From Myxococcales bacterium 68-20 (GTDB taxonomy: Bacteria > Myxococcota_A > Polyangia > Polyangiales > Polyangiaceae), in assembly GCA_001899635.1 (NCBI GenBank), contig MKVQ01000036.1:62001-126000 (forward strand): a stretch of DNA of 64,000 nucleotides, given 5' to 3'. Within the stretch, counting starts at the first letter, position 1, and each line of letters starts with the position of its first letter. Of the stretch, positions 1 to 64,000 are shown one piece after another. The translations under genes were made by a program, and so were the position numbers. Under the pieces are notes generated by a model. That model did no database searches. It was not told the origin of the DNA and saw nothing but the letters and a program-made list of their open reading frames with translations.

Positions 1-1
1 C

Positions 2-175
2 GAGAGCGCAACAGAGAAGGTGGAGACCTACCCAGTGGCGACGTTCGGCAAGAACAAGACGATGATCCTCGTCAAGGATCGCTACCAGGTCAGCGCATCC
101 AGCACGACGCTCGACCACGAGGCCCGCAAGGCCCTCCTATCGAAGTTCGATCTTCGCGGCATCGCAGCACTCTAG
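2..175 (+). CDS. C-terminal end of an unknown protein (partial)
   Basis: The open frame runs from the window edge to a TAG at 173-175 and gives the last 57 residues of a protein that begins outside the window. The visible part has short beta-type stretches (YPVATFGKNKTMILVKD) and ends FDLRGIAAL. No motif is recognisable. The next gene starts only 8 bases later on the same strand, so the two are probably cotranscribed. The reading frame is likely because it is uninterrupted, has the local codon bias and sits directly in front of a clear gene. Confidence 0.55.
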   Translation, partial: ESATEKVETYPVATFGKNKTMILVKDRYQVSASSTTLDHEARKALLSKFDLRGIAAL

Positions 176-183
176 AGGTCTTC

Positions 184-1068
184 ATGAGCCAATCCATTCA
201 CACGCTTCTCCAGTCTCTTCCCGAGACCAGCCTCACCACGCGCGTCCTCGGCGCGCTCGACTACCTCGCCCCAGGCGAATGGCAGAACGTCACGAGCTTC
301 GAGAAGATGGTGGAGCTCGTCACCGGTGAGACCGATCCCGCCGTCGTCCAGGCGGTGGGCGAGAAGGCCCTCCAGCTCTGGTTCGACGAGAGCACGGGGT
401 ACCAGCGCGCCGCTTCGATCTTCAAGCTGATCGACTCGGGGAGCACGTTCGCGGGAGCTGCCTCTCTCGCGAGCCTTGCCGGAGATCGGTTCCAGATCCT
501 GAGCTTCCTGAAGGACATCACGCCGAATCCGGACACCGTGCAGGCGATCGACGCAGGCGCGAAGTTGGCCGCCGAGCTCGCTGCCTTTTGCGTGATGAAC
601 GGCCTTCCCGGCGACAGCGTGGGCGATTTCGTGAGCTCGCTGCTCTCCGCGGGCAAGGAGGACGCGATGCGCTTCTCGGCCTGGATCGCGCTCGACATCA
701 TCCTCCCGCTCGGACCGGACGGCGTCTCGAAGCTCATCGGCGCAGTCCAGAACCTCACCGAGGGTGACTTCGCGCAGAGCAAGGTGTTTCGCCTCGTCGC
801 CGATCACCTCCCCGGCGGCTTCGCGGAGAAGAAGCAGCTCATCTCGAGCGCGCTCGACGGCGCCAAAGGCGCCATCGACGCGAAGATCCAGAGCCACGAC
901 ATCAGCCAGCAAGGCATCCTGGCGAAGGTTCGACAGTACGTCGATGTCACCGACGACAAGCTCGATCTCGTCGCGGCCGCGCTCGACGTGAGCAACAACT
1001 ACTACGAGCACACCGGCATCCAGACGGTCGCGCGCCGCCTCGTCACGCGCGCGTACGGCGAGATCTGA
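184..1068 (+). CDS. Hypothetical protein, 294 aa
   Basis: The ATG at 184 follows an AGAGG-like ribosome site. The protein is rich in Ala, Leu and acidic residues and appears largely alpha-helical, with repeated patterns such as VGEKALQLWFDES and AAELAAFCVMNGLPGD. There is no signal peptide, membrane segment or known catalytic motif, so it is probably a soluble cytoplasmic protein. It follows the partial gene at 2-175 closely and ends before a strong hairpin. I do not recognise the family. A long antisense frame exists over the same bases but is a GC-rich shadow. Confidence 0.75.
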   Translation: MSQSIHTLLQSLPETSLTTRVLGALDYLAPGEWQNVTSFEKMVELVTGETDPAVVQAVGEKALQLWFDESTGYQRAASIFKLIDSGSTFAGAASLASLAGDRFQILSFLKDITPNPDTVQAIDAGAKLAAELAAFCVMNGLPGDSVGDFVSSLLSAGKEDAMRFSAWIALDIILPLGPDGVSKLIGAVQNLTEGDFAQSKVFRLVADHLPGGFAEKKQLISSALDGAKGAIDAKIQSHDISQQGILAKVRQYVDVTDDKLDLVAAALDVSNNYYEHTGIQTVARRLVTRAYGEI

Positions 1069-1090
1069 CGACAGCGGCCGTGTAGAGCGC

Positions 1091-1131
1091 GCGAGCCGGC
1101 GGCTGCGCTGAGCTGCATCCCGCCGGCTCGC
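1091..1131. terminator. Hairpin between convergent genes
   Basis: A perfect 12-bp inverted repeat (GCGAGCCGGCGG / CCGCCGGCTCGC) with a 17-base loop lies between the rightward gene ending at 1068 and the leftward RND gene ending at 1191. It can act for both transcripts. No T-run follows on either strand, so intrinsic termination is inferred only from stem strength and position. Confidence 0.5.
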
Positions 1132-1190
1132 CCTCGCAGCGTCGAAGGCGGTGGCGCTCTTCCGTGGGGGCGGAAGCAGAGGCGGAGGGC

Positions 1191-4100
1191 CTATTCGGCA
1201 GGATCCGCGACGCGGATCGAGTGCGGGGGCAGCCCGCGCAGCTTGCGGAGGCGGGCCTTCGCGTTCTCGACGCCGAGATAGAACGCGGGGACGACGACGA
1301 GCGACAGCACCGTCGAGCAGATGACGCCGCCGATGACGGCGACGGCCATCGGTGCGCGGAACTCGCTGCCCTCGCCGTTGCCGAGCGCGGTCGGGAGCAT
1401 GCCGAGCACCATCGCGGCGCTGGTCATGAGGATCGGACGCAAGCGCTCGGGGCCGGCCTCGAGGATGGCCGCGAGCGGCGTCTCGCCGTGCTCACGCACG
1501 CGGACGAGCGCGCGGTCGACGACGAGGATCGCGTTTTTCGTGACGAGCCCGAGAAGGAAGATGATGCCGATGAGGGAGCCCATCGCGAGCGAGGTTCCCC
1601 AGAGGAAGACGCCGACGATCGCGCCGACGGCCGCGAGCGGCAACGTCGTGAGCATGATCGTGATGGGGTGGATGAAGCTCTCGAACTGCGCCGCGAGCAC
1701 GATGTAGATGAAGACGAGCGCGAGGCCGAACGCGACGCCCATCGCGCTGTTCGACTCCTGCATCTGCCGGACCTGACCGTCGAGCTGGTAGCTGCCGCCG
1801 GGCGGCATCGTGATCTTCGCGAACGCCGCGTTCATCTCGGGGACGAGCTCGCCGAGCGAGCGACCGTCGGGAGACGCCGCGATCACGATCTGGCGCTCAC
1901 GGTCCTCGCGCTCGATCGTGCTCGGTCCCTCTCCGTGCTCGACGGTGGCGAGGTCACCGAGGGACATGAGGCCGTTCGGCGTCTGGATCGTCATCTGGAG
2001 GACGTCCTCCATCGTCGCGCGGTCCTGCTTGCCGAGACGGACGCGGATCGGCACGTCGTCCTTGCCCTGGCGGAGCTTGCCCGCCTCGTCGCCCTCGATC
2101 GCTGCACGGACCGCCATTGCCACCGTGGCCACGGGGACGCCGGCGCGGGCAGCCTTGTCGCGATCGACGGCGACGCGGAGCTCGGGCTGGCCCGGCGTGT
2201 ACTTCATGTCGACGTCGGTGATGCCCGGGATGTTCTTGAGCGCGTCCTCGAACTGTTTGGCGAGCGGCGCGAGCGTGTCGTAATCGGGCGCCCGTACGAG
2301 CACCATGATCGGCGCCTCGGTCGCGCCGCCCTCGACGAAGGGCGGATCGGTCACGACGACGCGGGCGCCGGGGACCTTGTCCTTGATCGCCTGACGCGCG
2401 AGGTCCTTCAGCTCCGCGAGCCCGACGGTGCGCTCGTTCTTCGGCACCGTGATGATGCGCCACTTCGCCTTGCTGACCTCACCGCTCGGGCCGAGGGTGG
2501 ACAGCACCGTGACGAAGCGCGGGTCCTGCAGGAGGACGTCCTCGGCGGGCCGCACGAGCGATGCCGTCTCCGAGAGCTTCGTGCCCGCGGGCAGCTCGAT
2601 GTCGACGACGAACTGACCGCGGTCCTCGGCGTTGACGAAGTCGAAGCCGGTGAGCGCCGCGATCGGGAACATGCCGATGAAGGCGAGGAACGACAGGACG
2701 CCGACGACGAGCTTTCGCCGCACCGTCCAGCGGAGGACGGTCCGGTAGGTGTCCTCGAGCCGCTCGAAGAACCAGAGGAACGGCCGCTTCATCCAGAGGA
2801 AGCGATCGGGCGCACCGTGGACGTGCGGCTTCGAAAAGCGGCTCGACAGCATCGGGTCGAGCGTGAAGGCGACGAACATCGACATGCCGACCGCGGCCAC
2901 GATCGTGAGGCCGAACTGGCGGAAAAACTGCCCGACGATGCCGGTCATGAACGCCACGGGGACGAACACTGCGGCCACCGTCAGCGTCGTCGCGAGGACG
3001 GCGAGCGCGATCTCCTTCGTGCCGTTGAGTGCGGCCGTACGCGGGGCGGCGCCGCGCTCGAGGTGCTTGGCGATGTTCTCGCGGACGACGACGGCGTCGT
3101 CGATGAGCAGACCGATGCTGAGCGAGAGCGCCAGCAGCGTCATCATGTTGAGCGAGAAGCCGAGCAGGTACATGACGAAGAACGTCGAGACGACGCTCGT
3201 CGGCAGTGCCACGGAGCTGATGAGCATCGACCGGAGGTCGAGCATGAAGAAGAGGATGACGATGATCGCCATCGCGCCGCCGAACACGATCGCGATCTCG
3301 ACCTCGTGCGTGTTCTCGCGAATGAAGACCGCCTGCTCGATGATGATGTCGGCGCGGATGCCGCCCGGAAACGTCTTCTCGAGCTGGGCGAGCTTCTCCT
3401 TCACCGCGTCGTTGACGGCGATCGTGTTCGTGCCCGACTGCTTGACGACGTCGAACGCGACCGCGGGCTCGCCGTTCACGCGGATGCGCGTACGGAGCTC
3501 CTGGTAGCCGTCCTCGACCATCGCGATGTCGGAGAGGCGGACGCTCGATCCGTCCGCTGCGGTCGCGACGATGAGCGCTCGGATCTCGTCGACGTTCTTG
3601 AGCTCGCCGACCGTGCGGACGCTGATCTCCCGCGCGCCCTCGTCGTAGTGCCCCGCGGGTACGTTGAGGTTCTGCGCCCGCAGCTGCTGCATGATGGCGA
3701 GCGGAGAGAGGTGGAGCGCATCGACCTTCGCGCGATCGAGCTCGACGTGGACCTCGCGCTCGGCGCCGCCCTTCACGTCGACCGAGGCCACGCCGTCGAC
3801 TTGCTCGAGCGCCGGCTTGATGACGTCGCGCGCGAACTGCGCGGTCTCCGGCAGCGAGCGACCGCCGCCGCTCAGCGTGTACGTGAGCACCGGCGCGGCG
3901 CCGACGTCGAACCGCGCGACGCTAGGCTCCTTCACCTCGTTCGGGAGCTTGTAGCGCGTCTGCGCGACACGCTCGCGCACCTGGGTCGCGGCGTCCTGCA
4001 GGTCGACGCCCAGCTTGAAGAGGATGATCGTCTGCGACATGCCCTCGCGGGACGTCGTCTTCAGGCGATCGATGCCGTTCAGCGAGACGACCGAGTCCTC

Positions 4101-4301
4101 GAGCGGCTTCGTGACGAGCTGCTCGACCTCCCGCGGCGAAGCGCCCGGGTACGGGATGTTGACGACGACGACCGGAAAGGAGACGTCGGGGAACAGGTCG
4201 GTGCCGAGGCGCGTGAAGCCCATGGCGCCGAGCACCATGAGCGCGACGGTCACCATGACGGTGAACACCGGACGCTTGATCGCGATCGCGGAGAGATTCA
4301 T
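1191..4301 (-). CDS. RND family efflux transporter permease (HAE1 type)
   Basis: This 1036-residue inner-membrane pump has the standard length of AcrB/MexB-type transporters. The N-terminus (AIKRPVFTVMV) is the usual first membrane helix. GLLIDDAVVVRENI contains the two proton-relay aspartates of TM4, and LGLVTKNAILVVD contains the TM10 lysine. Two large periplasmic loops follow TM1 and TM7. It is the last gene of a leftward operon, 52 bases after the adaptor gene and downstream of a TetR gene. No outer-membrane channel is encoded beside it, so a TolC partner must come from elsewhere. The substrate cannot be told from sequence; drugs, solvents or lipophilic metabolites are likely. Confidence 0.93.
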   Translation of the reverse strand: MNLSAIAIKRPVFTVMVTVALMVLGAMGFTRLGTDLFPDVSFPVVVVNIPYPGASPREVEQLVTKPLEDSVVSLNGIDRLKTTSREGMSQTIILFKLGVDLQDAATQVRERVAQTRYKLPNEVKEPSVARFDVGAAPVLTYTLSGGGRSLPETAQFARDVIKPALEQVDGVASVDVKGGAEREVHVELDRAKVDALHLSPLAIMQQLRAQNLNVPAGHYDEGAREISVRTVGELKNVDEIRALIVATAADGSSVRLSDIAMVEDGYQELRTRIRVNGEPAVAFDVVKQSGTNTIAVNDAVKEKLAQLEKTFPGGIRADIIIEQAVFIRENTHEVEIAIVFGGAMAIIVILFFMLDLRSMLISSVALPTSVVSTFFVMYLLGFSLNMMTLLALSLSIGLLIDDAVVVRENIAKHLERGAAPRTAALNGTKEIALAVLATTLTVAAVFVPVAFMTGIVGQFFRQFGLTIVAAVGMSMFVAFTLDPMLSSRFSKPHVHGAPDRFLWMKRPFLWFFERLEDTYRTVLRWTVRRKLVVGVLSFLAFIGMFPIAALTGFDFVNAEDRGQFVVDIELPAGTKLSETASLVRPAEDVLLQDPRFVTVLSTLGPSGEVSKAKWRIITVPKNERTVGLAELKDLARQAIKDKVPGARVVVTDPPFVEGGATEAPIMVLVRAPDYDTLAPLAKQFEDALKNIPGITDVDMKYTPGQPELRVAVDRDKAARAGVPVATVAMAVRAAIEGDEAGKLRQGKDDVPIRVRLGKQDRATMEDVLQMTIQTPNGLMSLGDLATVEHGEGPSTIEREDRERQIVIAASPDGRSLGELVPEMNAAFAKITMPPGGSYQLDGQVRQMQESNSAMGVAFGLALVFIYIVLAAQFESFIHPITIMLTTLPLAAVGAIVGVFLWGTSLAMGSLIGIIFLLGLVTKNAILVVDRALVRVREHGETPLAAILEAGPERLRPILMTSAAMVLGMLPTALGNGEGSEFRAPMAVAVIGGVICSTVLSLVVVPAFYLGVENAKARLRKLRGLPPHSIRVADPAE

Positions 4302-4353
4302 CGGTCTCCCGGTTCTTTCTCGCAGAGGCTCCGTCGAGCCTTGCCTGTTCTGC

Positions 4354-5550
4354 CTACTGCGCCACTTCGACCGGGTCGCCGTCCTTGAGCTCGACGTTCG
4401 GCGACAGGAGGACGACGTCCTCCACGCTCACGCCTCGCTGCACGACGAGCGAGCCGTCCTCGTCGACCGCGAACGACACCTTGGCGATCTTCGCGATCTT
4501 CTTGTCGCCCGCGGTCACCACCTTCACGACCTCGTCCTGCGAGCCGGCCCGGCGAGCGAGCGCCGGGAGGCGGACCGCCGGCATCTCGCTGGCTCCGAGG
4601 ATGCGTGCTCGGACGAACCCCCAGCCGAGGAGGCGCCCGTCGTTCGGGACCTCGATCTCGACCGGCGCCCGACGTGTGGCCTGGTCGAGCGACGGGACGA
4701 TCGCGATGACCTTGCCGTCCACGGAGTGCTCTCGGTAGACGATCTTCACGGTCGCGCCCTGGGCGATCAGCGGCACGTCCTCCTCGCCGACGGTGGCGCT
4801 GAGGCGGAAGCGCGACGTGTCCTCGATGTGGATCAGGGGTACGCCCGGATTCACGATCGAGCCGATGCCTGTCGGCGCCCTCGTCACGATGCCTGCGAAC
4901 GGCGCGACCGCGGTGGAGAGCCCGGCCCCGGTCTTCGCGAGCTTCGTCGACGCGTGCGCGCCCTCGAGCTGCGCCTTCATCAAGGCGACCTGCTGGCGCG
5001 CCTGCTCGGCCTGCGCCTCCGGGATCGCCTTCTGCGCGGCAAGCGCCTCGGTGCGCTTCAAGGTGTCCTGCGCGAGCGCGAGGTTCGCCTCCGCCGCCCG
5101 CACGCCGGACTCGGCCTGCCCGACCTGAGCGACGGCGCGCGAGTTGTCGAGGAACGCGAGGACCTGGCCCTCGCTCACCTTGTCGCCGACGCTGACGCCG
5201 ATCCTAACGAGGCGTCCCTGCGTCTCGAAGCCGACGTCCGCGTCGCGCCACGGCTTCAGGGTCCCCGTGAGATCGACGCGCGAGATCCACGTGGTGGGGG
5301 CGGGCCGCACGGTCTTCTGCGGCTCCTTCACCTTCGGCTTCGTCTCGGCGACGGCACGCTCGGCTGCGAGCGTCTCCTTCTTCGCCACCGCCTGCTTTAC
5401 GCGCACGCCGATGAGGCCGAGAAAACCGACCCCGAGACCGAGGGCGATCACGAGCCCAATCCGGCTGCCTCGCTTCGGTCCACCGAGCGTCTGGGGAGGT
5501 TTTGGCCCCCCGCCTCTCGACTCCGTTCCGTAGGGAGTGCTGCCTTCCAT
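4354..5550 (-). CDS. RND efflux periplasmic adaptor (membrane fusion protein)
   Basis: This 398-residue adaptor has a single N-terminal membrane anchor near residues 30-50 (RIGLVIALGLGVGFLGLIGV) and no lipobox. A basic/acidic linker follows, then a lipoyl half (GRLVRIGVSVGDKVSEGQVLAFLDN), an alpha-helical hairpin (ANLALAQDTLKRTEALAAQ), the second lipoyl half (APFAGIVTRAPTGIGS) and beta-barrel domains. It bridges the RND pump to an outer-membrane channel. I chose the ATG at 5550 because GAGAGG lies 9 bases before it; a GTG at 5559 is in frame and possible. The gene begins within about 14 bases of the tetR stop, so the two are almost certainly one transcript. Confidence 0.9.
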   Translation of the reverse strand: MEGSTPYGTESRGGGPKPPQTLGGPKRGSRIGLVIALGLGVGFLGLIGVRVKQAVAKKETLAAERAVAETKPKVKEPQKTVRPAPTTWISRVDLTGTLKPWRDADVGFETQGRLVRIGVSVGDKVSEGQVLAFLDNSRAVAQVGQAESGVRAAEANLALAQDTLKRTEALAAQKAIPEAQAEQARQQVALMKAQLEGAHASTKLAKTGAGLSTAVAPFAGIVTRAPTGIGSIVNPGVPLIHIEDTSRFRLSATVGEEDVPLIAQGATVKIVYREHSVDGKVIAIVPSLDQATRRAPVEIEVPNDGRLLGWGFVRARILGASEMPAVRLPALARRAGSQDEVVKVVTAGDKKIAKIAKVSFAVDEDGSLVVQRGVSVEDVVLLSPNVELKDGDPVEVAQ

Positions 5551-5563
5551 TTCGGTCACCCTC

Positions 5564-6286
5564 TCAATCTCTCGCCGCCCGCACCCGCGACATCGAAGCG
5601 GGACTCGTCACGCCACCCGAGGCACTTGGCCAAAGCTCGTGGATCCCCGTCGACCTTCGCCGGTTCCGACGATCGAGCGCCGCGAGCAGCTCGGGGGTCC
5701 CGAACGCGCGCACGAACGTCTCCTGGGCGAACTCGAGCCACGTCTCGAACGGCGGTCGTCGCTCCGACTTGATCATCTTCAGCGACAGCTCCTCGTAGGC
5801 GCCGCCCATGAGGGTCGCTGCGAGCTCGATGTCCGTCTCCGGCCGAACGAGACCGTCCTGACGCCACTGCTCGAGCCACTCGCGGCTCCGGCGCTGGATG
5901 TCCACGTGGAACGCCTCGAACAGGTAGAGATAGTCGCCCCGACACGCATGCACGATCCGCATCGTGGGCCGGCTCTCCCAGAGGAACTCGAAGAGCTGCA
6001 CGTCGCGTTCGATGCAGAAATCGAGCAGCGCGTAGGGATCGGCGACCGTGTCGGGGTACTCCGCCGGAGGGGCGAAGAAGGACGTGCACCGCGTCAGCCA
6101 GGTCTCGACGATCTGCTTGAGCGCGGCCTCCTTGCTCTCGAAGTGAATGTAGAACGCCCCCTTCGACAGGCCAGCCTTGCGCGCGATGTCCTCCACCTTC
6201 GCGCCGACGATGCCGCGGTCCGCGAACACCTCTTCGGCAGCGCGAAGCAAGGTCGCCTTCGCTTTCGGGTCTGCAACTCGTGACAC
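5564..6286 (-). CDS. TetR family repressor of the efflux operon
   Basis: The product is about 240 residues. Residues ~10-55 form the TetR DNA-binding domain (LRAAEEVFADRG, then the helix-turn-helix VEDIARKAGLSKGAFYIHF), followed by a variable ligand-binding region. The frame is open further upstream to an ATG at 6388. The GTG at 6286 is preferred because a GGAGGGAGGG ribosome site precedes it and the family fold starts just after it. The longer start would also lie inside the promoter described at 6358-6399. It is the first gene of the tetR-adaptor-RND operon and probably represses its own transcription until a pump substrate binds. Confidence 0.9.
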   Translation of the reverse strand: MSRVADPKAKATLLRAAEEVFADRGIVGAKVEDIARKAGLSKGAFYIHFESKEAALKQIVETWLTRCTSFFAPPAEYPDTVADPYALLDFCIERDVQLFEFLWESRPTMRIVHACRGDYLYLFEAFHVDIQRRSREWLEQWRQDGLVRPETDIELAATLMGGAYEELSLKMIKSERRPPFETWLEFAQETFVRAFGTPELLAALDRRNRRRSTGIHELWPSASGGVTSPASMSRVRAARD

Positions 6287-6357
6287 CTCGCCCTCCCTCC
6301 TCAACCCGGTGCCGTCGGCAACACGACCGTGTCCGAGCTCATGGTTGAGCTCCTGCG

Positions 6358-6399
6358 TGACCGGCCGGTCAATAATAGGCTCTGGCATCTAGCAGACAA
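6358..6399 (-). promoter_or_regulatory. Promoter with overlapping TetR operator
   Basis: On the minus strand a -35-like TTGTCT (6394-6399) is followed after 16 bases by TATTAT (6372-6377), a good -10. The perfect 14-bp palindrome TGACCGGCCGGTCA (6358-6371) starts at the next base, so a bound dimer would cover the transcription start. This is the standard layout for TetR autorepression. The divergent Clp-type gene starts about 100 bases away, so the same operator could affect it; that part is inference. Confidence 0.7.
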
Positions 6400-6471
6400 G
6401 GTCGCGAGCTCCTCCATCGATTTTCGAGCTGAACCCGATGACGCGCTTTGTTTGGCCCAGCTAGGGCCGAC

Positions 6472-9114
6472 ATGCGATGCCGGGAAGTCATGGGGCCTTC
6501 AGCCAGAAGGGGGAGCCTCCAGCAAGGAGCGCTCGCGAACCGCGATCCCGACCTCGGAGAGCTCCGGCGGATCGCCGAGGAGACTGCCCGTGAGCGCGGG
6601 CAGAAGCCGACGACGACGCATCTGCTGGCCGCGATTGCGAGCGGGCGAGACGACGCTGCGCAGCTACTGCTCGAGCGCCGCCTCGATCCGGAGGTCATCC
6701 TGCGCGCAGCGCGCGTGACGACCGACGACGCTGTCGACGGGGTTGCCCGCGCGATCCAGAAGGCGCGCGAGGTCGCCGGACGCACGGGTGCAGGCCGCAC
6801 CGACGCCCGCTCGATTCACGTCCTCTTCGCCCTCTGCCAGGAGCAGGGCACGGCCGCACATCGCGCGCTCGTCCAATGCGGGACCGACGTCACACGACTC
6901 CGTGTCGCGTCCATGCAGCTTGCGATGGGTCTCGTGCCTCCCCGCCGTCCCGTTCCGATCTCGTCCGCGAGCACCGCCGCCATGGCATCGAAGGCGCGAG
7001 GCACCGCGAGCCAGCTCACGCCGCAGATCACGCCACCACCGGCCAGCGCACGTCCGAGCGGAGTGATGCCGGTCGCTCCGGTCGTGCGTCCGCCGGCTCC
7101 GGTGGACAAGCGTCCGCAGACGCCGCCGGCACCGAAGGCGCCGCCGGCGATGAAAGCACCGCCGGTGATGGCTCCGCCGAAGGTGGCGCCTCCCGCGAAG
7201 GACGCGCCGAAGGCGAAGCGCCCTGCAAAGGACACGGCGAAGCCGTCCTCGACGAGCAGCCGCTTCGCGCTCGATCCGAAGCAGTTCCCGCTCCTCTCCC
7301 AGATCGGCAAGAACCTCACCGAGCTCGCGGCGCGCGGCGAGCTCGATCCCGTCGTCGGCCGCGAGGCGGAGATCGAACGGGTGCTCGACGTGCTCGCGAA
7401 ACGCGAGCGGAGCAACGCATGCCTCGTCGGAGGCCCGGGCGTCGGCAAGACGAGCATCGCGCGTGCGCTCGCCCAGCGCGTCGCCAACCGCGACGACGTC
7501 GCTTGCTTCGAAGAGAGCGTCGTCATCGGGATCGAGCCGGCGGCGCTCCTCGCAGGAACGGGCATCCGCGGTTCGCTCGCCGAGCGCATCACGCAGCTCA
7601 AGGGCGAGATCGCGAAGGCGAAGGATCCGCAGACCGGCCGAAGCCGCATCATCGTGTTCTTCGACGAGACCCACGTCCTGTTCGGGCCCGAGGCAGGCGA
7701 CGAGGCCACGACCGAGCTGAAGCTCGCGCTCTCCCGTGGGGAGATCGCGTGCATCGGCGCGACGACGGAGCACGAATACCGCCGCTCGATCGACGCCGAC
7801 CCCGGGCTCAGCCGCTGCTTCACGCCGATCGAGGTGACGGAGCTCGGCCCCGAGGACGCGATGCTCGCGACCCTCGGCGTCGCGCCCCTCTTCGAGAAGC
7901 ATCACTCCTGCACCTTCCAAGAGGAAGCGATCGCGAAGGCGATCACGTGGAGCGTGCGTTACATCCCGAACAAGGCGCTCCCCGACAAGGCGGTTCAGAT
8001 CCTCGACCTCGCGGGCGCACGAACGCGCCGGCGGGGCGAGAACGACGTCGGCATCGAGCAGATCGCCGAGGTCGTGAGCGAGCTCGCGGGCGTCCCCGAA
8101 GAGCGCCTGCTCGAGACCGACGCCGAGCGGCTCCTCCGCATCGAAGAGCTCCTCGGCGAGCGCATCGTCGGCCATCGGTTCGCGCTCGAGAAGATCGCGA
8201 CGGTGCTCCGGCGAAACGCCTCCGGCTTCCGCTCGCGGCGGCCGATCGGCACGTTCTTGCTCCTCGGTCCGACGGGCGTTGGCAAGACGGAGACGGCGAA
8301 GGCGATCGCGCAGTGCCTCTTCCACTCGGCCGACGCGATGACGCGGCTCGATCTCTCGGAGTACGCCGAGTCCCACGCCATCTCTCGCCTCGTCGGCGCC
8401 CCTCCCGGTTACGTCGGTCACGACTCGGGCGGACAGCTGACGGAGGCCGTCCGCCGGCGACCGTACCAGGTCGTCCTGCTCGACGAGATCGAGAAGGCGC
8501 ACCGCGACGTGCTCGAGGGCTTCCTCCAGGTCTTCGACGAAGGTCGCATGACCGACGGACGCGGCCGCACGGTCGACTTCACGAACACGGTCATCCTCCT
8601 CACGTCGAACATCGGCGCCGACCTCTCGCCGAAGGCGAGCTCGCGCGGCCGCATCGGGTTCGGCGCGGAGCCTTCCGGCGGCAAGAGCCGGCAGCTCTCG
8701 ACGGACAGTGAGCGCGAGATGACGCGCTACCGAGAGGCCGTGACCGACGCGGCCCGACGCGCGCTTCCGCCGGAGCTCTTCAACCGTCTCGACGAGGTCC
8801 TCGCATTCGCACCGCTCACGCGGGAAGACGTGGCGGAGGTCGCTCGGAGGATCCTCCGCGCGCTCGCCGCCGACCTCGAGAGCGCCCGAGGCGTCAAGCT
8901 CGACGCAAGCCCCGCCGCGATCGAAGCGCTCCTCGACGCGGGCGGGTTCGATCCCGAGATGGGTGCACGTCCCATGCGTCGCGCCATCGGCCGTCACGTC
9001 GAGGCCCCGATCGCGGAGCTGCTCCTCAAGGGCGAGCTTCGTCGCGGAGACGTCGCGCTGGTCGAGGTCGAGAACGGCGCGATCGTCGTCGATGCCGTGA
9101 CCCCCGACGCCTGA
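6472..9114 (+). CDS. ClpA/ClpC-like AAA+ unfoldase
   Basis: About 880 residues. An N-terminal Clp repeat domain (LRRIAEETARERGQKPTTTHLL) covers roughly residues 20-150. A Pro/Ala/Lys-rich low-complexity linker follows to about residue 260. The first AAA+ module has Walker A GGPGVGKTS near 320 and Walker B IIVFFDETH near 396. The second has Walker A GPTGVGKTET near 598, Walker B VVLLDEIEKAH near 668 and a C-terminal D2-small domain. The ClpB-type middle coiled coil is absent. A RIGFG loop in the second module resembles the ClpP-docking tripeptide of ClpA/ClpC, so a role in proteolysis is plausible. The start is uncertain: TTG 6448, ATG 6472 and ATG 6490 are all in frame. No clpS or clpP gene is near. 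Confidence 0.88.
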   Translation: MRCREVMGPSARRGSLQQGALANRDPDLGELRRIAEETARERGQKPTTTHLLAAIASGRDDAAQLLLERRLDPEVILRAARVTTDDAVDGVARAIQKAREVAGRTGAGRTDARSIHVLFALCQEQGTAAHRALVQCGTDVTRLRVASMQLAMGLVPPRRPVPISSASTAAMASKARGTASQLTPQITPPPASARPSGVMPVAPVVRPPAPVDKRPQTPPAPKAPPAMKAPPVMAPPKVAPPAKDAPKAKRPAKDTAKPSSTSSRFALDPKQFPLLSQIGKNLTELAARGELDPVVGREAEIERVLDVLAKRERSNACLVGGPGVGKTSIARALAQRVANRDDVACFEESVVIGIEPAALLAGTGIRGSLAERITQLKGEIAKAKDPQTGRSRIIVFFDETHVLFGPEAGDEATTELKLALSRGEIACIGATTEHEYRRSIDADPGLSRCFTPIEVTELGPEDAMLATLGVAPLFEKHHSCTFQEEAIAKAITWSVRYIPNKALPDKAVQILDLAGARTRRRGENDVGIEQIAEVVSELAGVPEERLLETDAERLLRIEELLGERIVGHRFALEKIATVLRRNASGFRSRRPIGTFLLLGPTGVGKTETAKAIAQCLFHSADAMTRLDLSEYAESHAISRLVGAPPGYVGHDSGGQLTEAVRRRPYQVVLLDEIEKAHRDVLEGFLQVFDEGRMTDGRGRTVDFTNTVILLTSNIGADLSPKASSRGRIGFGAEPSGGKSRQLSTDSEREMTRYREAVTDAARRALPPELFNRLDEVLAFAPLTREDVAEVARRILRALAADLESARGVKLDASPAAIEALLDAGGFDPEMGARPMRRAIGRHVEAPIAELLLKGELRRGDVALVEVENGAIVVDAVTPDA

Positions 9115-9181
9115 CGGCTCCCACCGCTCGACGGAGTAGACTCGAATCATCCGCCCGCTCCACGCTCTCCTCGCCATCGCA

Positions 9182-10159
9182 TTGCTCGGCGCGACCGCAT
9201 GCGGTGCCGCGGAGGGCGCGGCGCGCGCACGACCGGAGACGAAAGGCGGGAACGCTCGCCTCGCCACCGCGACATCGACGGGAGAAGGAAAAGGCCTCAC
9301 CCGAAGGGCCGCCCTCCGCTACGACATCCGCGGTCGTCCCTTCCCGATGCCGACGGTCTCGGGGACGATCGGAGGAAAGCCGGTGTTGATGCTCGTCGAC
9401 ACGGGCGCCAACTCTCACGTCGTCGCCGGCTGGCTCGCCCGCAAGCTCTCGCTCCCGATGCGGAAGCTCGGAGACCTCGGGAGCGATCACGTCGGCAAGT
9501 CGATCTCCACCTACCGGATCGACGAGCTCGAGATGACGATCGACGGCTGGGGCCCTCTCTCGACGACGACCGTGCTCGCGACGGAAGTGCCCGACGCGTT
9601 CGAGAGGCTCGGCATCGGCGCGTTCATCTCGCCGCAGCGCCTCGACGAGGAGGGTGATGCGGTCGTCGTCGATCTCGCGAAGGGCGAGCTCCGCTCCGCG
9701 TGGTGGGACGAGGCCCACGACGAGCTCTCTGCTACCGGAACGCCGCTCGTGCACCCGGACCAGGCTCGCGCGTGCGAAGAGAACGACGGTCCGGTGAAGG
9801 CCCTCGCGTTCGTGGTGCCGGCGACGCTCGACTCGCACCCGGTGCAGCTCCTCGTCGACACCGGCGCACCGTACTCCGACGTCTTCACCACGTCGGCCGC
9901 AGGCCAGAAGCTCGCGAGTCGGAGCACACCGAACAAGGAAGCGGTGTACACGGTGGCGGGAAAGATCTCCGCGCGCAAGCTGAAGGGCGTCCGCGTCACC
10001 AGCGGCGCGTTCACGCTCACGGCCGACGTCGATCTGATCCAGGGCGCTGCCGACACCTCGTGCCCCCGCGACGGCGTGCTGGCGATGGACGTCCTGCGCT
10101 CGTGCACGCTCCTCTTCGGTCGCTCGCAGGCCTACGGACGCTGCCTGCCCCCGAAGTGA
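9182..10159 (+). CDS. Retropepsin-like aspartic protease domain lipoprotein
   Basis: Two copies of the aspartic protease signature are present, LMLVDTGANSH (nt ~9388-9420) and LLVDTGAPYSD (nt ~9850-9880). The protein is therefore a two-lobe retropepsin-like hydrolase, probably active outside the cytoplasm. The first normal start in frame is TTG 9182, but the frame stays open upstream to a TAG at 9137-9139. The codons at 9146-9181 spell a signal peptide (IIRPLHALLAIALLGATAC) ending in a lipobox-like ATAC. Translation may therefore begin at ATC 9146 or 9149, behind CGGAG at 9132, or the base at 9148 may be an error. The substrate is unknown. The gene converges with the marR gene, 26 bases away. 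Confidence 0.75.
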   Translation: MLGATACGAAEGAARARPETKGGNARLATATSTGEGKGLTRRAALRYDIRGRPFPMPTVSGTIGGKPVLMLVDTGANSHVVAGWLARKLSLPMRKLGDLGSDHVGKSISTYRIDELEMTIDGWGPLSTTTVLATEVPDAFERLGIGAFISPQRLDEEGDAVVVDLAKGELRSAWWDEAHDELSATGTPLVHPDQARACEENDGPVKALAFVVPATLDSHPVQLLVDTGAPYSDVFTTSAAGQKLASRSTPNKEAVYTVAGKISARKLKGVRVTSGAFTLTADVDLIQGAADTSCPRDGVLAMDVLRSCTLLFGRSQAYGRCLPPK

Positions 10160-10185
10160 GGGGCGAGCGCGGTGCCGCCCGCAAC

Positions 10186-10686
10186 TCAGCGATCCGCGCG
10201 CGCGAGCTCCTCAGCGACGGCCGCGAGCACGGAACGCGCAGCGTCGATCGACTCGGGCGGCATCCGGCCGAGCGCACGGCGCACCGCGGCCTCGACGGTG
10301 CCCGCCTGCGTGGCGTCGATCGTCTCGCCCGGCGGCAGCAGGACGAACTTCGATCGCCGCGCGTCCCCCGGATCCTTGTCGCGGCGGACGAACCCTCGAT
10401 CGACGAGGCGGCGGAGAACGCCCGTGAGCGTGCTCGGATGCACATGCACGAGCTCCGCGAGGCGGCCCGCGGCGATCTCGGGATAGCGACCGATGAGGCG
10501 GATGATGGTCCGCTGCATGCCCGTGACGCCGAGCTCGACCTCCATCCGCTTCGAGCGTCGCTGGAGGCCGTGATCGACGGCCCAGAGAAGGCGGAGGAAG
10601 TCGAGGGCGACGCCGAGCTGGCCCGACTCGCGTGCCGACGTCGCCTGCGCGCCGCGGGCTCGCGCCCGTTTCTCTGCCGCGGTCAC
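10186..10686 (-). CDS. MarR family transcriptional regulator
   Basis: The 166-residue product has a winged helix-turn-helix: GRYPEIAAGRLAELVHVHPS and TLTGVLRRLVDRGFVRR, followed by the wing residues DPGDARRSKFVLL. This is the typical MarR/SlyA order. The GTG start at 10684-10686 overlaps the TGA of the upstream radical SAM gene (10683-10685) as GTGA, indicating translational coupling. The regulator therefore probably responds to, or controls, the pathway of that enzyme. An in-frame upstream start would lie inside the radical SAM gene and is unlikely. Confidence 0.87.
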   Translation of the reverse strand: MTAAEKRARARGAQATSARESGQLGVALDFLRLLWAVDHGLQRRSKRMEVELGVTGMQRTIIRLIGRYPEIAAGRLAELVHVHPSTLTGVLRRLVDRGFVRRDKDPGDARRSKFVLLPPGETIDATQAGTVEAAVRRALGRMPPESIDAARSVLAAVAEELARADR

Positions 10687-12527
10687 TGGCCCACCACGAC
10701 CGGCAGGCGGACGCGCTTCGAGGGAAGGGTCACCGTCCCGAGCTCCGGAGAGAGAGGCAGCGCCTGGTTCTTCGCATAGACCGGATGACGCCCGCGGGTG
10801 CGGTTCCACTCGGCGACGCTGGCCGTCGCCTTCATTTTCTCGATGACCTGGCGCCAGCCGATGCCCGTGTTGTAGGCGCAGAAGCTGATCTCACCCATCT
10901 GCGTGCCGTAGGGGATGATGCACATCTCGGTGCGACGGAAGTCGTAGTTGTAGAGGTCCTGGAACCACATCCCGGCGACGAAGAGGACGCGCCACTCGAA
11001 CTCGCCGGCGTCGCTCTCGTGCTCGCCGATCTTCTTCCCGCGCGCGCCGGTCTGACTGAGGAACTGCTTCAGAAGCGTGGGGAAGGTCACCGGCGACGCG
11101 TCGGCGTCGAAGTTCTTCAGGAGCGCGATCGCGAGCTCGGCGAGGGTGAGCGTGCGGCCTCGAGCAGCGTCGGTGATGTCCTGGAGGTCCGAGAGCAGTG
11201 CCTCGAGATCGAGGAACTGGGTGAGCGGGACCGCCTGCTTCGTCTTCTTGTTCACGAAGAGGACGGTGCCGACTCCGCAGTTCGGGTGACAGCCGCACTT
11301 CATCGAGCCCCAGTCGGCGCGCTCGCCGAGCAGGTGGTCGGTGAGGTCGCTGAACGGGCCCATCGCCGACAGCGGGAACCAGTCGCGGAGCGGCTCGGTC
11401 ACGCCGGTCTGCGCTTTGATGTCGTGCGCGAGGTGACTGAGGGTGTAGCGCTGGCGAGCGCGCTGCTCGTCGGAGATGTCCTCGTCGCGACCGGTGAAGC
11501 TCACCGGCTGGAAGCTCACGACGGTGACCTTGTCGGCGTTCTCGATCGCGAAGTCGACGATGCGACCAACCTCGTGATCGTTCACGCCGTTGACGACCGT
11601 GACGACGAGGATGACGTCGATGCCGGCGGCATGCAGGTTCTCGATCGCGCGCACCTTCACGTCGAAGAGGTTCCCCACCTTGCGATGAGAGTTGACCTCG
11701 TTGCCGACGCCGTCGAACTGGAGGTACGCCATGCGGAGGCCGGCGGCCTTCGCCTCGCGCGCGAAGTCGGGCTCCTGCGCGAAGCGGATGCCGTTCGTCG
11801 CGCACTGCACGGCGAAGAACCCCTTCTCTCGCGCGTAGCGGATGGCGCGGAGGAAGTGCGGACTCAGCGTGGGCTCTCCGCCGGAGAACTGGATGCTCAT
11901 CTGACGGCGCGGCTGCACTGTGAGCGCGTCGTCGAGGATCTTCGCGATGTCGTCCCACTCGAGCTCGTGGACGAAACCGACCTGGTTCGCGTCCATGAAG
12001 CACGGGTCGCACATCATGTTGCAGCGGTTGGTGAGGTCGACGGTGAGGACGCTGCCCCGCCCGTACTTGATGCTGGAGCTGCCGTGCTCGCGGAGCTTCG
12101 TCAGCGGGGCGAGGAAATCGCGGCCTGGATACAGCCTCTCGATCCGCCGGAGGAACTCGGCATCGATCGCCATCACGTCCTCGAAGACCCCGTGCGTCGG
12201 GCACTCCTTCTTCATCAGGATCGTCGGCCGGCCGTCACGCACCTCTTCCACGATGTGCGCGCGGATCTCGCCGGGCCGCCCGTCGATGAGCGTTCGGAGA
12301 TCGGTCTTCCCGGAGAGGACGTCGGAGCGGACCTCCTTCACACAGCGCGGGCAGAGCGAGTCGGTCTCACGGGGGAATCCGAGCTGGGGGAAGGAGCGCT
12401 CGCGGCGCTTCGGGAGTGGAGCCGGAGCCCAGGACGGCTGGGGCGCCGGACGCTCGATCGCACGGTTCAGTCGCCGGATGACCGGCCACAGATGACGAGC
12501 CGTCGTCGAGAGAGCGCGCTGGAGCAC
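10683..12527 (-). CDS. Tes/MJ0619-like radical SAM enzyme
   Basis: About 614 residues from GTG 12527; TTG 12545 is an alternative start. It has an N-terminal zinc-ribbon-like part (LCPRCVKE, later KKECPTHGVF) and the radical SAM cluster motif CNMMCDPC (Cx3Cx2C), then FSGGEPTLSP. Further auxiliary-cluster cysteines follow in KCGCHPNCGVGTVLF and in CIIPYGTQMGEISFCAYNTG. This series matches the archaeal tetraether lipid synthase (Tes) and related MJ0619 proteins, which join lipid tails through sp3 carbons. The bacterial role here, perhaps membrane-spanning lipid formation, is inference. It sits 53 bases after the phosphate transporter gene and is coupled to marR. Confidence 0.85.
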   Translation of the reverse strand: MLQRALSTTARHLWPVIRRLNRAIERPAPQPSWAPAPLPKRRERSFPQLGFPRETDSLCPRCVKEVRSDVLSGKTDLRTLIDGRPGEIRAHIVEEVRDGRPTILMKKECPTHGVFEDVMAIDAEFLRRIERLYPGRDFLAPLTKLREHGSSSIKYGRGSVLTVDLTNRCNMMCDPCFMDANQVGFVHELEWDDIAKILDDALTVQPRRQMSIQFSGGEPTLSPHFLRAIRYAREKGFFAVQCATNGIRFAQEPDFAREAKAAGLRMAYLQFDGVGNEVNSHRKVGNLFDVKVRAIENLHAAGIDVILVVTVVNGVNDHEVGRIVDFAIENADKVTVVSFQPVSFTGRDEDISDEQRARQRYTLSHLAHDIKAQTGVTEPLRDWFPLSAMGPFSDLTDHLLGERADWGSMKCGCHPNCGVGTVLFVNKKTKQAVPLTQFLDLEALLSDLQDITDAARGRTLTLAELAIALLKNFDADASPVTFPTLLKQFLSQTGARGKKIGEHESDAGEFEWRVLFVAGMWFQDLYNYDFRRTEMCIIPYGTQMGEISFCAYNTGIGWRQVIEKMKATASVAEWNRTRGRHPVYAKNQALPLSPELGTVTLPSKRVRLPVVVGQ

Positions 12528-12580
12528 GGTCGGGACATTAGCCAAACCGCGTGGTCGCCACCAGGGGGCTCCGGGGCGGG

Positions 12581-13588
12581 TCAGACAGGGATGCCCAGCG
12601 CCCGCATCAGGACGAACGCGAGCGCGCCGATGGCCGCCGCGCCCGGAACCGTGAGCACCCACGACCAGACGATGCGCTGAGCGACCCCCCACCTCACCGC
12701 CGACAGCTTGCGGACGGAGCCCACGCCGACGATGGCGCCGGTGATCGTGTGCGTCGTCGAGACGGGGATCCCGAGCGCCGTCGCCGTGAAGAGCGTGGCG
12801 GCTCCGGCCGACTCGGCGGCGAAACCGCCGACCGGCGCGAGCTTCGTGATCTTCATGCCCATCGTCTTCACGATCCGCCAGCCTCCGCTGAGGGTGCCGA
12901 GCCCCATCGCGGCGTGGCAGGCGAGGACGACCCAGAGCGGGATGGGTTGAGGTTCTCCCTTCGGCGCCGCGACGACCACCTGGTTCGCGAGCAGCGCGGC
13001 GACGATGATGCCCATCGTCTTCTGGGCGTCGTTGCCGCCGTGCCCGAGCGAGTAGAGCGCCGCCGAGACGAGCTGTCCGCGCCGAAAGATCCAGTCGACC
13101 GTGCGCGGCGAGCGCTGGCCGAAGAGCGCCATCGTCAGCTTCATGATCGCGAAGCCGAGGACGAGGCCAATCAACGGCGAGAGCAGGATGAACAGCGCCG
13201 TCTTCCCGAAGAACGGGAGGTCGAGCGCTCCTGCTCCGGCCTTCACGAGCGCGGCACCGGCGAGCCCCCCGAGGAGCGCATGCGAGGACGACGTCGGCAG
13301 CCCCCACCACCACGTCAGGAGGTCCCAGATCACGGCGCCGACGAGGCCGGCCGTGACGAGCCCGAGCGTGACCACAGCGGGGTCGATCCCCTTCGCGATG
13401 TTGCCGGCGACATGTGTACTGAAGACGAGGAACGCCACGAAGTTGAAGGTCGCGGCCCAGATGACCGCGACGTTCGGGGAGAGGACGCGCGTGGAGACGA
13501 CGGTTGCGATGCTGTTGGCGGCGTCATGGAAGCCGTTGATGAAGTCGAAGACGAGCGCCAGGACGATGACGAGAACGAGCGCGGTCAT
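12581..13588 (-). CDS. pit: Inorganic phosphate transporter, Pit family
   Basis: A 335-residue integral membrane protein with the two Pit signature repeats, FDFINGFHDAANSIATVVSTRVL near the N-terminus and YSLGHGGNDAQKTMGIIVAAL in the second half. These carry the duplicated GxNDA-type phosphate/cation-binding motifs of the PHO4 fold. It imports metal-phosphate by proton symport across the inner membrane. The start codon lies one base after the stop of the DUF47 gene, the usual partner of Pit transporters. Confidence 0.94.
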   Translation of the reverse strand: MTALVLVIVLALVFDFINGFHDAANSIATVVSTRVLSPNVAVIWAATFNFVAFLVFSTHVAGNIAKGIDPAVVTLGLVTAGLVGAVIWDLLTWWWGLPTSSSHALLGGLAGAALVKAGAGALDLPFFGKTALFILLSPLIGLVLGFAIMKLTMALFGQRSPRTVDWIFRRGQLVSAALYSLGHGGNDAQKTMGIIVAALLANQVVVAAPKGEPQPIPLWVVLACHAAMGLGTLSGGWRIVKTMGMKITKLAPVGGFAAESAGAATLFTATALGIPVSTTHTITGAIVGVGSVRKLSAVRWGVAQRIVWSWVLTVPGAAAIGALAFVLMRALGIPV

Positions 13589-13589
13589 G

Positions 13590-14267
13590 TCACGCGTACT
13601 CGAGGACCACGCCTTCGACGACGTTGGCGACGTCCTCGCAGCTGTCCATTGCCGACTCGAGGCTCTCGAAGATGTCGCGCCACTTCATGACCAAGAGCGG
13701 CTCGTTCCCCCTCCTGAAGAGCTCGGCGGTCGCCTTGCGGTGCACGGTGTCGGCAGCGTTCTCGAGCCGATTCACCTCCACGCACAGCTCGAGGATCGCC
13801 GGCGCCTGCTTCATGTCGTGGAGTAGTCCGGTCGCCTTCCCGATCGCCTCGCAGGCACGAACAAGAAGCTCGGCGAGCTCGCTCGCCTCCTTGGGAGCGG
13901 TCCGCACCTCGAACAGAGCCAACCGATCGGCGGCCTCCTCGATGAAGTCGAGGACGTCATCCATGCACGTGATGAGATCGTGGATGTCGGTGCGGTCGAG
14001 CGGCGTGATCCAGTTCTCACGCAGGCGCTTGATGGTGTCGTGGGTGATCCGGTCGCCCTCGCTCTCCACCTCCTTGATCCGCGACGCGGTCGAGATCGCC
14101 ATCTCATCGGCGGGGCCGGCACCGTCCTCGCTCACGTAGGGCGCGCCGGGGATCGCCGCGAGGCGCTTGATGAGGTCGAGGAGCATCTTCGCCGCGTCGA
14201 CGCTACGGTCGGCGTGGCTCGAGAACGCGCTGAAGAACGCCGCATCCTTCCGGCTCGAACCGAACAT
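13590..14267 (-). CDS. DUF47 (PhoU-like) Pit accessory protein
   Basis: This 225-residue, all-helical PhoU-like protein belongs to the DUF47/TIGR00153 family. Typical segments are FFSAFSSHADRSVDAAKML, SRIKEVESEGDRITHDTIKRL and TPLDRTDIHDLITCMDDVLD, the last with clustered acidic residues that bind metal in the fold. I place the start at ATG 14267, after a GAGAGGCAGG ribosome site; the frame is open to 14318. Family members are encoded next to Pit transporters and modulate their activity. Here the stop is one base before the pit start. It is the first gene of the leftward cluster. Confidence 0.92.
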   Translation of the reverse strand: MFGSSRKDAAFFSAFSSHADRSVDAAKMLLDLIKRLAAIPGAPYVSEDGAGPADEMAISTASRIKEVESEGDRITHDTIKRLRENWITPLDRTDIHDLITCMDDVLDFIEEAADRLALFEVRTAPKEASELAELLVRACEAIGKATGLLHDMKQAPAILELCVEVNRLENAADTVHRKATAELFRRGNEPLLVMKWRDIFESLESAMDSCEDVANVVEGVVLEYA

Positions 14268-14368
14268 GAGCCTGCCTCTCGAACCATTGGCGCCTTCGCC
14301 GGGGGCCGGCTGATGCAAGAGGTGGACGCACCTGGACGCATGCCTGGAGGAGCTGCGATAGTGGCGCC

Positions 14369-14626
14369 GTGCAGGGGAAAAACCTCGTCATCGGTCTCCT
14401 CGGCGCGCTGGTCGCCGCGCTCGGGTTCGTGTTTTGGCTGGGCGCCACCGGCGGCGGGCGGGCGTCCGACAGCGGCCTCGCGCAGTCGTCCGTGGGTCGC
14501 GCTCCGCCGGAGCCACGACCAACCTCCACAGCAACGACGGCCGCGCCCGACAGCGGTGCGGATCACGACGGGGGCACGGTCAGCGCGACCGTGACGGATA
14601 CGCCGGACGGCGGCAAGGGCCGCTGA
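14369..14626 (+). CDS. Small membrane-anchored hypothetical protein
   Basis: An 85-residue product from GTG 14369. A single hydrophobic helix (LVIGLLGALVAALGFVFWLG) is followed by a Ser/Thr/Pro/Asp-rich, unstructured tail ending in DTPDGGKGR. It is divergent from the DUF47 gene. The N-in membrane anchor and biased but coherent composition suggest a real small envelope protein. No family is recognised. Confidence 0.5.
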   Translation: MQGKNLVIGLLGALVAALGFVFWLGATGGGRASDSGLAQSSVGRAPPEPRPTSTATTAAPDSGADHDGGTVSATVTDTPDGGKGR

Positions 14627-14697
14627 GCTGCGTCGAGCGCGGGCGATCGCAGCCGAGCTCCGCCGCACCCGCATGCACATCACGGGGGCGCGGCTTG

Positions 14698-14736
14698 GCT
14701 GACCTTTCGAGGAAGTGCTGACCTTTCGAGCGAAGT
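14698..14736. repeat. Tandem direct repeat upstream of yjbQ
   Basis: Two adjacent copies of GCTGACCTTTCGAG plus a GAAGT tail (14698-14716 and 14717-14736) lie 37 bases before the yjbQ start. Same-face spacing of about two helical turns would suit an activator or repressor dimer site. This role is inferred from position only. Confidence 0.4.
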
Positions 14737-14772
14737 GATGGGCATGATGTGCGCGAGGACGAGCCGACGCCG

Positions 14773-15186
14773 ATGAAGAGCCACACCGAATACTTCACCT
14801 TCAATACGAAGAAGAAGCGCGAGCTCGTGCACCTCACGCCGAAGCTCGAGGAGGTCCTCGAGCGCGCGAACGTGGCCGAGGGCTTCATGCTCGTCAGCGC
14901 GATGCACATCACCGCCGGCGTCTTCGTGAACGACAACGAGCCCGGCCTCCACGAGGACATCTGGAAGTGGCTCGAGGGGATCGCGCCATTCAAGGACGAC
15001 TACGCGCATCACCGCACCGGCGAGGACAACGGTGACGCGCACCTGAAGTCGCTCCTGATTCATCACGAGGTCATCGTCCCCATCACGAAGGGACGCCTCG
15101 ACCTCGGGACGTGGCAGCAAGTCTTCTACGCCGAGTTCGACGGCCAGCGGAGCAAGCGGCTCATCGTGAAGGTCCTGGGGGAGTGA
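14773..15186 (+). CDS. yjbQ: YjbQ/UPF0047 family protein
   Basis: A 137-residue protein aligned over its whole length with YjbQ. Diagnostic segments are [39 protein letters not shown] and [20 protein letters not shown], containing the conserved His, Asn, Glu and GTWQ positions of the family. Members have weak thiamine-phosphate synthase activity and suppress pyridoxine defects; their main role is unsettled. ATG 14773 fits the family start better than GTG 14749. The following lipoprotein gene starts within 9 bases of the stop. Confidence 0.9.
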
Positions 15187-15194
15187 CGGCATCG

Positions 15195-16556
15195 ATGCGT
15201 CGCGCGCTCTTCCCTGCCCTCGTCCTCGCATGCAGCTTCGCGACCGCCTGCGGTCCCGCCGCGGGCCAGCCCCAGGGACCGGATGCGAGAGCTGGTGACG
15301 GAGCCAAGGCGTTCGAACAGGTCGAGGACGAGGTCCTACGCGATCTCGCGGCCGTCGACCGCCGCATCGCGCAGCGCGCGCGTGTGACGCCGCCTCCGGA
15401 AGACCTTCGCCGCGTCGCGATGGCCGCCGTCCTTCGCGAGGATCCCACCGTCGTGGTCGTCGACGGCGCGATCGATCCGTTCTCCTTCGATGCGCGTGCA
15501 CGCGGCCTTGCCAGCGCGAAGCAGAAGATCACCGCCCTCCCCTCCGGTCCGCGCGCGAGCGAACGCGACCTGCTCGCCCGACTCGTCGAGGAGGAGGAGG
15601 TCCGCCTCGAGGAAGAGCGCGCGCTGCCGCGATCGGCGAGCTCCCTCGTCCGCGCGATCGTGGAGACCTGGCAAGCACCGAAGAACCCTCGTGAAGCCGC
15701 CGATGCCGACCGCTGGCTCGCGCGGAGGCTCGCGAGCGTGCGTGAGGCGATGGCTGGGTCGAACGATCCGGCGACGGCCCTCGACGTGGTGCGCGCCCGT
15801 GAGCTCGATGACGCGCTCGACGCGCTCGAGCGCCTCGTATCGGTTCCCGGCTTCACGGGCGCGATGCAGGAGCTCGTCCGCGTGCGCGACGCGCTCGAAG
15901 CCGCGGGGGCGAAGCCCGCGGCGAAGGCGCATTCGGAGTGGACCGTGATCGCGCGCCGGGCACGAGCGCACCTCGGGATCACCGAGTCGCCGGACGACCT
16001 CGCGCGTGCGCTCGCCGCCGCCGAGGCCGACCTCCGAGCCCAGGCGGAGAAGGCGGTCGCCTCGGCCGGCCTCGGCCCGGATGATCTCGCGACGAGCCTC
16101 GAGAAGCACGTCTTCGTATCCGGTCCGTGCCTCGACGCCGTACCGGGCTCACGCGTCCGCTCGATGGCTGCGCCTCTCGAGCGCGAGCCGGCGTGTCATC
16201 TACGCCACCTCGTCTCGCAGATGGAGGACGAGCGGGAGCGCGCGCTTGCCCTGGCCGCGATGCACGACCATGTCGCGATCGCATCGTGGGCGCTCGATGT
16301 CGCGCGGGGCGCGTCCACGATCGACGAGGCCGAAGCCCGGCATCGCCTCTTCGTCCCCGTCCTCCCCGATACCCGCGCGCGCTACGAGCGCATCGCCCTC
16401 GCGCGCCCGGTCGCCGCGATCGGCGCAGGCGAGGCCGTGCGCATCCTCTCGGCGGGTGATCCGAAGACGCGCGCCGGCGCTTGGTCGGCGCTCGGCGACG
16501 TTCCATTCGACGTCGCACGCAGGGAGCTCGGAGCGATCCGCGCCCCCGGACACTGA
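15195..16556 (+). CDS. Alanine/arginine-rich hypothetical lipoprotein
   Basis: 453 residues. An N-terminal lipoprotein signal (RRALFPALVLACSFATAC) has the modified cysteine at residue 19. The rest is charged and mostly helical, with Arg/Glu/Ala-rich segments such as LLARLVEEEEVRLEEERAL, and no catalytic motif I recognise. A GTG at 15183 overlapping the yjbQ stop is in frame, but the ATG fits the signal peptide better. It is probably periplasmic or outer-membrane attached, and cotranscribed with yjbQ. Function unknown. Confidence 0.75.
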   Translation: MRRALFPALVLACSFATACGPAAGQPQGPDARAGDGAKAFEQVEDEVLRDLAAVDRRIAQRARVTPPPEDLRRVAMAAVLREDPTVVVVDGAIDPFSFDARARGLASAKQKITALPSGPRASERDLLARLVEEEEVRLEEERALPRSASSLVRAIVETWQAPKNPREAADADRWLARRLASVREAMAGSNDPATALDVVRARELDDALDALERLVSVPGFTGAMQELVRVRDALEAAGAKPAAKAHSEWTVIARRARAHLGITESPDDLARALAAAEADLRAQAEKAVASAGLGPDDLATSLEKHVFVSGPCLDAVPGSRVRSMAAPLEREPACHLRHLVSQMEDERERALALAAMHDHVAIASWALDVARGASTIDEAEARHRLFVPVLPDTRARYERIALARPVAAIGAGEAVRILSAGDPKTRAGAWSALGDVPFDVARRELGAIRAPGH

Positions 16557-16572
16557 GCTCCCGCGTGGAACA

Positions 16573-16622
16573 CGCCCCGGACGGGGCGAAGGCTCGCGCG
16601 GCACAATACTGCCCGCGCGAGC
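16573..16622. terminator. Two hairpins between convergent genes
   Basis: CGCCCC-GGAC-GGGGCG (16573-16588) is followed by a 10-bp stem GCTCGCGCGG / CCGCGCGAGC (16592-16601 and 16613-16622). They lie between the stop of the lipoprotein gene (16556) and the stop of the leftward leucine dehydrogenase gene (16632). They are probably bidirectional terminators. No clear T-run follows. Confidence 0.55.
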
Positions 16623-16631
16623 GTCTGCAGA

Positions 16632-17708
16632 TCAGCTCTGCGCGGCGGCGGCGCGGACGCCGCTCTTGGAGATCTTCGCGAGCTTCTCTTCGACGAGCTG
16701 GTCCGCGACGCGGTAGGTCGGCGTGCCGGTCTTCTCGCTCCGATCGGAGATCTCGAAGATCGTGTCGAAGATCTTCATCGTCTTGTCGCGCGCCTTCTCC
16801 GCGTCGTAGCCGATGACTTCCTGGGCCACGTTGCAGAGACCGCCGGCGTTGATCGCGTAGTCGGGCGCGTAGAGGATGCCGCGCGCGTGAAGGTCGTCGC
16901 CGTGGCGCGGCTGCGCGAGCTGGTTGTTCGCGGCGCCAGCCACGATGCGCGCCTTGATGCGCGGGATGCTCGTGTCGTTCAGCGCCGAGCCGAGGGCGCA
17001 CGGGGCGATGACGTCACACTCGATCTCGAAGATCTGCTCGAGCGGCACGATCACCGCACCGAACTCGCGCTGCGCGCGCTCGGCCTTGAGCGGGTCGATG
17101 TCGGCGACGGAGATCTTCGCGCCCTGCGCGTGGAGCTCCTTGCAGAGGTGATAGCCGACGTGACCGACGCCCTGGACGGCGACGTGGATGCCGTCGAGCG
17201 AGTCACGCTTCATGCGGTACTTCACGGACGCCTCGATGCCGCGACGAACGCCGAGCGCGGTGAACGGCGACGGGTCACCGGAGCCGCCATGGGCCGGGCC
17301 AACGCCGGTGACGTGCTTCGTCACCGTACGGATGACCTCCATGTCCTCGAGGCTCGTGCCGCTGTCCTCGGCGGTGATGTAGTGACCGCGGAGGTCCTCG
17401 ATGAAGTTTCCGAACGCACGGAACATCGCCACGCGGTCGAAGTGCTGCTTCGGCCGGATGAGGACGCTCTTGCCGCCGCCGTGCGGGAGCCCCGCGAGAG
17501 CAGCCTTGTAGGTCATGCCGCGCGCGAGCCGGAGCGCGTCGATGATGGCGTCCTCGTCCGAGTCGTACGGAAGGAAGCGACATCCGCCGAGCGCCGGGCC
17601 GAGGCGGGAATCGTGGACTGCCACGATCGCCTTCAGGCCGCTCGCCTTGTCGTGCTTGAAGTGAACCTCGCCGAAGTCGTACGCACTGAGATGTCCGAAA
17701 AGATCCAT
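16632..17708 (-). CDS. ldh: Leucine dehydrogenase
   Basis: A 358-residue member of the Glu/Leu/Phe/Val dehydrogenase family. LPHGGGKSVLIRP holds the catalytic/substrate-binding lysine, TAEDSGTSLEDM is the leucine dehydrogenase-type active-site loop, and VAVQGVGHVGYHLCKELH is the NAD-binding Rossmann turn, followed by an Asp (SVADID) favouring NAD over NADP. It oxidatively deaminates branched-chain amino acids. Start ATG 17708 has GAGGA upstream and gives normal family length; the frame is open beyond it but codes for no known extension. It could make the branched-chain 2-oxoacids used for iso-fatty acids in myxobacteria. Confidence 0.93.
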   Translation of the reverse strand: MDLFGHLSAYDFGEVHFKHDKASGLKAIVAVHDSRLGPALGGCRFLPYDSDEDAIIDALRLARGMTYKAALAGLPHGGGKSVLIRPKQHFDRVAMFRAFGNFIEDLRGHYITAEDSGTSLEDMEVIRTVTKHVTGVGPAHGGSGDPSPFTALGVRRGIEASVKYRMKRDSLDGIHVAVQGVGHVGYHLCKELHAQGAKISVADIDPLKAERAQREFGAVIVPLEQIFEIECDVIAPCALGSALNDTSIPRIKARIVAGAANNQLAQPRHGDDLHARGILYAPDYAINAGGLCNVAQEVIGYDAEKARDKTMKIFDTIFEISDRSEKTGTPTYRVADQLVEEKLAKISKSGVRAAAAQS

Positions 17709-17961
17709 CGCGCGATCCTCGTAGCACAGACGAGGCGCCGCCTGGCAAGCCGTGGTTCGTGCACGACCCGTGACGCGGCGTGACATGAACACCTGCGCAT
17801 CCCACGACGCCGAGCACGTCGTATTTCGAGGCGATCGCGATGCGCGCGGCGACGGTCGAGCTCGCTCGCACGACCGGCGCACCTGACCTGAACGGGCACG
17901 TCGACTGCCTCCGGCACGCCGCCATGATGGCCTGCCTTGCTCCACCGGGAGGAGAGGCTCG

Positions 17962-19185
17962 ATGACCCGTCACCTCCTCGCCTCCGTCCTCGCGTCCGTG
18001 AGCCTCACGAGCCTCTCTGCTTGCGACGACTCGCCGCCTGGCTCGACGACCACCGAGCCCCGGCCCGTCGCGAACGACGACAACGTTCCCTTCCCTTCCG
18101 CGGAATCCGGACAGGGCGCTGCGCCCGCGGACGCGGACGGAGCGACAACGCCACAACCCGCGCCGACATGTGCACCGGACACGTCGATGCCGCTCGGCAA
18201 CTCGTACACCGCGCTCACGTGCCTCCCGCAGCTCGATGCGATCGGCTACTGGCAGTCAGCTCGAGAGTGGGCCACGTACGACGATGTGCCCGTGACAGTC
18301 GCGGTGCTCGACCTCTCGTTCCTCACCGATCACCCCGACATCGCAGGCGCCGTCGACATGACGTGGAACTTCATGCAAGCGGACTGCACGGCGTTCGATC
18401 TCGGTAAGGGCGCTTGCAGGAAGGTGGCACCGCCCGTCCCCCGTCCGCCGCCTCCGCCGACGTCCGGAGAGGAGTCGATGATGCTCATCCACGGGACCAT
18501 GATCGCAGGGATCATCGCGGGGCGCGGCGTACCGGGTCAGGGTGTCGTCGGGGTGAATCCATCCGCGAAGCTCGACCTCTTCGTCCGCGACATGAACACC
18601 GACAACCTCTCGGCGCTGCGCTTCGCGATCGACCGACACGTCGACATCATCTCGATGAGCTGGCCGCTCGGAGCTCAGGTCGGCAACAAGGACGTCCCCG
18701 AGTTCAAGGCGCTGCTCGAAGCCGCGACCGAACAAGGGACGGTCATCGTCATGGCGGCCGGCAACTCGAGGATCGACGTCGATCGACAGCCCGTCTACCC
18801 CACCCGCTACTCGTCCATCCCGGGGGTGATCGCCGTCGGCTCGCTCGACGCGAACGGTGACCTCTTCACCCAGTTCTCCAACTACGGTCCGTCGTACGTC
18901 GATCTCGGCGCACCGGGGACGGCAGCCTCGGCGGGCGGTGACTTCCAGCGCGGCCGCTACAGCGTGCAGGTCGGAACGTCGTACTCGGGCCCGATGGTCG
19001 CCGGCGCCACCTCGCGCGTCATCCAGTACATGAAGCGAAAGAACGCGACCTACACCGCCGCCGACATCGAACGCCTCGTCGTCGAGGGCTCACGCTCGAG
19101 CCCCAAGCTCACGCCCTTCTTCAAAGACGGCCGCCAGCTCGACATGACGTCTCTCCTCACCCACCTGAAGACGAGCATCCCCTGA
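17962..19185 (+). CDS. Secreted subtilisin-like serine protease (S8), lipoprotein
   Basis: 407 residues, with a lipoprotein signal ending in SLSAC (Cys21). The catalytic triad is visible: Asp117 (VAVLDLSF), His177 (IHGTMIAGI) and Ser340 (GTSYSGPMVAG), with the oxyanion Asn268 in AAGNS. A proline-rich insert (PVPRPPPPPTSG) precedes the His segment. The protein is probably attached to the envelope and degrades peptides outside the cytoplasm. A GGAGGAGAGG ribosome site supports the ATG. The gene is divergent from leucine dehydrogenase; 253 bases between them hold no gene. Confidence 0.92.
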   Translation: MTRHLLASVLASVSLTSLSACDDSPPGSTTTEPRPVANDDNVPFPSAESGQGAAPADADGATTPQPAPTCAPDTSMPLGNSYTALTCLPQLDAIGYWQSAREWATYDDVPVTVAVLDLSFLTDHPDIAGAVDMTWNFMQADCTAFDLGKGACRKVAPPVPRPPPPPTSGEESMMLIHGTMIAGIIAGRGVPGQGVVGVNPSAKLDLFVRDMNTDNLSALRFAIDRHVDIISMSWPLGAQVGNKDVPEFKALLEAATEQGTVIVMAAGNSRIDVDRQPVYPTRYSSIPGVIAVGSLDANGDLFTQFSNYGPSYVDLGAPGTAASAGGDFQRGRYSVQVGTSYSGPMVAGATSRVIQYMKRKNATYTAADIERLVVEGSRSSPKLTPFFKDGRQLDMTSLLTHLKTSIP

Positions 19186-19412
19186 TTCGCCGATGACGAG
19201 AGGCGCATCGTGCTGCAAGCAGATGCTCGAACGCATCGTCTCCATACTCGTGAACCGCGCGCGAAGGTTCGAAGGCTCGGGATCGGTCACGGGCTCGGGT
19301 TGCGCTTGCTGGGTATGGCCCCAGAGAAGAGGCGCTCGTGGTCGAGCGGAGCGACAACGTCGCCACCAATTTCCTCGCGGCGGACGCGTGCGCCATCGCG
19401 AAGCTCCCGATC

Positions 19413-19600
<188 letters not shown>

Positions 19601-19675
19601 GAATTGAGCCTCCCTTTCGACCTGCGAGGTGGTTCAGCAGAGGCACTGGCGTCATTGCCGGCTGCCCAGCTCGCC

Positions 19676-19784
19676 TGTAGCTAGGCACTCGCGACGATGC
19701 AGAACGGCTCGAGTAGAAGCGGCGAACTGAATGAAGACCCCCGCCATGTAGCTAGGCACTCGCGACGATGCAGAACGGCTCGAG
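19676..19784 (+). repeat. 38-bp direct repeat, two copies
   Basis: Identical 38-base copies at 19676-19713 and 19747-19784 begin TGTAGCTAGGCACTCGCGAC and end CGGCTCGAG, separated by 33 bases. They lie inside the inverted pair. Two copies with a short spacer could come from a small tandem duplication. With only two units and a spacer that does not look foreign, this is not a CRISPR. Confidence 0.85.
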
Positions 19785-20036
19785 AAAGCTCGCTCGACCA
19801 TCGAGGACGGCGGCCCTCGATTCATGTAGTTTGCACAAGCAACTCGCGGCGCGCGCGCGCCGACACGACGCGACGCGACGCGATCATAGGGTCGCGTGCA
19901 CGCGCTCCACGACGGCGCGCGACACGAAGCTCGATTCGTGAGCTCCACACCGCGCCCTCTCCCGAAGGTCTCGGGCCGGAGCGTGGAAGACGCGCCGTTT
20001 GGGGGAGGCCCATGATGCCTGGAAGCGAGATCTCCC

Positions 20037-20150
20037 TTTCCGAAGGAAATGCGAAGCATTTCCTGAGGCCCGCGAGGCACCAGGTCGAAAGTGAAGACGG
20101 CCCCTCTCGCTCCCTGTCTCCCTGTCTCCCTGTGAATCTCTCTCTCGATG
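20037..20150 (-). repeat. Right copy of an inverted hairpin repeat
   Basis: On the minus strand it reads a short AG run, TTCACA, GGGAGACAGGGAGACAGGGAG, CTTTCGACCTGG, then a 9-bp hairpin AGGAAATGC-TTC-GCATTTCCT (20044-20064). Compared with the left copy, the hairpin arms differ in sequence but both arms differ together. Pairing is thus kept by compensating changes, which implies the hairpin itself matters. Confidence 0.7.
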
Positions 20151-20216
20151 GAGGCGGACCGAACGGCGATCTCGCCCTCTACGCATCGACTCCGTCCCGA
20201 AGGAGCCCGAAATGAC

Positions 20217-20244
20217 GAAAGGCGCGGTGGTGGCCGCGCCTTTC
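20217..20244 (-). terminator. Rho-independent terminator of the ABC exporter operon
   Basis: A perfect 11-bp stem GAAAGGCGCGG / CCGCGCCTTTC with a 6-base loop, 20 bases after the stop of the last operon gene. Read leftward, the stem ends in TTTC followed by GTCATTTC, a moderate T-rich tail. Confidence 0.75.
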
Positions 20245-20264
20245 ATCACTCGTCGTCGGTTCGG

Positions 20265-21335
20265 TCAGTGACCGTGGCCGTCGTCCGGGCCGTGTCCCAT
20301 CCCGTGGGGCATTCCCGGCATCCCCGGCGGCATCCCCGGCATTCCGGGCATGCTCGGCATCTCGAGCTTGGCGGGGCCGGCCCCGGCGTCGGGCGACTTC
20401 TGGAACTTCGACACCTCGGCCGTCGCCCAGTCCGCCGAGTACGACGGGATGCTGTAGATCGTGTCCGAGCCTTCCTTCATCGCCCAGCGGTTCGTGCCCG
20501 TCGACGTCTTGCCGACCTTCACGACGAACTTGCCGGCGTTGTCCTTGAGCTGGATCGTGACCGTCGCGTCCGGAGCGTCGAGCCCGGTGTCCGCCGCCGT
20601 CTTGCCGTCGCCGAAGTCGTCGGCCGTGAGCGACTTGAACGCGCGAACGGCGTCCTTCACCTTCTCCTCGTCGAAGCGCTCGATCGGGCGGCCCTTCCAG
20701 GAGCCCGACCACTTGTCGCCTTCCTTCGTGAAGGAGAGCGCGCCGTCCTTCTTCTCGATGACGATGCCGTTGGCGTTCTGATCGTCGAACTTGAGGATCT
20801 CGGTATCGCGGAAGCCCTTCGCCTCGCGCGTGTAGAGGTAGCTCGAGTACCCCGTGACGGCGTAGATGCCGGGCTTGCCGTCGACCATCGCCATCTGGCC
20901 ACGCATACCGGAGCTGCCGAACGTGAGATCGAGCTTCTTGTCGCCGCCCTTGTACGCGACGACGTGGACGCCCTTCTCCGGGACGAAGTCGTAGTCCTTC
21001 TTCGACTCGTCCGAGGCGGCGGAGACGATGACCTCCTTCGCCTTCAGGTCCTTCAGGTTCTTCACGAGCTGGTCGACGTTGCCCTGGTTGGCCGCAGCCT
21101 CCACCGGCTTCGTCATCGTCCACTGCTCGCCCTTCTTCTCGAGGACGATCTCGTCTTTTTCGCCGTTCTTGACGCTGATCTTGTCGAGCTCGTCCGGCGC
21201 CTTGATCTCGGGGAGCTCCGCGCTCGTCGTCGACGAGGTACCGATCTGCGCGTCCTTGTTCTTCGCGTAGTAGATGGCGCCGCCGAGCGCGGCGAGAACG
21301 ACGACTCCTGCGTACAGCTTCGTGCTCTGGCTCAT
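20265..21335 (-). CDS. DUF4340 protein with Met/Pro/Gly/His tail
   Basis: 356 residues: one N-terminal membrane helix (LYAGVVVLAALGGAIYYAK), then DUF4340 repeats (ISVKNGEKDEIVLEKKGEQW, LTFGSSGMRGQMAMVDG) that are beta-rich and periplasmic. DUF4340 proteins are typically encoded after GldG-type ABC subunits, as here. The last ~30 residues are an unusual run of Met, Pro, Gly and His (MPGMPPGMPGMPHGMGHG, ending DDGHGH). This could bind metal or be disordered. It is the last gene of the operon, 67 bases after gldG. Confidence 0.85.
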   Translation of the reverse strand: MSQSTKLYAGVVVLAALGGAIYYAKNKDAQIGTSSTTSAELPEIKAPDELDKISVKNGEKDEIVLEKKGEQWTMTKPVEAAANQGNVDQLVKNLKDLKAKEVIVSAASDESKKDYDFVPEKGVHVVAYKGGDKKLDLTFGSSGMRGQMAMVDGKPGIYAVTGYSSYLYTREAKGFRDTEILKFDDQNANGIVIEKKDGALSFTKEGDKWSGSWKGRPIERFDEEKVKDAVRAFKSLTADDFGDGKTAADTGLDAPDATVTIQLKDNAGKFVVKVGKTSTGTNRWAMKEGSDTIYSIPSYSADWATAEVSKFQKSPDAGAGPAKLEMPSMPGMPGMPPGMPGMPHGMGHGPDDGHGH

Positions 21336-21402
21336 GATCTCGCTTGCTATCAGAGAGGTTGTGACGACTCCTCGCCCGTGAGCGCGAGGAGTCGTCAGGT
21401 CA

Positions 21403-23256
21403 TCAGGCGGCCAGGAGGTCGACGTTCTGGCGGCGTGCCTCGCGGATACGCCAGAGGACGATGCCGAGGCCGACGAACAGGACCGGGATGCCGAGGGTCA
21501 TCGTGCCCTCGATCCAGCGCTGCTTCGTCTTGCGCTCCTTCTTGATGCGATCCTCTTCCTTCTTCAGCTGCTCCTCGGTCATGTCTTCGCCCGCCTTGGG
21601 CTTGACGACGTCGCCGTACGCGAGGTTCGGCTCCATGAGGATCTTCGCGCTCGCCGCGAGGAGGTCGACGTCGCCCGTCATCCAGTCGAGGAGGTTCTTC
21701 GTCTGGAGGATGAACGTCGTTCCGATGAGCTGGACGTACGGTCCGGCGATCTGGTTGAGGAACTCATCGCCACCGCCACCGGGCATCATCATGCCCATCT
21801 GGCCCATGTCCGGGCCCTGGCCGGAGCGGACGAACGGGTTGGCGAAGAACTGCGACGACGAGAGGACGAGAACGCGCGCGTTGTTCGTCGCCTCGGCGGG
21901 CGTCTCGACGCCCATCTTGTCGCCCTCGGGGAAGGCCGTCTTCAGCTTGCCCTCGGCCGCAGCCGCGATCGCGTGCTGCTGGAAGTTCCCCTTCGGGCGC
22001 CACTGGCGGGCGGGCTTGAGCTCGACGGTGTCGCCCGTCTCCGTGATCGCCGCCGGCGTCGACTGCGCGATGACGCGCAGCTTGTCACCGAGCTGCGGCT
22101 GCTTCTCCTTCTTCAGCGTGAGCGAGGAGGCGAACGGGAAGGACGCCTGCGGGATGCGGAAGAACGCGGCGAAGCTCGTGTCGAGGAGGACCTCCTCACC
22201 GGTGAAGCGGCTGTCCTCGCGGACGTCGAGCACCTGCGGGAAGATCATCGTGCGCGGGCCGGTGAGCGTGTCGACGCGGACGCGGAACGGACGGCCGAAC
22301 TCGAGGACGACGTCCTTGTTCATCCCGATGCCGTAACCCTCGAGGAGCTTCTCGAGACCGTGCGTGTTCAGCGTCGCGGTCATCGACGCATCGCCCGCCC
22401 GCGTGTTCACGGCGCTCGCGAGGACCGCGAGGCTCTTACCGCGCATGACGAACTGGTCGATGCGGCGGAGCTCCTTCTCGGTGATCTCCTTCGCCGGCTG
22501 CGTGATGAGGAGACCGTCGAGATCCTCGTCGACCTCGGCGTCGCCGCCCTTCAGGTCGACTTCCTTGATCTCGTAGAACGGGAAGTACTGGCCGATGATG
22601 CCCTGGATCGACGGGCCGCCCTGACGGCCGCCGCCCGGGACGAGGTTCGCGTCGGAGAGCTTCAGCTCGTCGTGCCCGGTGAGCACGCCGATCTTGTGCT
22701 TCGTCTTGTCACCCGCGTCCTTGAGCTCGCGGATCTTGTTCGTGATCCAGAACTCGAGGCCGGCGTTGTAGTCGGGCGAGAGGACCGGGATCTTGTCGCG
22801 CTGCGTCTTGTACGTGAAGACGAGGCCCATGTAGCCCTGCGCGACCTCGGCCTTGTCCTCGGTGTCCGAGCCCTCGATGCGCTGCAGCTTCTGGAGGCCT
22901 GCCTCCTCCGCCTTCTTGCGCTCCTCTTCCGTCTTCGGCTCGATGATCGTGTAGTCGAACTTGCCGCCGCCCTTCTCCTTGTACTGCTGGAGGAGGTCGC
23001 GGAGGTCGCGAACGAAGGCGTCGAGCTTCGGCAGGCCGCGCGTGACGTACGCATCAACCTGGATCTTCTCGCCGTCCTTGATCGAGCGGATGAGACGACC
23101 GCTGCCTTCCGACAGCGTGTACTTCTCCGCCGCCGTCATGTCCTTGCGCCAGTACATGAAGTAGCTGAGCACGTTCACGGCGACGACGATCGCAGCGAGG
23201 ATGAAAAGCAGGGCGCCGCTCTCGGTCGCCGCCTTCTTCTTGCGTTCCATGGCCAT
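21403..23256 (-). CDS. GldG-like ABC exporter auxiliary subunit
   Basis: 617 residues. A membrane helix near residues 15-35 (LLFILAAIVVAVNVLSYFMY) is followed by the GldG extracytoplasmic fold (YTLSEGSGRLIRSIKDGEKI, then KIGVLTGHDELKL) and a C-terminal helix (LGIPVLFVGLGIVLWRIREA). In gliding Bacteroidota the GldA-GldF-GldG ABC system takes part in motility. In other phyla its cargo is unknown. It lies between the permease and the DUF4340 gene in one leftward operon. Confidence 0.87.
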   Translation of the reverse strand: MAMERKKKAATESGALLFILAAIVVAVNVLSYFMYWRKDMTAAEKYTLSEGSGRLIRSIKDGEKIQVDAYVTRGLPKLDAFVRDLRDLLQQYKEKGGGKFDYTIIEPKTEEERKKAEEAGLQKLQRIEGSDTEDKAEVAQGYMGLVFTYKTQRDKIPVLSPDYNAGLEFWITNKIRELKDAGDKTKHKIGVLTGHDELKLSDANLVPGGGRQGGPSIQGIIGQYFPFYEIKEVDLKGGDAEVDEDLDGLLITQPAKEITEKELRRIDQFVMRGKSLAVLASAVNTRAGDASMTATLNTHGLEKLLEGYGIGMNKDVVLEFGRPFRVRVDTLTGPRTMIFPQVLDVREDSRFTGEEVLLDTSFAAFFRIPQASFPFASSLTLKKEKQPQLGDKLRVIAQSTPAAITETGDTVELKPARQWRPKGNFQQHAIAAAAEGKLKTAFPEGDKMGVETPAEATNNARVLVLSSSQFFANPFVRSGQGPDMGQMGMMMPGGGGDEFLNQIAGPYVQLIGTTFILQTKNLLDWMTGDVDLLAASAKILMEPNLAYGDVVKPKAGEDMTEEQLKKEEDRIKKERKTKQRWIEGTMTLGIPVLFVGLGIVLWRIREARRQNVDLLAA

Positions 23257-23334
23257 GTTTCGGTTTGCCCTATGAAGCCGAGATGAGTCTCAGAGAGTCC
23301 CCAGTGAAGCCCGTGCGCCAGCGTCAGCCGCGGC

Positions 23335-24255
23335 TCAGGCCCACTTCCTGCGCTCGAGCGCGTGGAACGCGACGACCAGACAGAGGACGGCGATCGACAC
23401 GAAGTAGATGATCGCGCGGGAATCGAGCAGACCGCGCGCGAACGGGTCGAAGCGCGACTGCAGGCTGATGAACGCAATCGCGTCGCCCGGCCAGCCCTGG
23501 AGCGACTCCAAGGCGCTGAGCTGACCGATGCCGAAGAGCGCACCGAGCGTGATCATCGTCGCGAAGAGCGAGAGGATCTGGCTGTCGGTGAAGCTCGAGT
23601 ACATGAGCCCGACCGCCGTGCCCGCGGCCGACAGAAAGAAGAGGCCGCTCATGCCGACCCAGAACGCGCCCCAGTCGAGCTCGCCGAGGTGCCAGGGCCA
23701 CTTGAACATCGCGAGCGGGTAGAGCACCACGAGCGCGAGCTGCATCGTCACGATCGTGAGCGCGGCGAAGTACTTGCCGAGAATGACCTCGCTGTCCTTC
23801 ACCGGCATCGTGATGAGGAGCTCGATCGTTCCGACGCGCTTCTCGTCGGCGAGCGCGCGCATCGTGAACAGCGGGATCACGAGACCGCACAGCGCCCACG
23901 GCAGCGAGTCGAACATGCGCTGCATCGTCACGCGGTCGACCTGCCAGAAGCCGCCCTTGTACATGAAGAAGTAGAGGCCGAGCGCGGCCATGCTCGTCCC
24001 GATGACGATGTAGGTGATGACGGAGTTGAAGTACGCCGCGAGCTCGCGCCGGGCGATCGTCATCGTCATCGAGAAGGAGCTCGGGCGGTCGATCGCGACC
24101 TTCTCCTTCGGTCCCGCGTCGAGCATCGCGAGCGGCTTGGTGGCCGCGTCGTCGCTGCTATCGCCGTCGGACTCGCTCTCGTCGCGCTCCTCGGCCTCCT
24201 CGGCGGCGTGGGACGTATCCTTCGTGTCCTTATCGATGGTGCTCTCGCTGCTCAT
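23335..24255 (-). CDS. GldF-like ABC transporter permease
   Basis: 306 residues with six predicted membrane helices of the ABC-2 type (for example VITYIVIGTSMAALGLYFFMY, IVTMQLALVVLYPLAMF, AIIYFVSIAVLCLVVAFHAL). The conserved ABC-2 segment FTMRALADEKRVGTIELLIT follows the second helix. The first ~45 residues are highly acidic and Ser-rich (EEAEERDESESDGDSSDDAA), an extension not needed by the fold. The start codon overlaps the stop of the ATPase gene as ATGA, so the two are translationally coupled. Confidence 0.88.
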   Translation of the reverse strand: MSSESTIDKDTKDTSHAAEEAEERDESESDGDSSDDAATKPLAMLDAGPKEKVAIDRPSSFSMTMTIARRELAAYFNSVITYIVIGTSMAALGLYFFMYKGGFWQVDRVTMQRMFDSLPWALCGLVIPLFTMRALADEKRVGTIELLITMPVKDSEVILGKYFAALTIVTMQLALVVLYPLAMFKWPWHLGELDWGAFWVGMSGLFFLSAAGTAVGLMYSSFTDSQILSLFATMITLGALFGIGQLSALESLQGWPGDAIAFISLQSRFDPFARGLLDSRAIIYFVSIAVLCLVVAFHALERRKWA

Positions 24256-25394
24256 CGCTCGTTCCTCTTGCCGTCGTCGTCGTCGGAATCCGAGTCCTCG
24301 TCGTCATCCGACTCGTCCTCTTCTTCCTCGTCGTCGTCGTCCTCGTCATCCTCGTCGTGTGCGCGACGAGCGCCGTCCTGCGCCGGTCCGAGCTGGCGGT
24401 TGCGCCGCTCGTCACCGATCGTGAGCTGCCGGAAGACGTCCTCGAGGGTCTGCGTGTCGCGATGCAGCTCGAGGAGAACCCAGCCCTTGTCCGCGATCAG
24501 ACGGAAGATCTCCGGACGGAGATCCTTCGCGTCCTCGCCGGCGAGCTCGTAGGAGTGCGCGCGCTCGTCCGTGGGGAGCTCGTTCACCTTCTTCACGCCC
24601 GGAAGCGAGCTCAGCGCACGCTCGACCTCGGTCTGTCGCGGCGGCGTGCCCTTTCCGCGGTACGGCGTATCGCCGGCGGACTCCTGGATCGACACGACGT
24701 AGCGGACGCGACCGCTCTTCGCGCGGATCTCGTCGAGCGGACCGTCGGCGACGATGCGACCGCGGGAGACGATGATCGCGCGTGCACACGCGGCCTCGAC
24801 CTCCTTGAGGTTGTGCGTCGAGAGGAGGACGGTGCGGTCCTTGCCGATCTGCTTCAGGTAGTTGAGGAACTCGGTGCGCTCGTTCGGATCGAGATCGCTG
24901 GTCGGCTCGTCGAGGATGAGGATCGGCGGGTCGTGGATGAGCGCCTGCGCGAGGCCGACGCGCTGCCGATAGCCGTGCGAGAGCTGCCGGATCTCCTTCG
25001 AGAGCGACTGAGCGAGGCCGCAGATCTCGACGACGCTACGCGCGCGCTGCTTGAACTTGCTCGCGTCGATGTTCCGGATCCGCGCCGCGAACTCGAGGTA
25101 CTCGTAGACGGTCATCTCGAGGTACAGCGGCGCACGCTGCGGCAGGTAGCCGATGTTCGCTCGAACCGCGAGAGTGTCGTCGAAGACGTCGTGGCCGCGG
25201 ACCTTCGCCATCCCGCTGGTGGGCGAGATGAAGCAGGTCAAGATCCGCATCGTGGTCGACTTCCCGGCGCCGTTCGGCCCGAGGAACCCCACGATCTCAC
25301 CTTTGTTGACCTCGAAGCTGACGTCGTCGAGCGCCCTGAACGAGCCGTATCGCTTCGTCAGGCCGTTCGCATAGATCATCACGTCGGTGGACAT
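24252..25394 (-). CDS. GldA-like ABC transporter ATPase with acidic tail
   Basis: 380 residues. Walker A GPNGAGKST (39-47), signature LSHGYRQRVG, Walker B ILILDEPTSDLDP and the switch His in LLSTHNLKEVE are all intact. After the ATPase core and a ~90-residue accessory domain comes a ~40-residue tail made almost only of Asp, Glu and Ser, ending GKRNER. I chose ATG 25394, preceded by GGAGGAT; the frame is open to 25448. It energises the membrane complex formed by the next three gene products. The matching acidic stretch on the permease N-terminus is notable. Confidence 0.9.
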   Translation of the reverse strand: MSTDVMIYANGLTKRYGSFRALDDVSFEVNKGEIVGFLGPNGAGKSTTMRILTCFISPTSGMAKVRGHDVFDDTLAVRANIGYLPQRAPLYLEMTVYEYLEFAARIRNIDASKFKQRARSVVEICGLAQSLSKEIRQLSHGYRQRVGLAQALIHDPPILILDEPTSDLDPNERTEFLNYLKQIGKDRTVLLSTHNLKEVEAACARAIIVSRGRIVADGPLDEIRAKSGRVRYVVSIQESAGDTPYRGKGTPPRQTEVERALSSLPGVKKVNELPTDERAHSYELAGEDAKDLRPEIFRLIADKGWVLLELHRDTQTLEDVFRQLTIGDERRNRQLGPAQDGARRAHDEDDEDDDDEEEEDESDDDEDSDSDDDDGKRNER

Positions 25395-26005
25395 CCATCC
25401 TCCGTCGCCCGCCCCCCGCCGCTGCTGGAGAGAGTATCGGACGCGCACATTCGAACGAGAGAGCGGGTAGCTGAGTCACATTCCTTGGTCGCTTCGCTTC
25501 CCTTGGAATGGTGGGTACGTCTTCTGACCCGCCCGCCGCGCGGAACGAGCTTCCTACCGGATTTCTTCCCCAGACCCAACAGTCCGTCGGTTTGACGCCC
25601 CACGACGGAGAGCCAAACGCGGCGAGATTTCATGAGAAGACCTTAAAGTCCCTCGGCCGCGCATCCTAATCGCGGGCCATGTCCTGTCAACGGATCGGCC
25701 AATGAATGCGGGCCGAAGGACCACCTCTGCGGTACGTTCGCGCGCGCTCGCGTACGTTCGGATCCCGTTCGCGACCATTCGCCGGCGAGGCTCGAGGTCG
25801 TGCGGGCGCCGGGCCCGGGCTGCGGGCCGTTCACGCGCGAGCCGACCTCGCAGGGGTCGTACGTCCGGCGGCGCGCGCGCTCGACCGTGTGGGCCTCAGC
25901 GGCGATCGCTCGCGACCTCGCCGTCGCGCTCGAGCGGCCGGACGAGCACGAGCGCCGCCTGGCTCATCGATGATCCAGCCCGAGCTCTCCGCAGCGGTCC
26001 GGCGC
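25395..26005. other. 611-base stretch without a recognisable gene
   Basis: This lies between the start of the ABC operon and the stop of the beta-helix lipoprotein gene. It should contain the operon promoter, but I see no convincing -35/-10 pair. An imperfect hairpin with CATTCC / GGAATG arms (25479-25510) and CGCTTCGCTTC in the loop resembles the hairpins at 19574 and 20044. Short frames here are not protein-like. Confidence 0.6.
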
Positions 26006-27232
26006 TCAGAGCGCGGCCGGGACCTTGATCTTCGGCGCGCTGATGCCGAGCGGCTTCGGGGGCACGCTCTTGTCGGCATCGGCGATCTGAACGTCGGCCT
26101 TGCTGTTCTGGACGACGAACTTGAGCCCCGAGTCGCCGGGATCGACCTTGCCGCCGACGATGATGATGCCGACCTCGCTCCCGTCGACCACGCCGGCGGC
26201 GCGATCGTTGCGCTCGAAGTTGGTCCGCTCGATCTTGAAGTCGGTCGAGCCGCCGAGGATCCCGATGCCGTCGCCGATCATCTCGGTGGCGGCGAGGTTG
26301 GTGGGGACGGGTGACGCGACGGTCTCCTTCACGGACCCGCCGACGATGATGATCCCCTTCAGCTCGATCCCGCCCATGCCGATGATGCGGTTCTTCGTGA
26401 GCTGCGTGTCCTGGATCGCGAGCGCCGGGGCTTCGAGGGTTCCCTGGAGACCTTGCGCCCAGACGCCTCGCTCGCGGTTCTCCGCGATCGTCGAGGCCTT
26501 GATGAGACCTCGCGTGCTCTTGCCGTCGAAGAGCACCCCCGTGCCCTCGTTCTTCTCGACCGTGACGCCGTCGAGCGTCAGCTTCGCCCCGCCCGCAGCG
26601 ACGACGCCCACGCCGGAGGAGAGCGACGTGCCTCCGTTCTCTCCCACGCGCCCGCCCGTCATCGTCACCTCGACGCCTTCACCCTGCGCGTAGAGGCCGT
26701 ACGTGCTCTTCTCGATCGCGACGTTCTCGAGCGTCGCGGTCGATCCGCCCTCGGTGGTGGGAAGGACGGCGACCGCCGCCTTCTTGGCGCCGGTGACCTT
26801 CACGTCGAAGAGCCTCACGGAGCGTGCGACGATCGCGATGCCGGTGCCCGGCGCGTCGAGCAGATCGAAGTTGCCGAGCTGCGCCTTGTCTCCGGTGACG
26901 CTGATCGCGCCGAGCGCGCCGACAGCGCCGGTCGTGACCGTGAGGGCGGCGCGGCTCCCCTTCGCGCCCACCAGCGTGACGTCGTGGCCGACGACCACGG
27001 GTACGGTCGACGTCACGCTGCCCGTGAGGACGACGCATCCGCCTGCCCCGACGTTCAAGAGACCGGAGACGAGGGACTTCTCGTCCGTCGCCGAGACGAC
27101 CTTGGCGCACGCGACACCATCGGGCGGCGAGCTCGTGACCGTGTCGTCGTCCGAGCCGCATCCGGTCGCGAAGCCCGATGCGAGGATCCCGGACAGAAGG
27201 AGGACGGCGGGGACGAGGGGCGTTCGTACCAT
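26006..27232 (-). CDS. Beta-helix repeat lipoprotein
   Basis: 408 residues. A lipoprotein signal ends SGFATGC (Cys25). The body is built from repeats of ~22 residues with hydrophobic/Gly/Asn patterns (GVGVVAAGGAKLTLDGVTVE, GTGVLFDGKSTRGLIKAST, RIIGMGGIELKGIIIVGGSV), typical of a right-handed parallel beta-helix. No polysaccharide lyase catalytic set is evident, so it may bind rather than cleave. It starts 15 bases after the stop of the kinase-cyclase gene on the same strand, so the two are probably cotranscribed. Confidence 0.8.
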   Translation of the reverse strand: MVRTPLVPAVLLLSGILASGFATGCGSDDDTVTSSPPDGVACAKVVSATDEKSLVSGLLNVGAGGCVVLTGSVTSTVPVVVGHDVTLVGAKGSRAALTVTTGAVGALGAISVTGDKAQLGNFDLLDAPGTGIAIVARSVRLFDVKVTGAKKAAVAVLPTTEGGSTATLENVAIEKSTYGLYAQGEGVEVTMTGGRVGENGGTSLSSGVGVVAAGGAKLTLDGVTVEKNEGTGVLFDGKSTRGLIKASTIAENRERGVWAQGLQGTLEAPALAIQDTQLTKNRIIGMGGIELKGIIIVGGSVKETVASPVPTNLAATEMIGDGIGILGGSTDFKIERTNFERNDRAAGVVDGSEVGIIIVGGKVDPGDSGLKFVVQNSKADVQIADADKSVPPKPLGISAPKIKVPAAL

Positions 27233-27247
27233 GCGGGCAGAGACTTT

Positions 27248-30200
27248 CTACGCGTCGACTGTGGCGTTGCTTCCCTGACCAAAACGCTTTGCCACGGATT
27301 CCGCCGCGTTCTTCTGGCCGAGGCCGAGCAGCCTCGCACAGGCCTCTTCCTTGTGCCATCTGGCCTGTTCGAACGCCTCACGGCTCCTCGTCTCGTGGAG
27401 CCTGGCGAGGAAGGCGTCCATCGCGGTCGCGTGGGCCAGGGCCACGAACATCGCGTTCTGCGATCGCTCGGCCGCTTCGACGGCGGCACGCGCACGCTCG
27501 ACGGCTGCATCGACGTTCACGCGGGCGAGCTCGACTTCCGCCAGCGCACGCGCGCTGTCGGCGAGCACGTCCAGGTACCCGCCCTCTTCGGCGAGCCGGC
27601 AGGCGCGATCGAGCTCGGAGGCAGCGACCTCGTGCTCGCCGAGCGCGAGCTTGACCTGTCCGAGGTTCGAATGACCGATCGCCTCGCGTGCGAGCCATCG
27701 CGCCTTCTTGGCCGCCGCGAGCGCGCGCTCGTAGTAGAGCGCCGCCGCCGGGAAGTCTCCGCGAGTGTACGCGACGCCGCCGAGGTTCACGAAGCCATCG
27801 GGCATCCCTTGGATGTCGCCTCCGAGCTCGCGCAGCTCGAGCGCCGCCTTGTAGGCCTCCTCGGCCTTCCCGAGGTCGCCCCCGTGGAAGTGGATCGCGC
27901 CCTCGGCGTCCTTGAGGCGCGCCATCGCCACATGCCAGCTCGCGTCACGCACGTGGAGCTCACGCCCGACGCGGATGCCCTCCTCGACGTCGACCTTCGC
28001 GCCATCACGATCGCCGCGCGACGAGCGCTGGAATGCGCGCGCGGCGTGGACGCGCATGTGGAGCAGGCTGGGAGGCTGCACCTTGCATGTCTCGGCGGCG
28101 CGGCCGAGGAGATCGATCGACTCGTCGATGCGGCCATACTCCTTCAGCACGAGCCCGCGCTCGAGGAGGAGCCATCCATGAACGGCGTCCTCGCCACCAA
28201 CCCCGGCCGCGCGGAGATCCTCCTCGGCGGCGTCGAGCGAACGGAGCGCGTCTTCGAAGCGACCCGTGCGCGCCTCGGCGGCAGCGCGCTCGCGCAGCAC
28301 GCCGGCGCGTGAGATCCGCTCGTCGGAGCTCGTCTCGTCCTTCCACAGCTCGGAGACGCGCTCGAAGAAGCCGATCGCTTCCGGATACGCGCAGACGCCG
28401 ACGGCTTGGCGGGCGGCGTTGAGGAAGAGGCGGCGCGCGCGCGGGCGATCGCCGGCGGCCTCGAGATGCTGCGCGAGGTTCGCCTGCCCGCCCTCCCAGA
28501 GCTCGCCGCTTCCCGAGAGCCAGTCGGCGACCTTGCGATGAAGCACCACCGACTGCGCGCGCGGGACGAGCTCGTAGGCGGCATCGCAGAGCGCCTGCGT
28601 CGCGAAGGACAGCTCGCGCTCCCCCGACACGCTCGACGTCGGCTGCGCCTTTATGAGCTCGCGCGAGCGGAGCGTGTCGAGGCTCGTCATGAGCTCGTCT
28701 CTCGGCACGTCGGGGAGGAGCTCACCGAGGACACCGACCCAGAACACGCGCCCGACGACGGAGGCGACCTTGAGGATCTCCTTGTGCGCAGGGAGGAGGC
28801 CATCGAGACGCGCCTGGAGGACGCCGCGGACCGTGTCGGGGAGATCGAGCTTCGCCGATCGGTTCTTGTCCCATTTGATCGGGACGTGCTGGTCGTCGAC
28901 CCAGAGCGCACCGCGATCGACCAGCAGGCGCACGAGCTCCTTGCACAGCTCCGGGTTGCCCTCCGCGCGGCGGATGATCTCGCGCTTCACGTCGCGCGGG
29001 AAGCTCGGCACCTGACGGAACAGGTCGTCGAGGAACCGCTCCATCACGTCTTCGCCGAAGGGCTGGAGGTCGATCCTGGTCCGCACGTCCGCGCCGGAGA
29101 GCCAGGCAGGTACGTGCTCGCTCGACTCCGGTCGCGACGAGACCAACAGGAACACGCGCTCGCGGCGGAGCGATCGAATGAGGTACTGGAGGAGCTCGAG
29201 CGAGCTCTGGTCGCTCCACTGCACCTGCTCGGCGAGCATCACGACGGGCCTACTCCTGGCCAGCCTGCGGACCCAATCGGCGAACGCGCTGATGGTCCGC
29301 GTCGCGTCGGTGGAGAGCTCGGTCTCGAGGAGCGGAAGGGCCGGCGTGGGAGCGACGAGATCGGCGAGCAAGCGGCCCGCGTCGCGGCCGTCTTCGATCT
29401 CGTTCGCGTCCCACGCATTCGCGACGGCGTCGACGACGCGCGCACGCACGGCCTCGGGAGACTCGTCGACGCGCACGTTGAAGCGCGCACGGAGCATCTT
29501 GCCGACGAAGCCGAGCGGAGCGACGCCGAGCACACGCGTCGCATGAAGGATGTGGGGAGAAGACTCGCGCGCGCCGAGGGCGATCCGAAGCTGCTTCAGG
29601 AGGTGCCCCTTGCCGAGGCCCATCTCGCCGACGATCTCGGCGACGCGCAGCGCCCCCGAGACCTCCACTGCCTCGTAGAGGCGGAGCAGCAGCGCGAGCT
29701 CCGCCTGCCTCGCGAAGAACGGCGTGCCGGAAGCGCTCCTGAGGCGCACGGAGCTCGCGGGCTCGTCGTCACGCTCACCCGCGACGCGGAAGACGGGCAG
29801 CGGATCGCCGTCGCTCTTGAGCTGGATCGGCTGCGTACTCACGAGCTCGAAGTGATCGTGGACGAGGCGCTCGGTGGGGCCGCCCACGAGGACCTCGCCG
29901 GGCTGCGCCCCCGACTCGATGCGGCTCGCGAGGTTGACCGTCGCGCCCATGATGTCGGGCACCGCTCGCGTTCCCGCACCGACCGAGCCGACCATCACGA
30001 GCCCGGTGTTCACGCCGACGCGAAGCGCGACGTCGTGATGACCACGCGCGCGTGCGACCTCGCGGATGCGTCCGGTCATCGCGATGGCGGCACGCACCGC
30101 GCGCACCGCGTCGTCTTCGTGCGCGACGGGCACGCCGAAGACGGCCATGACCTTGTCGCCGATGTACTTGAGGACCGTCCCGCCCTCGCGCTCGACCTCG

Positions 30201-31369
30201 CGCGCGAGCGGCTCGAAGAAGGCCTTCGCGAGCTCGTGGACGCTGTCGGGCTCGAGGTCGCTCGACAGCGCGCTGAACCCGACGATGTCTGCGAAGAGCA
30301 CCGTCGCGAGCTTGCGCTCCTCCGCCCACCGGCCGCTCCCGACGGCCGATCGAGGAGGCTGCGAGCCCAGGCCCGAAGTCGACGGCGACCCGCTCGGGAG
30401 CAACACACCCGAATCTCCGGCGCCTGTCGACGTCGGCGACCGTGAAGCCGGGAGCGCGGCCCGCAGCGCGCTCTGCATCGCGCGCGCGTTCGGCCAGCGG
30501 TCTTCTTTCTTGAACGCGAGCGCGCGGTCGACGACGTCTACGAGAGCCTTCGGCGCGTCCGGCGCCACCTGCGCCAGCGACTTCGCCTGCGCCGTGGCGG
30601 CCGCGATCACCACCTCCATGTGCGTCTTCGCGTCGTGGACGATGCGCCCGGACACGAGCATGAACAGGGTCGCGCCGACCGCCCAGATGTCGCTCGCTGC
30701 GTCGACGTCGTCCGTACGCCCGAGCGCTTGCTCCGGCGGCATGAACGCAGGTGTACCGATGGTGACTCCCGTGCGCGTCCGCAGATGGGGCGAGGACACC
30801 TCGTCGGGAGGGAGGTCATCGACACCGCTCGTCGTGCGGAGGCGCGCGATGCCGAAGTCGAGCACCTTCACGAGGCTCGGCGCGGCGGCCGAAGCTCTGG
30901 TCAGGAAGACGTTCTCCGGCTTCACATCGCGATGGACGATGCCCGACGCATGCGCGGCCACGAGCACGTCGAGCAGGCCATCCCCGAGGAGCGCCACGTC
31001 CTCGAACGGCAGCCGGCCCCCGAGCCGGCGGAGCCGCGCGTCTGCGGTCTCGCCTTCGAGCAGCTCCATGACGAGAAACGCAGCGCCGTCCTCGGTCTCG
31101 TCGTCGTCGAGCACCCGCACGACGCCGGAATGGTTCACCGCATTCGCGACGTACCCCTCCCGCGCGAACCGCGCCCGGATGTCGCCGAGCATGGAGAGCT
31201 GCGGGTGCAGGATCTTCAGCGCGACACGGCTTCCGTTGCGGTGCGTGGCGGCATAGACCGCGCCCATTCCGCCGACGCCGAGGAGCTTGTCGACGCGCCA
31301 CTTGCCCCGGATGCGGGTGCCCACGCGCGCCTGCGCAACGTCGCTGAGGCTCGGGTGAATGGGAGGCAC
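27248..31369 (-). CDS. Ser/Thr kinase-adenylate cyclase-AAA-TPR fusion protein
   Basis: About 1373 residues from GTG 31369 (frame open to 31435). Residues ~25-290 are a eukaryotic-type kinase: glycine loop GVGGMGAVY, catalytic Lys52 (VALKIL), HRDVKPEN with Asp148, DFG at 171, GTPAFMPPEQ. Residues ~350-500 are a class III cyclase with metal Asp361 (FADIVGFS) and Asp405 (YIGDKVMAVFG) and transition-state Asn/Arg (VNLASRIE). An AAA/STAND-like region follows, but its Walker A reads GEMGLGKG without Ser/Thr and Walker B reads VVMLAEQ without Asp. TPR-like helices fill the C-terminus. It is probably a cytoplasmic signalling hub linking phosphorylation and cAMP. Confidence 0.88.
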   Translation of the reverse strand: MPPIHPSLSDVAQARVGTRIRGKWRVDKLLGVGGMGAVYAATHRNGSRVALKILHPQLSMLGDIRARFAREGYVANAVNHSGVVRVLDDDETEDGAAFLVMELLEGETADARLRRLGGRLPFEDVALLGDGLLDVLVAAHASGIVHRDVKPENVFLTRASAAAPSLVKVLDFGIARLRTTSGVDDLPPDEVSSPHLRTRTGVTIGTPAFMPPEQALGRTDDVDAASDIWAVGATLFMLVSGRIVHDAKTHMEVVIAAATAQAKSLAQVAPDAPKALVDVVDRALAFKKEDRWPNARAMQSALRAALPASRSPTSTGAGDSGVLLPSGSPSTSGLGSQPPRSAVGSGRWAEERKLATVLFADIVGFSALSSDLEPDSVHELAKAFFEPLAREVEREGGTVLKYIGDKVMAVFGVPVAHEDDAVRAVRAAIAMTGRIREVARARGHHDVALRVGVNTGLVMVGSVGAGTRAVPDIMGATVNLASRIESGAQPGEVLVGGPTERLVHDHFELVSTQPIQLKSDGDPLPVFRVAGERDDEPASSVRLRSASGTPFFARQAELALLLRLYEAVEVSGALRVAEIVGEMGLGKGHLLKQLRIALGARESSPHILHATRVLGVAPLGFVGKMLRARFNVRVDESPEAVRARVVDAVANAWDANEIEDGRDAGRLLADLVAPTPALPLLETELSTDATRTISAFADWVRRLARSRPVVMLAEQVQWSDQSSLELLQYLIRSLRRERVFLLVSSRPESSEHVPAWLSGADVRTRIDLQPFGEDVMERFLDDLFRQVPSFPRDVKREIIRRAEGNPELCKELVRLLVDRGALWVDDQHVPIKWDKNRSAKLDLPDTVRGVLQARLDGLLPAHKEILKVASVVGRVFWVGVLGELLPDVPRDELMTSLDTLRSRELIKAQPTSSVSGERELSFATQALCDAAYELVPRAQSVVLHRKVADWLSGSGELWEGGQANLAQHLEAAGDRPRARRLFLNAARQAVGVCAYPEAIGFFERVSELWKDETSSDERISRAGVLRERAAAEARTGRFEDALRSLDAAEEDLRAAGVGGEDAVHGWLLLERGLVLKEYGRIDESIDLLGRAAETCKVQPPSLLHMRVHAARAFQRSSRGDRDGAKVDVEEGIRVGRELHVRDASWHVAMARLKDAEGAIHFHGGDLGKAEEAYKAALELRELGGDIQGMPDGFVNLGGVAYTRGDFPAAALYYERALAAAKKARWLAREAIGHSNLGQVKLALGEHEVAASELDRACRLAEEGGYLDVLADSARALAEVELARVNVDAAVERARAAVEAAERSQNAMFVALAHATAMDAFLARLHETRSREAFEQARWHKEEACARLLGLGQKNAAESVAKRFGQGSNATVDA

Positions 31370-31551
31370 GGCCAGCTCGCTCGGTTCTCTCGATCGCCAC
31401 GTCGTGGAGACGCCGCACGAGGATACCACGAGCACCTCGCCCCTTCCGACGCCACCCGCTCGTTCCCGAACCTCGCGTGGACTCCCATGTCATCGAGCAG
31501 CGACGCGAGCGCGATCGTTGCTCGACGATCGCGGCGCTCCCTCGATGCTGG

Positions 31552-32670
31552 TCAGGCCTGGCCGGGCGTCGTGCTCTTCGCGCTGAGCTGCACCGCAGGC
31601 ACCGCCGCCCCGCTCGCCTCCGACGTCACCTCGTCGGGGAACGCCTTGAGCTCCTCGCTCACGCGTCGCACGTACTGCTGCTTGACGTGGAACGGCAAGA
31701 ACGCGCTCTTGAACCCGGACAGGATGATCTGCTTCAGGTCCGACATCGAGAAGCCCATCACCTTGTGACAGAGCCACAGCTCCTTCGAGACGGTGGTGTC
31801 GGTGACGAGGCGGTTGTCGGTGTTCACGGTCACCCGGAGACCGAGGTTCTTGTAAAGCTTGATCGGGTGGCTCGCGAGATCGCGGATGGCGCCGGTCTGC
31901 ACGTTCGACGACGGGCAGCACTCGAGGCTGATGCGGTGATCGTTGACGTAGTGGAGCAGGTCGCCGTCCTCGCGAAGGCGGCAGCCATGACCGATGCGAT
32001 GCGCGCCGCAGACGTGGATCGCCTGGTGGATCGACTCGGGGCCGTATGCCTCGCCAGCGTGGATGGTGACGTTGATGTTGTTGTCGCGAACGAGCTGGAA
32101 CGCCGCGCGATGATGCTTGGCCGGGTGATCGTACTCGGCGCCCGCGAGGTCGTAGCCGACGACGCCGCGATTCTTGTACGCGACCGCGAGCTCCGCCATC
32201 TCGAGCGAGCTCTCGGGTGACACGTTGCGGATCCCGCAGATGATGACGTTCGACTCGATGCCGTACTCGTCCTGCGCCGCGCGGAGTCCCTCGAGCACCG
32301 CCTCGACGACGTTGGTGAGCTTCAAGCCTCGACGCGTGTGCAGCATCGGCGAGTAGCGCACCTCCATGTAGCGGACGTTCTCGCGCGCCGCGTCCTCGGC
32401 CAGCTCGTAGGCTGCGCGGGTGAGTGACTCGGCGGTCTGGAGCACGCGGAGCGTCACGTCGAACGCCTTCAGATACTCGACCAGCGAGCCGCAGTTCATC
32501 CCGAGGTTCATGGCCTTGCGAAGGCCGTCCTCGTCGTTCGCCGGCAGCTCGATCCTGCCTTTTTCCGCGAGATCCAGGATGGTCGCGATGCGGAGCGAGC
32601 CGTCGAGGTGGACGTGGAGGTCCGTCTTCGGGAGCTTCTGGATGATCTCGAGGGGAAGCGTGGGCGACAT
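31552..32670 (-). CDS. add: Adenosine deaminase
   Basis: 372 residues, with the metal and catalytic motifs of the family in order: TDLHVHLDGS (two zinc His), VTIHAGE (zinc His and catalytic Glu), HRIGHG, and VNTDNRLV with the zinc Asp. In the last motif the usual second Asp and Pro are Asn and Arg, as in a known bacterial add subgroup. It converts adenosine to inosine in purine salvage. ATG 32670 is chosen because the homologous region (MSPTLPLEIIQKLPKTDLH) starts there, although the frame continues upstream over the next gene. Confidence 0.92.
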   Translation of the reverse strand: MSPTLPLEIIQKLPKTDLHVHLDGSLRIATILDLAEKGRIELPANDEDGLRKAMNLGMNCGSLVEYLKAFDVTLRVLQTAESLTRAAYELAEDAARENVRYMEVRYSPMLHTRRGLKLTNVVEAVLEGLRAAQDEYGIESNVIICGIRNVSPESSLEMAELAVAYKNRGVVGYDLAGAEYDHPAKHHRAAFQLVRDNNINVTIHAGEAYGPESIHQAIHVCGAHRIGHGCRLREDGDLLHYVNDHRISLECCPSSNVQTGAIRDLASHPIKLYKNLGLRVTVNTDNRLVTDTTVSKELWLCHKVMGFSMSDLKQIILSGFKSAFLPFHVKQQYVRRVSEELKAFPDEVTSEASGAAVPAVQLSAKSTTPGQA

Positions 32671-32796
32671 GTCCGTGCATATCACGGCCCAGTCCCCCCA
32701 AGGAATGCTGCACACATGTTGCGGCCCGATCCGTGTCATCCTTCGGCTCGGTGCGGCCTTGCTCGCGGGGCGGCTGCTCGCTCTCGACCACGCCTC

Positions 32797-33618
32797 ATGT
32801 ACCGCCAGCACGCTCGTTTCAAGAAGCCGCCGACGCTGATCGAGTACCGGACTCGCTGGTTTCGTCCGTGGCTCATCATCGTCGGCCTCGGCCTGTTCGT
32901 GGGCGGGCTCGTGGCGGTCGGCGGGCACCATGCGACCCTGCTCTCCTGCTCGCGGGCCGGAGACGAGCGCGGCTCGTGCCACGTGCGGCGCTACGCGCTG
33001 GTCGGATCGCTGGACCTCGACATCTTCGCGGACCACATCGCCACGCTCGACGTGAAGATCCGCACCGGCTCGAAGGGTGGCAAGTACGCCAACGTGTACC
33101 TGGTCACGACCCCATCGAGCGGCTACGGGGTCATCGACGTCGAGAGCGGCACGTGGGGCAACATCAATCCCGAGCGAGCCCTCGACGCCCGAGCGCGCAT
33201 CGACGCCTTCAAGGTCGGTAGGATCCAGGCGTTCGAGACATGGCTGACGCCCGGGTTCAACACCCTCGCGCTGACGATCATGGGGCTCGTCCTCCTCGGG
33301 CTCGGCGGCACGATCCTCCGCGACCAGATTCGTCAGATTCTCCCGATCCGCATCGTCGTGGATCACGCACGCGAGGTCGTCGTCCTCTCGCAGCACGAAG
33401 TGCCCTTCGACGAGATCGACGACGTCACCGTCGAGCTCGGTCGCGCGCACTACTGGTCGAGCGGCAAGAACGAGTACATCCCCGGCCACCGCGTCGTCGT
33501 GGTCCGGAAGTTCGGCGACGACATCCCTGCAACGAAGGACTTCCGCGCCGGCGACCACCAAGTGCACGACGGAGCCCGCAAGGCGCTCCTGCGCGCGCTC
33601 GGGCGAGACCCGAGCTGA
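32797..33618 (+). CDS. Two-helix membrane protein, unknown
   Basis: 273 residues. A hydrophobic segment near residues 25-43 (WLIIVGLGLFVGGLVAVGG) and another near 155-175 (LALTIMGLVLLGLGGTIL) flank a ~110-residue extracytoplasmic part that contains a Cys pair (SCSRAGDERGSCHV). The C-terminal half (IRIVVDHAREVVVLSQHEVPFDEIDD) is predicted cytoplasmic and beta-rich. No family is recognised. It is divergent from adenosine deaminase and followed by an antiporter gene after 209 bases that include a short TG-rich run. Confidence 0.75.
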   Translation: MYRQHARFKKPPTLIEYRTRWFRPWLIIVGLGLFVGGLVAVGGHHATLLSCSRAGDERGSCHVRRYALVGSLDLDIFADHIATLDVKIRTGSKGGKYANVYLVTTPSSGYGVIDVESGTWGNINPERALDARARIDAFKVGRIQAFETWLTPGFNTLALTIMGLVLLGLGGTILRDQIRQILPIRIVVDHAREVVVLSQHEVPFDEIDDVTVELGRAHYWSSGKNEYIPGHRVVVVRKFGDDIPATKDFRAGDHQVHDGARKALLRALGRDPS

Positions 33619-33827
33619 TGCCCCTGACGACGTAAGACGACGCGTCCGACACCCGCGCCTCGCACGCGTTCGACGTTCGAGTCGACATCGCATGTGTGCG
33701 TGTGCGCGTGTGCGCTCGCGGGAGCGCTGTGGCGTTCTCGCACGCCTCGTCCGCGCCTCGCGACGCGCGACGCCGATTGGGATCTCGGACCTCTCCCGAG
33801 CCTCGGACCCTCGTGCTAGGCCGGAGT

Positions 33828-35933
33828 GTGCACGGCGATCACGACCTCTTGAAGGCGCTCACGGTCGTGCTCGGCACGGCCGGCGCCGCGGCGCTTCTCT
33901 CGAAGCGCCTGCACCAGCCCGTCGTGCTGGGGTACATCGTCGCGGGTCTCGTCGTCGGCCCGAACGTCGGCGTCCCGCTCGTCGCCGATCCGGAGGTCGT
34001 GAGCACGCTGTCCGAGCTCGGCGTCGTGTTGCTCATGTTCTCGCTCGGGCTGGAATTCAGCCTTCGGAAGCTGATCCGCGTCGGCGCGGGGGTCGCCATC
34101 ACGGCGATCATCCAGTGCAGCCTGCTCTTCTGGCTCGGCTTCACCGTCGGACGGGCCTTCGGCTGGACGACGCTGGAGAGCCTCTTCACGGGCGCGATCC
34201 TCGCGATCTCGAGCACCACGATCATCGCGAAGGCGTTCGACGAGCAGGGGATCAAGGGACGGATGCGCGAGCTCGTCGTCGGCGTGCTCATCGTCGAGGA
34301 CCTCATCGCCATCCTCCTCATGGCGACCCTCACCGCGGTGGCCAACGGCGCGGGTCTGTCCGCCGGCGCGCTCGCGAGCACCGCGGCGCGCCTCGCCGGG
34401 TTCCTCGTCGCCCTCGTGGTGCTCGGGCTCCTCGTCATTCCGCGCGCGACCCGGCGCATCACCGCCATGAAGCGCCCCGAGGTCACGCTCGTGGCCAGCG
34501 TGGCAGTCTGCTTCGGGATCGCGCTGCTCGCCCGCGAGCTCGGCTACTCGGTCGCGCTCGGCGCCTTCCTCGCCGGCTCGCTGATCGCGGAGTCGGGAGA
34601 GGAGCTGGTCATCGAGCACCTCGTGCGCCCGGTGCGCGATCTGTTCGGAGCCGTCTTCTTCGTTTCGGTCGGCATGATGATGGACCCGAGCCTGATGGCG
34701 CAGCACTGGGTGCCGATCCTCGTCCTGACTGTGATCGTCGTCGTCGGGAAGATCGTGGGCGTCGGCCTGGGCGCGTTCCTCACCGGCAACGGCGCGCGAA
34801 CGTCGATCCAGGCAGGCATGAGCCTCGCCCAGATCGGCGAGTTCTCATTCATCATCGCTGCGCTCGGGCTGTCACTCGGGGCGACGCGCGAGTTCATCTA
34901 CCCCGTCGCCGTCGCGGTCTCGGCGATCACGACCCTCCTCACCCCCTGGCTCATCCGCGCATCGGTACCGGTCGCGAGCTGGGTCGATCGGACGCTCCCA
35001 GGCCCGCTCCAGACACTGGTCTCGCTCTACGGGAGCTGGCTCGAGCACCTCCGGCCGAGCACCGAAGGTCCCGCGAGCACCCTCGCGATCCGGAGCCTCT
35101 TGAAGAGGCTCATCCTCGATGCCGTCGTGCTCGCGGTGATCGTCGTCGCCGGCGCGCTCGGCGCTCGCCACGCGCGCGCGTTCCTGGTCGCGCGGGATCT
35201 GATGCCGCCCGAGATCGCGGGGGCGATCACCATCGCGCTCGTCGCCCTCATCGCAGCGCCTTTCTGCATCGGCATCGTTCGCGTCGGTCGCAAGCTCGGC
35301 ACGACGCTGGCGGATCTCGCGCTCCCTCCGCCCCTGGAGAGCTCCCAGCTCGATCTCGCCGCTGCTGCTCGCCGCGCCCTCGTCGTGACATTGCAGCTCG
35401 CGATGATCCTGCTCGTCGGAGCTCCGTTCGTCGCGATCACCCAGCCCTTCCTTCCGGGTCTCCACGGCGCCGAGCTGTTCTTCGGCATCCTCGTCATCGT
35501 CGCGCTCGCTTCGTGGCGCAGCGCGCGAAACCTGGAAGGACACGTGCGCGCGGGCGCGCAGGTCATCGCCGAGCTGCTCTCTCGGCAGAGCCGCGAGCCC
35601 GCGATGACGGCGCCGGTTCCCGGTGGGCTCACCGTCGCCTTGCAGGGTTTAGGCGAGCCGATCGCGATCGGCGTGTCGGAGGGCAGCCCAGCGGCAGAGC
35701 GGACGCTTTCCGAGCTGAACCTCCGCGGGCTCACCGGCGCCACCGTGCTCGCGATCACGCGCGGTGACTCGGCGCTCCTCGTCCCCACGGCCGACGAGCG
35801 GCTTCACGCGGGCGACGTCCTCGCCGTGGCGGGCACACGCGAGGCGGTCGCGTCCGCACGGGCCCTGGTGACGGGGACCGAGCCCGCCGACGGGCCGAGC
35901 GGTGAGGACGAACCTCGAGACTCGACCGACTGA
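33828..35933 (+). CDS. CPA2-type cation:proton antiporter with RCK-C domain
   Basis: About 701 residues from GTG 33828 (an earlier GTG at 33813 is possible). Twelve or more helices of the Na/H exchanger fold include QPVVLGYIVAGLVVGPNVGV, LSELGVVLLMFSLGLEFSL and FFVSVGMMMDPSL, characteristic of KefB/YbaL-like CPA2 proteins. After a helical linker, residues ~620-690 form a TrkA-C/RCK-C domain (LRGLTGATVLAITRGDSALL). The NAD-binding RCK-N domain usual in Kef proteins is missing. It probably exchanges K+ or Na+ for protons, gated by a ligand on RCK-C. Confidence 0.9.
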   Translation: MHGDHDLLKALTVVLGTAGAAALLSKRLHQPVVLGYIVAGLVVGPNVGVPLVADPEVVSTLSELGVVLLMFSLGLEFSLRKLIRVGAGVAITAIIQCSLLFWLGFTVGRAFGWTTLESLFTGAILAISSTTIIAKAFDEQGIKGRMRELVVGVLIVEDLIAILLMATLTAVANGAGLSAGALASTAARLAGFLVALVVLGLLVIPRATRRITAMKRPEVTLVASVAVCFGIALLARELGYSVALGAFLAGSLIAESGEELVIEHLVRPVRDLFGAVFFVSVGMMMDPSLMAQHWVPILVLTVIVVVGKIVGVGLGAFLTGNGARTSIQAGMSLAQIGEFSFIIAALGLSLGATREFIYPVAVAVSAITTLLTPWLIRASVPVASWVDRTLPGPLQTLVSLYGSWLEHLRPSTEGPASTLAIRSLLKRLILDAVVLAVIVVAGALGARHARAFLVARDLMPPEIAGAITIALVALIAAPFCIGIVRVGRKLGTTLADLALPPPLESSQLDLAAAARRALVVTLQLAMILLVGAPFVAITQPFLPGLHGAELFFGILVIVALASWRSARNLEGHVRAGAQVIAELLSRQSREPAMTAPVPGGLTVALQGLGEPIAIGVSEGSPAAERTLSELNLRGLTGATVLAITRGDSALLVPTADERLHAGDVLAVAGTREAVASARALVTGTEPADGPSGEDEPRDSTD

Positions 35934-36091
35934 GAACGCGAGCTGCTCATGCTCGGCCGTCGTCCGCTCCCATCAAAGTGAAGAAAGTGAGCCGGCCCTT
36001 CGAGCGCACGAGCTCCGCCTGGGCTCTACCGTCCGCGCGCCGATGATGTTCGTCGCGCTTTGTCTCCCCGATTGACAAGTCGCCGAACTGA

Positions 36092-36160
36092 ATGCACCCT
36101 CGCGCCGTGCGTATCGGACTCCATCATTGCCATCATCAGCACCACAACGGTGCCGGCTGA
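36092..36160 (+). CDS. hisL: Histidine operon leader peptide
   Basis: A 22-codon frame from ATG 36092 to TGA 36158, directly after an in-frame TGA. Seven of its 22 residues are histidine: one at position 2, then six within an eight-codon stretch (His-His-Cys-His-His-Gln-His-His, 36122-36145). It lies 113 bases upstream of hisG and runs into an attenuator. Such a run of His codons is the hallmark of ribosome-mediated attenuation of his operons. The ribosome site is weak, and I found no convincing promoter upstream. Confidence 0.85.
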   Translation: MHPRAVRIGLHHCHHQHHNGAG

Positions 36161-36218
36161 TGGTGTGAGTCCGTTCTACGCGAATTGAACCCACCGACGC
36201 CGGCGAGAGCCGGCGTCG
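36140..36218 (+). promoter_or_regulatory. His operon attenuator (pause, antiterminator, terminator)
   Basis: Three mutually exclusive pairings can be drawn. A pause stem joins CACCA (36140-36144) with TGGTG (36161-36165). An antiterminator joins GCCGGC (36152-36157) and GGTG (36162-36165) with CACC (36192-36195) and GCCGGC (36199-36204). The terminator is a perfect 10-bp stem CGACGCCGGC-GAGA-GCCGGCGTCG (36195-36218), followed by CGCGTTTGTG. A ribosome stalled at the leader His codons would cover the pause strand and free the antiterminator, so hisG is read when charged tRNA-His is scarce. The T-tract is short. Confidence 0.8.
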
Positions 36219-36273
36219 CGCGTTTGTGCGCTCGTCGTCGGCCGACCTCGCGTCCCTGACGAAACGAGCGCCC

Positions 36274-37146
36274 ATGATTCCCTCGTCTGATCGCAACGAG
36301 CTCCGCCTCGCCCTCCCCAAGGGGCGCATGCAGGATGCCGTGTTCAAGCTCCTCGCCGATGCCGGTCTCCCGGTACGGGTCGGGCCACGCGCCTACCGTC
36401 CGACGTTCGCTCTCTCGAACGTCGAGGCGAAGCTCCTCAAGCCGCAGAGCATCGTCGAGATGCTCCACACGGGCTCACGCGACGTGGGCTTTGCCGGGGC
36501 CGACTGGGTCGCCGAGCTCGGCGCCAACCTCGTCGAGCTGCTCGACACCGGATGCGATCCCGTCCGCATCGTCGCAGCGGCGCCCGCAGCCATCGCGGGG
36601 GAGCTCGAGCGCCAGAAGCCCCTCGTCGTGGCGTCGGAGTATCAGCGGCTCACGGAACAGTGGATCCGGCAGCGCGGGTTCGACGCTCGCTTCGTTCGGT
36701 CCTACGGTGCAACCGAGGTCCTTCCCCCGGAAGACGCGGACTGCATCGTCGACAACGCGTCGACCGGCGCCACGCTCCTCGTCAACGGGCTCGTGGTCGT
36801 CGACGAGCTGATGACCTCGACGACGCGTCTCTATGCGAGCCCCGCGGCGCTCGAACGCCCCGAGCTCCGCGCACGGATCGAGGATCTCACGCTGCTCGTC
36901 CGCTCGGTCATCGAAGCGCGATCGCGCGTGATGATCGATCTCAACGTCGCCGCCTCGTCCCTCGACGCGGTCGTGGAGGTCCTGCCGTGCATGCGCGAGG
37001 CGACGATCGCTCCACTCCACGGCAACGGAGGCTTCGCGATCCGAGCCGCCGTGCCCAAGGCCGAGCTCCCGCGAATCGTCCCTGCCGTGAAGGCGCGCGG
37101 CGGCACGGACATCGTCGTCTTTTCCCCAGCGCAGATCGTGCCGTGA
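36274..37146 (+). CDS. hisG: ATP phosphoribosyltransferase HisG (long form)
   Basis: 290 residues. LRLALPKGRM begins the catalytic domain, VGFAGADWVAELGANL and DCIVDNASTGATLLVNGL (PRPP/ATP-binding) follow, and a C-terminal regulatory domain of ~75 residues ends the protein (RVMIDLNVAASSLDAVVEVL, GNGGFAIRAAVPKAEL). The length and the C-terminal domain indicate the HisZ-independent long form, normally inhibited by histidine. It catalyses the first step of histidine synthesis. ATG 36274 is chosen at the family start. It is the first structural gene after the attenuator, and its stop overlaps a possible GTG start of hisC. Confidence 0.95.
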   Translation: MIPSSDRNELRLALPKGRMQDAVFKLLADAGLPVRVGPRAYRPTFALSNVEAKLLKPQSIVEMLHTGSRDVGFAGADWVAELGANLVELLDTGCDPVRIVAAAPAAIAGELERQKPLVVASEYQRLTEQWIRQRGFDARFVRSYGATEVLPPEDADCIVDNASTGATLLVNGLVVVDELMTSTTRLYASPAALERPELRARIEDLTLLVRSVIEARSRVMIDLNVAASSLDAVVEVLPCMREATIAPLHGNGGFAIRAAVPKAELPRIVPAVKARGGTDIVVFSPAQIVP

Positions 37147-37154
37147 GTGACGCC

Positions 37155-38210
37155 ATGAATGCACCGCTGACGCCCTACGCCGTCCCACGACCGTCGGTTC
37201 CGATCGACCTCTGGCTCGACGCGAACGAAGGTGAAGCTCCGCCTCTCGAGTTGCTCGACGCACTGCGCGCCGCGGGCGGCGACGCGCTCCGCCGGTACCC
37301 GGACGCTCGCCCCCTCGAGGCGAAGCTCGCTGCTCGCCTCGGCCTCGCCGCTGAACAGGTCCTCGTGACGCCAGGCGCCGACGAGGCGCTCGATCGAGCG
37401 TGCCGAGCTCACCTCGGCCCCGGCAAGCGGATTCTCCTGGCCGAGCCGACCTTCGAGATGCTCTCCCGTTACGCACGCCTCGCGGACGCCGAGGTCGACT
37501 CCTTCGAGTGGGTGTCGGGGCCCTTCCCCGTCGAAGCGGCGCTCGCGCGCACCACGCCTGCGACCGCGCTCGTCGTCGTCGTGACGCCGAACAATCCGAC
37601 GGGCGCCGTCGCGACTGCGAGCGATCTCGAACGCCTCTCCGCGGCGGCTCCCGACGCGATCGTGATCGTGGATCTCGCATACGTCGAGTTCGCCGACGAG
37701 GACCTCACGGCACGCGCGCTGGCGATGCCGAACGTGCTGGTCACGCGCACGCTCTCGAAGGCATGGGGCCTCGCGGGCCTTCGGGTCGGATACGTGGCGG
37801 GGCCGCGCCCAATCATCGACGTGCTGCGCGCGACCGGGTCTCCGTTCGGGGTCTCCAGCCCTTCGCTCCTCCTCGCGGAGGCCTGGGTCGAGCGCGGCGA
37901 AGAACGTGTTCGTTCGTTCGTCGATCGAATCCGGTGCGAACGCGCCGAGCTCACCCGCATCCTCGCGACTCGGGGCGCAACTCCGCTCCCCTCGCAGGCG
38001 AACTTCGTCCTCGCACGATTCGCGGACGCTGAAGCCGTCCACGATGCGCTCGCCGCCTCCGGGATCTCCGTCCGGATCTTCCCGCGACGCGCCAGCCTCG
38101 AAGGCTGCTTGCGCATCACGTGTCCAGGCAATGCAGCCGATTTCGCCCGCCTCACGCGGGCCCTCGAAGCAGCCCTCTCCGCTTCGACCGGAAAGGAGAC
38201 TCGACGATGA
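37155..38210 (+). CDS. hisC: Histidinol-phosphate aminotransferase
   Basis: 351 residues of the fold-type I aminotransferase family: [12 protein letters not shown] near the N-terminus, [35 protein letters not shown] and the PLP lysine in [15 protein letters not shown]. It transfers the amino group from glutamate to imidazole-acetol phosphate. ATG 37155 is preferred; GTG 37143 overlaps the hisG stop and is in frame. The stop overlaps the hisHF start as ATGA, so the genes are coupled. Confidence 0.93.
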
Positions 38211-39565
38211 AGGTCCATGTCGTTCGTACCGGAGTCGCAAACCTCGCCTCGGTCTTCGCGGCGATCGAGCGGGCCGGAGGCGCGCCCACGTTCGCCGAAG
38301 ACGCAGCGACGGTGACCGCTGCGGAGGCGCTCGTCCTCCCCGGTGTCGGTGCTTTCGGCGCCGCGATGGATTCACTCCACGAGCTCGGGCTGGTCGACGC
38401 GCTTCGCGCGCGGCTCCAGGCCGGACGTCGCACGCTCGCGATCTGCCTCGGGATGCAGCTTCTCTTCGAGGAGAGCGACGAAGCGCCGGGCGTGAAGGGG
38501 CTCGGCGTCGTTCCTGGACGGGTCGTGAAGCTCTCCGGCGACGTTCGGGTTCCGCAGCTCGGATGGAACTGGGTCCTGCCCGACTCCCCCAGCGGAGTGC
38601 TCACGCCCGGCCTCGCCTACTTCGCGAACTCGTACCGCGCGGAGGCCGCGCCCCGAGACTGGTCCGTCGCACGCACGCCGTACGGGGAGAGCTTTCCGTC
38701 GGCGATCGCTCGCGACGAGGTGCTCGCTTGCCAGTTCCACCCCGAGCTCTCGGGCGAGTATGGCCAGGGGCTCGTACGCCGGTGGCTCGCTGGCGGCGCG
38801 CGTGACGATGCGCGACGTCGGCGCGTGATCCCGTGCCTCGACGTGCGCGACGGCCGGGTGGTGAAGGGCGTCAAGTTCATGAACCTGCGCGACGCGGGAT
38901 CCCCGGGCGAGCTCGCCGGAGCCTACGAAGCGCAGGGGGCGGACGAGATCGTCGTGCTCGACGTCTCCGCGTCGACGGAGGCCCGACGAACACGGCTCGC
39001 GACCGTCCGTGAAGTACGGGCACGCCTCGCGATCCCGCTCACCGTCGGAGGCGGGGTTCGCTCTCTCGACGATGCCGCCGCGCTCCTCGAGGCCGGCGCC
39101 GACAAGGTCTCGATGAACACCGCGGCGGTGCAGAGGCCCGACCTCGTGAGCGAGATCGCGTCGCGGTTCGGCACTCAATGCGCCGTCCTCGCGATCGACG
39201 CAACGGAGCGAGCCGACGGAGGTTGGGAGGTGCTCACCCTCTCCGGACGCGAGCGCACCGGCCTCGACGCGATCGCCTGGGCCCGAGAGGCCGAGTCGCG
39301 CGGCGCCGGCGAGCTCCTGGTCACGAGCCTCGATCGCGACGGAACGCACTCCGGCTACGATCTGCCGCTCCTCCGAGCGATGTCGGACGCCGTTCGGATC
39401 CCGGTCATCGCCTCCGGCGGCGCCGGCACGCCGGAACATCTCGTCGACGCTCTGCGCGCCGGCGCCGACGCCGTGCTCGCCGCGTCCATCTTCCACGACG
39501 GGCAGCAAACGGTCGGGACCGTCAAGCGCGTGCTCTCGAGCCACGGGATCGAGGTGCGACCTTGA
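38207..39565 (+). CDS. hisHF: Fused imidazole glycerol phosphate synthase HisH-HisF
   Basis: One uninterrupted 452-residue frame. Residues 1-~196 are the HisH glutaminase, with nucleophile Cys80 ([11 protein letters not shown]), His178/Glu180 (QFHPELSG) and YFANSYR. Residues ~206-452 are the HisF cyclase: [19 protein letters not shown] with catalytic Asp212, VLAIDATE with catalytic Asp331, VGGGVRS and [11 protein letters not shown] phosphate-binding loops. The linker is only about 8 residues (AGGARDDA). Bacteria normally have two genes; fungi and plants have a longer fusion in the same order. The start overlaps the hisC stop (ATGA). Confidence 0.93.
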
Positions 39566-39618
39566 TCGTTCATCCCATCGACATTCGAAATGGCACCATG
39601 ACGGAGAGACCATCATGA
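39562..39618 (+). other. 18-codon micro-ORF between hisHF and hisD, possible hisA relic
   Basis: TTG 39562 overlaps the hisHF stop (TTGA) and the TGA at 39616-39618 overlaps the hisD start (ATGA), so the frame fits the operon exactly. The peptide would be [18 protein letters not shown]. Its first part resembles the opening strand of HisA (IIxPAIDIxxG), the enzyme missing between HisH and HisF functions here. A gene shortened by deletion, or a coupling peptide, are both possible. The sequence similarity covers too few residues to be certain. Confidence 0.35.
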
Positions 39619-40868
39619 TCATTCGTAGCGCCTCCGATCTTCCGAGAGCCCGCCGGCAGGCCATCGACGCCGATACCTACGCCGCGGCGAGCGCGATCGT
39701 CGACGACGTGCGCGAACGGGGCTGGCCTGCGCTCGTCGCTCACGCCGAGCGCCTGGGCGACGTGCTCCCTGGCGCCCCGCTCGTCTTCGATCGCGCCGCG
39801 CTACTCGCTGCGCGAGACGCCCTTCCGCGAGAGACGCGCGCCCTCCTCGAACGCACGGCCGATAGGATTCGCCGATTCTCCGAGCGCCAGCGAGCCGCCC
39901 TCACCGACATGACGACGACGATCGACGGCGGCTCTGCCGGACACGTCGTCGCCCCGATCGAACGTGCCGGTTGCTATGTCCCCGGCGGACGATTCCCGCT
40001 GCCGTCGACCGCTCTCATGACCGCGGTGACGGCGCGCGTCGCCGGAGTCTCCGAGGTGTGGGTCGCGTCGCCGAAGCCGGCGCCCATCACGCTCGCGGCC
40101 GCAGCCGTCGCAGGCGCCGACGCCTTGCTCGGCGCTGGTGGCGCACAAGCAATCGCCGCGCTCGCCTACGGTGCCGGGTCCGTTCCCTCGTGCGACGCAG
40201 TCGTGGGCCCCGGCAATCGCTGGGTCACGGCCGGCAAGAAGCTCGTCGCCGGCGACGTGCTCATCGATGCGCTCGCCGGACCTTCCGAGCTCGTCGTGCT
40301 CGCAGACGATGCCGCCGATCCGTCGACGGTCGCCGCCGATCTCCTCGGCCAAGCCGAGCACGATCCCGACGCCGTCCCCGTCGTCGTCTGCCTCGGCCGC
40401 GACTTCGTCGCGCGGGTGGAAGCAGAGCTGACACGCCAGCTCGCCGACCTCCCGACGGCGGCGACCGCGCGCGCCGCGCTCGAGAATGGCTTCGCCGTCG
40501 TCGCCTCCGACCTGGACGAGGCGATCGAGGTCTGCGACGAGCTCTCCCCCGAGCACCTCGAGCTCTGCGTCGAAGACGCGTCCGCGATTGCGCCGCGCCT
40601 TCGAAACTATGGAGCGCTCTTCGTCGGAGCAATCGCCGCCGAGGTGCTGGGCGACTACGGCGCCGGCCCCAATCACGTCCTCCCGACCGCACGAACCGCG
40701 CGCTGGACCGGCGGCCTTTCGGTCATGACGTTCCTTCGCGTCCGCACGTGGATGAAAGTCGACGACCTCGAGGCGGCAGCGCCGGTCATCCGCGACGCTG
40801 CCACCCTCGCACGCCTCGAGGGACTCGAGGCGCATGCCCGCGCCGCCGAGCGACGACTCCGTCCCTGA
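39615..40868 (+). CDS. hisD: Histidinol dehydrogenase
   Basis: 417 residues with all key residues: AGCYVPGGRFPLPSTALM (NAD/substrate loop), VVGPGNRWVTAGKKL, zinc ligands Gln246 and His249 (GQAEHDP), catalytic Glu313-His314 (SPEHLEL), zinc Asp347 and His354 (DYGAGPNHVLPT) and the late His in LEAHARA. It performs the last two oxidation steps to histidine. It is the last his gene of the operon; hisA, hisB and hisI/E are not in the window. Confidence 0.95.
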   Translation: MIIRSASDLPRARRQAIDADTYAAASAIVDDVRERGWPALVAHAERLGDVLPGAPLVFDRAALLAARDALPRETRALLERTADRIRRFSERQRAALTDMTTTIDGGSAGHVVAPIERAGCYVPGGRFPLPSTALMTAVTARVAGVSEVWVASPKPAPITLAAAAVAGADALLGAGGAQAIAALAYGAGSVPSCDAVVGPGNRWVTAGKKLVAGDVLIDALAGPSELVVLADDAADPSTVAADLLGQAEHDPDAVPVVVCLGRDFVARVEAELTRQLADLPTAATARAALENGFAVVASDLDEAIEVCDELSPEHLELCVEDASAIAPRLRNYGALFVGAIAAEVLGDYGAGPNHVLPTARTARWTGGLSVMTFLRVRTWMKVDDLEAAAPVIRDAATLARLEGLEAHARAAERRLRP

Positions 40869-40998
40869 ACCCACCCGATGACGCTCACCGCGAGTGCAGA
40901 CGGCGTCGATGCGGTCGGCGGCGCGATCGTGCGTATCAGCACAACTCAGTAGCGCTGATTGTGAAAAGTAAGAAGCGAGTGGTCAGAGCGGTTGCTTT

Positions 40999-41050
40999 GG
41001 ACCGAGCTCGACGCCCGTTAGCCCGCTCGGGCGGGCAACGATCTCGGTCC
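40999..41050. terminator. Branched hairpin after the his operon
   Basis: An outer 8-bp stem GGACCGAG (40999-41006) / CTCGGTCC (41043-41050) encloses an inner GCCCG / CGGGC stem. It lies between hisD and the converging lipoprotein gene that ends at 41084. No T-run follows on either strand, so its role as a terminator rests on structure and place. Confidence 0.5.
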
Positions 41051-41083
41051 ATGCAAGCGAGCACCGCTAGGCAGCCGTTCGGG

Positions 41084-41620
41084 CTACTTGCACTCTGCCA
41101 TCTTCACGCACTTTCCGGCGCCGCCCTTGGTGCACTCGCTCTGCCCGCGAAGCTTCTTCGTACCGGCGCTGTCGCAACAGCACTGCTGCACCGCCGGCCC
41201 GGCGTCGACCGCTGCAGGAACGGCAGCGCATCTGTCCTTCTTCACGCATTGCCCCTTCTTCGACTTCGTGCACTCGCTCTGGCCGACCTGTGCGAGCGGC
41301 TCACCGGGGACGTCGCAGCAGCACGTCTCGACCGCCGTCGTCCCCGCGTCGGCTGCAGCAGTAGGAGTGCCGTCGGCATCGGCGCTGGCGGCCTTCGGCG
41401 TTGCCGGAACGTCCTTGTTCCCGGCTTTCTCCGCCGGGGCGGCAGCCGTCGCGGGCTCGCCGGCCTTGTCCGGTTCGGCCGAGGTGGACGCCGCCGGCGC
41501 CACGGTCGCGACCGACGTCGCGCTCGGCGCCGCGTCTGCTGCCGCCAGGTCCTCCTTCTTGGCACAGCCGGCAAGCGAGAGCGCAAGCATGCACACTGCA
41601 ATGACGGATCGATTCGACAT
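41084..41620 (-). CDS. Lipoprotein with duplicated cysteine-rich motif
   Basis: 178 residues. The signal MLALSLAGC gives a lipidated Cys19. A ~75-residue Ala/Pro/Thr-rich spacer follows, then two ~34-residue repeats, each CCCD...GQSECTK...GKCVK...C (first at ~97-130, second at ~143-178). Each repeat has six cysteines at equal spacing, so a small disulfide-bonded or metal-binding module duplicated in tandem is likely. GGAGG stands 5 bases before the ATG. No known family is recognised. Confidence 0.8.
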   Translation of the reverse strand: MSNRSVIAVCMLALSLAGCAKKEDLAAADAAPSATSVATVAPAASTSAEPDKAGEPATAAAPAEKAGNKDVPATPKAASADADGTPTAAADAGTTAVETCCCDVPGEPLAQVGQSECTKSKKGQCVKKDRCAAVPAAVDAGPAVQQCCCDSAGTKKLRGQSECTKGGAGKCVKMAECK

Positions 41621-41733
41621 GAGGCCTCCGGTGTGAGCTACGAGCTCGACGCGAGCATCTTCGCCGCGAGGAAGCGCTGGGGCCAATAAGGATGAGCTTT
41701 CGACCAATCGTTTGATCGTGAGGATCATCCGAA

Positions 41734-42198
41734 TCAGGCTGCAGTCTGCACCTTCACCTGACCGACGAGGTACGCGGCGAGGTTCATGCGATCACGCGAG
41801 ATCCGCTGAGCACGGGTGCTCCCGCATCCGGCCGGCCCCGACGCGTACCAAGCGATGGGATGACTCGGACACACGCGGAGCGAGGTTCGCAGCATCGTCA
41901 TCGCCGAGCCCACGCACTCGTCGGGGTCGCGGAGCAACGCGGGAGTGCCGCCGGAAGAGCGGTGGATCTGGAACGCACAGAACGACTGGCCCTTGTCGCC
42001 GACGGCATCGGCGATGAACGTCGACTCGCGATAGGCAACGGCAACGAGCAGTGCTGCAGTCCGGCGTCGATCGGCGTCGTTTGCGAACAGCGGCTTGTTC
42101 GAATCCACGGCCCGCGCGATCGCTCCACCGAGCTCGTTGTGATCTCGTCCAGGCGCAAGCTGGGTCATCGCGGCGAGAACGAATGGCAGGACGGTCAT
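41734..42198 (-). CDS. Putative lysozyme-like (SLT-fold) protein
   Basis: 154 residues. AYRESTFIADAVGDKGQSFCAFQIH has the Glu-Ser and the Gly-x-x-Gln-Ile order of soluble lytic transglycosylases, with Glu as the likely catalytic acid. Two further cysteine-containing segments follow (DPDECVGSAM, RVCPSHPIAWYASGPAGCG). The N-terminus is hydrophobic (VLPFVLAAMTQLA) and may be a signal peptide. ATG 42198 has GGAGA upstream. The activity is inferred from a short motif only. Confidence 0.6.
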   Translation of the reverse strand: MTVLPFVLAAMTQLAPGRDHNELGGAIARAVDSNKPLFANDADRRRTAALLVAVAYRESTFIADAVGDKGQSFCAFQIHRSSGGTPALLRDPDECVGSAMTMLRTSLRVCPSHPIAWYASGPAGCGSTRAQRISRDRMNLAAYLVGQVKVQTAA

Positions 42199-42811
42199 GC
42201 GGGGTCTCCACACCGTTGACGATCGATCGCCGAGTGAGCGAACGAGGTGCGCGCCCCTTGCGAGTGCCGTGCCGACACAGGCGCAAAAAGGCGCGTCACC
42301 TCGTCACAGAGGCTCACGACTGCACCTCGTCGGGTACATCGCCGAAACGACGGGACCGATCCGGGTGCTGCACGCGATCGCGTCCGCAGGCGCGGCACAC
42401 GATGCCCGTGATGACCGCGTTGTTCGATGCGACTAGCCCGCGAGAGATCGGGGCACTTCGCACCGCGGCTCTGGACTGCACTCGAACCGGCGCGTCGCGA
42501 GGGCTCCCCACGTGCGATCCTCGGTGCCTTCAGCGGCGCCGTCGGGCGGTCGGCGCGCCACCTGAGGCTCGCGATCGCTCCCAGCTGGGACGACGCGCAC
42601 GGCGCGCAGGCGTGGCCGTCCGTGGCATTTCCCCTCCCGCGATCGAAGCGCCGTAGCAAAGCGTCCCGGCGCGACACGCAGACGCGCCGGGACGCGCTGA
42701 GGATCGCGCCCCGACGCGATCGCCCGTCGAGTGGAGTCGAGTCGGGTGGAGTCGGTCGCAGTCGAACGGTGTGGTGGGCGGCGCGCGAGCCGAGGCGCCG
42801 CCCTCACGTCG
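42199..42811. other. 613-base stretch without a recognisable gene
   Basis: Between the lysozyme-like gene and the multicopper oxidase gene several short frames exist on both strands. They are Arg-rich, change character abruptly and have no ribosome sites. Close to the oxidase end there is a series of GTCGAGTCGGGTGGAGTC-like near-repeats (~42730-42765). I see no hairpin that would clearly terminate the copper operon. Confidence 0.5.
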
Positions 42812-44041
42812 TCACTTCTTCGGCTCGTCGACCTTCCGCGTGACGCTGCCAGCGGGATACTTGTACCAACCCGGGTCTTCGTACGACGTGATCCCCGCGC
42901 GGACCTTGAGCACCGTGAACATGCCGCCCATCTCGATGGGGCCGAACGGCCCCTCGCCCGCCATCATCGGGAGCGTGTTCTTCGGGCGCCCCATCTCCAT
43001 CATGTTGCCCATCCCGTTCTCGCCCATCGCCATGTAGCCGGGGAGGATCGCGCGGACCTTGTCCTCGAGCGCCTTCGGCTGCTTCACGCCGAGCATGTTC
43101 GGCACGTCGTGGCTCATCGCGTTCATCGTGTGGTGCGACTTGTGGCAGTGGAAGGCCCAGTCCCCCTCGACGTTTGCCACCAACTCCACCGTGCGCGTGG
43201 ACCCGACCGGGACGTTCACCGTCGTCTCGGGCCGGCGCGCGGACTTCGGCACCGGGCCGCCGTCGGTGCTCACCTCCTCGAACGTGTAGCCGTGGACGTG
43301 AATGGGATGGCTGTCCATCGTGAGGTTGCCGAAGGAGAAGCGAACGCGCTCGCCCTTCTTCACCACCCACGGATCGGTACCCGGAAACACACGACTGTTG
43401 AACGTGAACAGGTTGAAGTCGTTCATGATGTTCGGGTTGGGCGTGGCCGTCCCCGGCTCGATGAACCACTCACCGAGCATGACGACGAAGTGGCGATCGA
43501 CCTTCGGGACCTCGGGGACCTTCGGATGGATGACGAAGAAGCCCATCATGCCCATCGCCATCTGGACCATCTCGTCCGAGTGCGGGTGGTACATGAACAC
43601 GCCGTTCTGCTTCAGCGTGAACTCGTAGACGTAGGTCTCGCCCGGCTCGATGTGCGGCTGGTTCAAGCCGGCGACACCGTCCATTCCGTTCGGCAAGAGG
43701 ATGCCGTGCCAGTGAACGCTCGTGCGCTCCGGGAGCTTGTTCGTCACGTAGAAGCGAACGCGATCGCCTTCGACGGCCTCGATGGTCGGCCCGGGAGTCG
43801 AGCCGTTGTAGCCCCACGCATTGACGATCATTCCCTTCGCGAACTCGCGCTTCACCGGCTCGGCGGTGAGGCGGAACTCCTTCACGCCGTCCTTCATCGT
43901 GAACGGCAGCGTCGAGCCGTTCGGGGTGACGACGGGCGTGTAGGGCAGCTTCGCGGGTGCGTTCTGGGCGCGCGCGGCGCGCGGTAGCGCGAACAGAGCG
44001 AGTGCGCAGATGATGACGACGATGGCTCGGATCGACTTCAT
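42812..44041 (-). CDS. Periplasmic multicopper oxidase
   Basis: 409 residues with a signal peptide (AIVVIICALALFALPRAARA). The copper ligands appear in four clusters: HWHG (His110, His112), HPH (His152, His154), HPIHVHG and HCHKSHHTM, the last including the type 1 copper Cys. A Met-rich stretch near the C-terminus (MAMGENGMGNMMEMG) may bind Cu+. It probably oxidises Cu+ to Cu2+ in the periplasm. GAGGAAG precedes the ATG. It is the last gene of the leftward operon (heavy-metal-binding lipoprotein, TolC-like protein, oxidase), 7 bases after the TolC-like gene. Confidence 0.92.
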   Translation of the reverse strand: MKSIRAIVVIICALALFALPRAARAQNAPAKLPYTPVVTPNGSTLPFTMKDGVKEFRLTAEPVKREFAKGMIVNAWGYNGSTPGPTIEAVEGDRVRFYVTNKLPERTSVHWHGILLPNGMDGVAGLNQPHIEPGETYVYEFTLKQNGVFMYHPHSDEMVQMAMGMMGFFVIHPKVPEVPKVDRHFVVMLGEWFIEPGTATPNPNIMNDFNLFTFNSRVFPGTDPWVVKKGERVRFSFGNLTMDSHPIHVHGYTFEEVSTDGGPVPKSARRPETTVNVPVGSTRTVELVANVEGDWAFHCHKSHHTMNAMSHDVPNMLGVKQPKALEDKVRAILPGYMAMGENGMGNMMEMGRPKNTLPMMAGEGPFGPIEMGGMFTVLKVRAGITSYEDPGWYKYPAGSVTRKVDEPKK

Positions 44042-44048
44042 GACTTCC

Positions 44049-45482
44049 TCAATGCGAGTGTGAGTGAGCGGCGGGCGGCGGGGCCACCGTCGATGTCCCG
44101 GGGTTGGCTGCACTCGGCGAGGCCGCAGCAGCAGCGAGGCGTCCGCCGATGGCGCGTTCGAGGTCGCTGCGCGCGACCCAGTAGTCACGGAGCGCCTCGA
44201 TGTACTCGCGGTACGCCTCGAACTCGCTCTGCTTCGCCTGGATGAGTTGGTAGACGCCGAGCAACATCGCGTCGTACTGCTCCTGCGAGTAGCGGACGAC
44301 GTTCTCGCGCAGCGGGACGATGACCTTGCCGTAGTCCTCGACGACGCCGCGCGCGGTGAGCATGCGTGACCGCGACGAGCGAACGTCCGCCCGGACGTCG
44401 ATCGCGAGAGCATGGAGCTCGTTCTCGGCCTGGCGCTCGTAGGCCTCGAGCTTCGAGACCTGCGCCTGCCGCTGATCGAACAGCGGGATCTCGAGAGCGA
44501 CGCTCGGGCCGAACGCGATGCGCTTGTTGTGGCGGAGACGGCCCGCCTGGACGGCGACGGAGACCGTCCCGGTCCAGCGCGTGGTCTTCGCCATCGAGAG
44601 CGCGTAGGAGAGCGCTTGCAGGTTCCGGCGCGCGGCGCCGACGTCGAGGCGCTGCTCGACGGCGACCGACTCGAGGCGCTCGAGCGAGGCCTCGTCCTTC
44701 GGGAGCTCCGGGAGCTTCGGCCCCAGCTTCCATGCCGTGCGCGGGCCCCAGGTGCCCATCGCCTTGTTCAGCTTCTCGCGCAGGACGGCAGCCTCGCCCT
44801 CCGCACGCTTCCGATCGAGCGTCGTCTGTGCCGAGAGCCCGAGCTCGTTGTTCAGCGCGAGGTCACTCATGTTGCCCGCCTCGTGCTGCCGGGTCGCGAG
44901 CTCCGCCGAGGTCTTGGCCGCCTCCTCCACGAGTCGGCGCATCGCCACGACCTGCTCGGCGGCCTGCGCCGAGTAGAACGCCTCGCGCACCTCGGCGGCG
45001 GTCTCGAGGACATGGTCGGCGACCTCGAGCTTCGTCGCCTCGAGCTCCGTCGCCGCCACGCGCTTGCGCATCGGCATCGTGACGATGTCGAGGAAGTTCT
45101 GCTCCACCGACGCAAACAGGTTCGGCGCGATGTGCTCCGCCTCCCACGCGGTGCGACCGATGCTGAACACGGGATTCGAGAGGAGACCGGCCTGCACGAG
45201 ATCCGCCTGCGCGATCGCGAGCTCCTCGAGCTTCGCCCGCAGATGCGGACTGCCGAGCAGCGCGACCTGCACGGCCGCGTCGGCGGTCAGCTCTCGCTTC
45301 AGGAGATCGTCGATCGCCTTCTCGGCTTCCCGATCCTCCTCGGAGCCCTGATTCCACCGCACGGCGTGACCGGACCGGGCCTTCACGTTCTGCGCGACGT
45401 CGTCGAACGCCGGCTTGGCGGAGGTCGACGCGCAACCAGCCAGAAGCGCGACGGCTCCGGCAAGCACAACCGAGCGAATCAT
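44049..45482 (-). CDS. TolC-like outer-membrane efflux lipoprotein
   Basis: 477 residues with a lipoprotein signal (VVLAGAVALLAGC, Cys17). Two long repeated coiled-coil halves of the outer-membrane efflux protein family are visible, for example AQADLVQAGLLSNPVFSIG and AVEQRLDVGAARRNLQAL. The C-terminus is His/Pro-rich (PPPAAHSHSH). It would form a trimeric channel; here it is encoded with copper proteins but without its own RND pump and adaptor. The gene is 10 bases after the metal-binding lipoprotein gene. Confidence 0.9.
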   Translation of the reverse strand: MIRSVVLAGAVALLAGCASTSAKPAFDDVAQNVKARSGHAVRWNQGSEEDREAEKAIDDLLKRELTADAAVQVALLGSPHLRAKLEELAIAQADLVQAGLLSNPVFSIGRTAWEAEHIAPNLFASVEQNFLDIVTMPMRKRVAATELEATKLEVADHVLETAAEVREAFYSAQAAEQVVAMRRLVEEAAKTSAELATRQHEAGNMSDLALNNELGLSAQTTLDRKRAEGEAAVLREKLNKAMGTWGPRTAWKLGPKLPELPKDEASLERLESVAVEQRLDVGAARRNLQALSYALSMAKTTRWTGTVSVAVQAGRLRHNKRIAFGPSVALEIPLFDQRQAQVSKLEAYERQAENELHALAIDVRADVRSSRSRMLTARGVVEDYGKVIVPLRENVVRYSQEQYDAMLLGVYQLIQAKQSEFEAYREYIEALRDYWVARSDLERAIGGRLAAAAASPSAANPGTSTVAPPPAAHSHSH

Positions 45483-45492
45483 CGCAGTGTCC

Positions 45493-45906
45493 TCACTTCT
45501 TCGGGACGAGCTTCATGTTGCACTTCGGACAGAGTCCGGGCGCATTCGAGGTGACGTCGGGATCCATCGGACACACGTAGACCGTGCCCTGGGGGTCTCC
45601 TTCCGCGCCCGCCGCCGTCGGTTCCGCATGATGCGCGTGCCCGGCCGCGTGATTGTCGTGGGCGTGACTGCCATGAGCGTGATGCGCGTGCCCCTCGGAG
45701 CTGGACGGCCCGGGTACTGCCGCCGATGCGACGACCGGCGTCGTGCCCTCGGGCGCCGCCGGACTCGAAGGATCGCGCGGCGACTGCGAGACCGGCATGG
45801 CTCCCGGGGAGCATGCGCCAACGAGCGCGATCGCGCAGAGCGCGCCGATCATGGTGAACGTCTTCGGCGACGCGATGCAAGAGCGACTAGAGCGACTAGA
45901 TGACAT
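45493..45906 (-). CDS. His-rich heavy-metal-binding lipoprotein
   Basis: 137 residues. A signal ends in ALVGAC. A His-rich middle follows (HAHHAHGSHAHDNHAAGHAHH), then a C-terminal heavy-metal-binding motif YVCPMDPDVTSNAPGLCPKC with NMKL after it. That motif is the short domain found at the ends of many copper pumps and adaptors. GGAGG lies 9 bases before ATG 45906. It is the first gene of the oxidase operon, about 115 bases downstream of a predicted CorE-type promoter. Confidence 0.87.
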   Translation of the reverse strand: MSSSRSSRSCIASPKTFTMIGALCAIALVGACSPGAMPVSQSPRDPSSPAAPEGTTPVVASAAVPGPSSSEGHAHHAHGSHAHDNHAAGHAHHAEPTAAGAEGDPQGTVYVCPMDPDVTSNAPGLCPKCNMKLVPKK

Positions 45907-46027
45907 GGGGGCAACCTCCAGCGCGTGCGAGCGCAGTACCTTCTAGCGAGCCACGACGATTTCGTGACCCACGACCGTCGCGATTGTGACGGCCTGCCTC
46001 GGCCGTATCGAACGACCTCGTACGGCT

Positions 46028-46055
46028 GACGCCGCCGGGCCTCGAGCATTACACC
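46028..46055 (-). promoter_or_regulatory. Predicted CorE-type sigma factor promoter (oxidase operon)
   Basis: On the minus strand: GGTGTAAT (46048-46055), 15 bases, GCGTC (46028-46032). The same two boxes with the same spacing occur before copA and before copZ. It lies between the stop of the first CorE-like gene and the heavy-metal-binding lipoprotein/TolC/oxidase operon. The assignment to the CorE-like factors is inference from co-location. Confidence 0.72.
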
Positions 46056-46272
46056 GGCGGAACGAAGAATCGTCGGTCGCTCGATGCCCGATTCCGGCGC
46101 GCCACGACCTCCCAGACCTCGGCCTCCAGCGCTCCCGACGCCCGCGCAGGAACGTGAGCTCCTCGGCGTACACCACGGCGACGCCCGCGCTCGCCCTGAG
46201 CCCTTCGATGCGATCGAGCTCGAGCTCGGAATTCTCTGGTCGGGCTGATCGCGAGAGGACGCCCCGGTCGAA

Positions 46273-46884
46273 TCAGGACGAGCCGCAGCCGCGCCCCGCC
46301 CCGCCCGGCTTCTCGTCGCACGTGCAGGAGACGCAGCCGTGGTCCGCACAGGTCCCGCACGAGACGGCGAGCTGGCGCCGGAGCGCTGCGCGAGCGCGGA
46401 AGACACGGACGGCGGCGTTGTTCGTCGAGATGCCGCGCTCCTCGGCGAAGCCCTTCACGGACATCCCCTCGACCTCGACGCTTCGGAGCGCGTCCGCGTA
46501 CTCGGGCTTCAACGTGTCGGCCAGGCGCGTGACGCAGCGGCAGACCTCGGCGTGCACCGACTCCGGCGGCTCCTCGTTCGACGCGATCTCCTCCGCGAAC
46601 TGCGTCAGCGCCCGATCGGCAACCTTCGCTCGACGGTAGTAGTCGACGGTCGCGTTCCGCAGCGTGCGGTAGAACCACGCGACCACCGCCTCGCCGTCGC
46701 GCAGCGTCTGGAGCTTGTCGAGGCCTCGCGCGAAGGCATCCTGGAGGATGTCCTCAGCGACGTCACGCCGCCCCACGCGCCGCTCGAGGAAGCGCAAGAA
46801 CTCGCGATGGTTGTCGACGAGCACCCTCGTGACATCGGGATCGAGCGCTCGGGCGGCCTCGGCGACATCCAGCTCGTCGGACAT
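46273..46884 (-). CDS. CorE-like copper-responsive ECF sigma factor (copy 1)
   Basis: 203 residues. Region 2 is DVAEDILQDAFARGLDKL with WFYRTLRNATVDYYRR. A CxC motif stands in the linker (EVCRCV, Cys115/Cys117), and region 4 is VEVEGMSVKGFAEERGISTN. The cysteine-rich tail CGTCADHGCVSCTC has Cys176, 179, 184, 187 and 189, with Cys200 near the end. This combination defines the CorE (ECF44) type of Myxococcus, where metal binding to the protein itself activates it without an anti-sigma factor. The adjacent oxidase operon is the likely target. ATG 46884 is chosen over an upstream start. Confidence 0.88.
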   Translation of the reverse strand: MSDELDVAEAARALDPDVTRVLVDNHREFLRFLERRVGRRDVAEDILQDAFARGLDKLQTLRDGEAVVAWFYRTLRNATVDYYRRAKVADRALTQFAEEIASNEEPPESVHAEVCRCVTRLADTLKPEYADALRSVEVEGMSVKGFAEERGISTNNAAVRVFRARAALRRQLAVSCGTCADHGCVSCTCDEKPGGAGRGCGSS

Positions 46885-47029
46885 GCTGCTCACTTCACCG
46901 CTTCGGAGACGGAGACGCAAGCTCCGCCCCCGGCGGCGATCGGAAGGAGCGCGCGCCGCCCGCTCCTCGGCCCCCGTTCATCCGCCCTCGAGCTCGACCG
47001 GAGGCGCCGGCGCGCGGCCGGCTTCGGAC

Positions 47030-48244
47030 TCAGGGCCCTTCGTGCCCCCACGCGGGGTCGTCGGTCGCGAACCGGGTGAGCCACGTCGCGAGCGTCACGC
47101 CGCTCGGTGCGACCGGCAGCGGGTTCTGCTTGAGGAGCACGTGGTCGTCACCGGCGATGAAGTAGGTGCGCTGGTTCGGACCGGCCGCGCCACGTAGAGC
47201 GAGGAGGTGGTTCTCGAAGTCCGATCCGACGAGGCGGCCCGTGAACGCGCTGATGGTCTTGTCCTTCGTGTAGCCGAGGAGCGCGAAACGCCCCTTCCTC
47301 ATCGTCGAGGCGAGGTGGGGCATGAGCTTGGCGACGTCCGAATCGCAGTCGGTGCAGCCGGGCGGCAACTCGAGATTCCACGACGACTGCATGTCCTGCC
47401 AGGTCGAGCCCGTCGGCTGGACGGGCGGGCCGCAGTCGTCGAGCACGTCGAGGCGCACCGACGGCCAGGCCGTCTTGAAGCGGTGCAGGTTCAGCATCGC
47501 GCCGTAGCCACCGCCGCTCGCGCCAGTGACCCATATCTTCGGGGGCGCCGGGTACGTAGCGAGGAGGCGCTTCAGGATCGCGTCCGCGTTGCGCGCGCCG
47601 CGGTGCTTGATCGTGACCGACTTGGTGAGCAACGTGTACGTGCGCTCGGAGTCACCGGCGTGGATGTCTCCGGTGCAATACGGCACGAAGACGAACGAAG
47701 CGTCGCGAAATGGATTCGTCTGCGCGTCGCGGTCGAAGAGGGCCGCGACGCGCGGCACGTCGGCCGAGATCTCCGCTGCACCGACCTCCGAGGCGACGTT
47801 CGAAGCAGTACCGCCGAGACACGTGAGCGCGTTCCAGCACGCACCTCCGCCCATGAAGAAGACGAGGAGCGGCGCGCCCGCGGTCGGCGACGGGTTGACG
47901 GCGATGCCGCTCGTCGTGCCGTTGCCGCAGACGACGTCGTTCATCGGTACGTACGTCCACTCCCCGGCCGGAACGGCGATCGGAGCGCCGCCCGCATACG
48001 GGTTCGGCGGCCCGGCCTCCGGCGCACCGCCGTCGTCGCCCGGCGCATTCGTCGCGATCGGTGCAGGGCTCGTGGTCGTGGTCGGCTCCGGCGCCGGTGC
48101 GCTCGTCGACGACGGCGAGGGGCTCGTGGACGGGTCGGTCGTGGAGGCGCCTTCGGTCGTCAGGCCACACGCCGGAACAGCGACGGCAGCGGCGAGGAGG
48201 GCGAACGAGAGGAGGAGCGCGCGCGACGAGACGTGGTGCTTCAT
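47030..48244 (-). CDS. Pectinacetylesterase-family lipoprotein
   Basis: 404 residues. A signal ends AVPAC, followed by a Ser/Thr/Pro linker to about residue 75. The esterase domain shows CGNGTTSGIAV, LLVFFMGGGACWNALTC (oxyanion region), VPYCTGDIHAGD, the nucleophile motif GASGGGYGA and a late His (GDDHVLLKQ). This is the order seen in plant and bacterial pectinacetylesterase (Notum-like) proteins. It probably removes acetyl or acyl groups from an extracellular polymer. The substrate is unknown. Confidence 0.83.
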   Translation of the reverse strand: MKHHVSSRALLLSFALLAAAVAVPACGLTTEGASTTDPSTSPSPSSTSAPAPEPTTTTSPAPIATNAPGDDGGAPEAGPPNPYAGGAPIAVPAGEWTYVPMNDVVCGNGTTSGIAVNPSPTAGAPLLVFFMGGGACWNALTCLGGTASNVASEVGAAEISADVPRVAALFDRDAQTNPFRDASFVFVPYCTGDIHAGDSERTYTLLTKSVTIKHRGARNADAILKRLLATYPAPPKIWVTGASGGGYGAMLNLHRFKTAWPSVRLDVLDDCGPPVQPTGSTWQDMQSSWNLELPPGCTDCDSDVAKLMPHLASTMRKGRFALLGYTKDKTISAFTGRLVGSDFENHLLALRGAAGPNQRTYFIAGDDHVLLKQNPLPVAPSGVTLATWLTRFATDDPAWGHEGP

Positions 48245-48352
48245 GACTGCTGCCGATCGGACGGGGGACTCGCAAGTAGAGCAAATGCTCTAGACGAACA
48301 CCAGCGGCCGATCGCTGTCGCAACGCCGCTCCGACGCGCTCGTTCGGCTTCG

Positions 48353-49225
48353 CTACGCCAACCACAGCCTGCGCAGGTCCTCCGGGAGCTGACTGGCGAC
48401 TCGATCGATCTCCTCTTGCGGGAGCGCTCTCGTCACCGCGGCGAACACCGACTCGACGATTGCCTCTGCGTCCGGAAGATCGGTGCCGAGCTCCTGCGCG
48501 ACGTTCGCGGTGAGCTCGTCGAAGCCGAACGTCGTCGGCTCCTCGCGGCGCTCGATCATGCAGCGCTCCACGAACGGCCGGATCGTTCGCGGGAGGCCGA
48601 GGAAGAGATCGCGCGCATCACCGCCGCTGAGCCGCTGCGCGAAGATGCACATCACCGAGGCGAAGGCCTCGCGCGCCGTGAGCCCCGCGGAGAGCACGCC
48701 GCTTCGCTCGATGTCGTCGAGGATCTGGCGAAGCAGATCGAGATCGCCCGCGATGTCCTCCGTCGCGTTCGCCACGGGCGCTTGCCAGACGTCACGCAGA
48801 TCGTGAGGCAGCTGCTGGGCAACGTGGCCGATCACGTCGGAAGGCAACAGCTGCTGCACCGCGCGAAAGACGGCCGATGCGATGAGCTCCGCCGACGCGG
48901 GCGCCACGCCGAGGTCGTTCCCGACACGATCGAACAGCTCTGCTCGGCCGCCTTGCCAGGCCAGCATTCCGTGGCGTTCGAGGCTCGCGGCCTCGACGAG
49001 CTGCCTCACGTCCGAGGGCAGCGAGGTCAGGACGGCATGCGCCTGCCCTTGACTGAGGCGTTCGAACAGCGCGTGCAGGGTGGACGTCAGCGCAGCCGCC
49101 GGCTTCACGTATGGAGGCAACCCCGCGTACTCCCCGATCGCAGCGAGGCAGCGCGAAAGCGCGCTCTCGCCGGAGATCTCGCTGCTCGTCACTCCCATGG
49201 CTCGTCCCATCGAAGCCCGATGCAT
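48353..49225 (-). CDS. DUF2267 tandem-domain protein
   Basis: About 290 residues from ATG 49225 (ATG 49210 and 49198 are also possible), with three related helical segments. The DUF2267 signature repeats: AELIASAVFRAVQQLLPSDV..AQQLPHDLRDVW and AEAIVESVFAAVTRALPQEEI..ASQLPEDLRRLW, with a weaker first copy (FERLSQGQAHAVLTSLPSDV). DUF2267 is a small alpha-helical domain of unknown function found in soil bacteria. Soluble and cytoplasmic as far as can be seen. Confidence 0.82.
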   Translation of the reverse strand: MHRASMGRAMGVTSSEISGESALSRCLAAIGEYAGLPPYVKPAAALTSTLHALFERLSQGQAHAVLTSLPSDVRQLVEAASLERHGMLAWQGGRAELFDRVGNDLGVAPASAELIASAVFRAVQQLLPSDVIGHVAQQLPHDLRDVWQAPVANATEDIAGDLDLLRQILDDIERSGVLSAGLTAREAFASVMCIFAQRLSGGDARDLFLGLPRTIRPFVERCMIERREEPTTFGFDELTANVAQELGTDLPDAEAIVESVFAAVTRALPQEEIDRVASQLPEDLRRLWLA

Positions 49226-49419
49226 CTTGCGGGCCTCTCGTGCGCATACGCTTGCGTGGTCCTCTCTCGCCTGCGAGCGCAGAGCCTGGAACCACGGGGC
49301 GCTCGAGCGGCCGAATCGATCTCGACCATCACTTCGATGCGAGACACGAGCGCCGGCGCGATCGCCCGGGCACGCGACATGCTCCACCGCGCGTCGATCG
49401 GAGAGAAAGGAGTGGTGTC

Positions 49420-50250
49420 ATGATCGCACGTGTCTTGCGGCTCGGCCTGCTGCTCGTTGGAGCGTGCGTCGGAGCGTGTGTCGGTACTGCCTCGACCGGT
49501 ACGACCCGTTCGTCGGCGCCGGAGAGCGCGTCCACCTACGAGGTCGTCGGACGCGTCACCGACTACACGACTGCCCCTCAAGGCGAGATGGATGGGGTCA
49601 TCCTCGCAGACGGGACGCGCATCCATTTCTCTCCTCGTGCGGGCTCGGCGCTCCTGCCTCTCGTGCAGCGAGGTCAGACGATTCGCGTCGTCGGATGGCG
49701 TTCCTACGGAGCAGGTGGCGAGCGCATCGAGGCGGACACGATCACGAGCGTCGGGAACGGCCGAACGGTCGACGTCACCGCGATGGCGCGTTCCGAGGAA
49801 CCGACACGGGCGCCACGCGAACGCGAGCGCGAACGCACGGTCGCGCCTCCTGCACCCAGGGCGCCCGAACCGGCGCCGTCGACGACGTTGACGGGCGCAG
49901 AGCTCACGTCGACGGAAGGACGGATCGACGGCTACACGACGACACTGAACGGCGACATGGACGGCCTTCTATTGAGCAACGGCGCCCGGGTCCATTTCCC
50001 TCCGCATGCCGGGGCCACGCTGTTGCCCCTCGTCCAGCGTGGAACGCACGTGCGGGTCACCGGCTGGCAGACATCCGGACCGAACGGCCTCGTGCTCGAG
50101 GCGAGCAAGGTGTCCAGCTCGACGACGGGCCGAACCGTCGACGTCGCGTCCATCCCGGCTCCGCAACCGACCTCGGGCGCCGTTGCACCTCCGCCTGCGC
50201 CGAGCGCGCCCGCACCGGGCTCCGCTCCGCCGCCGACGCGCGTGCGGTGA
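49420..50250 (+). CDS. Lipoprotein with two OB-like repeats
   Basis: 276 residues. The signal has two candidate lipoboxes (LLLVGAC, CVGAC). Two repeats of about 80 residues follow: YEVVGRVTDYTTAPQGEMDG...HFSPRAGSALLPLVQRG and TEGRIDGYTTTLNGDMDGLL...HFPPHAGATLLPLVQRG, each ending NGRTVDV or TGRTVDV. The short strands and Gly turns look like OB folds. The C-terminus is Pro/Ala-rich. AAAGGAG stands before the ATG. Function unknown. Confidence 0.78.
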   Translation: MIARVLRLGLLLVGACVGACVGTASTGTTRSSAPESASTYEVVGRVTDYTTAPQGEMDGVILADGTRIHFSPRAGSALLPLVQRGQTIRVVGWRSYGAGGERIEADTITSVGNGRTVDVTAMARSEEPTRAPRERERERTVAPPAPRAPEPAPSTTLTGAELTSTEGRIDGYTTTLNGDMDGLLLSNGARVHFPPHAGATLLPLVQRGTHVRVTGWQTSGPNGLVLEASKVSSSTTGRTVDVASIPAPQPTSGAVAPPPAPSAPAPGSAPPPTRVR

Positions 50251-50260
50251 GCGCCACCGG

Positions 50261-50295
50261 TCGCTTCGTCTCCAGCCGCATCGACTCCGAAGCGA
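50261..50295. terminator. Hairpin between convergent genes
   Basis: An 8-bp stem TCGCTTCG (50261-50268) / CGAAGCGA (50288-50295) with a 19-base loop lies between the OB-repeat lipoprotein and the sulfate permease gene. No T-run. Confidence 0.4.
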
Positions 50296-50313
50296 GCCGC
50301 GACTCGCGCCGTC

Positions 50314-52101
50314 TCAGCGCGCCGGGCTCGCGACAACGGACGGCTCGACGAGCTCGCGCGCCGCGGCGAGCGCGTCTTCGAGCGTCTCCTTGATCCTGAG
50401 CTGAGGGTACCTGATCTCGAGCCTCGCCCTCTCGAACACGCTCTGCGGCCGCGGGAGCGGACCGGAGACGATGACCTGGCGCTTCCGGCGGATCATGGTC
50501 TCGATCGCGTTCTCGAGCGCCGCCAGACCGGTCGCGTCGATGACGGGGACACGTCCGAGGTCGAGGACGAGAACGTGAAACGTGTCGTCGCGGACGGCCG
50601 CCAGCGTCGCCATCGCGTTCTGTGCAGCGCCGAAGAACAGCGGCCCGTTGATCTCGTAGACGATGACGCCCTTCGGCGGCGGGGCGACGTCGATCTCGAC
50701 GGACGAGTCCAGCGTGAGTCGCGACTCCGTGATGCTCGACATCCGTCGCATGAAGAGCACCGCCGCGAGCATGAACCCGACGGTGACGGCGGCGACCATG
50801 TCGACGAAGACCGTCAGCACGAAGCACGTGAAAAGCACGATCACGTCGCTGCGTGGCGCGACACGGACGAGGTGAACGAACTGACGAGCCTCGGACATGT
50901 TCCACGCGACGACGAGCAGGAGGGCCGCGAGCGACGCCATCGGCACGAACGCCACGAGCGGAGCGAGCAGGACGATCGACAGGAGGACGAAGCCGGCGTG
51001 AGCCACGGCCGCGAGCGGCGAGCGCGCGCCCGCACGGATGTTGGTCGCGGTCCGCGCAAGGGCTCCCGTCGCCGCGATCCCGCCGAAGATCGGCGCAAGC
51101 ACGTTGCCGATGCCGACGCCGACCAGCTCTGCGTTCGGGTCGTGCTTCGTGTTGGTCATCCCGTCCGCAATGACCGCGGACAGGAGCGACTCGATCGCGC
51201 CGAGCATCGCGATCGCGAACGCAGGGCCCAGCAGCTCGTAGATCATGTCCAGCGACGGCAGACCGGCTCCCCACGGCAGCGCCGGCAACGGCGCGACGCC
51301 CGGGATCCCCGCGACCTCGACGCCGTTCACGGTGGAGTGGAAGCGGGTACCGATCGTCGCGACGTGGAATCCCGGGACGAGACGCTCGGCGAGCGCGACG
51401 ACCGCCGCCACCGCCGTGATCGCCACCAGCGGCGCGGGGATGCGCTTGATGACCCTTGGGATCGCGAGGAGGAGACCGAGCGTCATCAACGCGACGACGA
51501 GCTCCGAGAGGTGCGCGCTCCCTCGCGCACGCCACAGAGCCGCGAGCTTCTCGATGTAGCGATCGGGCAGGGCTCCGGTGCTCAGCCCGAGGACGTCCTT
51601 GATCTGGAGCGTCGCGATCACCACGGCGATGCCGCTCGTGAAGCCGGTGGTGACCGGATAGGGGATGAAACGGATCAAGTTGCCGAGGCGCGCGACCCCC
51701 AACGCGACGAGGATCAATCCCGCGATCAGGCCGGCCGTCAGCAGCCCGCCGAGACCGTACTTGCTGGCGATCGGAGCGAGGACGACGACGAACGCGGCCG
51801 TCGGTCCGGTCACCTGGAACTTGCAGCCTCCGAGCAGCGCGACCGACGCTCCGGCCACGACAGCCGTGTAGAGCCCGTGCTGCGGGGGCGTCCCGACGGC
51901 GATCGCGAGGGCCATCGAGAGCGGAAGCGCGACGACCCCGACGACCGCGCCCGCCATGAGGTCCGCGCGCAGCTCTGGAGCCCCGTAGCCCTTGGCGAAG
52001 GCACGACGAAGCGCGGTCGCGATCGGAAGCGCGGGCCGCTGCCCCGGCGCCTTGGGCTCCTCGGCGGCGCCGGGCAGCGGGGGCTCCTCATCCACGCTCA
52101 C
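50314..52101 (-). CDS. SulP family anion permease with STAS domain
   Basis: About 595 residues from GTG 52101, which follows AGGAGGAGG (GTG 52095 is also possible). Ten or more helices carry the SLC26/SulP marks (VVGVVALPLSMALAIAVGTPPQHGLYTAVV, ELVGVGIGNVLAPIFGGIAATGALARTATN). Residues ~470-590 are a cytoplasmic STAS domain with VIDATGLAALENAI. It transports sulfate, bicarbonate or a similar anion. The MgtC-family gene lies upstream on the same strand at 223 bases. Confidence 0.92.
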   Translation of the reverse strand: MSVDEEPPLPGAAEEPKAPGQRPALPIATALRRAFAKGYGAPELRADLMAGAVVGVVALPLSMALAIAVGTPPQHGLYTAVVAGASVALLGGCKFQVTGPTAAFVVVLAPIASKYGLGGLLTAGLIAGLILVALGVARLGNLIRFIPYPVTTGFTSGIAVVIATLQIKDVLGLSTGALPDRYIEKLAALWRARGSAHLSELVVALMTLGLLLAIPRVIKRIPAPLVAITAVAAVVALAERLVPGFHVATIGTRFHSTVNGVEVAGIPGVAPLPALPWGAGLPSLDMIYELLGPAFAIAMLGAIESLLSAVIADGMTNTKHDPNAELVGVGIGNVLAPIFGGIAATGALARTATNIRAGARSPLAAVAHAGFVLLSIVLLAPLVAFVPMASLAALLLVVAWNMSEARQFVHLVRVAPRSDVIVLFTCFVLTVFVDMVAAVTVGFMLAAVLFMRRMSSITESRLTLDSSVEIDVAPPPKGVIVYEINGPLFFGAAQNAMATLAAVRDDTFHVLVLDLGRVPVIDATGLAALENAIETMIRRKRQVIVSGPLPRPQSVFERARLEIRYPQLRIKETLEDALAAARELVEPSVVASPAR

Positions 52102-52324
52102 GTGCCTCCTCCTTCTCGTCCGTTCCTCTCCGAGCAGGGCCTTCGGAGCTAGGGCGCGCGCATGCAGCGGCACCAGCAACGCGAGTGCCAGCGAGCGCCG
52201 CGGCAAGCTCGACGTGGGCCGAAGTCCACCTCTGCCTTTGGTTCGGGGCACGATCGAACGCGCCACGCGACGAGCTCCACGTCGACTCTGCATCGCTCTT
52301 CGCGAGCTCGACGACCGATGCGCG

Positions 52325-53053
52325 TCACGTCGGCGGCGACCCCATGCCTGGCGGATACCACTCGATCCGTTCGACTCCTGCGCGCGCCGCGAGATCGGCG
52401 AGGAGCTTCGGCGGACGTGTCTCGAGGCGGCTTGCGCGCCATCGAACCTCGTAGCGGACCTCGCGTCCTCGCGCCTGCTCGCGATAGGTCACTGCCTCGG
52501 CGCTGATCCGGAAGTCGGACTCCACGAGGAGGCTCGAGACGTCTTCGTTCGAGGGGCCCTCCGACGTGAGCGTCACGATCAGGGTGGCTCGTTGCTCGCG
52601 CCGGATGAAGGGCTCGATCCGCTCGGCGCCCCAGAGGACCGTGATGCCGACCACCGTCGCTACGGTCCCGAGTGCGATCTGTCCCCCGCCGAAGCAGAGG
52701 CCGATCACCGTGGCGATCCAGAGGATGGCTGCCGTCGTCACACCGACGACGAGATCGGACCGACGAAAGATGACGCCGGCTCCGAGGAATCCGACGCCCG
52801 ACAAGATGCCGAGCGGCAGACGCATGAGGTCGAGAGTGGCGAACGAGTCGGTCGCTCTGCCCACGGTCGGCAAGAGGACATTCGCCTGGATCATCGCCAC
52901 CGCCGCCGCGAGGCATACGAGCATCGTGGTGCGAAGCCCCGCCGGTCGCCCGTGCTCCTCGCGATTGAACCCGAGCAGCGCCCCGGCGACCAGCGTGAGC
53001 GCGAGCCGCAACGCGATGTCACGCCAATCCAGTTCGAGCGGCATCGGCGACAT
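52325..53053 (-). CDS. MgtC/SapB family membrane protein
   Basis: 242 residues. The MgtC region has four or five helices with the conserved ALLGFNREEHGRPAGLRTTMLVCLAAA and LSGVGFLGAGVIFRR segments. A ~90-residue cytoplasmic ACT-like tail (ATLIVTLTSEGPSNEDVSSLLVE) follows. MgtC proteins affect membrane potential, ATP synthase activity and survival at low Mg2+. This one resembles the generic family rather than the virulence subset. Confidence 0.9.
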   Translation of the reverse strand: MSPMPLELDWRDIALRLALTLVAGALLGFNREEHGRPAGLRTTMLVCLAAAVAMIQANVLLPTVGRATDSFATLDLMRLPLGILSGVGFLGAGVIFRRSDLVVGVTTAAILWIATVIGLCFGGGQIALGTVATVVGITVLWGAERIEPFIRREQRATLIVTLTSEGPSNEDVSSLLVESDFRISAEAVTYREQARGREVRYEVRWRASRLETRPPKLLADLAARAGVERIEWYPPGMGSPPT

Positions 53054-53294
53054 GGCTTCTTCCTCGACCTCGACGAGCCCGCTCCCCGCTCCGTCGGGCT
53101 CGGGCTCCCGAGGCTCAAGCTAGCCGCTCGACCATCGATGCGCCGGCCGGCCGACGATCGCGGCGACGACGCCGCATCCGTCGGGATCGCGGCGTCCGCG
53201 GAAAGCACGGTCGATCCCATCGCGAACGCGCGCTCGTCGCGGGTCGCGGCTCGACGTGAGATCCAGACGGACGCGACAACGCTATCCTCGACGG

Positions 53295-53729
53295 ATGCGG
53301 CGGCGGCTCGTTCTCCTCCTCCTGACGTTCGCCTCGTCCCCGGCGCTCGCGTGCGACCCGCCGAACAACACGCCGGTGACGAGGTGCAAGAACCACCCGC
53401 TGGAGGACTACGATCCGTGGACCTGCGAGGTGACTGCGGGCGTCCTCGAGAAGCGCAGCGGCGTCTACTTCGAGACCGGCTCGCGCAACGAGGTCGCCAC
53501 CGTGTGGGCCACGCTACGCGTCGAGAAAGGGACCCTGCGCGTCGTCTACCGGGACACGAAGGGCGAGCCGCAGAACATCGACGTCGTCGCCGGTACAGAG
53601 AGCAAGCTCGAGATGAAGACGAAGTTGAACGACAAGCGAAGCTTCGGTCTCACTCTCGAGCCCGTCGGCGGAAACGTCGAGGGGTTCTCCGCGACGGTGC
53701 ACTACGCCTCGCCGCCTTCGGGCTCCTGA
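53295..53729 (+). CDS. Small secreted hypothetical protein
   Basis: 144 residues. A signal peptide (RRRLVLLLLTFASSPALA) is followed by a domain with cysteines in CDPPNNTPVTRCKNHP and DPWTCEV, then beta-rich sequence to the end. No family is recognised. It converges with the CopZ-like gene, whose stop is 22 bases away, leaving no obvious terminator. Confidence 0.65.
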   Translation: MRRRLVLLLLTFASSPALACDPPNNTPVTRCKNHPLEDYDPWTCEVTAGVLEKRSGVYFETGSRNEVATVWATLRVEKGTLRVVYRDTKGEPQNIDVVAGTESKLEMKTKLNDKRSFGLTLEPVGGNVEGFSATVHYASPPSGS

Positions 53730-53751
53730 ACCGCCCCCACACGGGCGCCGC

Positions 53752-53979
53752 TCAGGACGCGTTCACTCGCGACTCGTAGCCGGCCTCGCCGAGGGCCTCG
53801 ATCATCTCCTCCACCGGTGCCTTGGCCGGGTCGTGCTGGACGCGAACCTTCCCCTCACGGAGCTTCACCTCGATGGCATCGACGCCCTCGAGCGTGCGGA
53901 GTGCACCTTCGACGTGACGGACGCACGACCCGCAAGTCATGCCGTCGACATCGAGGACCGTCTCTTTCGTGCTGCTCAT
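53752..53979 (-). CDS. copZ: CopZ-like copper chaperone
   Basis: 75 residues, one heavy-metal-associated domain with metal ligands Cys16 and Cys19 in DVDGMTCGSCVRHVEGAL and the usual beta-alpha-beta order ending EALGEAGYESRV. It carries Cu+ in the cytoplasm, most likely to CopA. A longer frame opens to 54027, but the predicted promoter at 54019-54046 places the transcript start downstream of that codon, so ATG 53979 with GAGAG before it is the start. Confidence 0.92.
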   Translation of the reverse strand: MSSTKETVLDVDGMTCGSCVRHVEGALRTLEGVDAIEVKLREGKVRVQHDPAKAPVEEMIEALGEAGYESRVNAS

Positions 53980-54018
53980 GGCTCTCTCTTCTTTCTGGGC
54001 TCTCTTGCCCGCCAACAA

Positions 54019-54046
54019 GACGCTCAACCCCTAGACCGATTACACC
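54019..54046 (-). promoter_or_regulatory. Predicted CorE-type sigma factor promoter (copZ)
   Basis: On the minus strand: GGTGTAAT (54039-54046), 15 bases, GCGTC (54019-54023). The TAA inside the first box is the stop codon of the second CorE-like gene, so the promoter is partly coded in the end of that gene. The 5' leader to the copZ start would be about 35 bases. Confidence 0.75.
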
Positions 54047-54705
54047 ACCGGCGCGCACTGCCCGGCGCCATCGTCGCGCATTGCACACGTGCACGAGACA
54101 CACCCGTGCTCCGCGCACGTTCCGCATGACACGGCGAGCTGACGGCGGAGCGCCTCCCTCGCCCGGAAGACGCGAACCGCCGCGTTGCTCTTCGAGATGC
54201 CTCGCTCTTCGGCGAACGTCCGCATCGAGACGCCGTCGACTTCGACGCGCCGGAGCGCGTCCGCGTATTCGGGCTTGAGCGTACCGGCCAGGCGGAGCAC
54301 GCACGAGCAGACCTCCGCCCGCACCATCTCGACCGGCTCTTCGGCGGTCTCGATCTCCTCGGCGAACTGCGCGAGCGCCCGACCCGCCACCTTCGTTCGA
54401 CGGTAGTAGTCGATGGTCGCGTTGCGAAGCGTCCGGTAGAACCACGGGATCACCGCCTCGCCGTCTCGCAGCCCCTCGAGCTTGTCGAGTCCACGGGCAA
54501 AGGCCTCCTGGAGGATGTCTTCGGCGAGATCCCGACGACCGACACGTTGCTCGAGGAAGCGAAGGAACGCGCGATGGTTCTCGACGAGCAGCTGCTTCAC
54601 GTCGGTATCGAGCGGTCGCGTAGCGTCCGTCGCTTCCGTCGCTCCCGTCTCGGTCGCGACCGACACGGCGCGGTTCGAGGGCTCACGCATCTTGGCCGTG
54701 CACAT
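54040..54705 (-). CDS. CorE-like copper-responsive ECF sigma factor (copy 2)
   Basis: 221 residues, clearly paralogous to the factor at 46273-46884. Region 2 is DLAEDILQEAFARGLDKLEG. The linker CxC is Cys133/Cys135 (EVCSCV). Region 4 is VEVDGVSMRTFAEERGISKS. The tail CGTCAEHGCVSCTC has Cys194, 197, 202, 205 and 207, plus Cys217. The ATG shares one base with the copA stop (TGATG), so expression is coupled to the copper pump. Since copA has the predicted promoter, the factor would amplify its own synthesis when activated by copper. Confidence 0.9.
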   Translation of the reverse strand: MCTAKMREPSNRAVSVATETGATEATDATRPLDTDVKQLLVENHRAFLRFLEQRVGRRDLAEDILQEAFARGLDKLEGLRDGEAVIPWFYRTLRNATIDYYRRTKVAGRALAQFAEEIETAEEPVEMVRAEVCSCVLRLAGTLKPEYADALRRVEVDGVSMRTFAEERGISKSNAAVRVFRAREALRRQLAVSCGTCAEHGCVSCTCAMRDDGAGQCAPVV

Positions 54706-57254
54706 CAGGCGTGCCGAGCCTGCTCGAACCGGCGAAGGCGGAGCGAGTTGACGAGGACGGAGACGCTCGACAGCGACATCGCCGCGCTCGCGACGACGGG
54801 CGAGAGGAGCCAGCCCGTCCAGTGGTAGAGCGCCCCGGCGGCGACCGGGATCCCGATGACGTTGTAGACGAAGGCCCAGAAGAGGTTCTGACGGATCGTC
54901 CGGAGCGTCGCGCGCCCCAGGCGGAGCGCCGTCGGCAGCGCCTTGATCCCGCCTCGCAGGAGGGCGACATCCGCCGCGGCGATCGCGACATCGGCCCCGT
55001 GACCGATCGCCACGCCGACGTGGGCGCCGGCGAGCGCGGGCGCGTCGTTGATGCCGTCCCCGACCATTCCGACGATGTTCCCCTTGGCGCGCTCTTCGAA
55101 GACGACGCGCGCCTTGTCCTCGGGCTTCACCTCGGCGATGACGTGGTCGATCCCGAGCTCCGACGCGATCGCGTTGGCGGTGCTGGCGCGATCCCCCGTC
55201 AGCATGCTCACGCCGATGCCCATCCCGCGGAGCTCTGCCAGCGCGGAGCTCGCCTCCGGCGTCGGAGGGTCGGCGACGGCGACGAGCCCCGCAAGGCGAC
55301 CATCGACCGCGACGAAGAACGGAGTGTTGCCTCGGGTCGCGAGCCGCTCGGCCTCGGCTTCCAGCGCACCGGTATCCACGCTCGCAGCTCGAAGCCACGC
55401 CGCCGTTCCGACGCGTACGTTGCGGCCGCGAACCGTCGCCTCGACGCCGTGCCCCGCGACGCTCCGGAACTGCTCCGCCGTCTCGAGCTTCTCCGCCCGA
55501 GCCTCCGCCCCGGCAACGACCGCTCGCGCGACGGGGTGCTCGCTGCTTCGTTCCGCGCTCGCGACGAGGGAGAGCAGGCTCGACTCGCCTTCCCCGCTGA
55601 TGTCGACGACCGCGGTGAGCGTCGGCTTGCCGCTCGTGAGCGTACCGGTCTTGTCGAGCAGCACGCGGTTCACGCGGCTCGCCGCCTCGAGCGCAGCACC
55701 ACCCTTGACGAGAATGCCGAGCTCGGCGCCGCGGCCCGTGGCGACCGCCACGGCAGCAGGGGTGGCGAGCCCGAGCGCACAAGGGCAAGCGATGACGAGG
55801 ACGGCGACGAACCTCTCGATGGCCGTCGCGAAGCCGTCGGCGGTGGGATCGATGACGACCCACGCGATGAGCGTGACGATCGCGATCGCGAGCACCACCG
55901 GAACGAAGATGCCGCTGACCGTATCGGCGAGGCGAGCGATCGGCGCCTTCGAGCCCTGCGCTTGCTCGACCGCCTCGACGATGCGCGCGAGGGCGCTGCC
56001 CTTCCCTGCCGTCGAGACCTCCAGCGTGAGGGCCCCGCTCTGGTTGAACGTTCCTCCGTAGACCTTCGCCCCTTCGCTCTTGTCCACCGGCAGGCTCTCG
56101 CCGGTGAGCATCGACTCGTCGACCGCCGACTCTCCACGGACGACGACGCCGTCGGCCGCAATGCGCTCCCCCGGTCGGACGACCACGTGATCGCCGCGCC
56201 GAAGAGCTGCGATCGCGACCTCTTCCTCCTGCCCGTTGCGGAGGCGGCGCGCGGTCTTCGGCTGGAGGGCGACGAGACCTCGGACGGCATCGGCGAGGCG
56301 CTTACGCGCTCGGGTCTCTAGCATCTTGCCGAGAAGGACGAACGTCAGGATCGCGGCCGCGGCCTCGAAGTAGAGGTGGGGGACCTTGCCATGCGCAGCG
56401 TGCGGGAAGAGGCCCGGCGCCACGAGCGCCACGGTCGAATAGACGAACGCGGCGCCGGTCCCGATCGCGACCAGCGTGTTCATGTCCGCTGCGCGGTGCT
56501 TCAGCGCGGTCCACGCGAGGCGGAAGAACCGGCGCCCCGGCCCCAGCACGACCGGGGTCGCGAGCGCGAGCTGAAGCCAGCGCCCGAACGTCGTCTCCGT
56601 CCACGCCATCAGCCCGTGGGACATCGCGACGACGAGGAGCGGCACCGTGAAGGCGGCGGCCACGAAGAACCCGCGGCGGAGCGTCCGCTGCTCGCGTTCC
56701 TCGGCCTCCTCGATGGCGGCCGCGCGCTGGGCCGTCGGATCGACAGGCTCCCCAGCGGCGGTCGGCGACGGCCCCTCGTCGCGGACCGGCTCGTAGCCCG
56801 CCTTCTCGATCGCCTCGGCGATGCTCTCGGCCGACGTCGTCCCCGGCTCGAACACGATCGTCGCCCGATGGGTCACCAGGTTGACCTGCGCCTCCTTCAC
56901 TCCGGGCACGCTGGTCACGGCCTTCTCGATCCGCCGCACGCAGGCCGCGCAGGTCATCCCGAGGACACCGAGCTCGAGCGTCTTGACGGGCGGAGCGATC
57001 GCGGCGCGCGTTACCTCGTAGCCGGCGGCGACGACGGCGTCCGCCAGCACCTCCGGCGACGTTTGCTCCGGATCGTAAGCGACCGTCGCGCGCCCCAGCG
57101 CGTAGTTCACGTTCGCGGAGCGCACGCCTTCCGTCTTGGTGAGCGCCTTCTCGACGCGCCGCACGCAGCTCGCGCAGGTCATTCCCTCGATCGGCAGCTC
57201 GAGGATCTCTCCGCCCGGTAGGTTTTCGGGCTCGCTCGTCGTCTGGGCAGCCAT
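54705..57254 (-). CDS. copA: Copper-exporting P1B-type ATPase with two metal-binding domains
   Basis: 849 residues. Two N-terminal heavy-metal domains (Cys27/Cys30 in GMTCASC and Cys102/Cys105 in GMTCAAC) are followed by the eight-helix P1B core. The core has actuator TGES (384-387), the intramembrane Cys490-Pro-Cys492 of Cu+ pumps, phosphorylated Asp534 in DKTGTLT, and a hinge [10 protein letters not shown]. It exports Cu+ from the cytoplasm. The start has AGGAGAAG upstream and a predicted CorE-type promoter ending 22 bases before the ATG. It forms an operon with the second CorE-like gene. Confidence 0.95.
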
Positions 57255-57275
57255 CTCGTCTTCTCCTGTAGCAAG

Positions 57276-57303
57276 GACGCACCACGGCCGCGTTGATTAC
57301 ACC
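57276..57303 (-). promoter_or_regulatory. Predicted CorE-type sigma factor promoter (copA)
   Basis: On the minus strand: GGTGTAAT (57296-57303), 15 bases, GCGTC (57276-57280). Thirteen positions and the spacing are identical to the sites at 54019-54046 and 46028-46055. The leader to copA would be short, about 15 bases. Confidence 0.75.
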
Positions 57304-57405
57304 CAGGCGCGGAAGGCGCGCGGCGCGGCCGGGCTCGACGCCCTTGCGACGATTCTGGCGGCATCTCGGCCACCTGCGGCTTCCGGTCGAGCCTCTCCGC
57401 CCGCG

Positions 57406-57722
57406 CTACTCCACGCGGAGCTCGCCCATCATCCCGTGCTCGCCATGCTCGAGGATGTGGCAGTGGTACATCCACGACCCCGGTTCATCGAAGCGCGCCA
57501 CGAGCTTGAAGGACGTCTTGGCCGGGACGGTCGATCCGGAGTCGGACGAGAGCTCCGGGCTGCGGGGCATGGCGGCCACGGGGCCGGCGACGACGTCGCT
57601 CCGCGTTCGTCACGTCGAGCCCCCGGACATCCGTGTTCTTCACCACAATCGGCGCCGTGCTCGCTCGAACATGCCAGGGCGAGGAGGGCGCCACCCGTCG
57701 CAAGCCAAATTCGATGGAGCAT
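57406..57722 (-). pseudogene. Decayed multicopper oxidase
   Basis: An N-terminal lipoprotein signal (MLHRIWLATGGALLALACSS) starts at 57722. After a frame change a short strand APIVVKNTDVRGLDVTNAE is visible. After another change the frame ending at TAG 57406-57408 reads FKLVARFDEPGSWMYHCHIL then EHGEHGMMGELRVE. That is the final copper-binding segment of a multicopper oxidase (type 1/type 3 ligands HCH, H and M). About 350 central residues are missing. It lies about 100 bases upstream of the copA promoter on the same strand. The remnant suggests a former oxidase-copA operon. Confidence 0.8.
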
Positions 57723-57826
57723 CTTCGATGCTCACTGCCTTCTGGATGTTCTGCATCTCGTGATCGCCTACGTCAAACTTGGTGCGGTCACGGTAGGCGC
57801 GACAGCCGACGCGCGCGGCAAGGCGC

Positions 57827-58228
57827 TCACTTCGTCGGGTTCTGCGTCATCTCGTTCGAGTACGTCGAATACGCGCCGCCGATCTTGCAGCGAAGGCGGT
57901 ACGAGTAGTCCATGTCCTCGGTCGCCGAGGTGTCGTGCTTGTTGTCCGCCGCGCCCGGAAGCGTGAACGCGACGGCGTACTCCTCGTGCACGGAGCCATC
58001 CGGCATGGTCGCCTTGCGCTCGAGCTCGATAGATTCGCATCCGACCGCCGGATTCGCCCACATCACGTGCAAGGCGCCCATCATCTTGGCCACCTCATTG
58101 AGCTTCGGAGCTTCAGGGGCCGAGGAGCCGGACGTTCCGGATGAGCTCGGCGATTGCGTATCGGACGACGAGCATCCACTCGAGAGCGTAGCGAGGAGAG
58201 AGAACGTGACGATCGCGACGTACTTCAT
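57827..58228 (-). CDS. Small hypothetical lipoprotein
   Basis: 133 residues. A signal ends LATLSSGC (Cys19) and a Ser/Pro-rich linker follows. A compact ~90-residue domain (VMWANPAVGCESIELERKAT, DYSYRLRCKIGGAYSTYSNE) has two cysteines and an alternation of strands resembling a fibronectin type III fold. I chose ATG 58228; the frame is open further upstream without signal-like sequence. Function unknown. Confidence 0.72.
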   Translation of the reverse strand: MKYVAIVTFSLLATLSSGCSSSDTQSPSSSGTSGSSAPEAPKLNEVAKMMGALHVMWANPAVGCESIELERKATMPDGSVHEEYAVAFTLPGAADNKHDTSATEDMDYSYRLRCKIGGAYSTYSNEMTQNPTK

Positions 58229-58431
58229 CCCGGATTTCGTAACACGCCTCCGGCAGCCACACCTCGCGGAAGGTCGACGCGGTTCAAGTCGACGACGACT
58301 GTAACCGCGCGAGTCACGCTTCGCTCCGTCGCATGCGACGTGACGAGGAGCGGAGAGTCTCTCGTGCTCGAAGTTTTGTTGCGATGGGGGGGTTGCGCGA
58401 GCGATTCTCATCGGCAGGGAAAGCACGCGCC

Positions 58432-59094
58432 ATGAGCTTCGACCCGTACCAGCCACCCCAATCCGAGACGCAGGCCTCGGCGCAATCGAGGAACGACGGC
58501 GGCGGGTCGCGCGTGGGCACTCTCGCCGCTGCGCTCCTCGGCGCTGGGGTGGGGACACAGCTGATCGAGGTCGCCGTTTGGCTCACGGTCTCCGATCCGG
58601 ACATGTTCGACGACGTCACGAGCACCGTTCGCACGGTCGCCACCGTGCTCCGCCTCTCCGGCATCGTCGCCTTCCTCATCTGGAGCCACCGCATCATCAG
58701 CAACGTGATTGGGTTCGGCGTGCGAGGCCTTCGGTACACCCCAGGCGCAGCCGTGGGCTACTGGTTCTTTCCAGGGATCAACCTCGTTCATGGCTACAGG
58801 GTCGTCGCGGAAGCATGGCGCGCGAGCGACCCCGAGGACGCCGGCGACGATAGTCATCGATGGATCTCGCGACGAGCCGACAACCTGATCCTCCACTGGT
58901 GGCTCGCGTACATGGCGTCCCGTATCGTCGCCCTCGTGGGGCGCTACGACGCGAGGCCGGCGCTGTGGATCACCGGTGTCGTCGTCGAGGTCGTCGCGGT
59001 GGTGCTCATGGCGATCGTGATCCGGCGCCTCGACGCACGTCAGCGCGCCTACGCGCGTGAGCTCCTCGTGCGCAGCCGTCCCTCGGCGGCATGA
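58432..59094 (+). CDS. DUF4328 membrane protein
   Basis: 220 residues. A Pro/Gln-rich N-terminus (SFDPYQPPQSETQA) precedes about four or five helices. The sequence FLIWSHRIISNVIGFGVRGLRYTPGAAVGYWFFPGINLVHGYRVV matches the DUF4328 pattern (short loop with RYTPG, then a WF-P-N helix, then an EAWRAS segment). Inner membrane, function unknown. It is divergent from the lipoprotein gene at 57827-58228. Confidence 0.8.
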   Translation: MSFDPYQPPQSETQASAQSRNDGGGSRVGTLAAALLGAGVGTQLIEVAVWLTVSDPDMFDDVTSTVRTVATVLRLSGIVAFLIWSHRIISNVIGFGVRGLRYTPGAAVGYWFFPGINLVHGYRVVAEAWRASDPEDAGDDSHRWISRRADNLILHWWLAYMASRIVALVGRYDARPALWITGVVVEVVAVVLMAIVIRRLDARQRAYARELLVRSRPSAA

Positions 59095-59231
59095 GGGTGA
59101 GGAAGGAGCTCGGCGAACGCCGGGACGGGACGCAGTAGCTCGATGCAAGCCGCTCGAGCTATCCGGTCGAGATCCACGGCTCCGTCGAATTGTTCGCGCT
59201 TCGGTTTCCTCCTACTCTGCTCCGTCCCGCC

Positions 59232-60287
59232 ATGACCGGATCTCCACGACGCATCGGTGCGCTCGTCGCGCTTGCGGGGATCCTGCTCATCACGCACTCC
59301 GCACACGCCGAGGCTCCTCCTGGTGCCACGGACATCGACCTCTCCTACGCGGCACCCGTGGGGTGTGCGTCCCGGACCGAGTTCGAACAGGAGATCGGAC
59401 GAAGGGTCGATCCGCGCTGGCTCGCAGGCGGCGATCGGCGAAGCTTCGACGTCCGTGTCGAACGTCTCCCGGACGGGACGTTCGCGGGCAGGCTCGAGGT
59501 CCTCCGCGCGGGGCATTCGCTGCGCGTCCGAGAGATTCGAGACCCAGCATGCAAGGCGGTGAGCACCGCGCTCGCGGTCTTCATCGCCATCGCCGTCGAT
59601 CCTGCGAACGTCGATGCTGACACCCCCGCGATGCCCGCGCCGCTACCTCCAGAACCGCAGGCGGTCGAACATCCGGCATCGCCGCTCGCCCCCTCGGAGC
59701 CACCTCTCCGAACGTCCCGTCCTCCTCGAAACGTGAGCGGCGCGCCTGCACCGTCTTCGTGGTCGCTCGGCGCGGCTGCCGGTGCCGTGCACATGCGCGT
59801 TCCGAATGACGCGTGGGGAGCGCGCTTCGGCGCGGAGGTCGCACGCTCATGGCCAGCAAGTCGTGTCTCGCCTGCCCTGCGCGTGTCGTGGGGGTTTGCG
59901 GACTTCACGGTATTTCCACCCCGCGCCGGTCGAGCGGAGTTCCGCTTCCAGACCACGCGCTTCGAAGGATGTGCGCGGGTCGATGCTTCCCCTCTCCCGC
60001 TCACGCTTTCGCCTTGCCTCGGATTCGACGTCGGAAGCCTCGCCGCCGCCGCGCCGGATGCTCCGGAAGCCGGTCATGCTACGGTCGGATGGCGGGCTGC
60101 AACTGGGGTTGCGCGCGTCGCTTGGGAGCTCCTCCCGTGGCTCGCGCTGGAAGGCGAGGTCGGCTTCGAGCTGCCGTTCCAGCGCACGACCTTCGCCCTC
60201 GACAAGCCCATCCGTATGGCTTACCGACCGCCGGCCGTCCTCTTCACCGCCGGCGCAGGGCTCCACGTGACCACGCGCTTTCGCTAG
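59232..60287 (+). CDS. Secreted protein with beta-barrel-like C-terminal half
   Basis: 351 residues. A signal peptide (RIGALVALAGILLITHSAHA) is followed by a small domain with Cys in APVGCASRTEFEQEIG, a Pro-rich linker (~130-180) and a C-terminal half with alternating hydrophobic strands (WSLGAAAGAVHMRV, RVSWGFADFTVFPP, VARVAWELLPWLALEGEVGF) ending in an aromatic/Arg (HVTTRFR), typical of outer-membrane strands. The 3' end of this gene is repeated at 62128-62231. Confidence 0.7.
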   Translation: MTGSPRRIGALVALAGILLITHSAHAEAPPGATDIDLSYAAPVGCASRTEFEQEIGRRVDPRWLAGGDRRSFDVRVERLPDGTFAGRLEVLRAGHSLRVREIRDPACKAVSTALAVFIAIAVDPANVDADTPAMPAPLPPEPQAVEHPASPLAPSEPPLRTSRPPRNVSGAPAPSSWSLGAAAGAVHMRVPNDAWGARFGAEVARSWPASRVSPALRVSWGFADFTVFPPRAGRAEFRFQTTRFEGCARVDASPLPLTLSPCLGFDVGSLAAAAPDAPEAGHATVGWRAATGVARVAWELLPWLALEGEVGFELPFQRTTFALDKPIRMAYRPPAVLFTAGAGLHVTTRFR

Positions 60288-60377
60288 CTGGCAGGCCCTC
60301 CAAGCACGCTTCCCAAAATCGGCGCGGGTCGTGATCAAACCGAGATCACCCGGCCACTCTACCGCTGGGCTGTCGTT
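60180..60377 (+). repeat. Direct repeat, copy 1 (gene 3' end plus spacer)
   Basis: This covers the last ~35 codons of the secreted protein gene and the ~90 bases after it. It is repeated with many shared blocks (AAGCCCATCCGTATGG, TCCTCTTCACCG, TTCGCTAG, AAATCGGCGCG, GATCACCCGGCCACTCT, TGTCGTT) at 62128-62313. The spacer part lies upstream of the Cys-rich lipoprotein gene. Confidence 0.8.
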
Positions 60378-60493
60378 CGGAAAGCGACGCGCCTTTCCGG
60401 GGCGTTTGGTCAGGACAGCCCGCGAAGGCGACTCATCGCCTTCCACCACGCATGACGGAGCGCCGAGCCCTTGGCATCGGGGACGAGGTTGAA

Positions 60494-61954
60494 ATGAGGG
60501 ATTCGATTCGAGGTCCGCTGGCGCCTGCGCGCCTGCTCGCGATGGTCTTCGGGCTGGGGCTTGCCATCTCTGCCTGTAATGAGGGTGACGACGGCGTTTC
60601 CGCCCCGACGTGCCCCGAGGGCTGCGGCCCGAACATGATCTGCCAGAGCGACGGCTCCTGCGCCTGCGCCTCCGACTTCCGGGACTGCGATGGCAAGCCG
60701 TCCAATGGCTGCGAGCACCAGGGCAATACCTGCGACGGCCCGTGTGTCGGCGAGGACGACGCGGCCTTCTGCAGCCGCCTCAACAAGACCTGCGGCGACG
60801 TAACCGGCAAGGACAATTGCGACGTCGCGCGCACGGCCACCTGCGGCTCCTGCCCGGACGGTAAGACCTGCGGCGCCGACAACACCTGCTCGTGCAAACC
60901 GGAGAGCGACGCCGCCTTCTGCTCGCGCCTGGGCAAGAACTGCGGCGACGTGATTGGCACGGACAACTGCAACATCGCCCGCTCGGCGACCTGCGGCTCC
61001 TGCCCGGACGGTCAGACCTGCGGCGATGACAAGACCTGCTCGTGCAAGGCGGAGGACGACGCCGCCTTCTGCGCCCGCCTGGGGAAGAACTGCGGCGAGG
61101 TAACCGACAAGGACAACTGCGGCACCGCCCGAACGGCGACGTGCGGCACCTGCCCAACCGGTCAGACCTGCGGCGACGACAACACCTGCGCGTGCATCCC
61201 GGAGGACGACGCCACCTTCTGCTCGCGTCAGTCCAAGGAGTGCGGTTCGTTCGCAGGCTCCGACAACTGCGGCAAGAGCCGAACGGTCGACTGCGGCACC
61301 TGCGAGGGCAACGCGACCTGCGGCGCGCCCGTTCCGAACATCTGCGGCCCCTGCGTCGGGGAGACGGATGCCCAGCTCTGCACCAAGGCGAACGCGACCT
61401 GCGGTCAGCTCCATACCACCGACCGCTGCGGAGACCCCCGCATCGTCGCCGATTGCGGCGCTTGCGCGGACGGAACGTCCTGCCTCGCCGACAACAGCTG
61501 CGGAGAGCCCGACGGCGTGTGGCTGCACGACACATGCTTCAGGCGCGGGAACACGATCGTGCTCTGCGCGACGAACCTCACGTGCATCCGCACGTACACC
61601 GGGGGAGTCACGAATTGGGAGGGCGTGTGCAAGCAGGCCTGCGAGTCCGACGCGGACTGCACGACGGGCGGTTCTTGTGCGTCCGTCGGAAAGACCGACG
61701 GACAGAAATTCTGCGGCACGCCTCGTTCGCCGGGAGACGCCTGCAGCTCGTGGAGGGGTTCTGCAGACGTGTGCCACGATCCGAGCCGGGCGGAGGAAAC
61801 GTTCTTGGAATGCCTGGGCGGAACGTGCAGCTACGTGTGCGACTACGACGGCAATCTCGGCGCTCCGCCCTACGATTGCCCGGCAGGCCAGTCGTGTGGC
61901 GACGGTCGAGTGCGCGATCCCCAGACCAACTTCAACCTCCATCTCTGCGAGTAG
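60494..61954 (+). CDS. Cysteine-rich tandem-repeat lipoprotein
   Basis: 486 residues. A signal ends GLAISAC. The body has five to six copies of a ~50-residue repeat, each with the pattern DDAAFCSRLGKNCGDV...DNC...ATCGSCPDGQTCGDDNTCSC. A different Cys-rich C-terminal domain follows (ACESDADCTTGGSCASVG, DYDGNLGAPPYDCPAGQSC). Even numbers of cysteines suggest disulfide-bonded extracellular modules, a style common in myxobacterial surface proteins. ATG 60494 has GAGG upstream; ATG 60452 is in frame but gives a poor signal. Confidence 0.82.
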   Translation: MRDSIRGPLAPARLLAMVFGLGLAISACNEGDDGVSAPTCPEGCGPNMICQSDGSCACASDFRDCDGKPSNGCEHQGNTCDGPCVGEDDAAFCSRLNKTCGDVTGKDNCDVARTATCGSCPDGKTCGADNTCSCKPESDAAFCSRLGKNCGDVIGTDNCNIARSATCGSCPDGQTCGDDKTCSCKAEDDAAFCARLGKNCGEVTDKDNCGTARTATCGTCPTGQTCGDDNTCACIPEDDATFCSRQSKECGSFAGSDNCGKSRTVDCGTCEGNATCGAPVPNICGPCVGETDAQLCTKANATCGQLHTTDRCGDPRIVADCGACADGTSCLADNSCGEPDGVWLHDTCFRRGNTIVLCATNLTCIRTYTGGVTNWEGVCKQACESDADCTTGGSCASVGKTDGQKFCGTPRSPGDACSSWRGSADVCHDPSRAEETFLECLGGTCSYVCDYDGNLGAPPYDCPAGQSCGDGRVRDPQTNFNLHLCE

Positions 61955-62127
61955 ACGCCTTCGGGCTCGCGGCCCACCCACCTGCAGTGGTGGGCCCTCT
62001 GCCCGCATCGCATTGCCGATGGTCGACCGCCGCCAACTGGCGACGGTCGGCGAGCAGAAGAGCAACGCTCGGTCGCTCACGAAGGAAGGTCCGCGAAGGT
62101 GACTTGACCCGTGACAGCGAGGGCGTG

Positions 62128-62313
62128 CCTTTCGAGCGCACGCCCCTCGAGAGAAGCCCATCCGTATGGTCTCGCCGCCGGTCCTCTTCACCGGCGGCGC
62201 AAGGCTCCGCACTGACCGCGCGCCTTCGCTAGAGTTCGGGCCCGTGCCCAGAAAATCGGCGCGCTTCGTGATCAAATGGAGATCACCCGGCCACTCTTCG
62301 CTGGGATGTCGTT
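62128..62313 (+). repeat. Direct repeat, copy 2 (relic of a secreted-protein gene end)
   Basis: A diverged copy of 60180-60377. The first ~100 bases match the final codons of the gene at 59232-60287, including the in-register TAG at 62229-62231, but no complete gene precedes them. The rest is the matching spacer that leads into the ECF sigma factor gene. It is best read as a remnant of a duplicated gene. The 399 bases 61955-62353 hold nothing else. Confidence 0.75.
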
Positions 62314-62353
62314 GGTACAAACGCCTCCGAGCGCCCTTCAGGGGCCGCTGGTC

Positions 62354-62911
62354 ATGATGGCCCGCGACGACGACTCGTCACCGCCCGCCACGGACGCGTC
62401 GCCCACCGAGCGCTTCGAGCATCTCGTTCGAACGCACTACACCTTCGTCTGGCGAACCTCGCGACGACTCGGCGTTCGCCCGGCGGATCTGGATGACGCC
62501 ATTCAAGAGGTCTTCCTCGTGGCGGCCAGGAACCTCGATTCAATCACCTACGAGCGCGCCTACTTGTTCCGGGTCTGCGTGTTCGTGGCCTCGCAATCAC
62601 GTCGGACGGCCCGAAGGCGGCGCGAAATCCACGACGAGCAGCACCTCGAAACCGCCCTCGACCATGCCGCCAGCCCCGAAGAGCATGTTCAAGCGAACGA
62701 AGCCCGCCGGACGCTCCAAGGGGTCCTCGACGATATGCCCGAGGAGCTGAGGGTCGTCTTCGTTCTTCACGAGCTCGAGCGTTTCACCATGTCCCAAATT
62801 GCCGACACGATGAGTCAGCCCGCGGGCACCGTCGCTTCTCGCCTCCGTCGCGCGCGAGAGGTGTTCATGAAACTCGCCGCTGCGCGCACGAAAGACTGGG
62901 GCAATCGATGA
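62354..62911 (+). CDS. ECF-type sigma-70 factor
   Basis: 185 residues. Region 2: FEHLVRTHYTFVWRTSRRLGVRPADLDDAIQEVFLVAARNLD and the RAYLFRVCVFVASQSRRTARRR segment. Region 4: LDDMPEELRVVFVLHELERFTMSQIADTMSQPAGTVASRLRRAREVF. It would direct RNA polymerase to an unknown regulon. ATG 62354 is the likely start; the next codon is also ATG. The stop overlaps the start of the following gene (ATGA). Confidence 0.9.
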   Translation: MMARDDDSSPPATDASPTERFEHLVRTHYTFVWRTSRRLGVRPADLDDAIQEVFLVAARNLDSITYERAYLFRVCVFVASQSRRTARRRREIHDEQHLETALDHAASPEEHVQANEARRTLQGVLDDMPEELRVVFVLHELERFTMSQIADTMSQPAGTVASRLRRAREVFMKLAAARTKDWGNR

Positions 62912-63642
62912 ACGAGATGAAGCCACTTGGGGACGGTCCGCTCCCGCCCGCCATCGCCGAGCTCCTCCGCTCGGCCGAAGGAGAGATCCCGCCGGACGCC
63001 GAAGCCAAGCAGGCACGCATTTTCGCGGCCGGCGCAGCTACCTTGGCGGCCGCGCAGGCGCCTCGCGCGGCAAAGTCGGGCGTATGGCGGAAGCTCCCCT
63101 GGGCCGGCTTGGTGGCTGCCATCACCGCGTTCACCGTGGTGGAGGTCGGGAGCTCGGACGGTGGCCACCGCGACGCGGGCGTTAACGAGGGTCACGTTGC
63201 CCCGGCGCCACGCGCGGTCGAGACGACGGAGAGCTCCGCGGCGCTTCCGCAAGAAGCGATGCCCGACATCGCACCGAGCCTTCGCATCGACGAGCTTCCC
63301 TCCGCTCCGAGCGCCGAGCCGAACGTGAAGCCGCGGCCGCCTGCGGAACGATCACGTCGGGCGGCTACATCGAATCTCCAGGACGAGCTCGCAATGATCG
63401 ACGCCGCGCGCAGCGCGCTCGCTTCGGGCGCGCCGGCCCGAACACTCGCACAAGTCTCGTCGTACCGAGCAACGTTCCGTGAACCGCACTTCTCGGCGGA
63501 AGCCGACGCACTGGAAGTGCAGGCGCTCTCCAACCTCGGCCGCCACGCGGAGGCGCGCTCGAAGGCGAACGCGTTCGAGCGCGCGCACCCGAGCTCACCG
63601 TACATGCAACGCGTTCGGTCCGCCGTCGGCGAGCGCGATTGA
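62908..63642 (+). CDS. Membrane-anchored partner of the ECF sigma factor
   Basis: 244 residues. A cytoplasmic N-terminus (~60 residues, LPPAIAELLRSAEGEIPPDAEAKQARIFA) precedes one membrane helix (LPWAGLVAAITAFTVVEVG). A Pro/Glu-rich linker and a C-terminal helical-repeat part with TPR character follow (LEVQALSNLGRHAEARSKANAFERAHP). Translational coupling to the sigma factor and this topology suggest an anti-sigma or signal-transducing role, though no zinc-binding anti-sigma motif is seen. Confidence 0.75.
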   Translation: MNEMKPLGDGPLPPAIAELLRSAEGEIPPDAEAKQARIFAAGAATLAAAQAPRAAKSGVWRKLPWAGLVAAITAFTVVEVGSSDGGHRDAGVNEGHVAPAPRAVETTESSAALPQEAMPDIAPSLRIDELPSAPSAEPNVKPRPPAERSRRAATSNLQDELAMIDAARSALASGAPARTLAQVSSYRATFREPHFSAEADALEVQALSNLGRHAEARSKANAFERAHPSSPYMQRVRSAVGERD

Positions 63643-63664
63643 TCGACAGTCAAAGGAGTCGTTC

Positions 63665-64000
63665 GTGCAGACCTCACTGAAAGGATCGCGCCCCCGAAAG
63701 GGGCTCGCGAGGTCCGTGGCTGCGCTCGCTGCTGGCGCGCTCGGCTCGCTCGCATTCGCGTGCGCGAAGGACGCCACCTTCGTGATGATCGGCGCAGGCG
63801 AGACCGAAGACGGCGGCCGCACCACCTCGTTCGTCCCGACCGACGACGCTGGCGATGCGGGGGCCCTCGTCCCCGAGCTCTTGCTCTGTCCAGCGACGGA
63901 CTGCCCAGCGCCGTACGCGACGTGCCCCGACTCCAACGGGAGTTTGCCGGGATACGCCTGCGGGACGAATCTCGCGACGGACTCCCGCAATTGCGGCGGT
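63665..64000 (+). CDS. Cys-rich lipoprotein (partial, runs past window end)
   Basis: GTG 63665 has AAAGGAG six bases before it. The first 112 residues are visible: a twin-basic N-terminus, a hydrophobic segment ending GSLAFAC (lipobox), an Asp/Gly-rich spacer and the start of a Cys-rich region (LLLCPATDCPAPYATCPDSN, then YACGTNLATDSRNCGG). It is 22 bases after the preceding gene, so it belongs to the ECF operon. Confidence 0.75.
   Translation, partial: MQTSLKGSRPRKGLARSVAALAAGALGSLAFACAKDATFVMIGAGETEDGGRTTSFVPTDDAGDAGALVPELLLCPATDCPAPYATCPDSNGSLPGYACGTNLATDSRNCGG

What the first reader, a model, noticed from the sequence alone, without database searches (positions are those of the whole stretch)
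10186..14267. Tetraether-synthase-like radical SAM enzyme in a phosphate-transport/MarR cluster
The cysteine series (CPRC/CPTHG, CNMMCDPC, CGCHPNCG, C...FCAYN) is that of Tes, which makes membrane-spanning lipids in archaea. Related genes are known in bacteria but few are characterised. The coupled MarR gene and the preceding Pit/DUF47 genes on the same strand are not an arrangement I know. The four genes could link phosphate status to membrane lipid remodelling.
Basis: partly seen in the sequence, partly recalled or inferred. Interest (0 to 1): 0.66.

Follow-up and report, generated by a model that had tools for sequence, protein, structure and literature searches.

The report
Variant of the membrane-spanning-lipid enzyme Tes
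A myxobacterium carries a distinct, uncharacterised variant of the archaeal enzyme that welds two lipid tails together into membrane-spanning lipids; the variant is common in Acidobacteria and in Sorangium relatives and is a testable candidate for making such lipids there, while its phosphate-transport neighbours are probably there by accident of gene order.

Summary
Confirmed: 10683-12527 (-) encodes a radical SAM protein of Tes (tetraether synthase) type, between DUF47-Pit and a translationally coupled MarR gene. It is not canonical Tes: 344.9 bits against a 450-bit cut-off, and the N-terminal auxiliary [4Fe-4S] site is missing. It belongs to a strongly supported clade (here "TLN"). All 112 TLN sequences aligned keep the radical SAM and rubredoxin-type sites; all but one truncated row keep the catalytic C-terminal cluster ligands, including the labile Met; none keeps C77, C80 or H83 of the N-cluster. 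The predicted fold is Tes (Z 37). TLN is in 143 of 297 Acidobacteriota genomes sampled (canonical Tes in 34) and 32 of 377 Myxococcota; named records include Sorangium, Minicystis and Polyangium. The phosphate link fails: Pit/DUF47 adjoin TLN in 1 of 112 loci, and in four relatives the pair lies elsewhere. MarR adjoins it in 5 of 112. Best reading: a phospholipid tail-coupling enzyme making iso-diabolic-type membrane-spanning lipids. Family and missing cluster are shown; the reaction is inferred; Mss is an untested rival in the same phyla. TLN proteins were probably among published "bacterial Tes homologues", but I found no report separating or assaying them.

The parts
10683..12527 (-). TLN gene: Tes-like radical SAM protein, 614 aa (GTG start; TTG at 12545 possible)
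   Evidence: NF045702 344.9 bits, cut-off 450; 7tol E 2e-71; fold Z 37.1 to 7tom; 31 other genomes with a homologue at 65-87% identity among 377 Myxococcota genomes
12459..12524 (-). N-terminal helix (residues 2-23), basic and amphipathic in the window protein; outside the part of the model aligned to 7tom (51-581)
   Evidence: model secondary structure; hydrophobic moment 0.87, reached by 2 of 1000 shuffles; clearly lower in six of seven relatives looked at
12192..12353 (-). rubredoxin-type metal site C59-X2-C62 ... C109-X2-H112 (MjTes C9, C12, C33, H36)
   Evidence: conserved in 112 of 112 TLN rows and 29 of 30 canonical rows, one with a gap there
12060..12098 (-). stretch where the N-terminal auxiliary [4Fe-4S] motif of Tes is missing (residues 144-156, no Cys; invariant H148)
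   Evidence: C77, C80, H83 of MjTes: 30 of 30 canonical rows, 0 of 112 TLN rows
12000..12023 (-). radical SAM cluster motif C169-X3-C173-X2-C176
   Evidence: 112 of 112 TLN rows; PF04055
10878..11297 (-). C-terminal catalytic cluster ligands C417, M520, C536, C550 (MjTes C338, M439, C455, C470), with the clade-typical C411; C413 is shared with 24 of 30 canonical rows
   Evidence: ligands kept in all TLN rows except one truncated sequence; C411 in 112 of 112 TLN rows, mostly Ile, Val, Leu or Phe in canonical rows
10186..10686 (-). MarR-type regulator, start overlapping the TLN stop (GTGA)
   Evidence: PF01047/PF12802; beside TLN in 5 of 112 loci: window, L064, L098, L109, L126
12581..13588 (-). 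Pit-type phosphate transporter; neighbour of TLN in the window only
   Evidence: PF01384; next to TLN in 1 of 112 loci
13590..14267 (-). DUF47/PhoU-like partner of Pit; neighbour of TLN in the window only
   Evidence: PF01865; in G347, G254, G295, G239 it lies beside Pit but away from TLN

Best explanation
TLN is a Tes-family radical SAM enzyme that acts on membrane phospholipid tails. The radical SAM cluster makes a 5'-deoxyadenosyl radical, which takes a hydrogen from the end of one acyl or alkyl tail. The tail radical is parked on the C-terminal [4Fe-4S] cluster (three Cys plus a labile Met), and a second activated tail couples to it. With bacterial iso-branched lipids this would give iso-diabolic-type membrane-spanning lipids. 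The clade has lost the surface N-terminal auxiliary cluster of Tes, so electrons must reach the active site without it. SHOWN: Tes homology and fold, kept radical SAM and C-cluster ligands, lost N-cluster, separate clade, distribution. INFERRED: substrate, coupling reaction, product, electron route. In this lineage a translationally coupled MarR protein probably regulates the gene (inferred). The Pit/DUF47 neighbours are taken to be incidental.
For: Best profile is Tes (NF045702, 344.9 bits, E 7e-103), best PDB sequence is MjTes, and the model matches 7tom at Z 37.1, rmsd 2.5, 466 of 498 residues, with the next other protein at Z 19. C338/M439/C455/C470, the ligand set of the cluster assigned to the C terminus in Lloyd et al. 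2022 (PMC9433317, passages; Met439 is named there, the Cys positions come from my alignment), are kept in 112 of 112 rows apart from one truncation. Lipid context: TLN lies directly upstream of a canonical tes on the same strand in L222, and near one in L223 and L224; a CDP-alcohol phosphatidyltransferase (PIP-synthase-like, below the curated cut-offs) follows 6 nt downstream in L169, with homologues near TLN in L137 and, on the other strand, L133. 31 of 32 TLN-bearing Myxococcota also hold a PlsA/Ger-like protein, against 102 of 345 without TLN. TLN is in 143 of 297 Acidobacteriota genomes, a phylum in which iso-diabolic acid was reported from subdivisions 1, 3, 4 and 6 (PMC13274423, passages). 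Edaphobacter aggregans, an iso-diabolic acid maker, has a single Tes homologue at 32% identity to MA_1486, while those of Koribacter and Solibacter are at 42% and 40% (PMC8941075, passages); against MjTes, TLN rows are 29-34% and canonical rows 38-48%, so the Edaphobacter protein falls in the TLN band (inference; different reference proteins).
Against: It scores below the Tes equivalog cut-off, and one of three [4Fe-4S] sites is absent. A confirmed bacterial coupling enzyme, Mss, is already known and its homologues were reported in 11 of 97 acidobacterial and 12 of 347 Myxococcota Black Sea MAGs (PMC11868695, passages), so TLN is not needed to explain every producer. There is no conserved operon: the neighbour is on the same strand upstream in 34 of 88 and downstream in 45 of 89 non-redundant loci that have one, and the 46 of 59 close same-strand neighbours that I scanned fall in many unrelated families. 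No membrane-spanning lipid of Sorangium or Polyangium showed in the one search made for it (listing). TLN also occurs in Holophagales and Thermoanaerobaculia MAGs, which to my recollection lie outside the four producing subdivisions. Koribacter makes iso-diabolic tetraesters (PMC13274423) and has a canonical-band homologue. No named cultured acidobacterium could be checked for TLN. The Ger-like association ignores ancestry, and that query was the window genome's own protein. The model has pLDDT under 50 at residues 172-184, which include two of the three radical SAM Cys.
Confidence: 0.6

Rival explanations
1. TLN acts on lipid tails but does not join them: it puts in methyl branches, rings or an unsaturation, or makes an intramolecular bond, while canonical Tes or Mss does the coupling in these phyla.
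For: TLN and canonical tes lie side by side in L222 and close together in L223 and L224, so in those genomes the two may catalyse different steps; 12 of the 34 canonical-Tes genomes also hold TLN (compared by hand). Mss homologues are reported from some Acidobacteria and Myxococcota MAGs (PMC11868695, passages). The clade has its own Cys (C411) and changed residues such as M-W for M-H and H187 for Tyr.
Against: 131 of 143 TLN-bearing Acidobacteriota genomes have no match over the Tes cut-off, so TLN usually stands without a canonical Tes; whether they hold Mss was not tested. The complete C-cluster ligand set, including the labile Met, is kept.
Confidence: 0.22
2. The four genes form one phosphate-responsive operon that remodels the membrane when phosphate is scarce.
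For: Same strand, gaps of 1, 35-53 and minus 4 nt; 0 promoter-like sites in 10100-14500 (a sigma-70 consensus that says little in such a genome).
Against: Pit/DUF47 adjoin TLN in 1 of 112 loci. In G347, G254, G295 and G239 the orthologous DUF47-Pit pair lies elsewhere. Co-transcription in this one strain is not excluded.
Confidence: 0.06
3. TLN is a radical SAM enzyme of a small-molecule pathway (pterin or cofactor methylation), as the Pfam domain name HMPTM suggests.
For: The Zn_ribbon_HMPTM domain matches; MJ0619 itself was earlier linked to pterin methylation (recalled; alluded to in PMC9433317).
Against: Lloyd et al. could not corroborate the earlier activity of the MjTes protein and found lipids in its pocket (PMC9433317, passages). 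TLN matches that fold over 466 residues and keeps its C-terminal cluster ligands.
Confidence: 0.06

Closest known systems
Tes / GDGT-MAS (MJ0619, PDB 7tol, 7tom; NCBIfam NF045702)
   Same: Fold over almost the whole enzyme (Z 37), rubredoxin-type site, radical SAM cluster, C-terminal cluster with labile Met
   Different: No N-terminal auxiliary [4Fe-4S] site; 29-34% identity; below the equivalog cut-off; about 50-residue N-terminal extension with a helix; extra C411
Canonical Tes homologues of Acidobacteriota (L192-L221)
   Same: Same superfamily; adjacent to TLN in L222; some (L218, L220, L221) are the nearest branches to TLN in the tree
   Different: 30 of 30 keep the N-cluster; 38-48% identity to MjTes against 29-34% for TLN; in 34 of 297 genomes against 143 for TLN
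'Bacterial Tes homologues' of Zeng et al. 2022 (PMC8941075, passages)
   Different: The passages I saw do not separate an N-cluster-less group; their supplementary tree was not available to me
Mss, bacterial membrane-spanning lipid synthase (Sahonero-Canavesi et al. 2022; known here through passages of PMC13274423 and PMC11868695)
   Same: Couples fatty acid tails into (iso-)diabolic acid; modelled Mss is said to share the catalytic architecture of Tes (PMC13274423)
   Different: Not compared directly: the 2022 paper is not held and no sequence was on hand; T. maritima gave no NF045702 match at E<=1e-40
Radical SAM protein TrsS (NF045646)
   Same: Second-best profile (220.6 bits, cut-off 490)
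   Different: Far below cut-off; the best stretch covers residues 101-376 only
Ger / PlsA (glycerol ester reductase / plasmalogen synthase)
   Same: A protein with two activase domains and DUF2229 is encoded elsewhere in the same genome (L232:2998-6654) and a homologue accompanies TLN in 31 of 32 Myxococcota
   Different: A different enzyme; not compared with Ger or PlsA sequences; whether it makes ether bonds is not known

Membership tests
Tes (NF045702 equivalog) | score at or above the curated cut-off of 450 bits | tested here: not met
   344.9 bits; 0 of 377 Myxococcota genomes reach it
Tes | radical SAM CX3CX2C cluster in a partial TIM barrel | tested here: met
   PF04055 E 5e-23; C169/C173/C176 in 112 of 112 TLN rows
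Tes | rubredoxin-type CX2C...CX2H site | tested here: met
   C59, C62, C109, H112 in 112 of 112
Tes | N-terminal auxiliary [4Fe-4S] bound by C73, C77, C80 and His | tested here: not met
   C77, C80, H83: 0 of 112 TLN, 30 of 30 canonical; the printed counts leave two TLN rows unstated at C73
Tes | C-terminal [4Fe-4S] with three Cys and labile Met439 | tested here: met
   C338/M439/C455/C470 equivalents in all TLN rows but one truncated; binding itself not tested
Tes | overall Tes fold | tested here: met
   model pTM 0.88; 7tom Z 37.1, rmsd 2.5, 466 aligned
Tes | couples two sp3 lipid tail carbons | not testable with these tools
   needs lipid assay
Mss | placement in the Mss clade | not testable with these tools
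   no Mss sequence on hand; founding paper not held
MarR family (10186-10686) | winged-helix MarR domain over Pfam cut-off | tested here: met
   PF01047 48.1 bits, cut-off 24.6
conserved phosphate-lipid operon | Pit/DUF47 next to TLN in relatives | tested here: not met
   1 of 112 loci; orthologous pair elsewhere in four relatives

The most novel reading that the evidence does not exclude
TLN is the main iso-diabolic acid synthase of aerobic and microaerobic Acidobacteria and of Polyangia: a Tes that shed its surface auxiliary cluster, perhaps to work in oxygen-exposed cells. If so it supplies the backbone of many soil brGDGTs, and cultured Sorangium, Minicystis and Polyangium should hold unreported membrane-spanning lipids.
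Probability: 0.35. Interest if true: 0.82.

Novelty: new variant of a known kind. Interest (0 to 1): 0.57.

Why it matters
Branched tetraethers, with iso-diabolic acid as their building block, underlie soil and lake palaeothermometers. Which enzyme joins the tails in Acidobacteria, the best-known producers, is not settled in what I read: a 2022 paper calls it unknown and points to Tes homologues for Solibacter (PMC10087280, section 4.4), while others use Mss. TLN is a named, sharply bounded gene family (three lost ligand positions, a retained catalytic cluster) in 143 of 297 Acidobacteriota genomes sampled, and in three myxobacterial genera with named strains in which the prediction can be tested. 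It also shows that a metallocofactor of Tes whose role is not clear can be lost by a whole clade, which bears on the Tes mechanism.

Tried and rejected
Phosphate-lipid operon: rejected as a conserved unit. Conserved gene neighbourhood of TLN: searched by all-against-all ORF clustering in Myxococcota and in 43 mostly acidobacterial loci. Only local, clade-wise neighbours appeared (a FAD oxidoreductase upstream in 6 loci, a CDP-alcohol phosphatidyltransferase in 3). Of 59 same-strand neighbours within 300 nt, 46 were scanned with Pfam (10, 36) and 13 were not. Promoter/terminator scan: 0 promoter-like sites; 5 terminator-like sites against 1.1 expected, four on the plus strand and one inside DUF47 on the minus strand; I drew nothing from it. 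A second Tes-type gene in the window genome: none seen (one search found one match at E<=1e-60; one search found two further weak, partial radical SAM matches). Phylogenetic test against Mss: not possible. Naming cultured Acidobacteria that hold TLN: the only genome-contig scan kept 80 of 573 relatives, with no named acidobacterial isolate among them. A first alignment had loci of minus-strand matches the wrong way round; it was discarded and redone. Statements on what is not in print rest on the listings (open-licence papers only); a few papers were opened at passages, one at a section, none read whole.

Tree caveats: the tree used 95 rows; 30 of 80 named TLN rows were dropped at random and 10 of 32 unnamed TLN rows (window included) were used. 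One search left out nine of those 95 rows as long-branched or odd (MjTes, L188-L191, L217, L218, L073, L139). Both were quick searches with SH-aLRT support only, and the program warned that long branches may attract. The place of TLN relative to particular canonical branches is unsure. The Fisher tests ignore ancestry; within the window's own family the counts are 23 of 24 against 5 of 11. The handle lists used were copied by hand.
Full report
WHAT IS THERE. The minus strand of 10186-14267 holds four genes: DUF47/PhoU-like (13590-14267), Pit (12581-13588), a 614-residue radical SAM protein (10683-12527) and a MarR regulator whose likely GTG start at 10686 overlaps the radical SAM stop codon. 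The window lies in an 11.9 Mb genome of 52 contigs. The nearest named relative of the radical SAM protein is from Labilithrix sp. ACE_MYX8 at 84%, so the host is a Polyangia myxobacterium (inference).

THE RADICAL SAM PROTEIN. Its best curated model is Tes (NF045702), but at 344.9 bits against a cut-off of 450. Its best PDB sequence is MjTes (7tol, E 2e-71). An AlphaFold2 model from 40 sequences (mean pLDDT 83, pTM 0.88; residues 172-184, which include two of the three radical SAM Cys, are under 50) matches 7tom at Z 37.1, rmsd 2.5 over 466 residues; the next other protein, MoaA, is at Z 19. So the Tes fold is not in doubt.

WHAT IS MISSING. Lloyd et al. (PMC9433317, passages) assign in MjTes a rubredoxin-type site (C9, C12, C33, H36), an N-terminal auxiliary cluster (C73, C77, C80 and a His), the radical SAM cluster, and a C-terminal cluster with labile Met439; [quoted passage not shown] I aligned 112 relatives of the window protein (32 from Myxococcota genomes, window included, and 80 from named records; 100 non-redundant), 30 canonical acidobacterial Tes and MjTes. 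Rubredoxin site: 112 of 112 relatives. Radical SAM Cys: 112 of 112. C-cluster C338/M439/C455/C470: all but one truncated row. N-cluster C77, C80 and H83: 0 of 112 relatives against 30 of 30 canonical; C73 is not Cys in at least 110 of 112 (the printed counts leave two rows unstated). C411 is invariant in the relatives and not a feature of the canonical set. Identity to MjTes is 29-34% for the relatives and 38-48% for the canonical set, with no overlap. I call the group TLN (Tes-like, N-cluster-less). It is one clade with SH-aLRT 100 in two quick trees (61 of 95 rows, 58 of 86 rows), on a long branch within or beside bacterial Tes.

WHERE IT OCCURS. Among 377 Myxococcota genomes, 44 match at E<=1e-30: 32 (the window genome included) in the TLN band (E<=1e-200) and 12 weak partial ones near E 1e-30 to 1e-38. 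0 of 377 pass the Tes cut-off. Among 297 Acidobacteriota genomes, 143 hold TLN at E<=1e-120, 34 hold canonical Tes, and 12 hold both (lists compared by hand). The named scan kept 80 of 573 relatives: Sorangium, Polyangium, Minicystis, Labilithrix and Byssovorax, many acidobacterial MAGs (Terriglobia, Bryobacterales, Sulfopaludibacter, Pyrinomonadaceae, Blastocatellia, Chloracidobacterium, Thermoanaerobaculia, Holophagales), and single Latescibacterota and Acidimicrobiia MAGs.

SURROUNDINGS. Pit and DUF47 adjoin TLN only in the window (1 of 112 loci; many flanks are short). In the closest relative, G347, the orthologous pair (74% and 52%) lies about 245 kb from TLN on the same contig; in G254, G295 and G239 it is on other contigs. 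MarR follows TLN in the window, L064, L098, L109 and L126. TLN is often a stand-alone gene: the neighbour is on the same strand upstream in 34 of 88 and downstream in 45 of 89 loci that have a called neighbour. Three contexts point to lipids. First, a canonical tes lies directly downstream in L222 (574.3 bits, over cut-off; TLN there 326.2), and beyond one large opposite-strand gene in L223 and L224. Second, a CDP-alcohol phosphatidyltransferase (Pfam; closest NCBIfam models PIP synthases, below cut-off) lies 6 nt downstream in L169, with a homologue near TLN in L137 and, on the opposite strand, L133. Third, a protein with two activase domains and DUF2229, the make-up described for Ger (PMC13274423, passages), is encoded elsewhere in the genome (L232:2998-6654). 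A homologue is found in 31 of 32 TLN-bearing and 102 of 345 TLN-free Myxococcota; within the window's family 23 of 24 against 5 of 11. G061 lacks it at that threshold and G335 matches only in part. These counts ignore ancestry. The other same-strand neighbours that I scanned are of many unrelated families (46 of 59 scanned).

MECHANISM AND FUNCTION. The kept set is what Tes is reported to use for making the alkyl radical and holding the alkyl on a cluster sulfur; the roles of its other metal sites were left open. I therefore take TLN to be a tail-tail coupling enzyme for bacterial phospholipids. Published facts that fit: iso-diabolic acid is reported from Acidobacteria of subdivisions 1, 3, 4 and 6 (PMC13274423, passages), with high shares in Occallatibacter (PMC12935467, passages) and presence in Pyrinomonas and Chloracidobacterium (PMC4644332, PMC12816986, passages); Tes homologues were proposed as the coupling enzymes of Solibacter (PMC10087280, section 4.4); and Edaphobacter aggregans has one Tes homologue at 32% identity to MA_1486 (PMC8941075, passages), which falls in the TLN band of my MjTes comparison. 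Facts that do not fit well: Mss is a known bacterial coupling enzyme and is reported from some Acidobacteria and Myxococcota MAGs (PMC11868695, passages), and I could not test for it; Koribacter makes iso-diabolic tetraesters with a canonical-band homologue; TLN occurs in MAGs of groups that, as I recall, are not known for iso-diabolic acid; Solibacter is reported without detectable iso-diabolic acid (PMC10087280), though PMC13274423 also mentions iso-diabolic tetraesters from it, and the types of its Tes homologues could not be assigned. No report of membrane-spanning lipids in Sorangium or Polyangium showed (listing only).

VERDICT. It is a new variant of a known kind and a directly testable candidate for iso-diabolic acid synthesis.

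Noticed in passing
L189 (G389:C77:109574-110932), L190, L191; matches of similar score in G339, G370, G368, G292: In Polyangium fumosum a further Tes-like group (194-257 bits) keeps the N-cluster Cys but has His where Tes and TLN have the labile Met439 (3 of 3 rows).
   Followed up: partly
L232:2998-6654 (+), window genome contig C49: 1218-aa protein with two BcrAD_BadFG domains and DUF2229, the make-up described for Ger/PlsA ether-lipid enzymes.
   Followed up: partly
L188 (G380:C4) and second copies in G427, G475, G493, G502, G529, G537, G561, G591 and others: Several Acidobacteriota genomes carry two TLN-type genes; the L188 copy is the deepest branch of the clade in the tree.
   Followed up: no
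L142, L144, L145, L148, L150, L124, about 100-230 bp upstream of TLN: A FAD-dependent oxidoreductase (DAO family in L142) or its homologue precedes TLN on the same strand in these six acidobacterial loci.
   Followed up: no
window 9182-10159 (+): A gene next to MarR with VDTGA motifs (aspartyl-protease-like by eye, no profile run); related ORFs lie beside TLN in L064, L070 and L071 (cluster 23).
   Followed up: no
G568:C114:21495-23321: The TLN match in this acidobacterium reads through one in-frame TGA; error or broken gene not examined.
   Followed up: no
G000:C35:26616-28146: The window genome has a second, diverged DUF47-Pit pair (Pit 51%, DUF47 30% identity).
   Followed up: no
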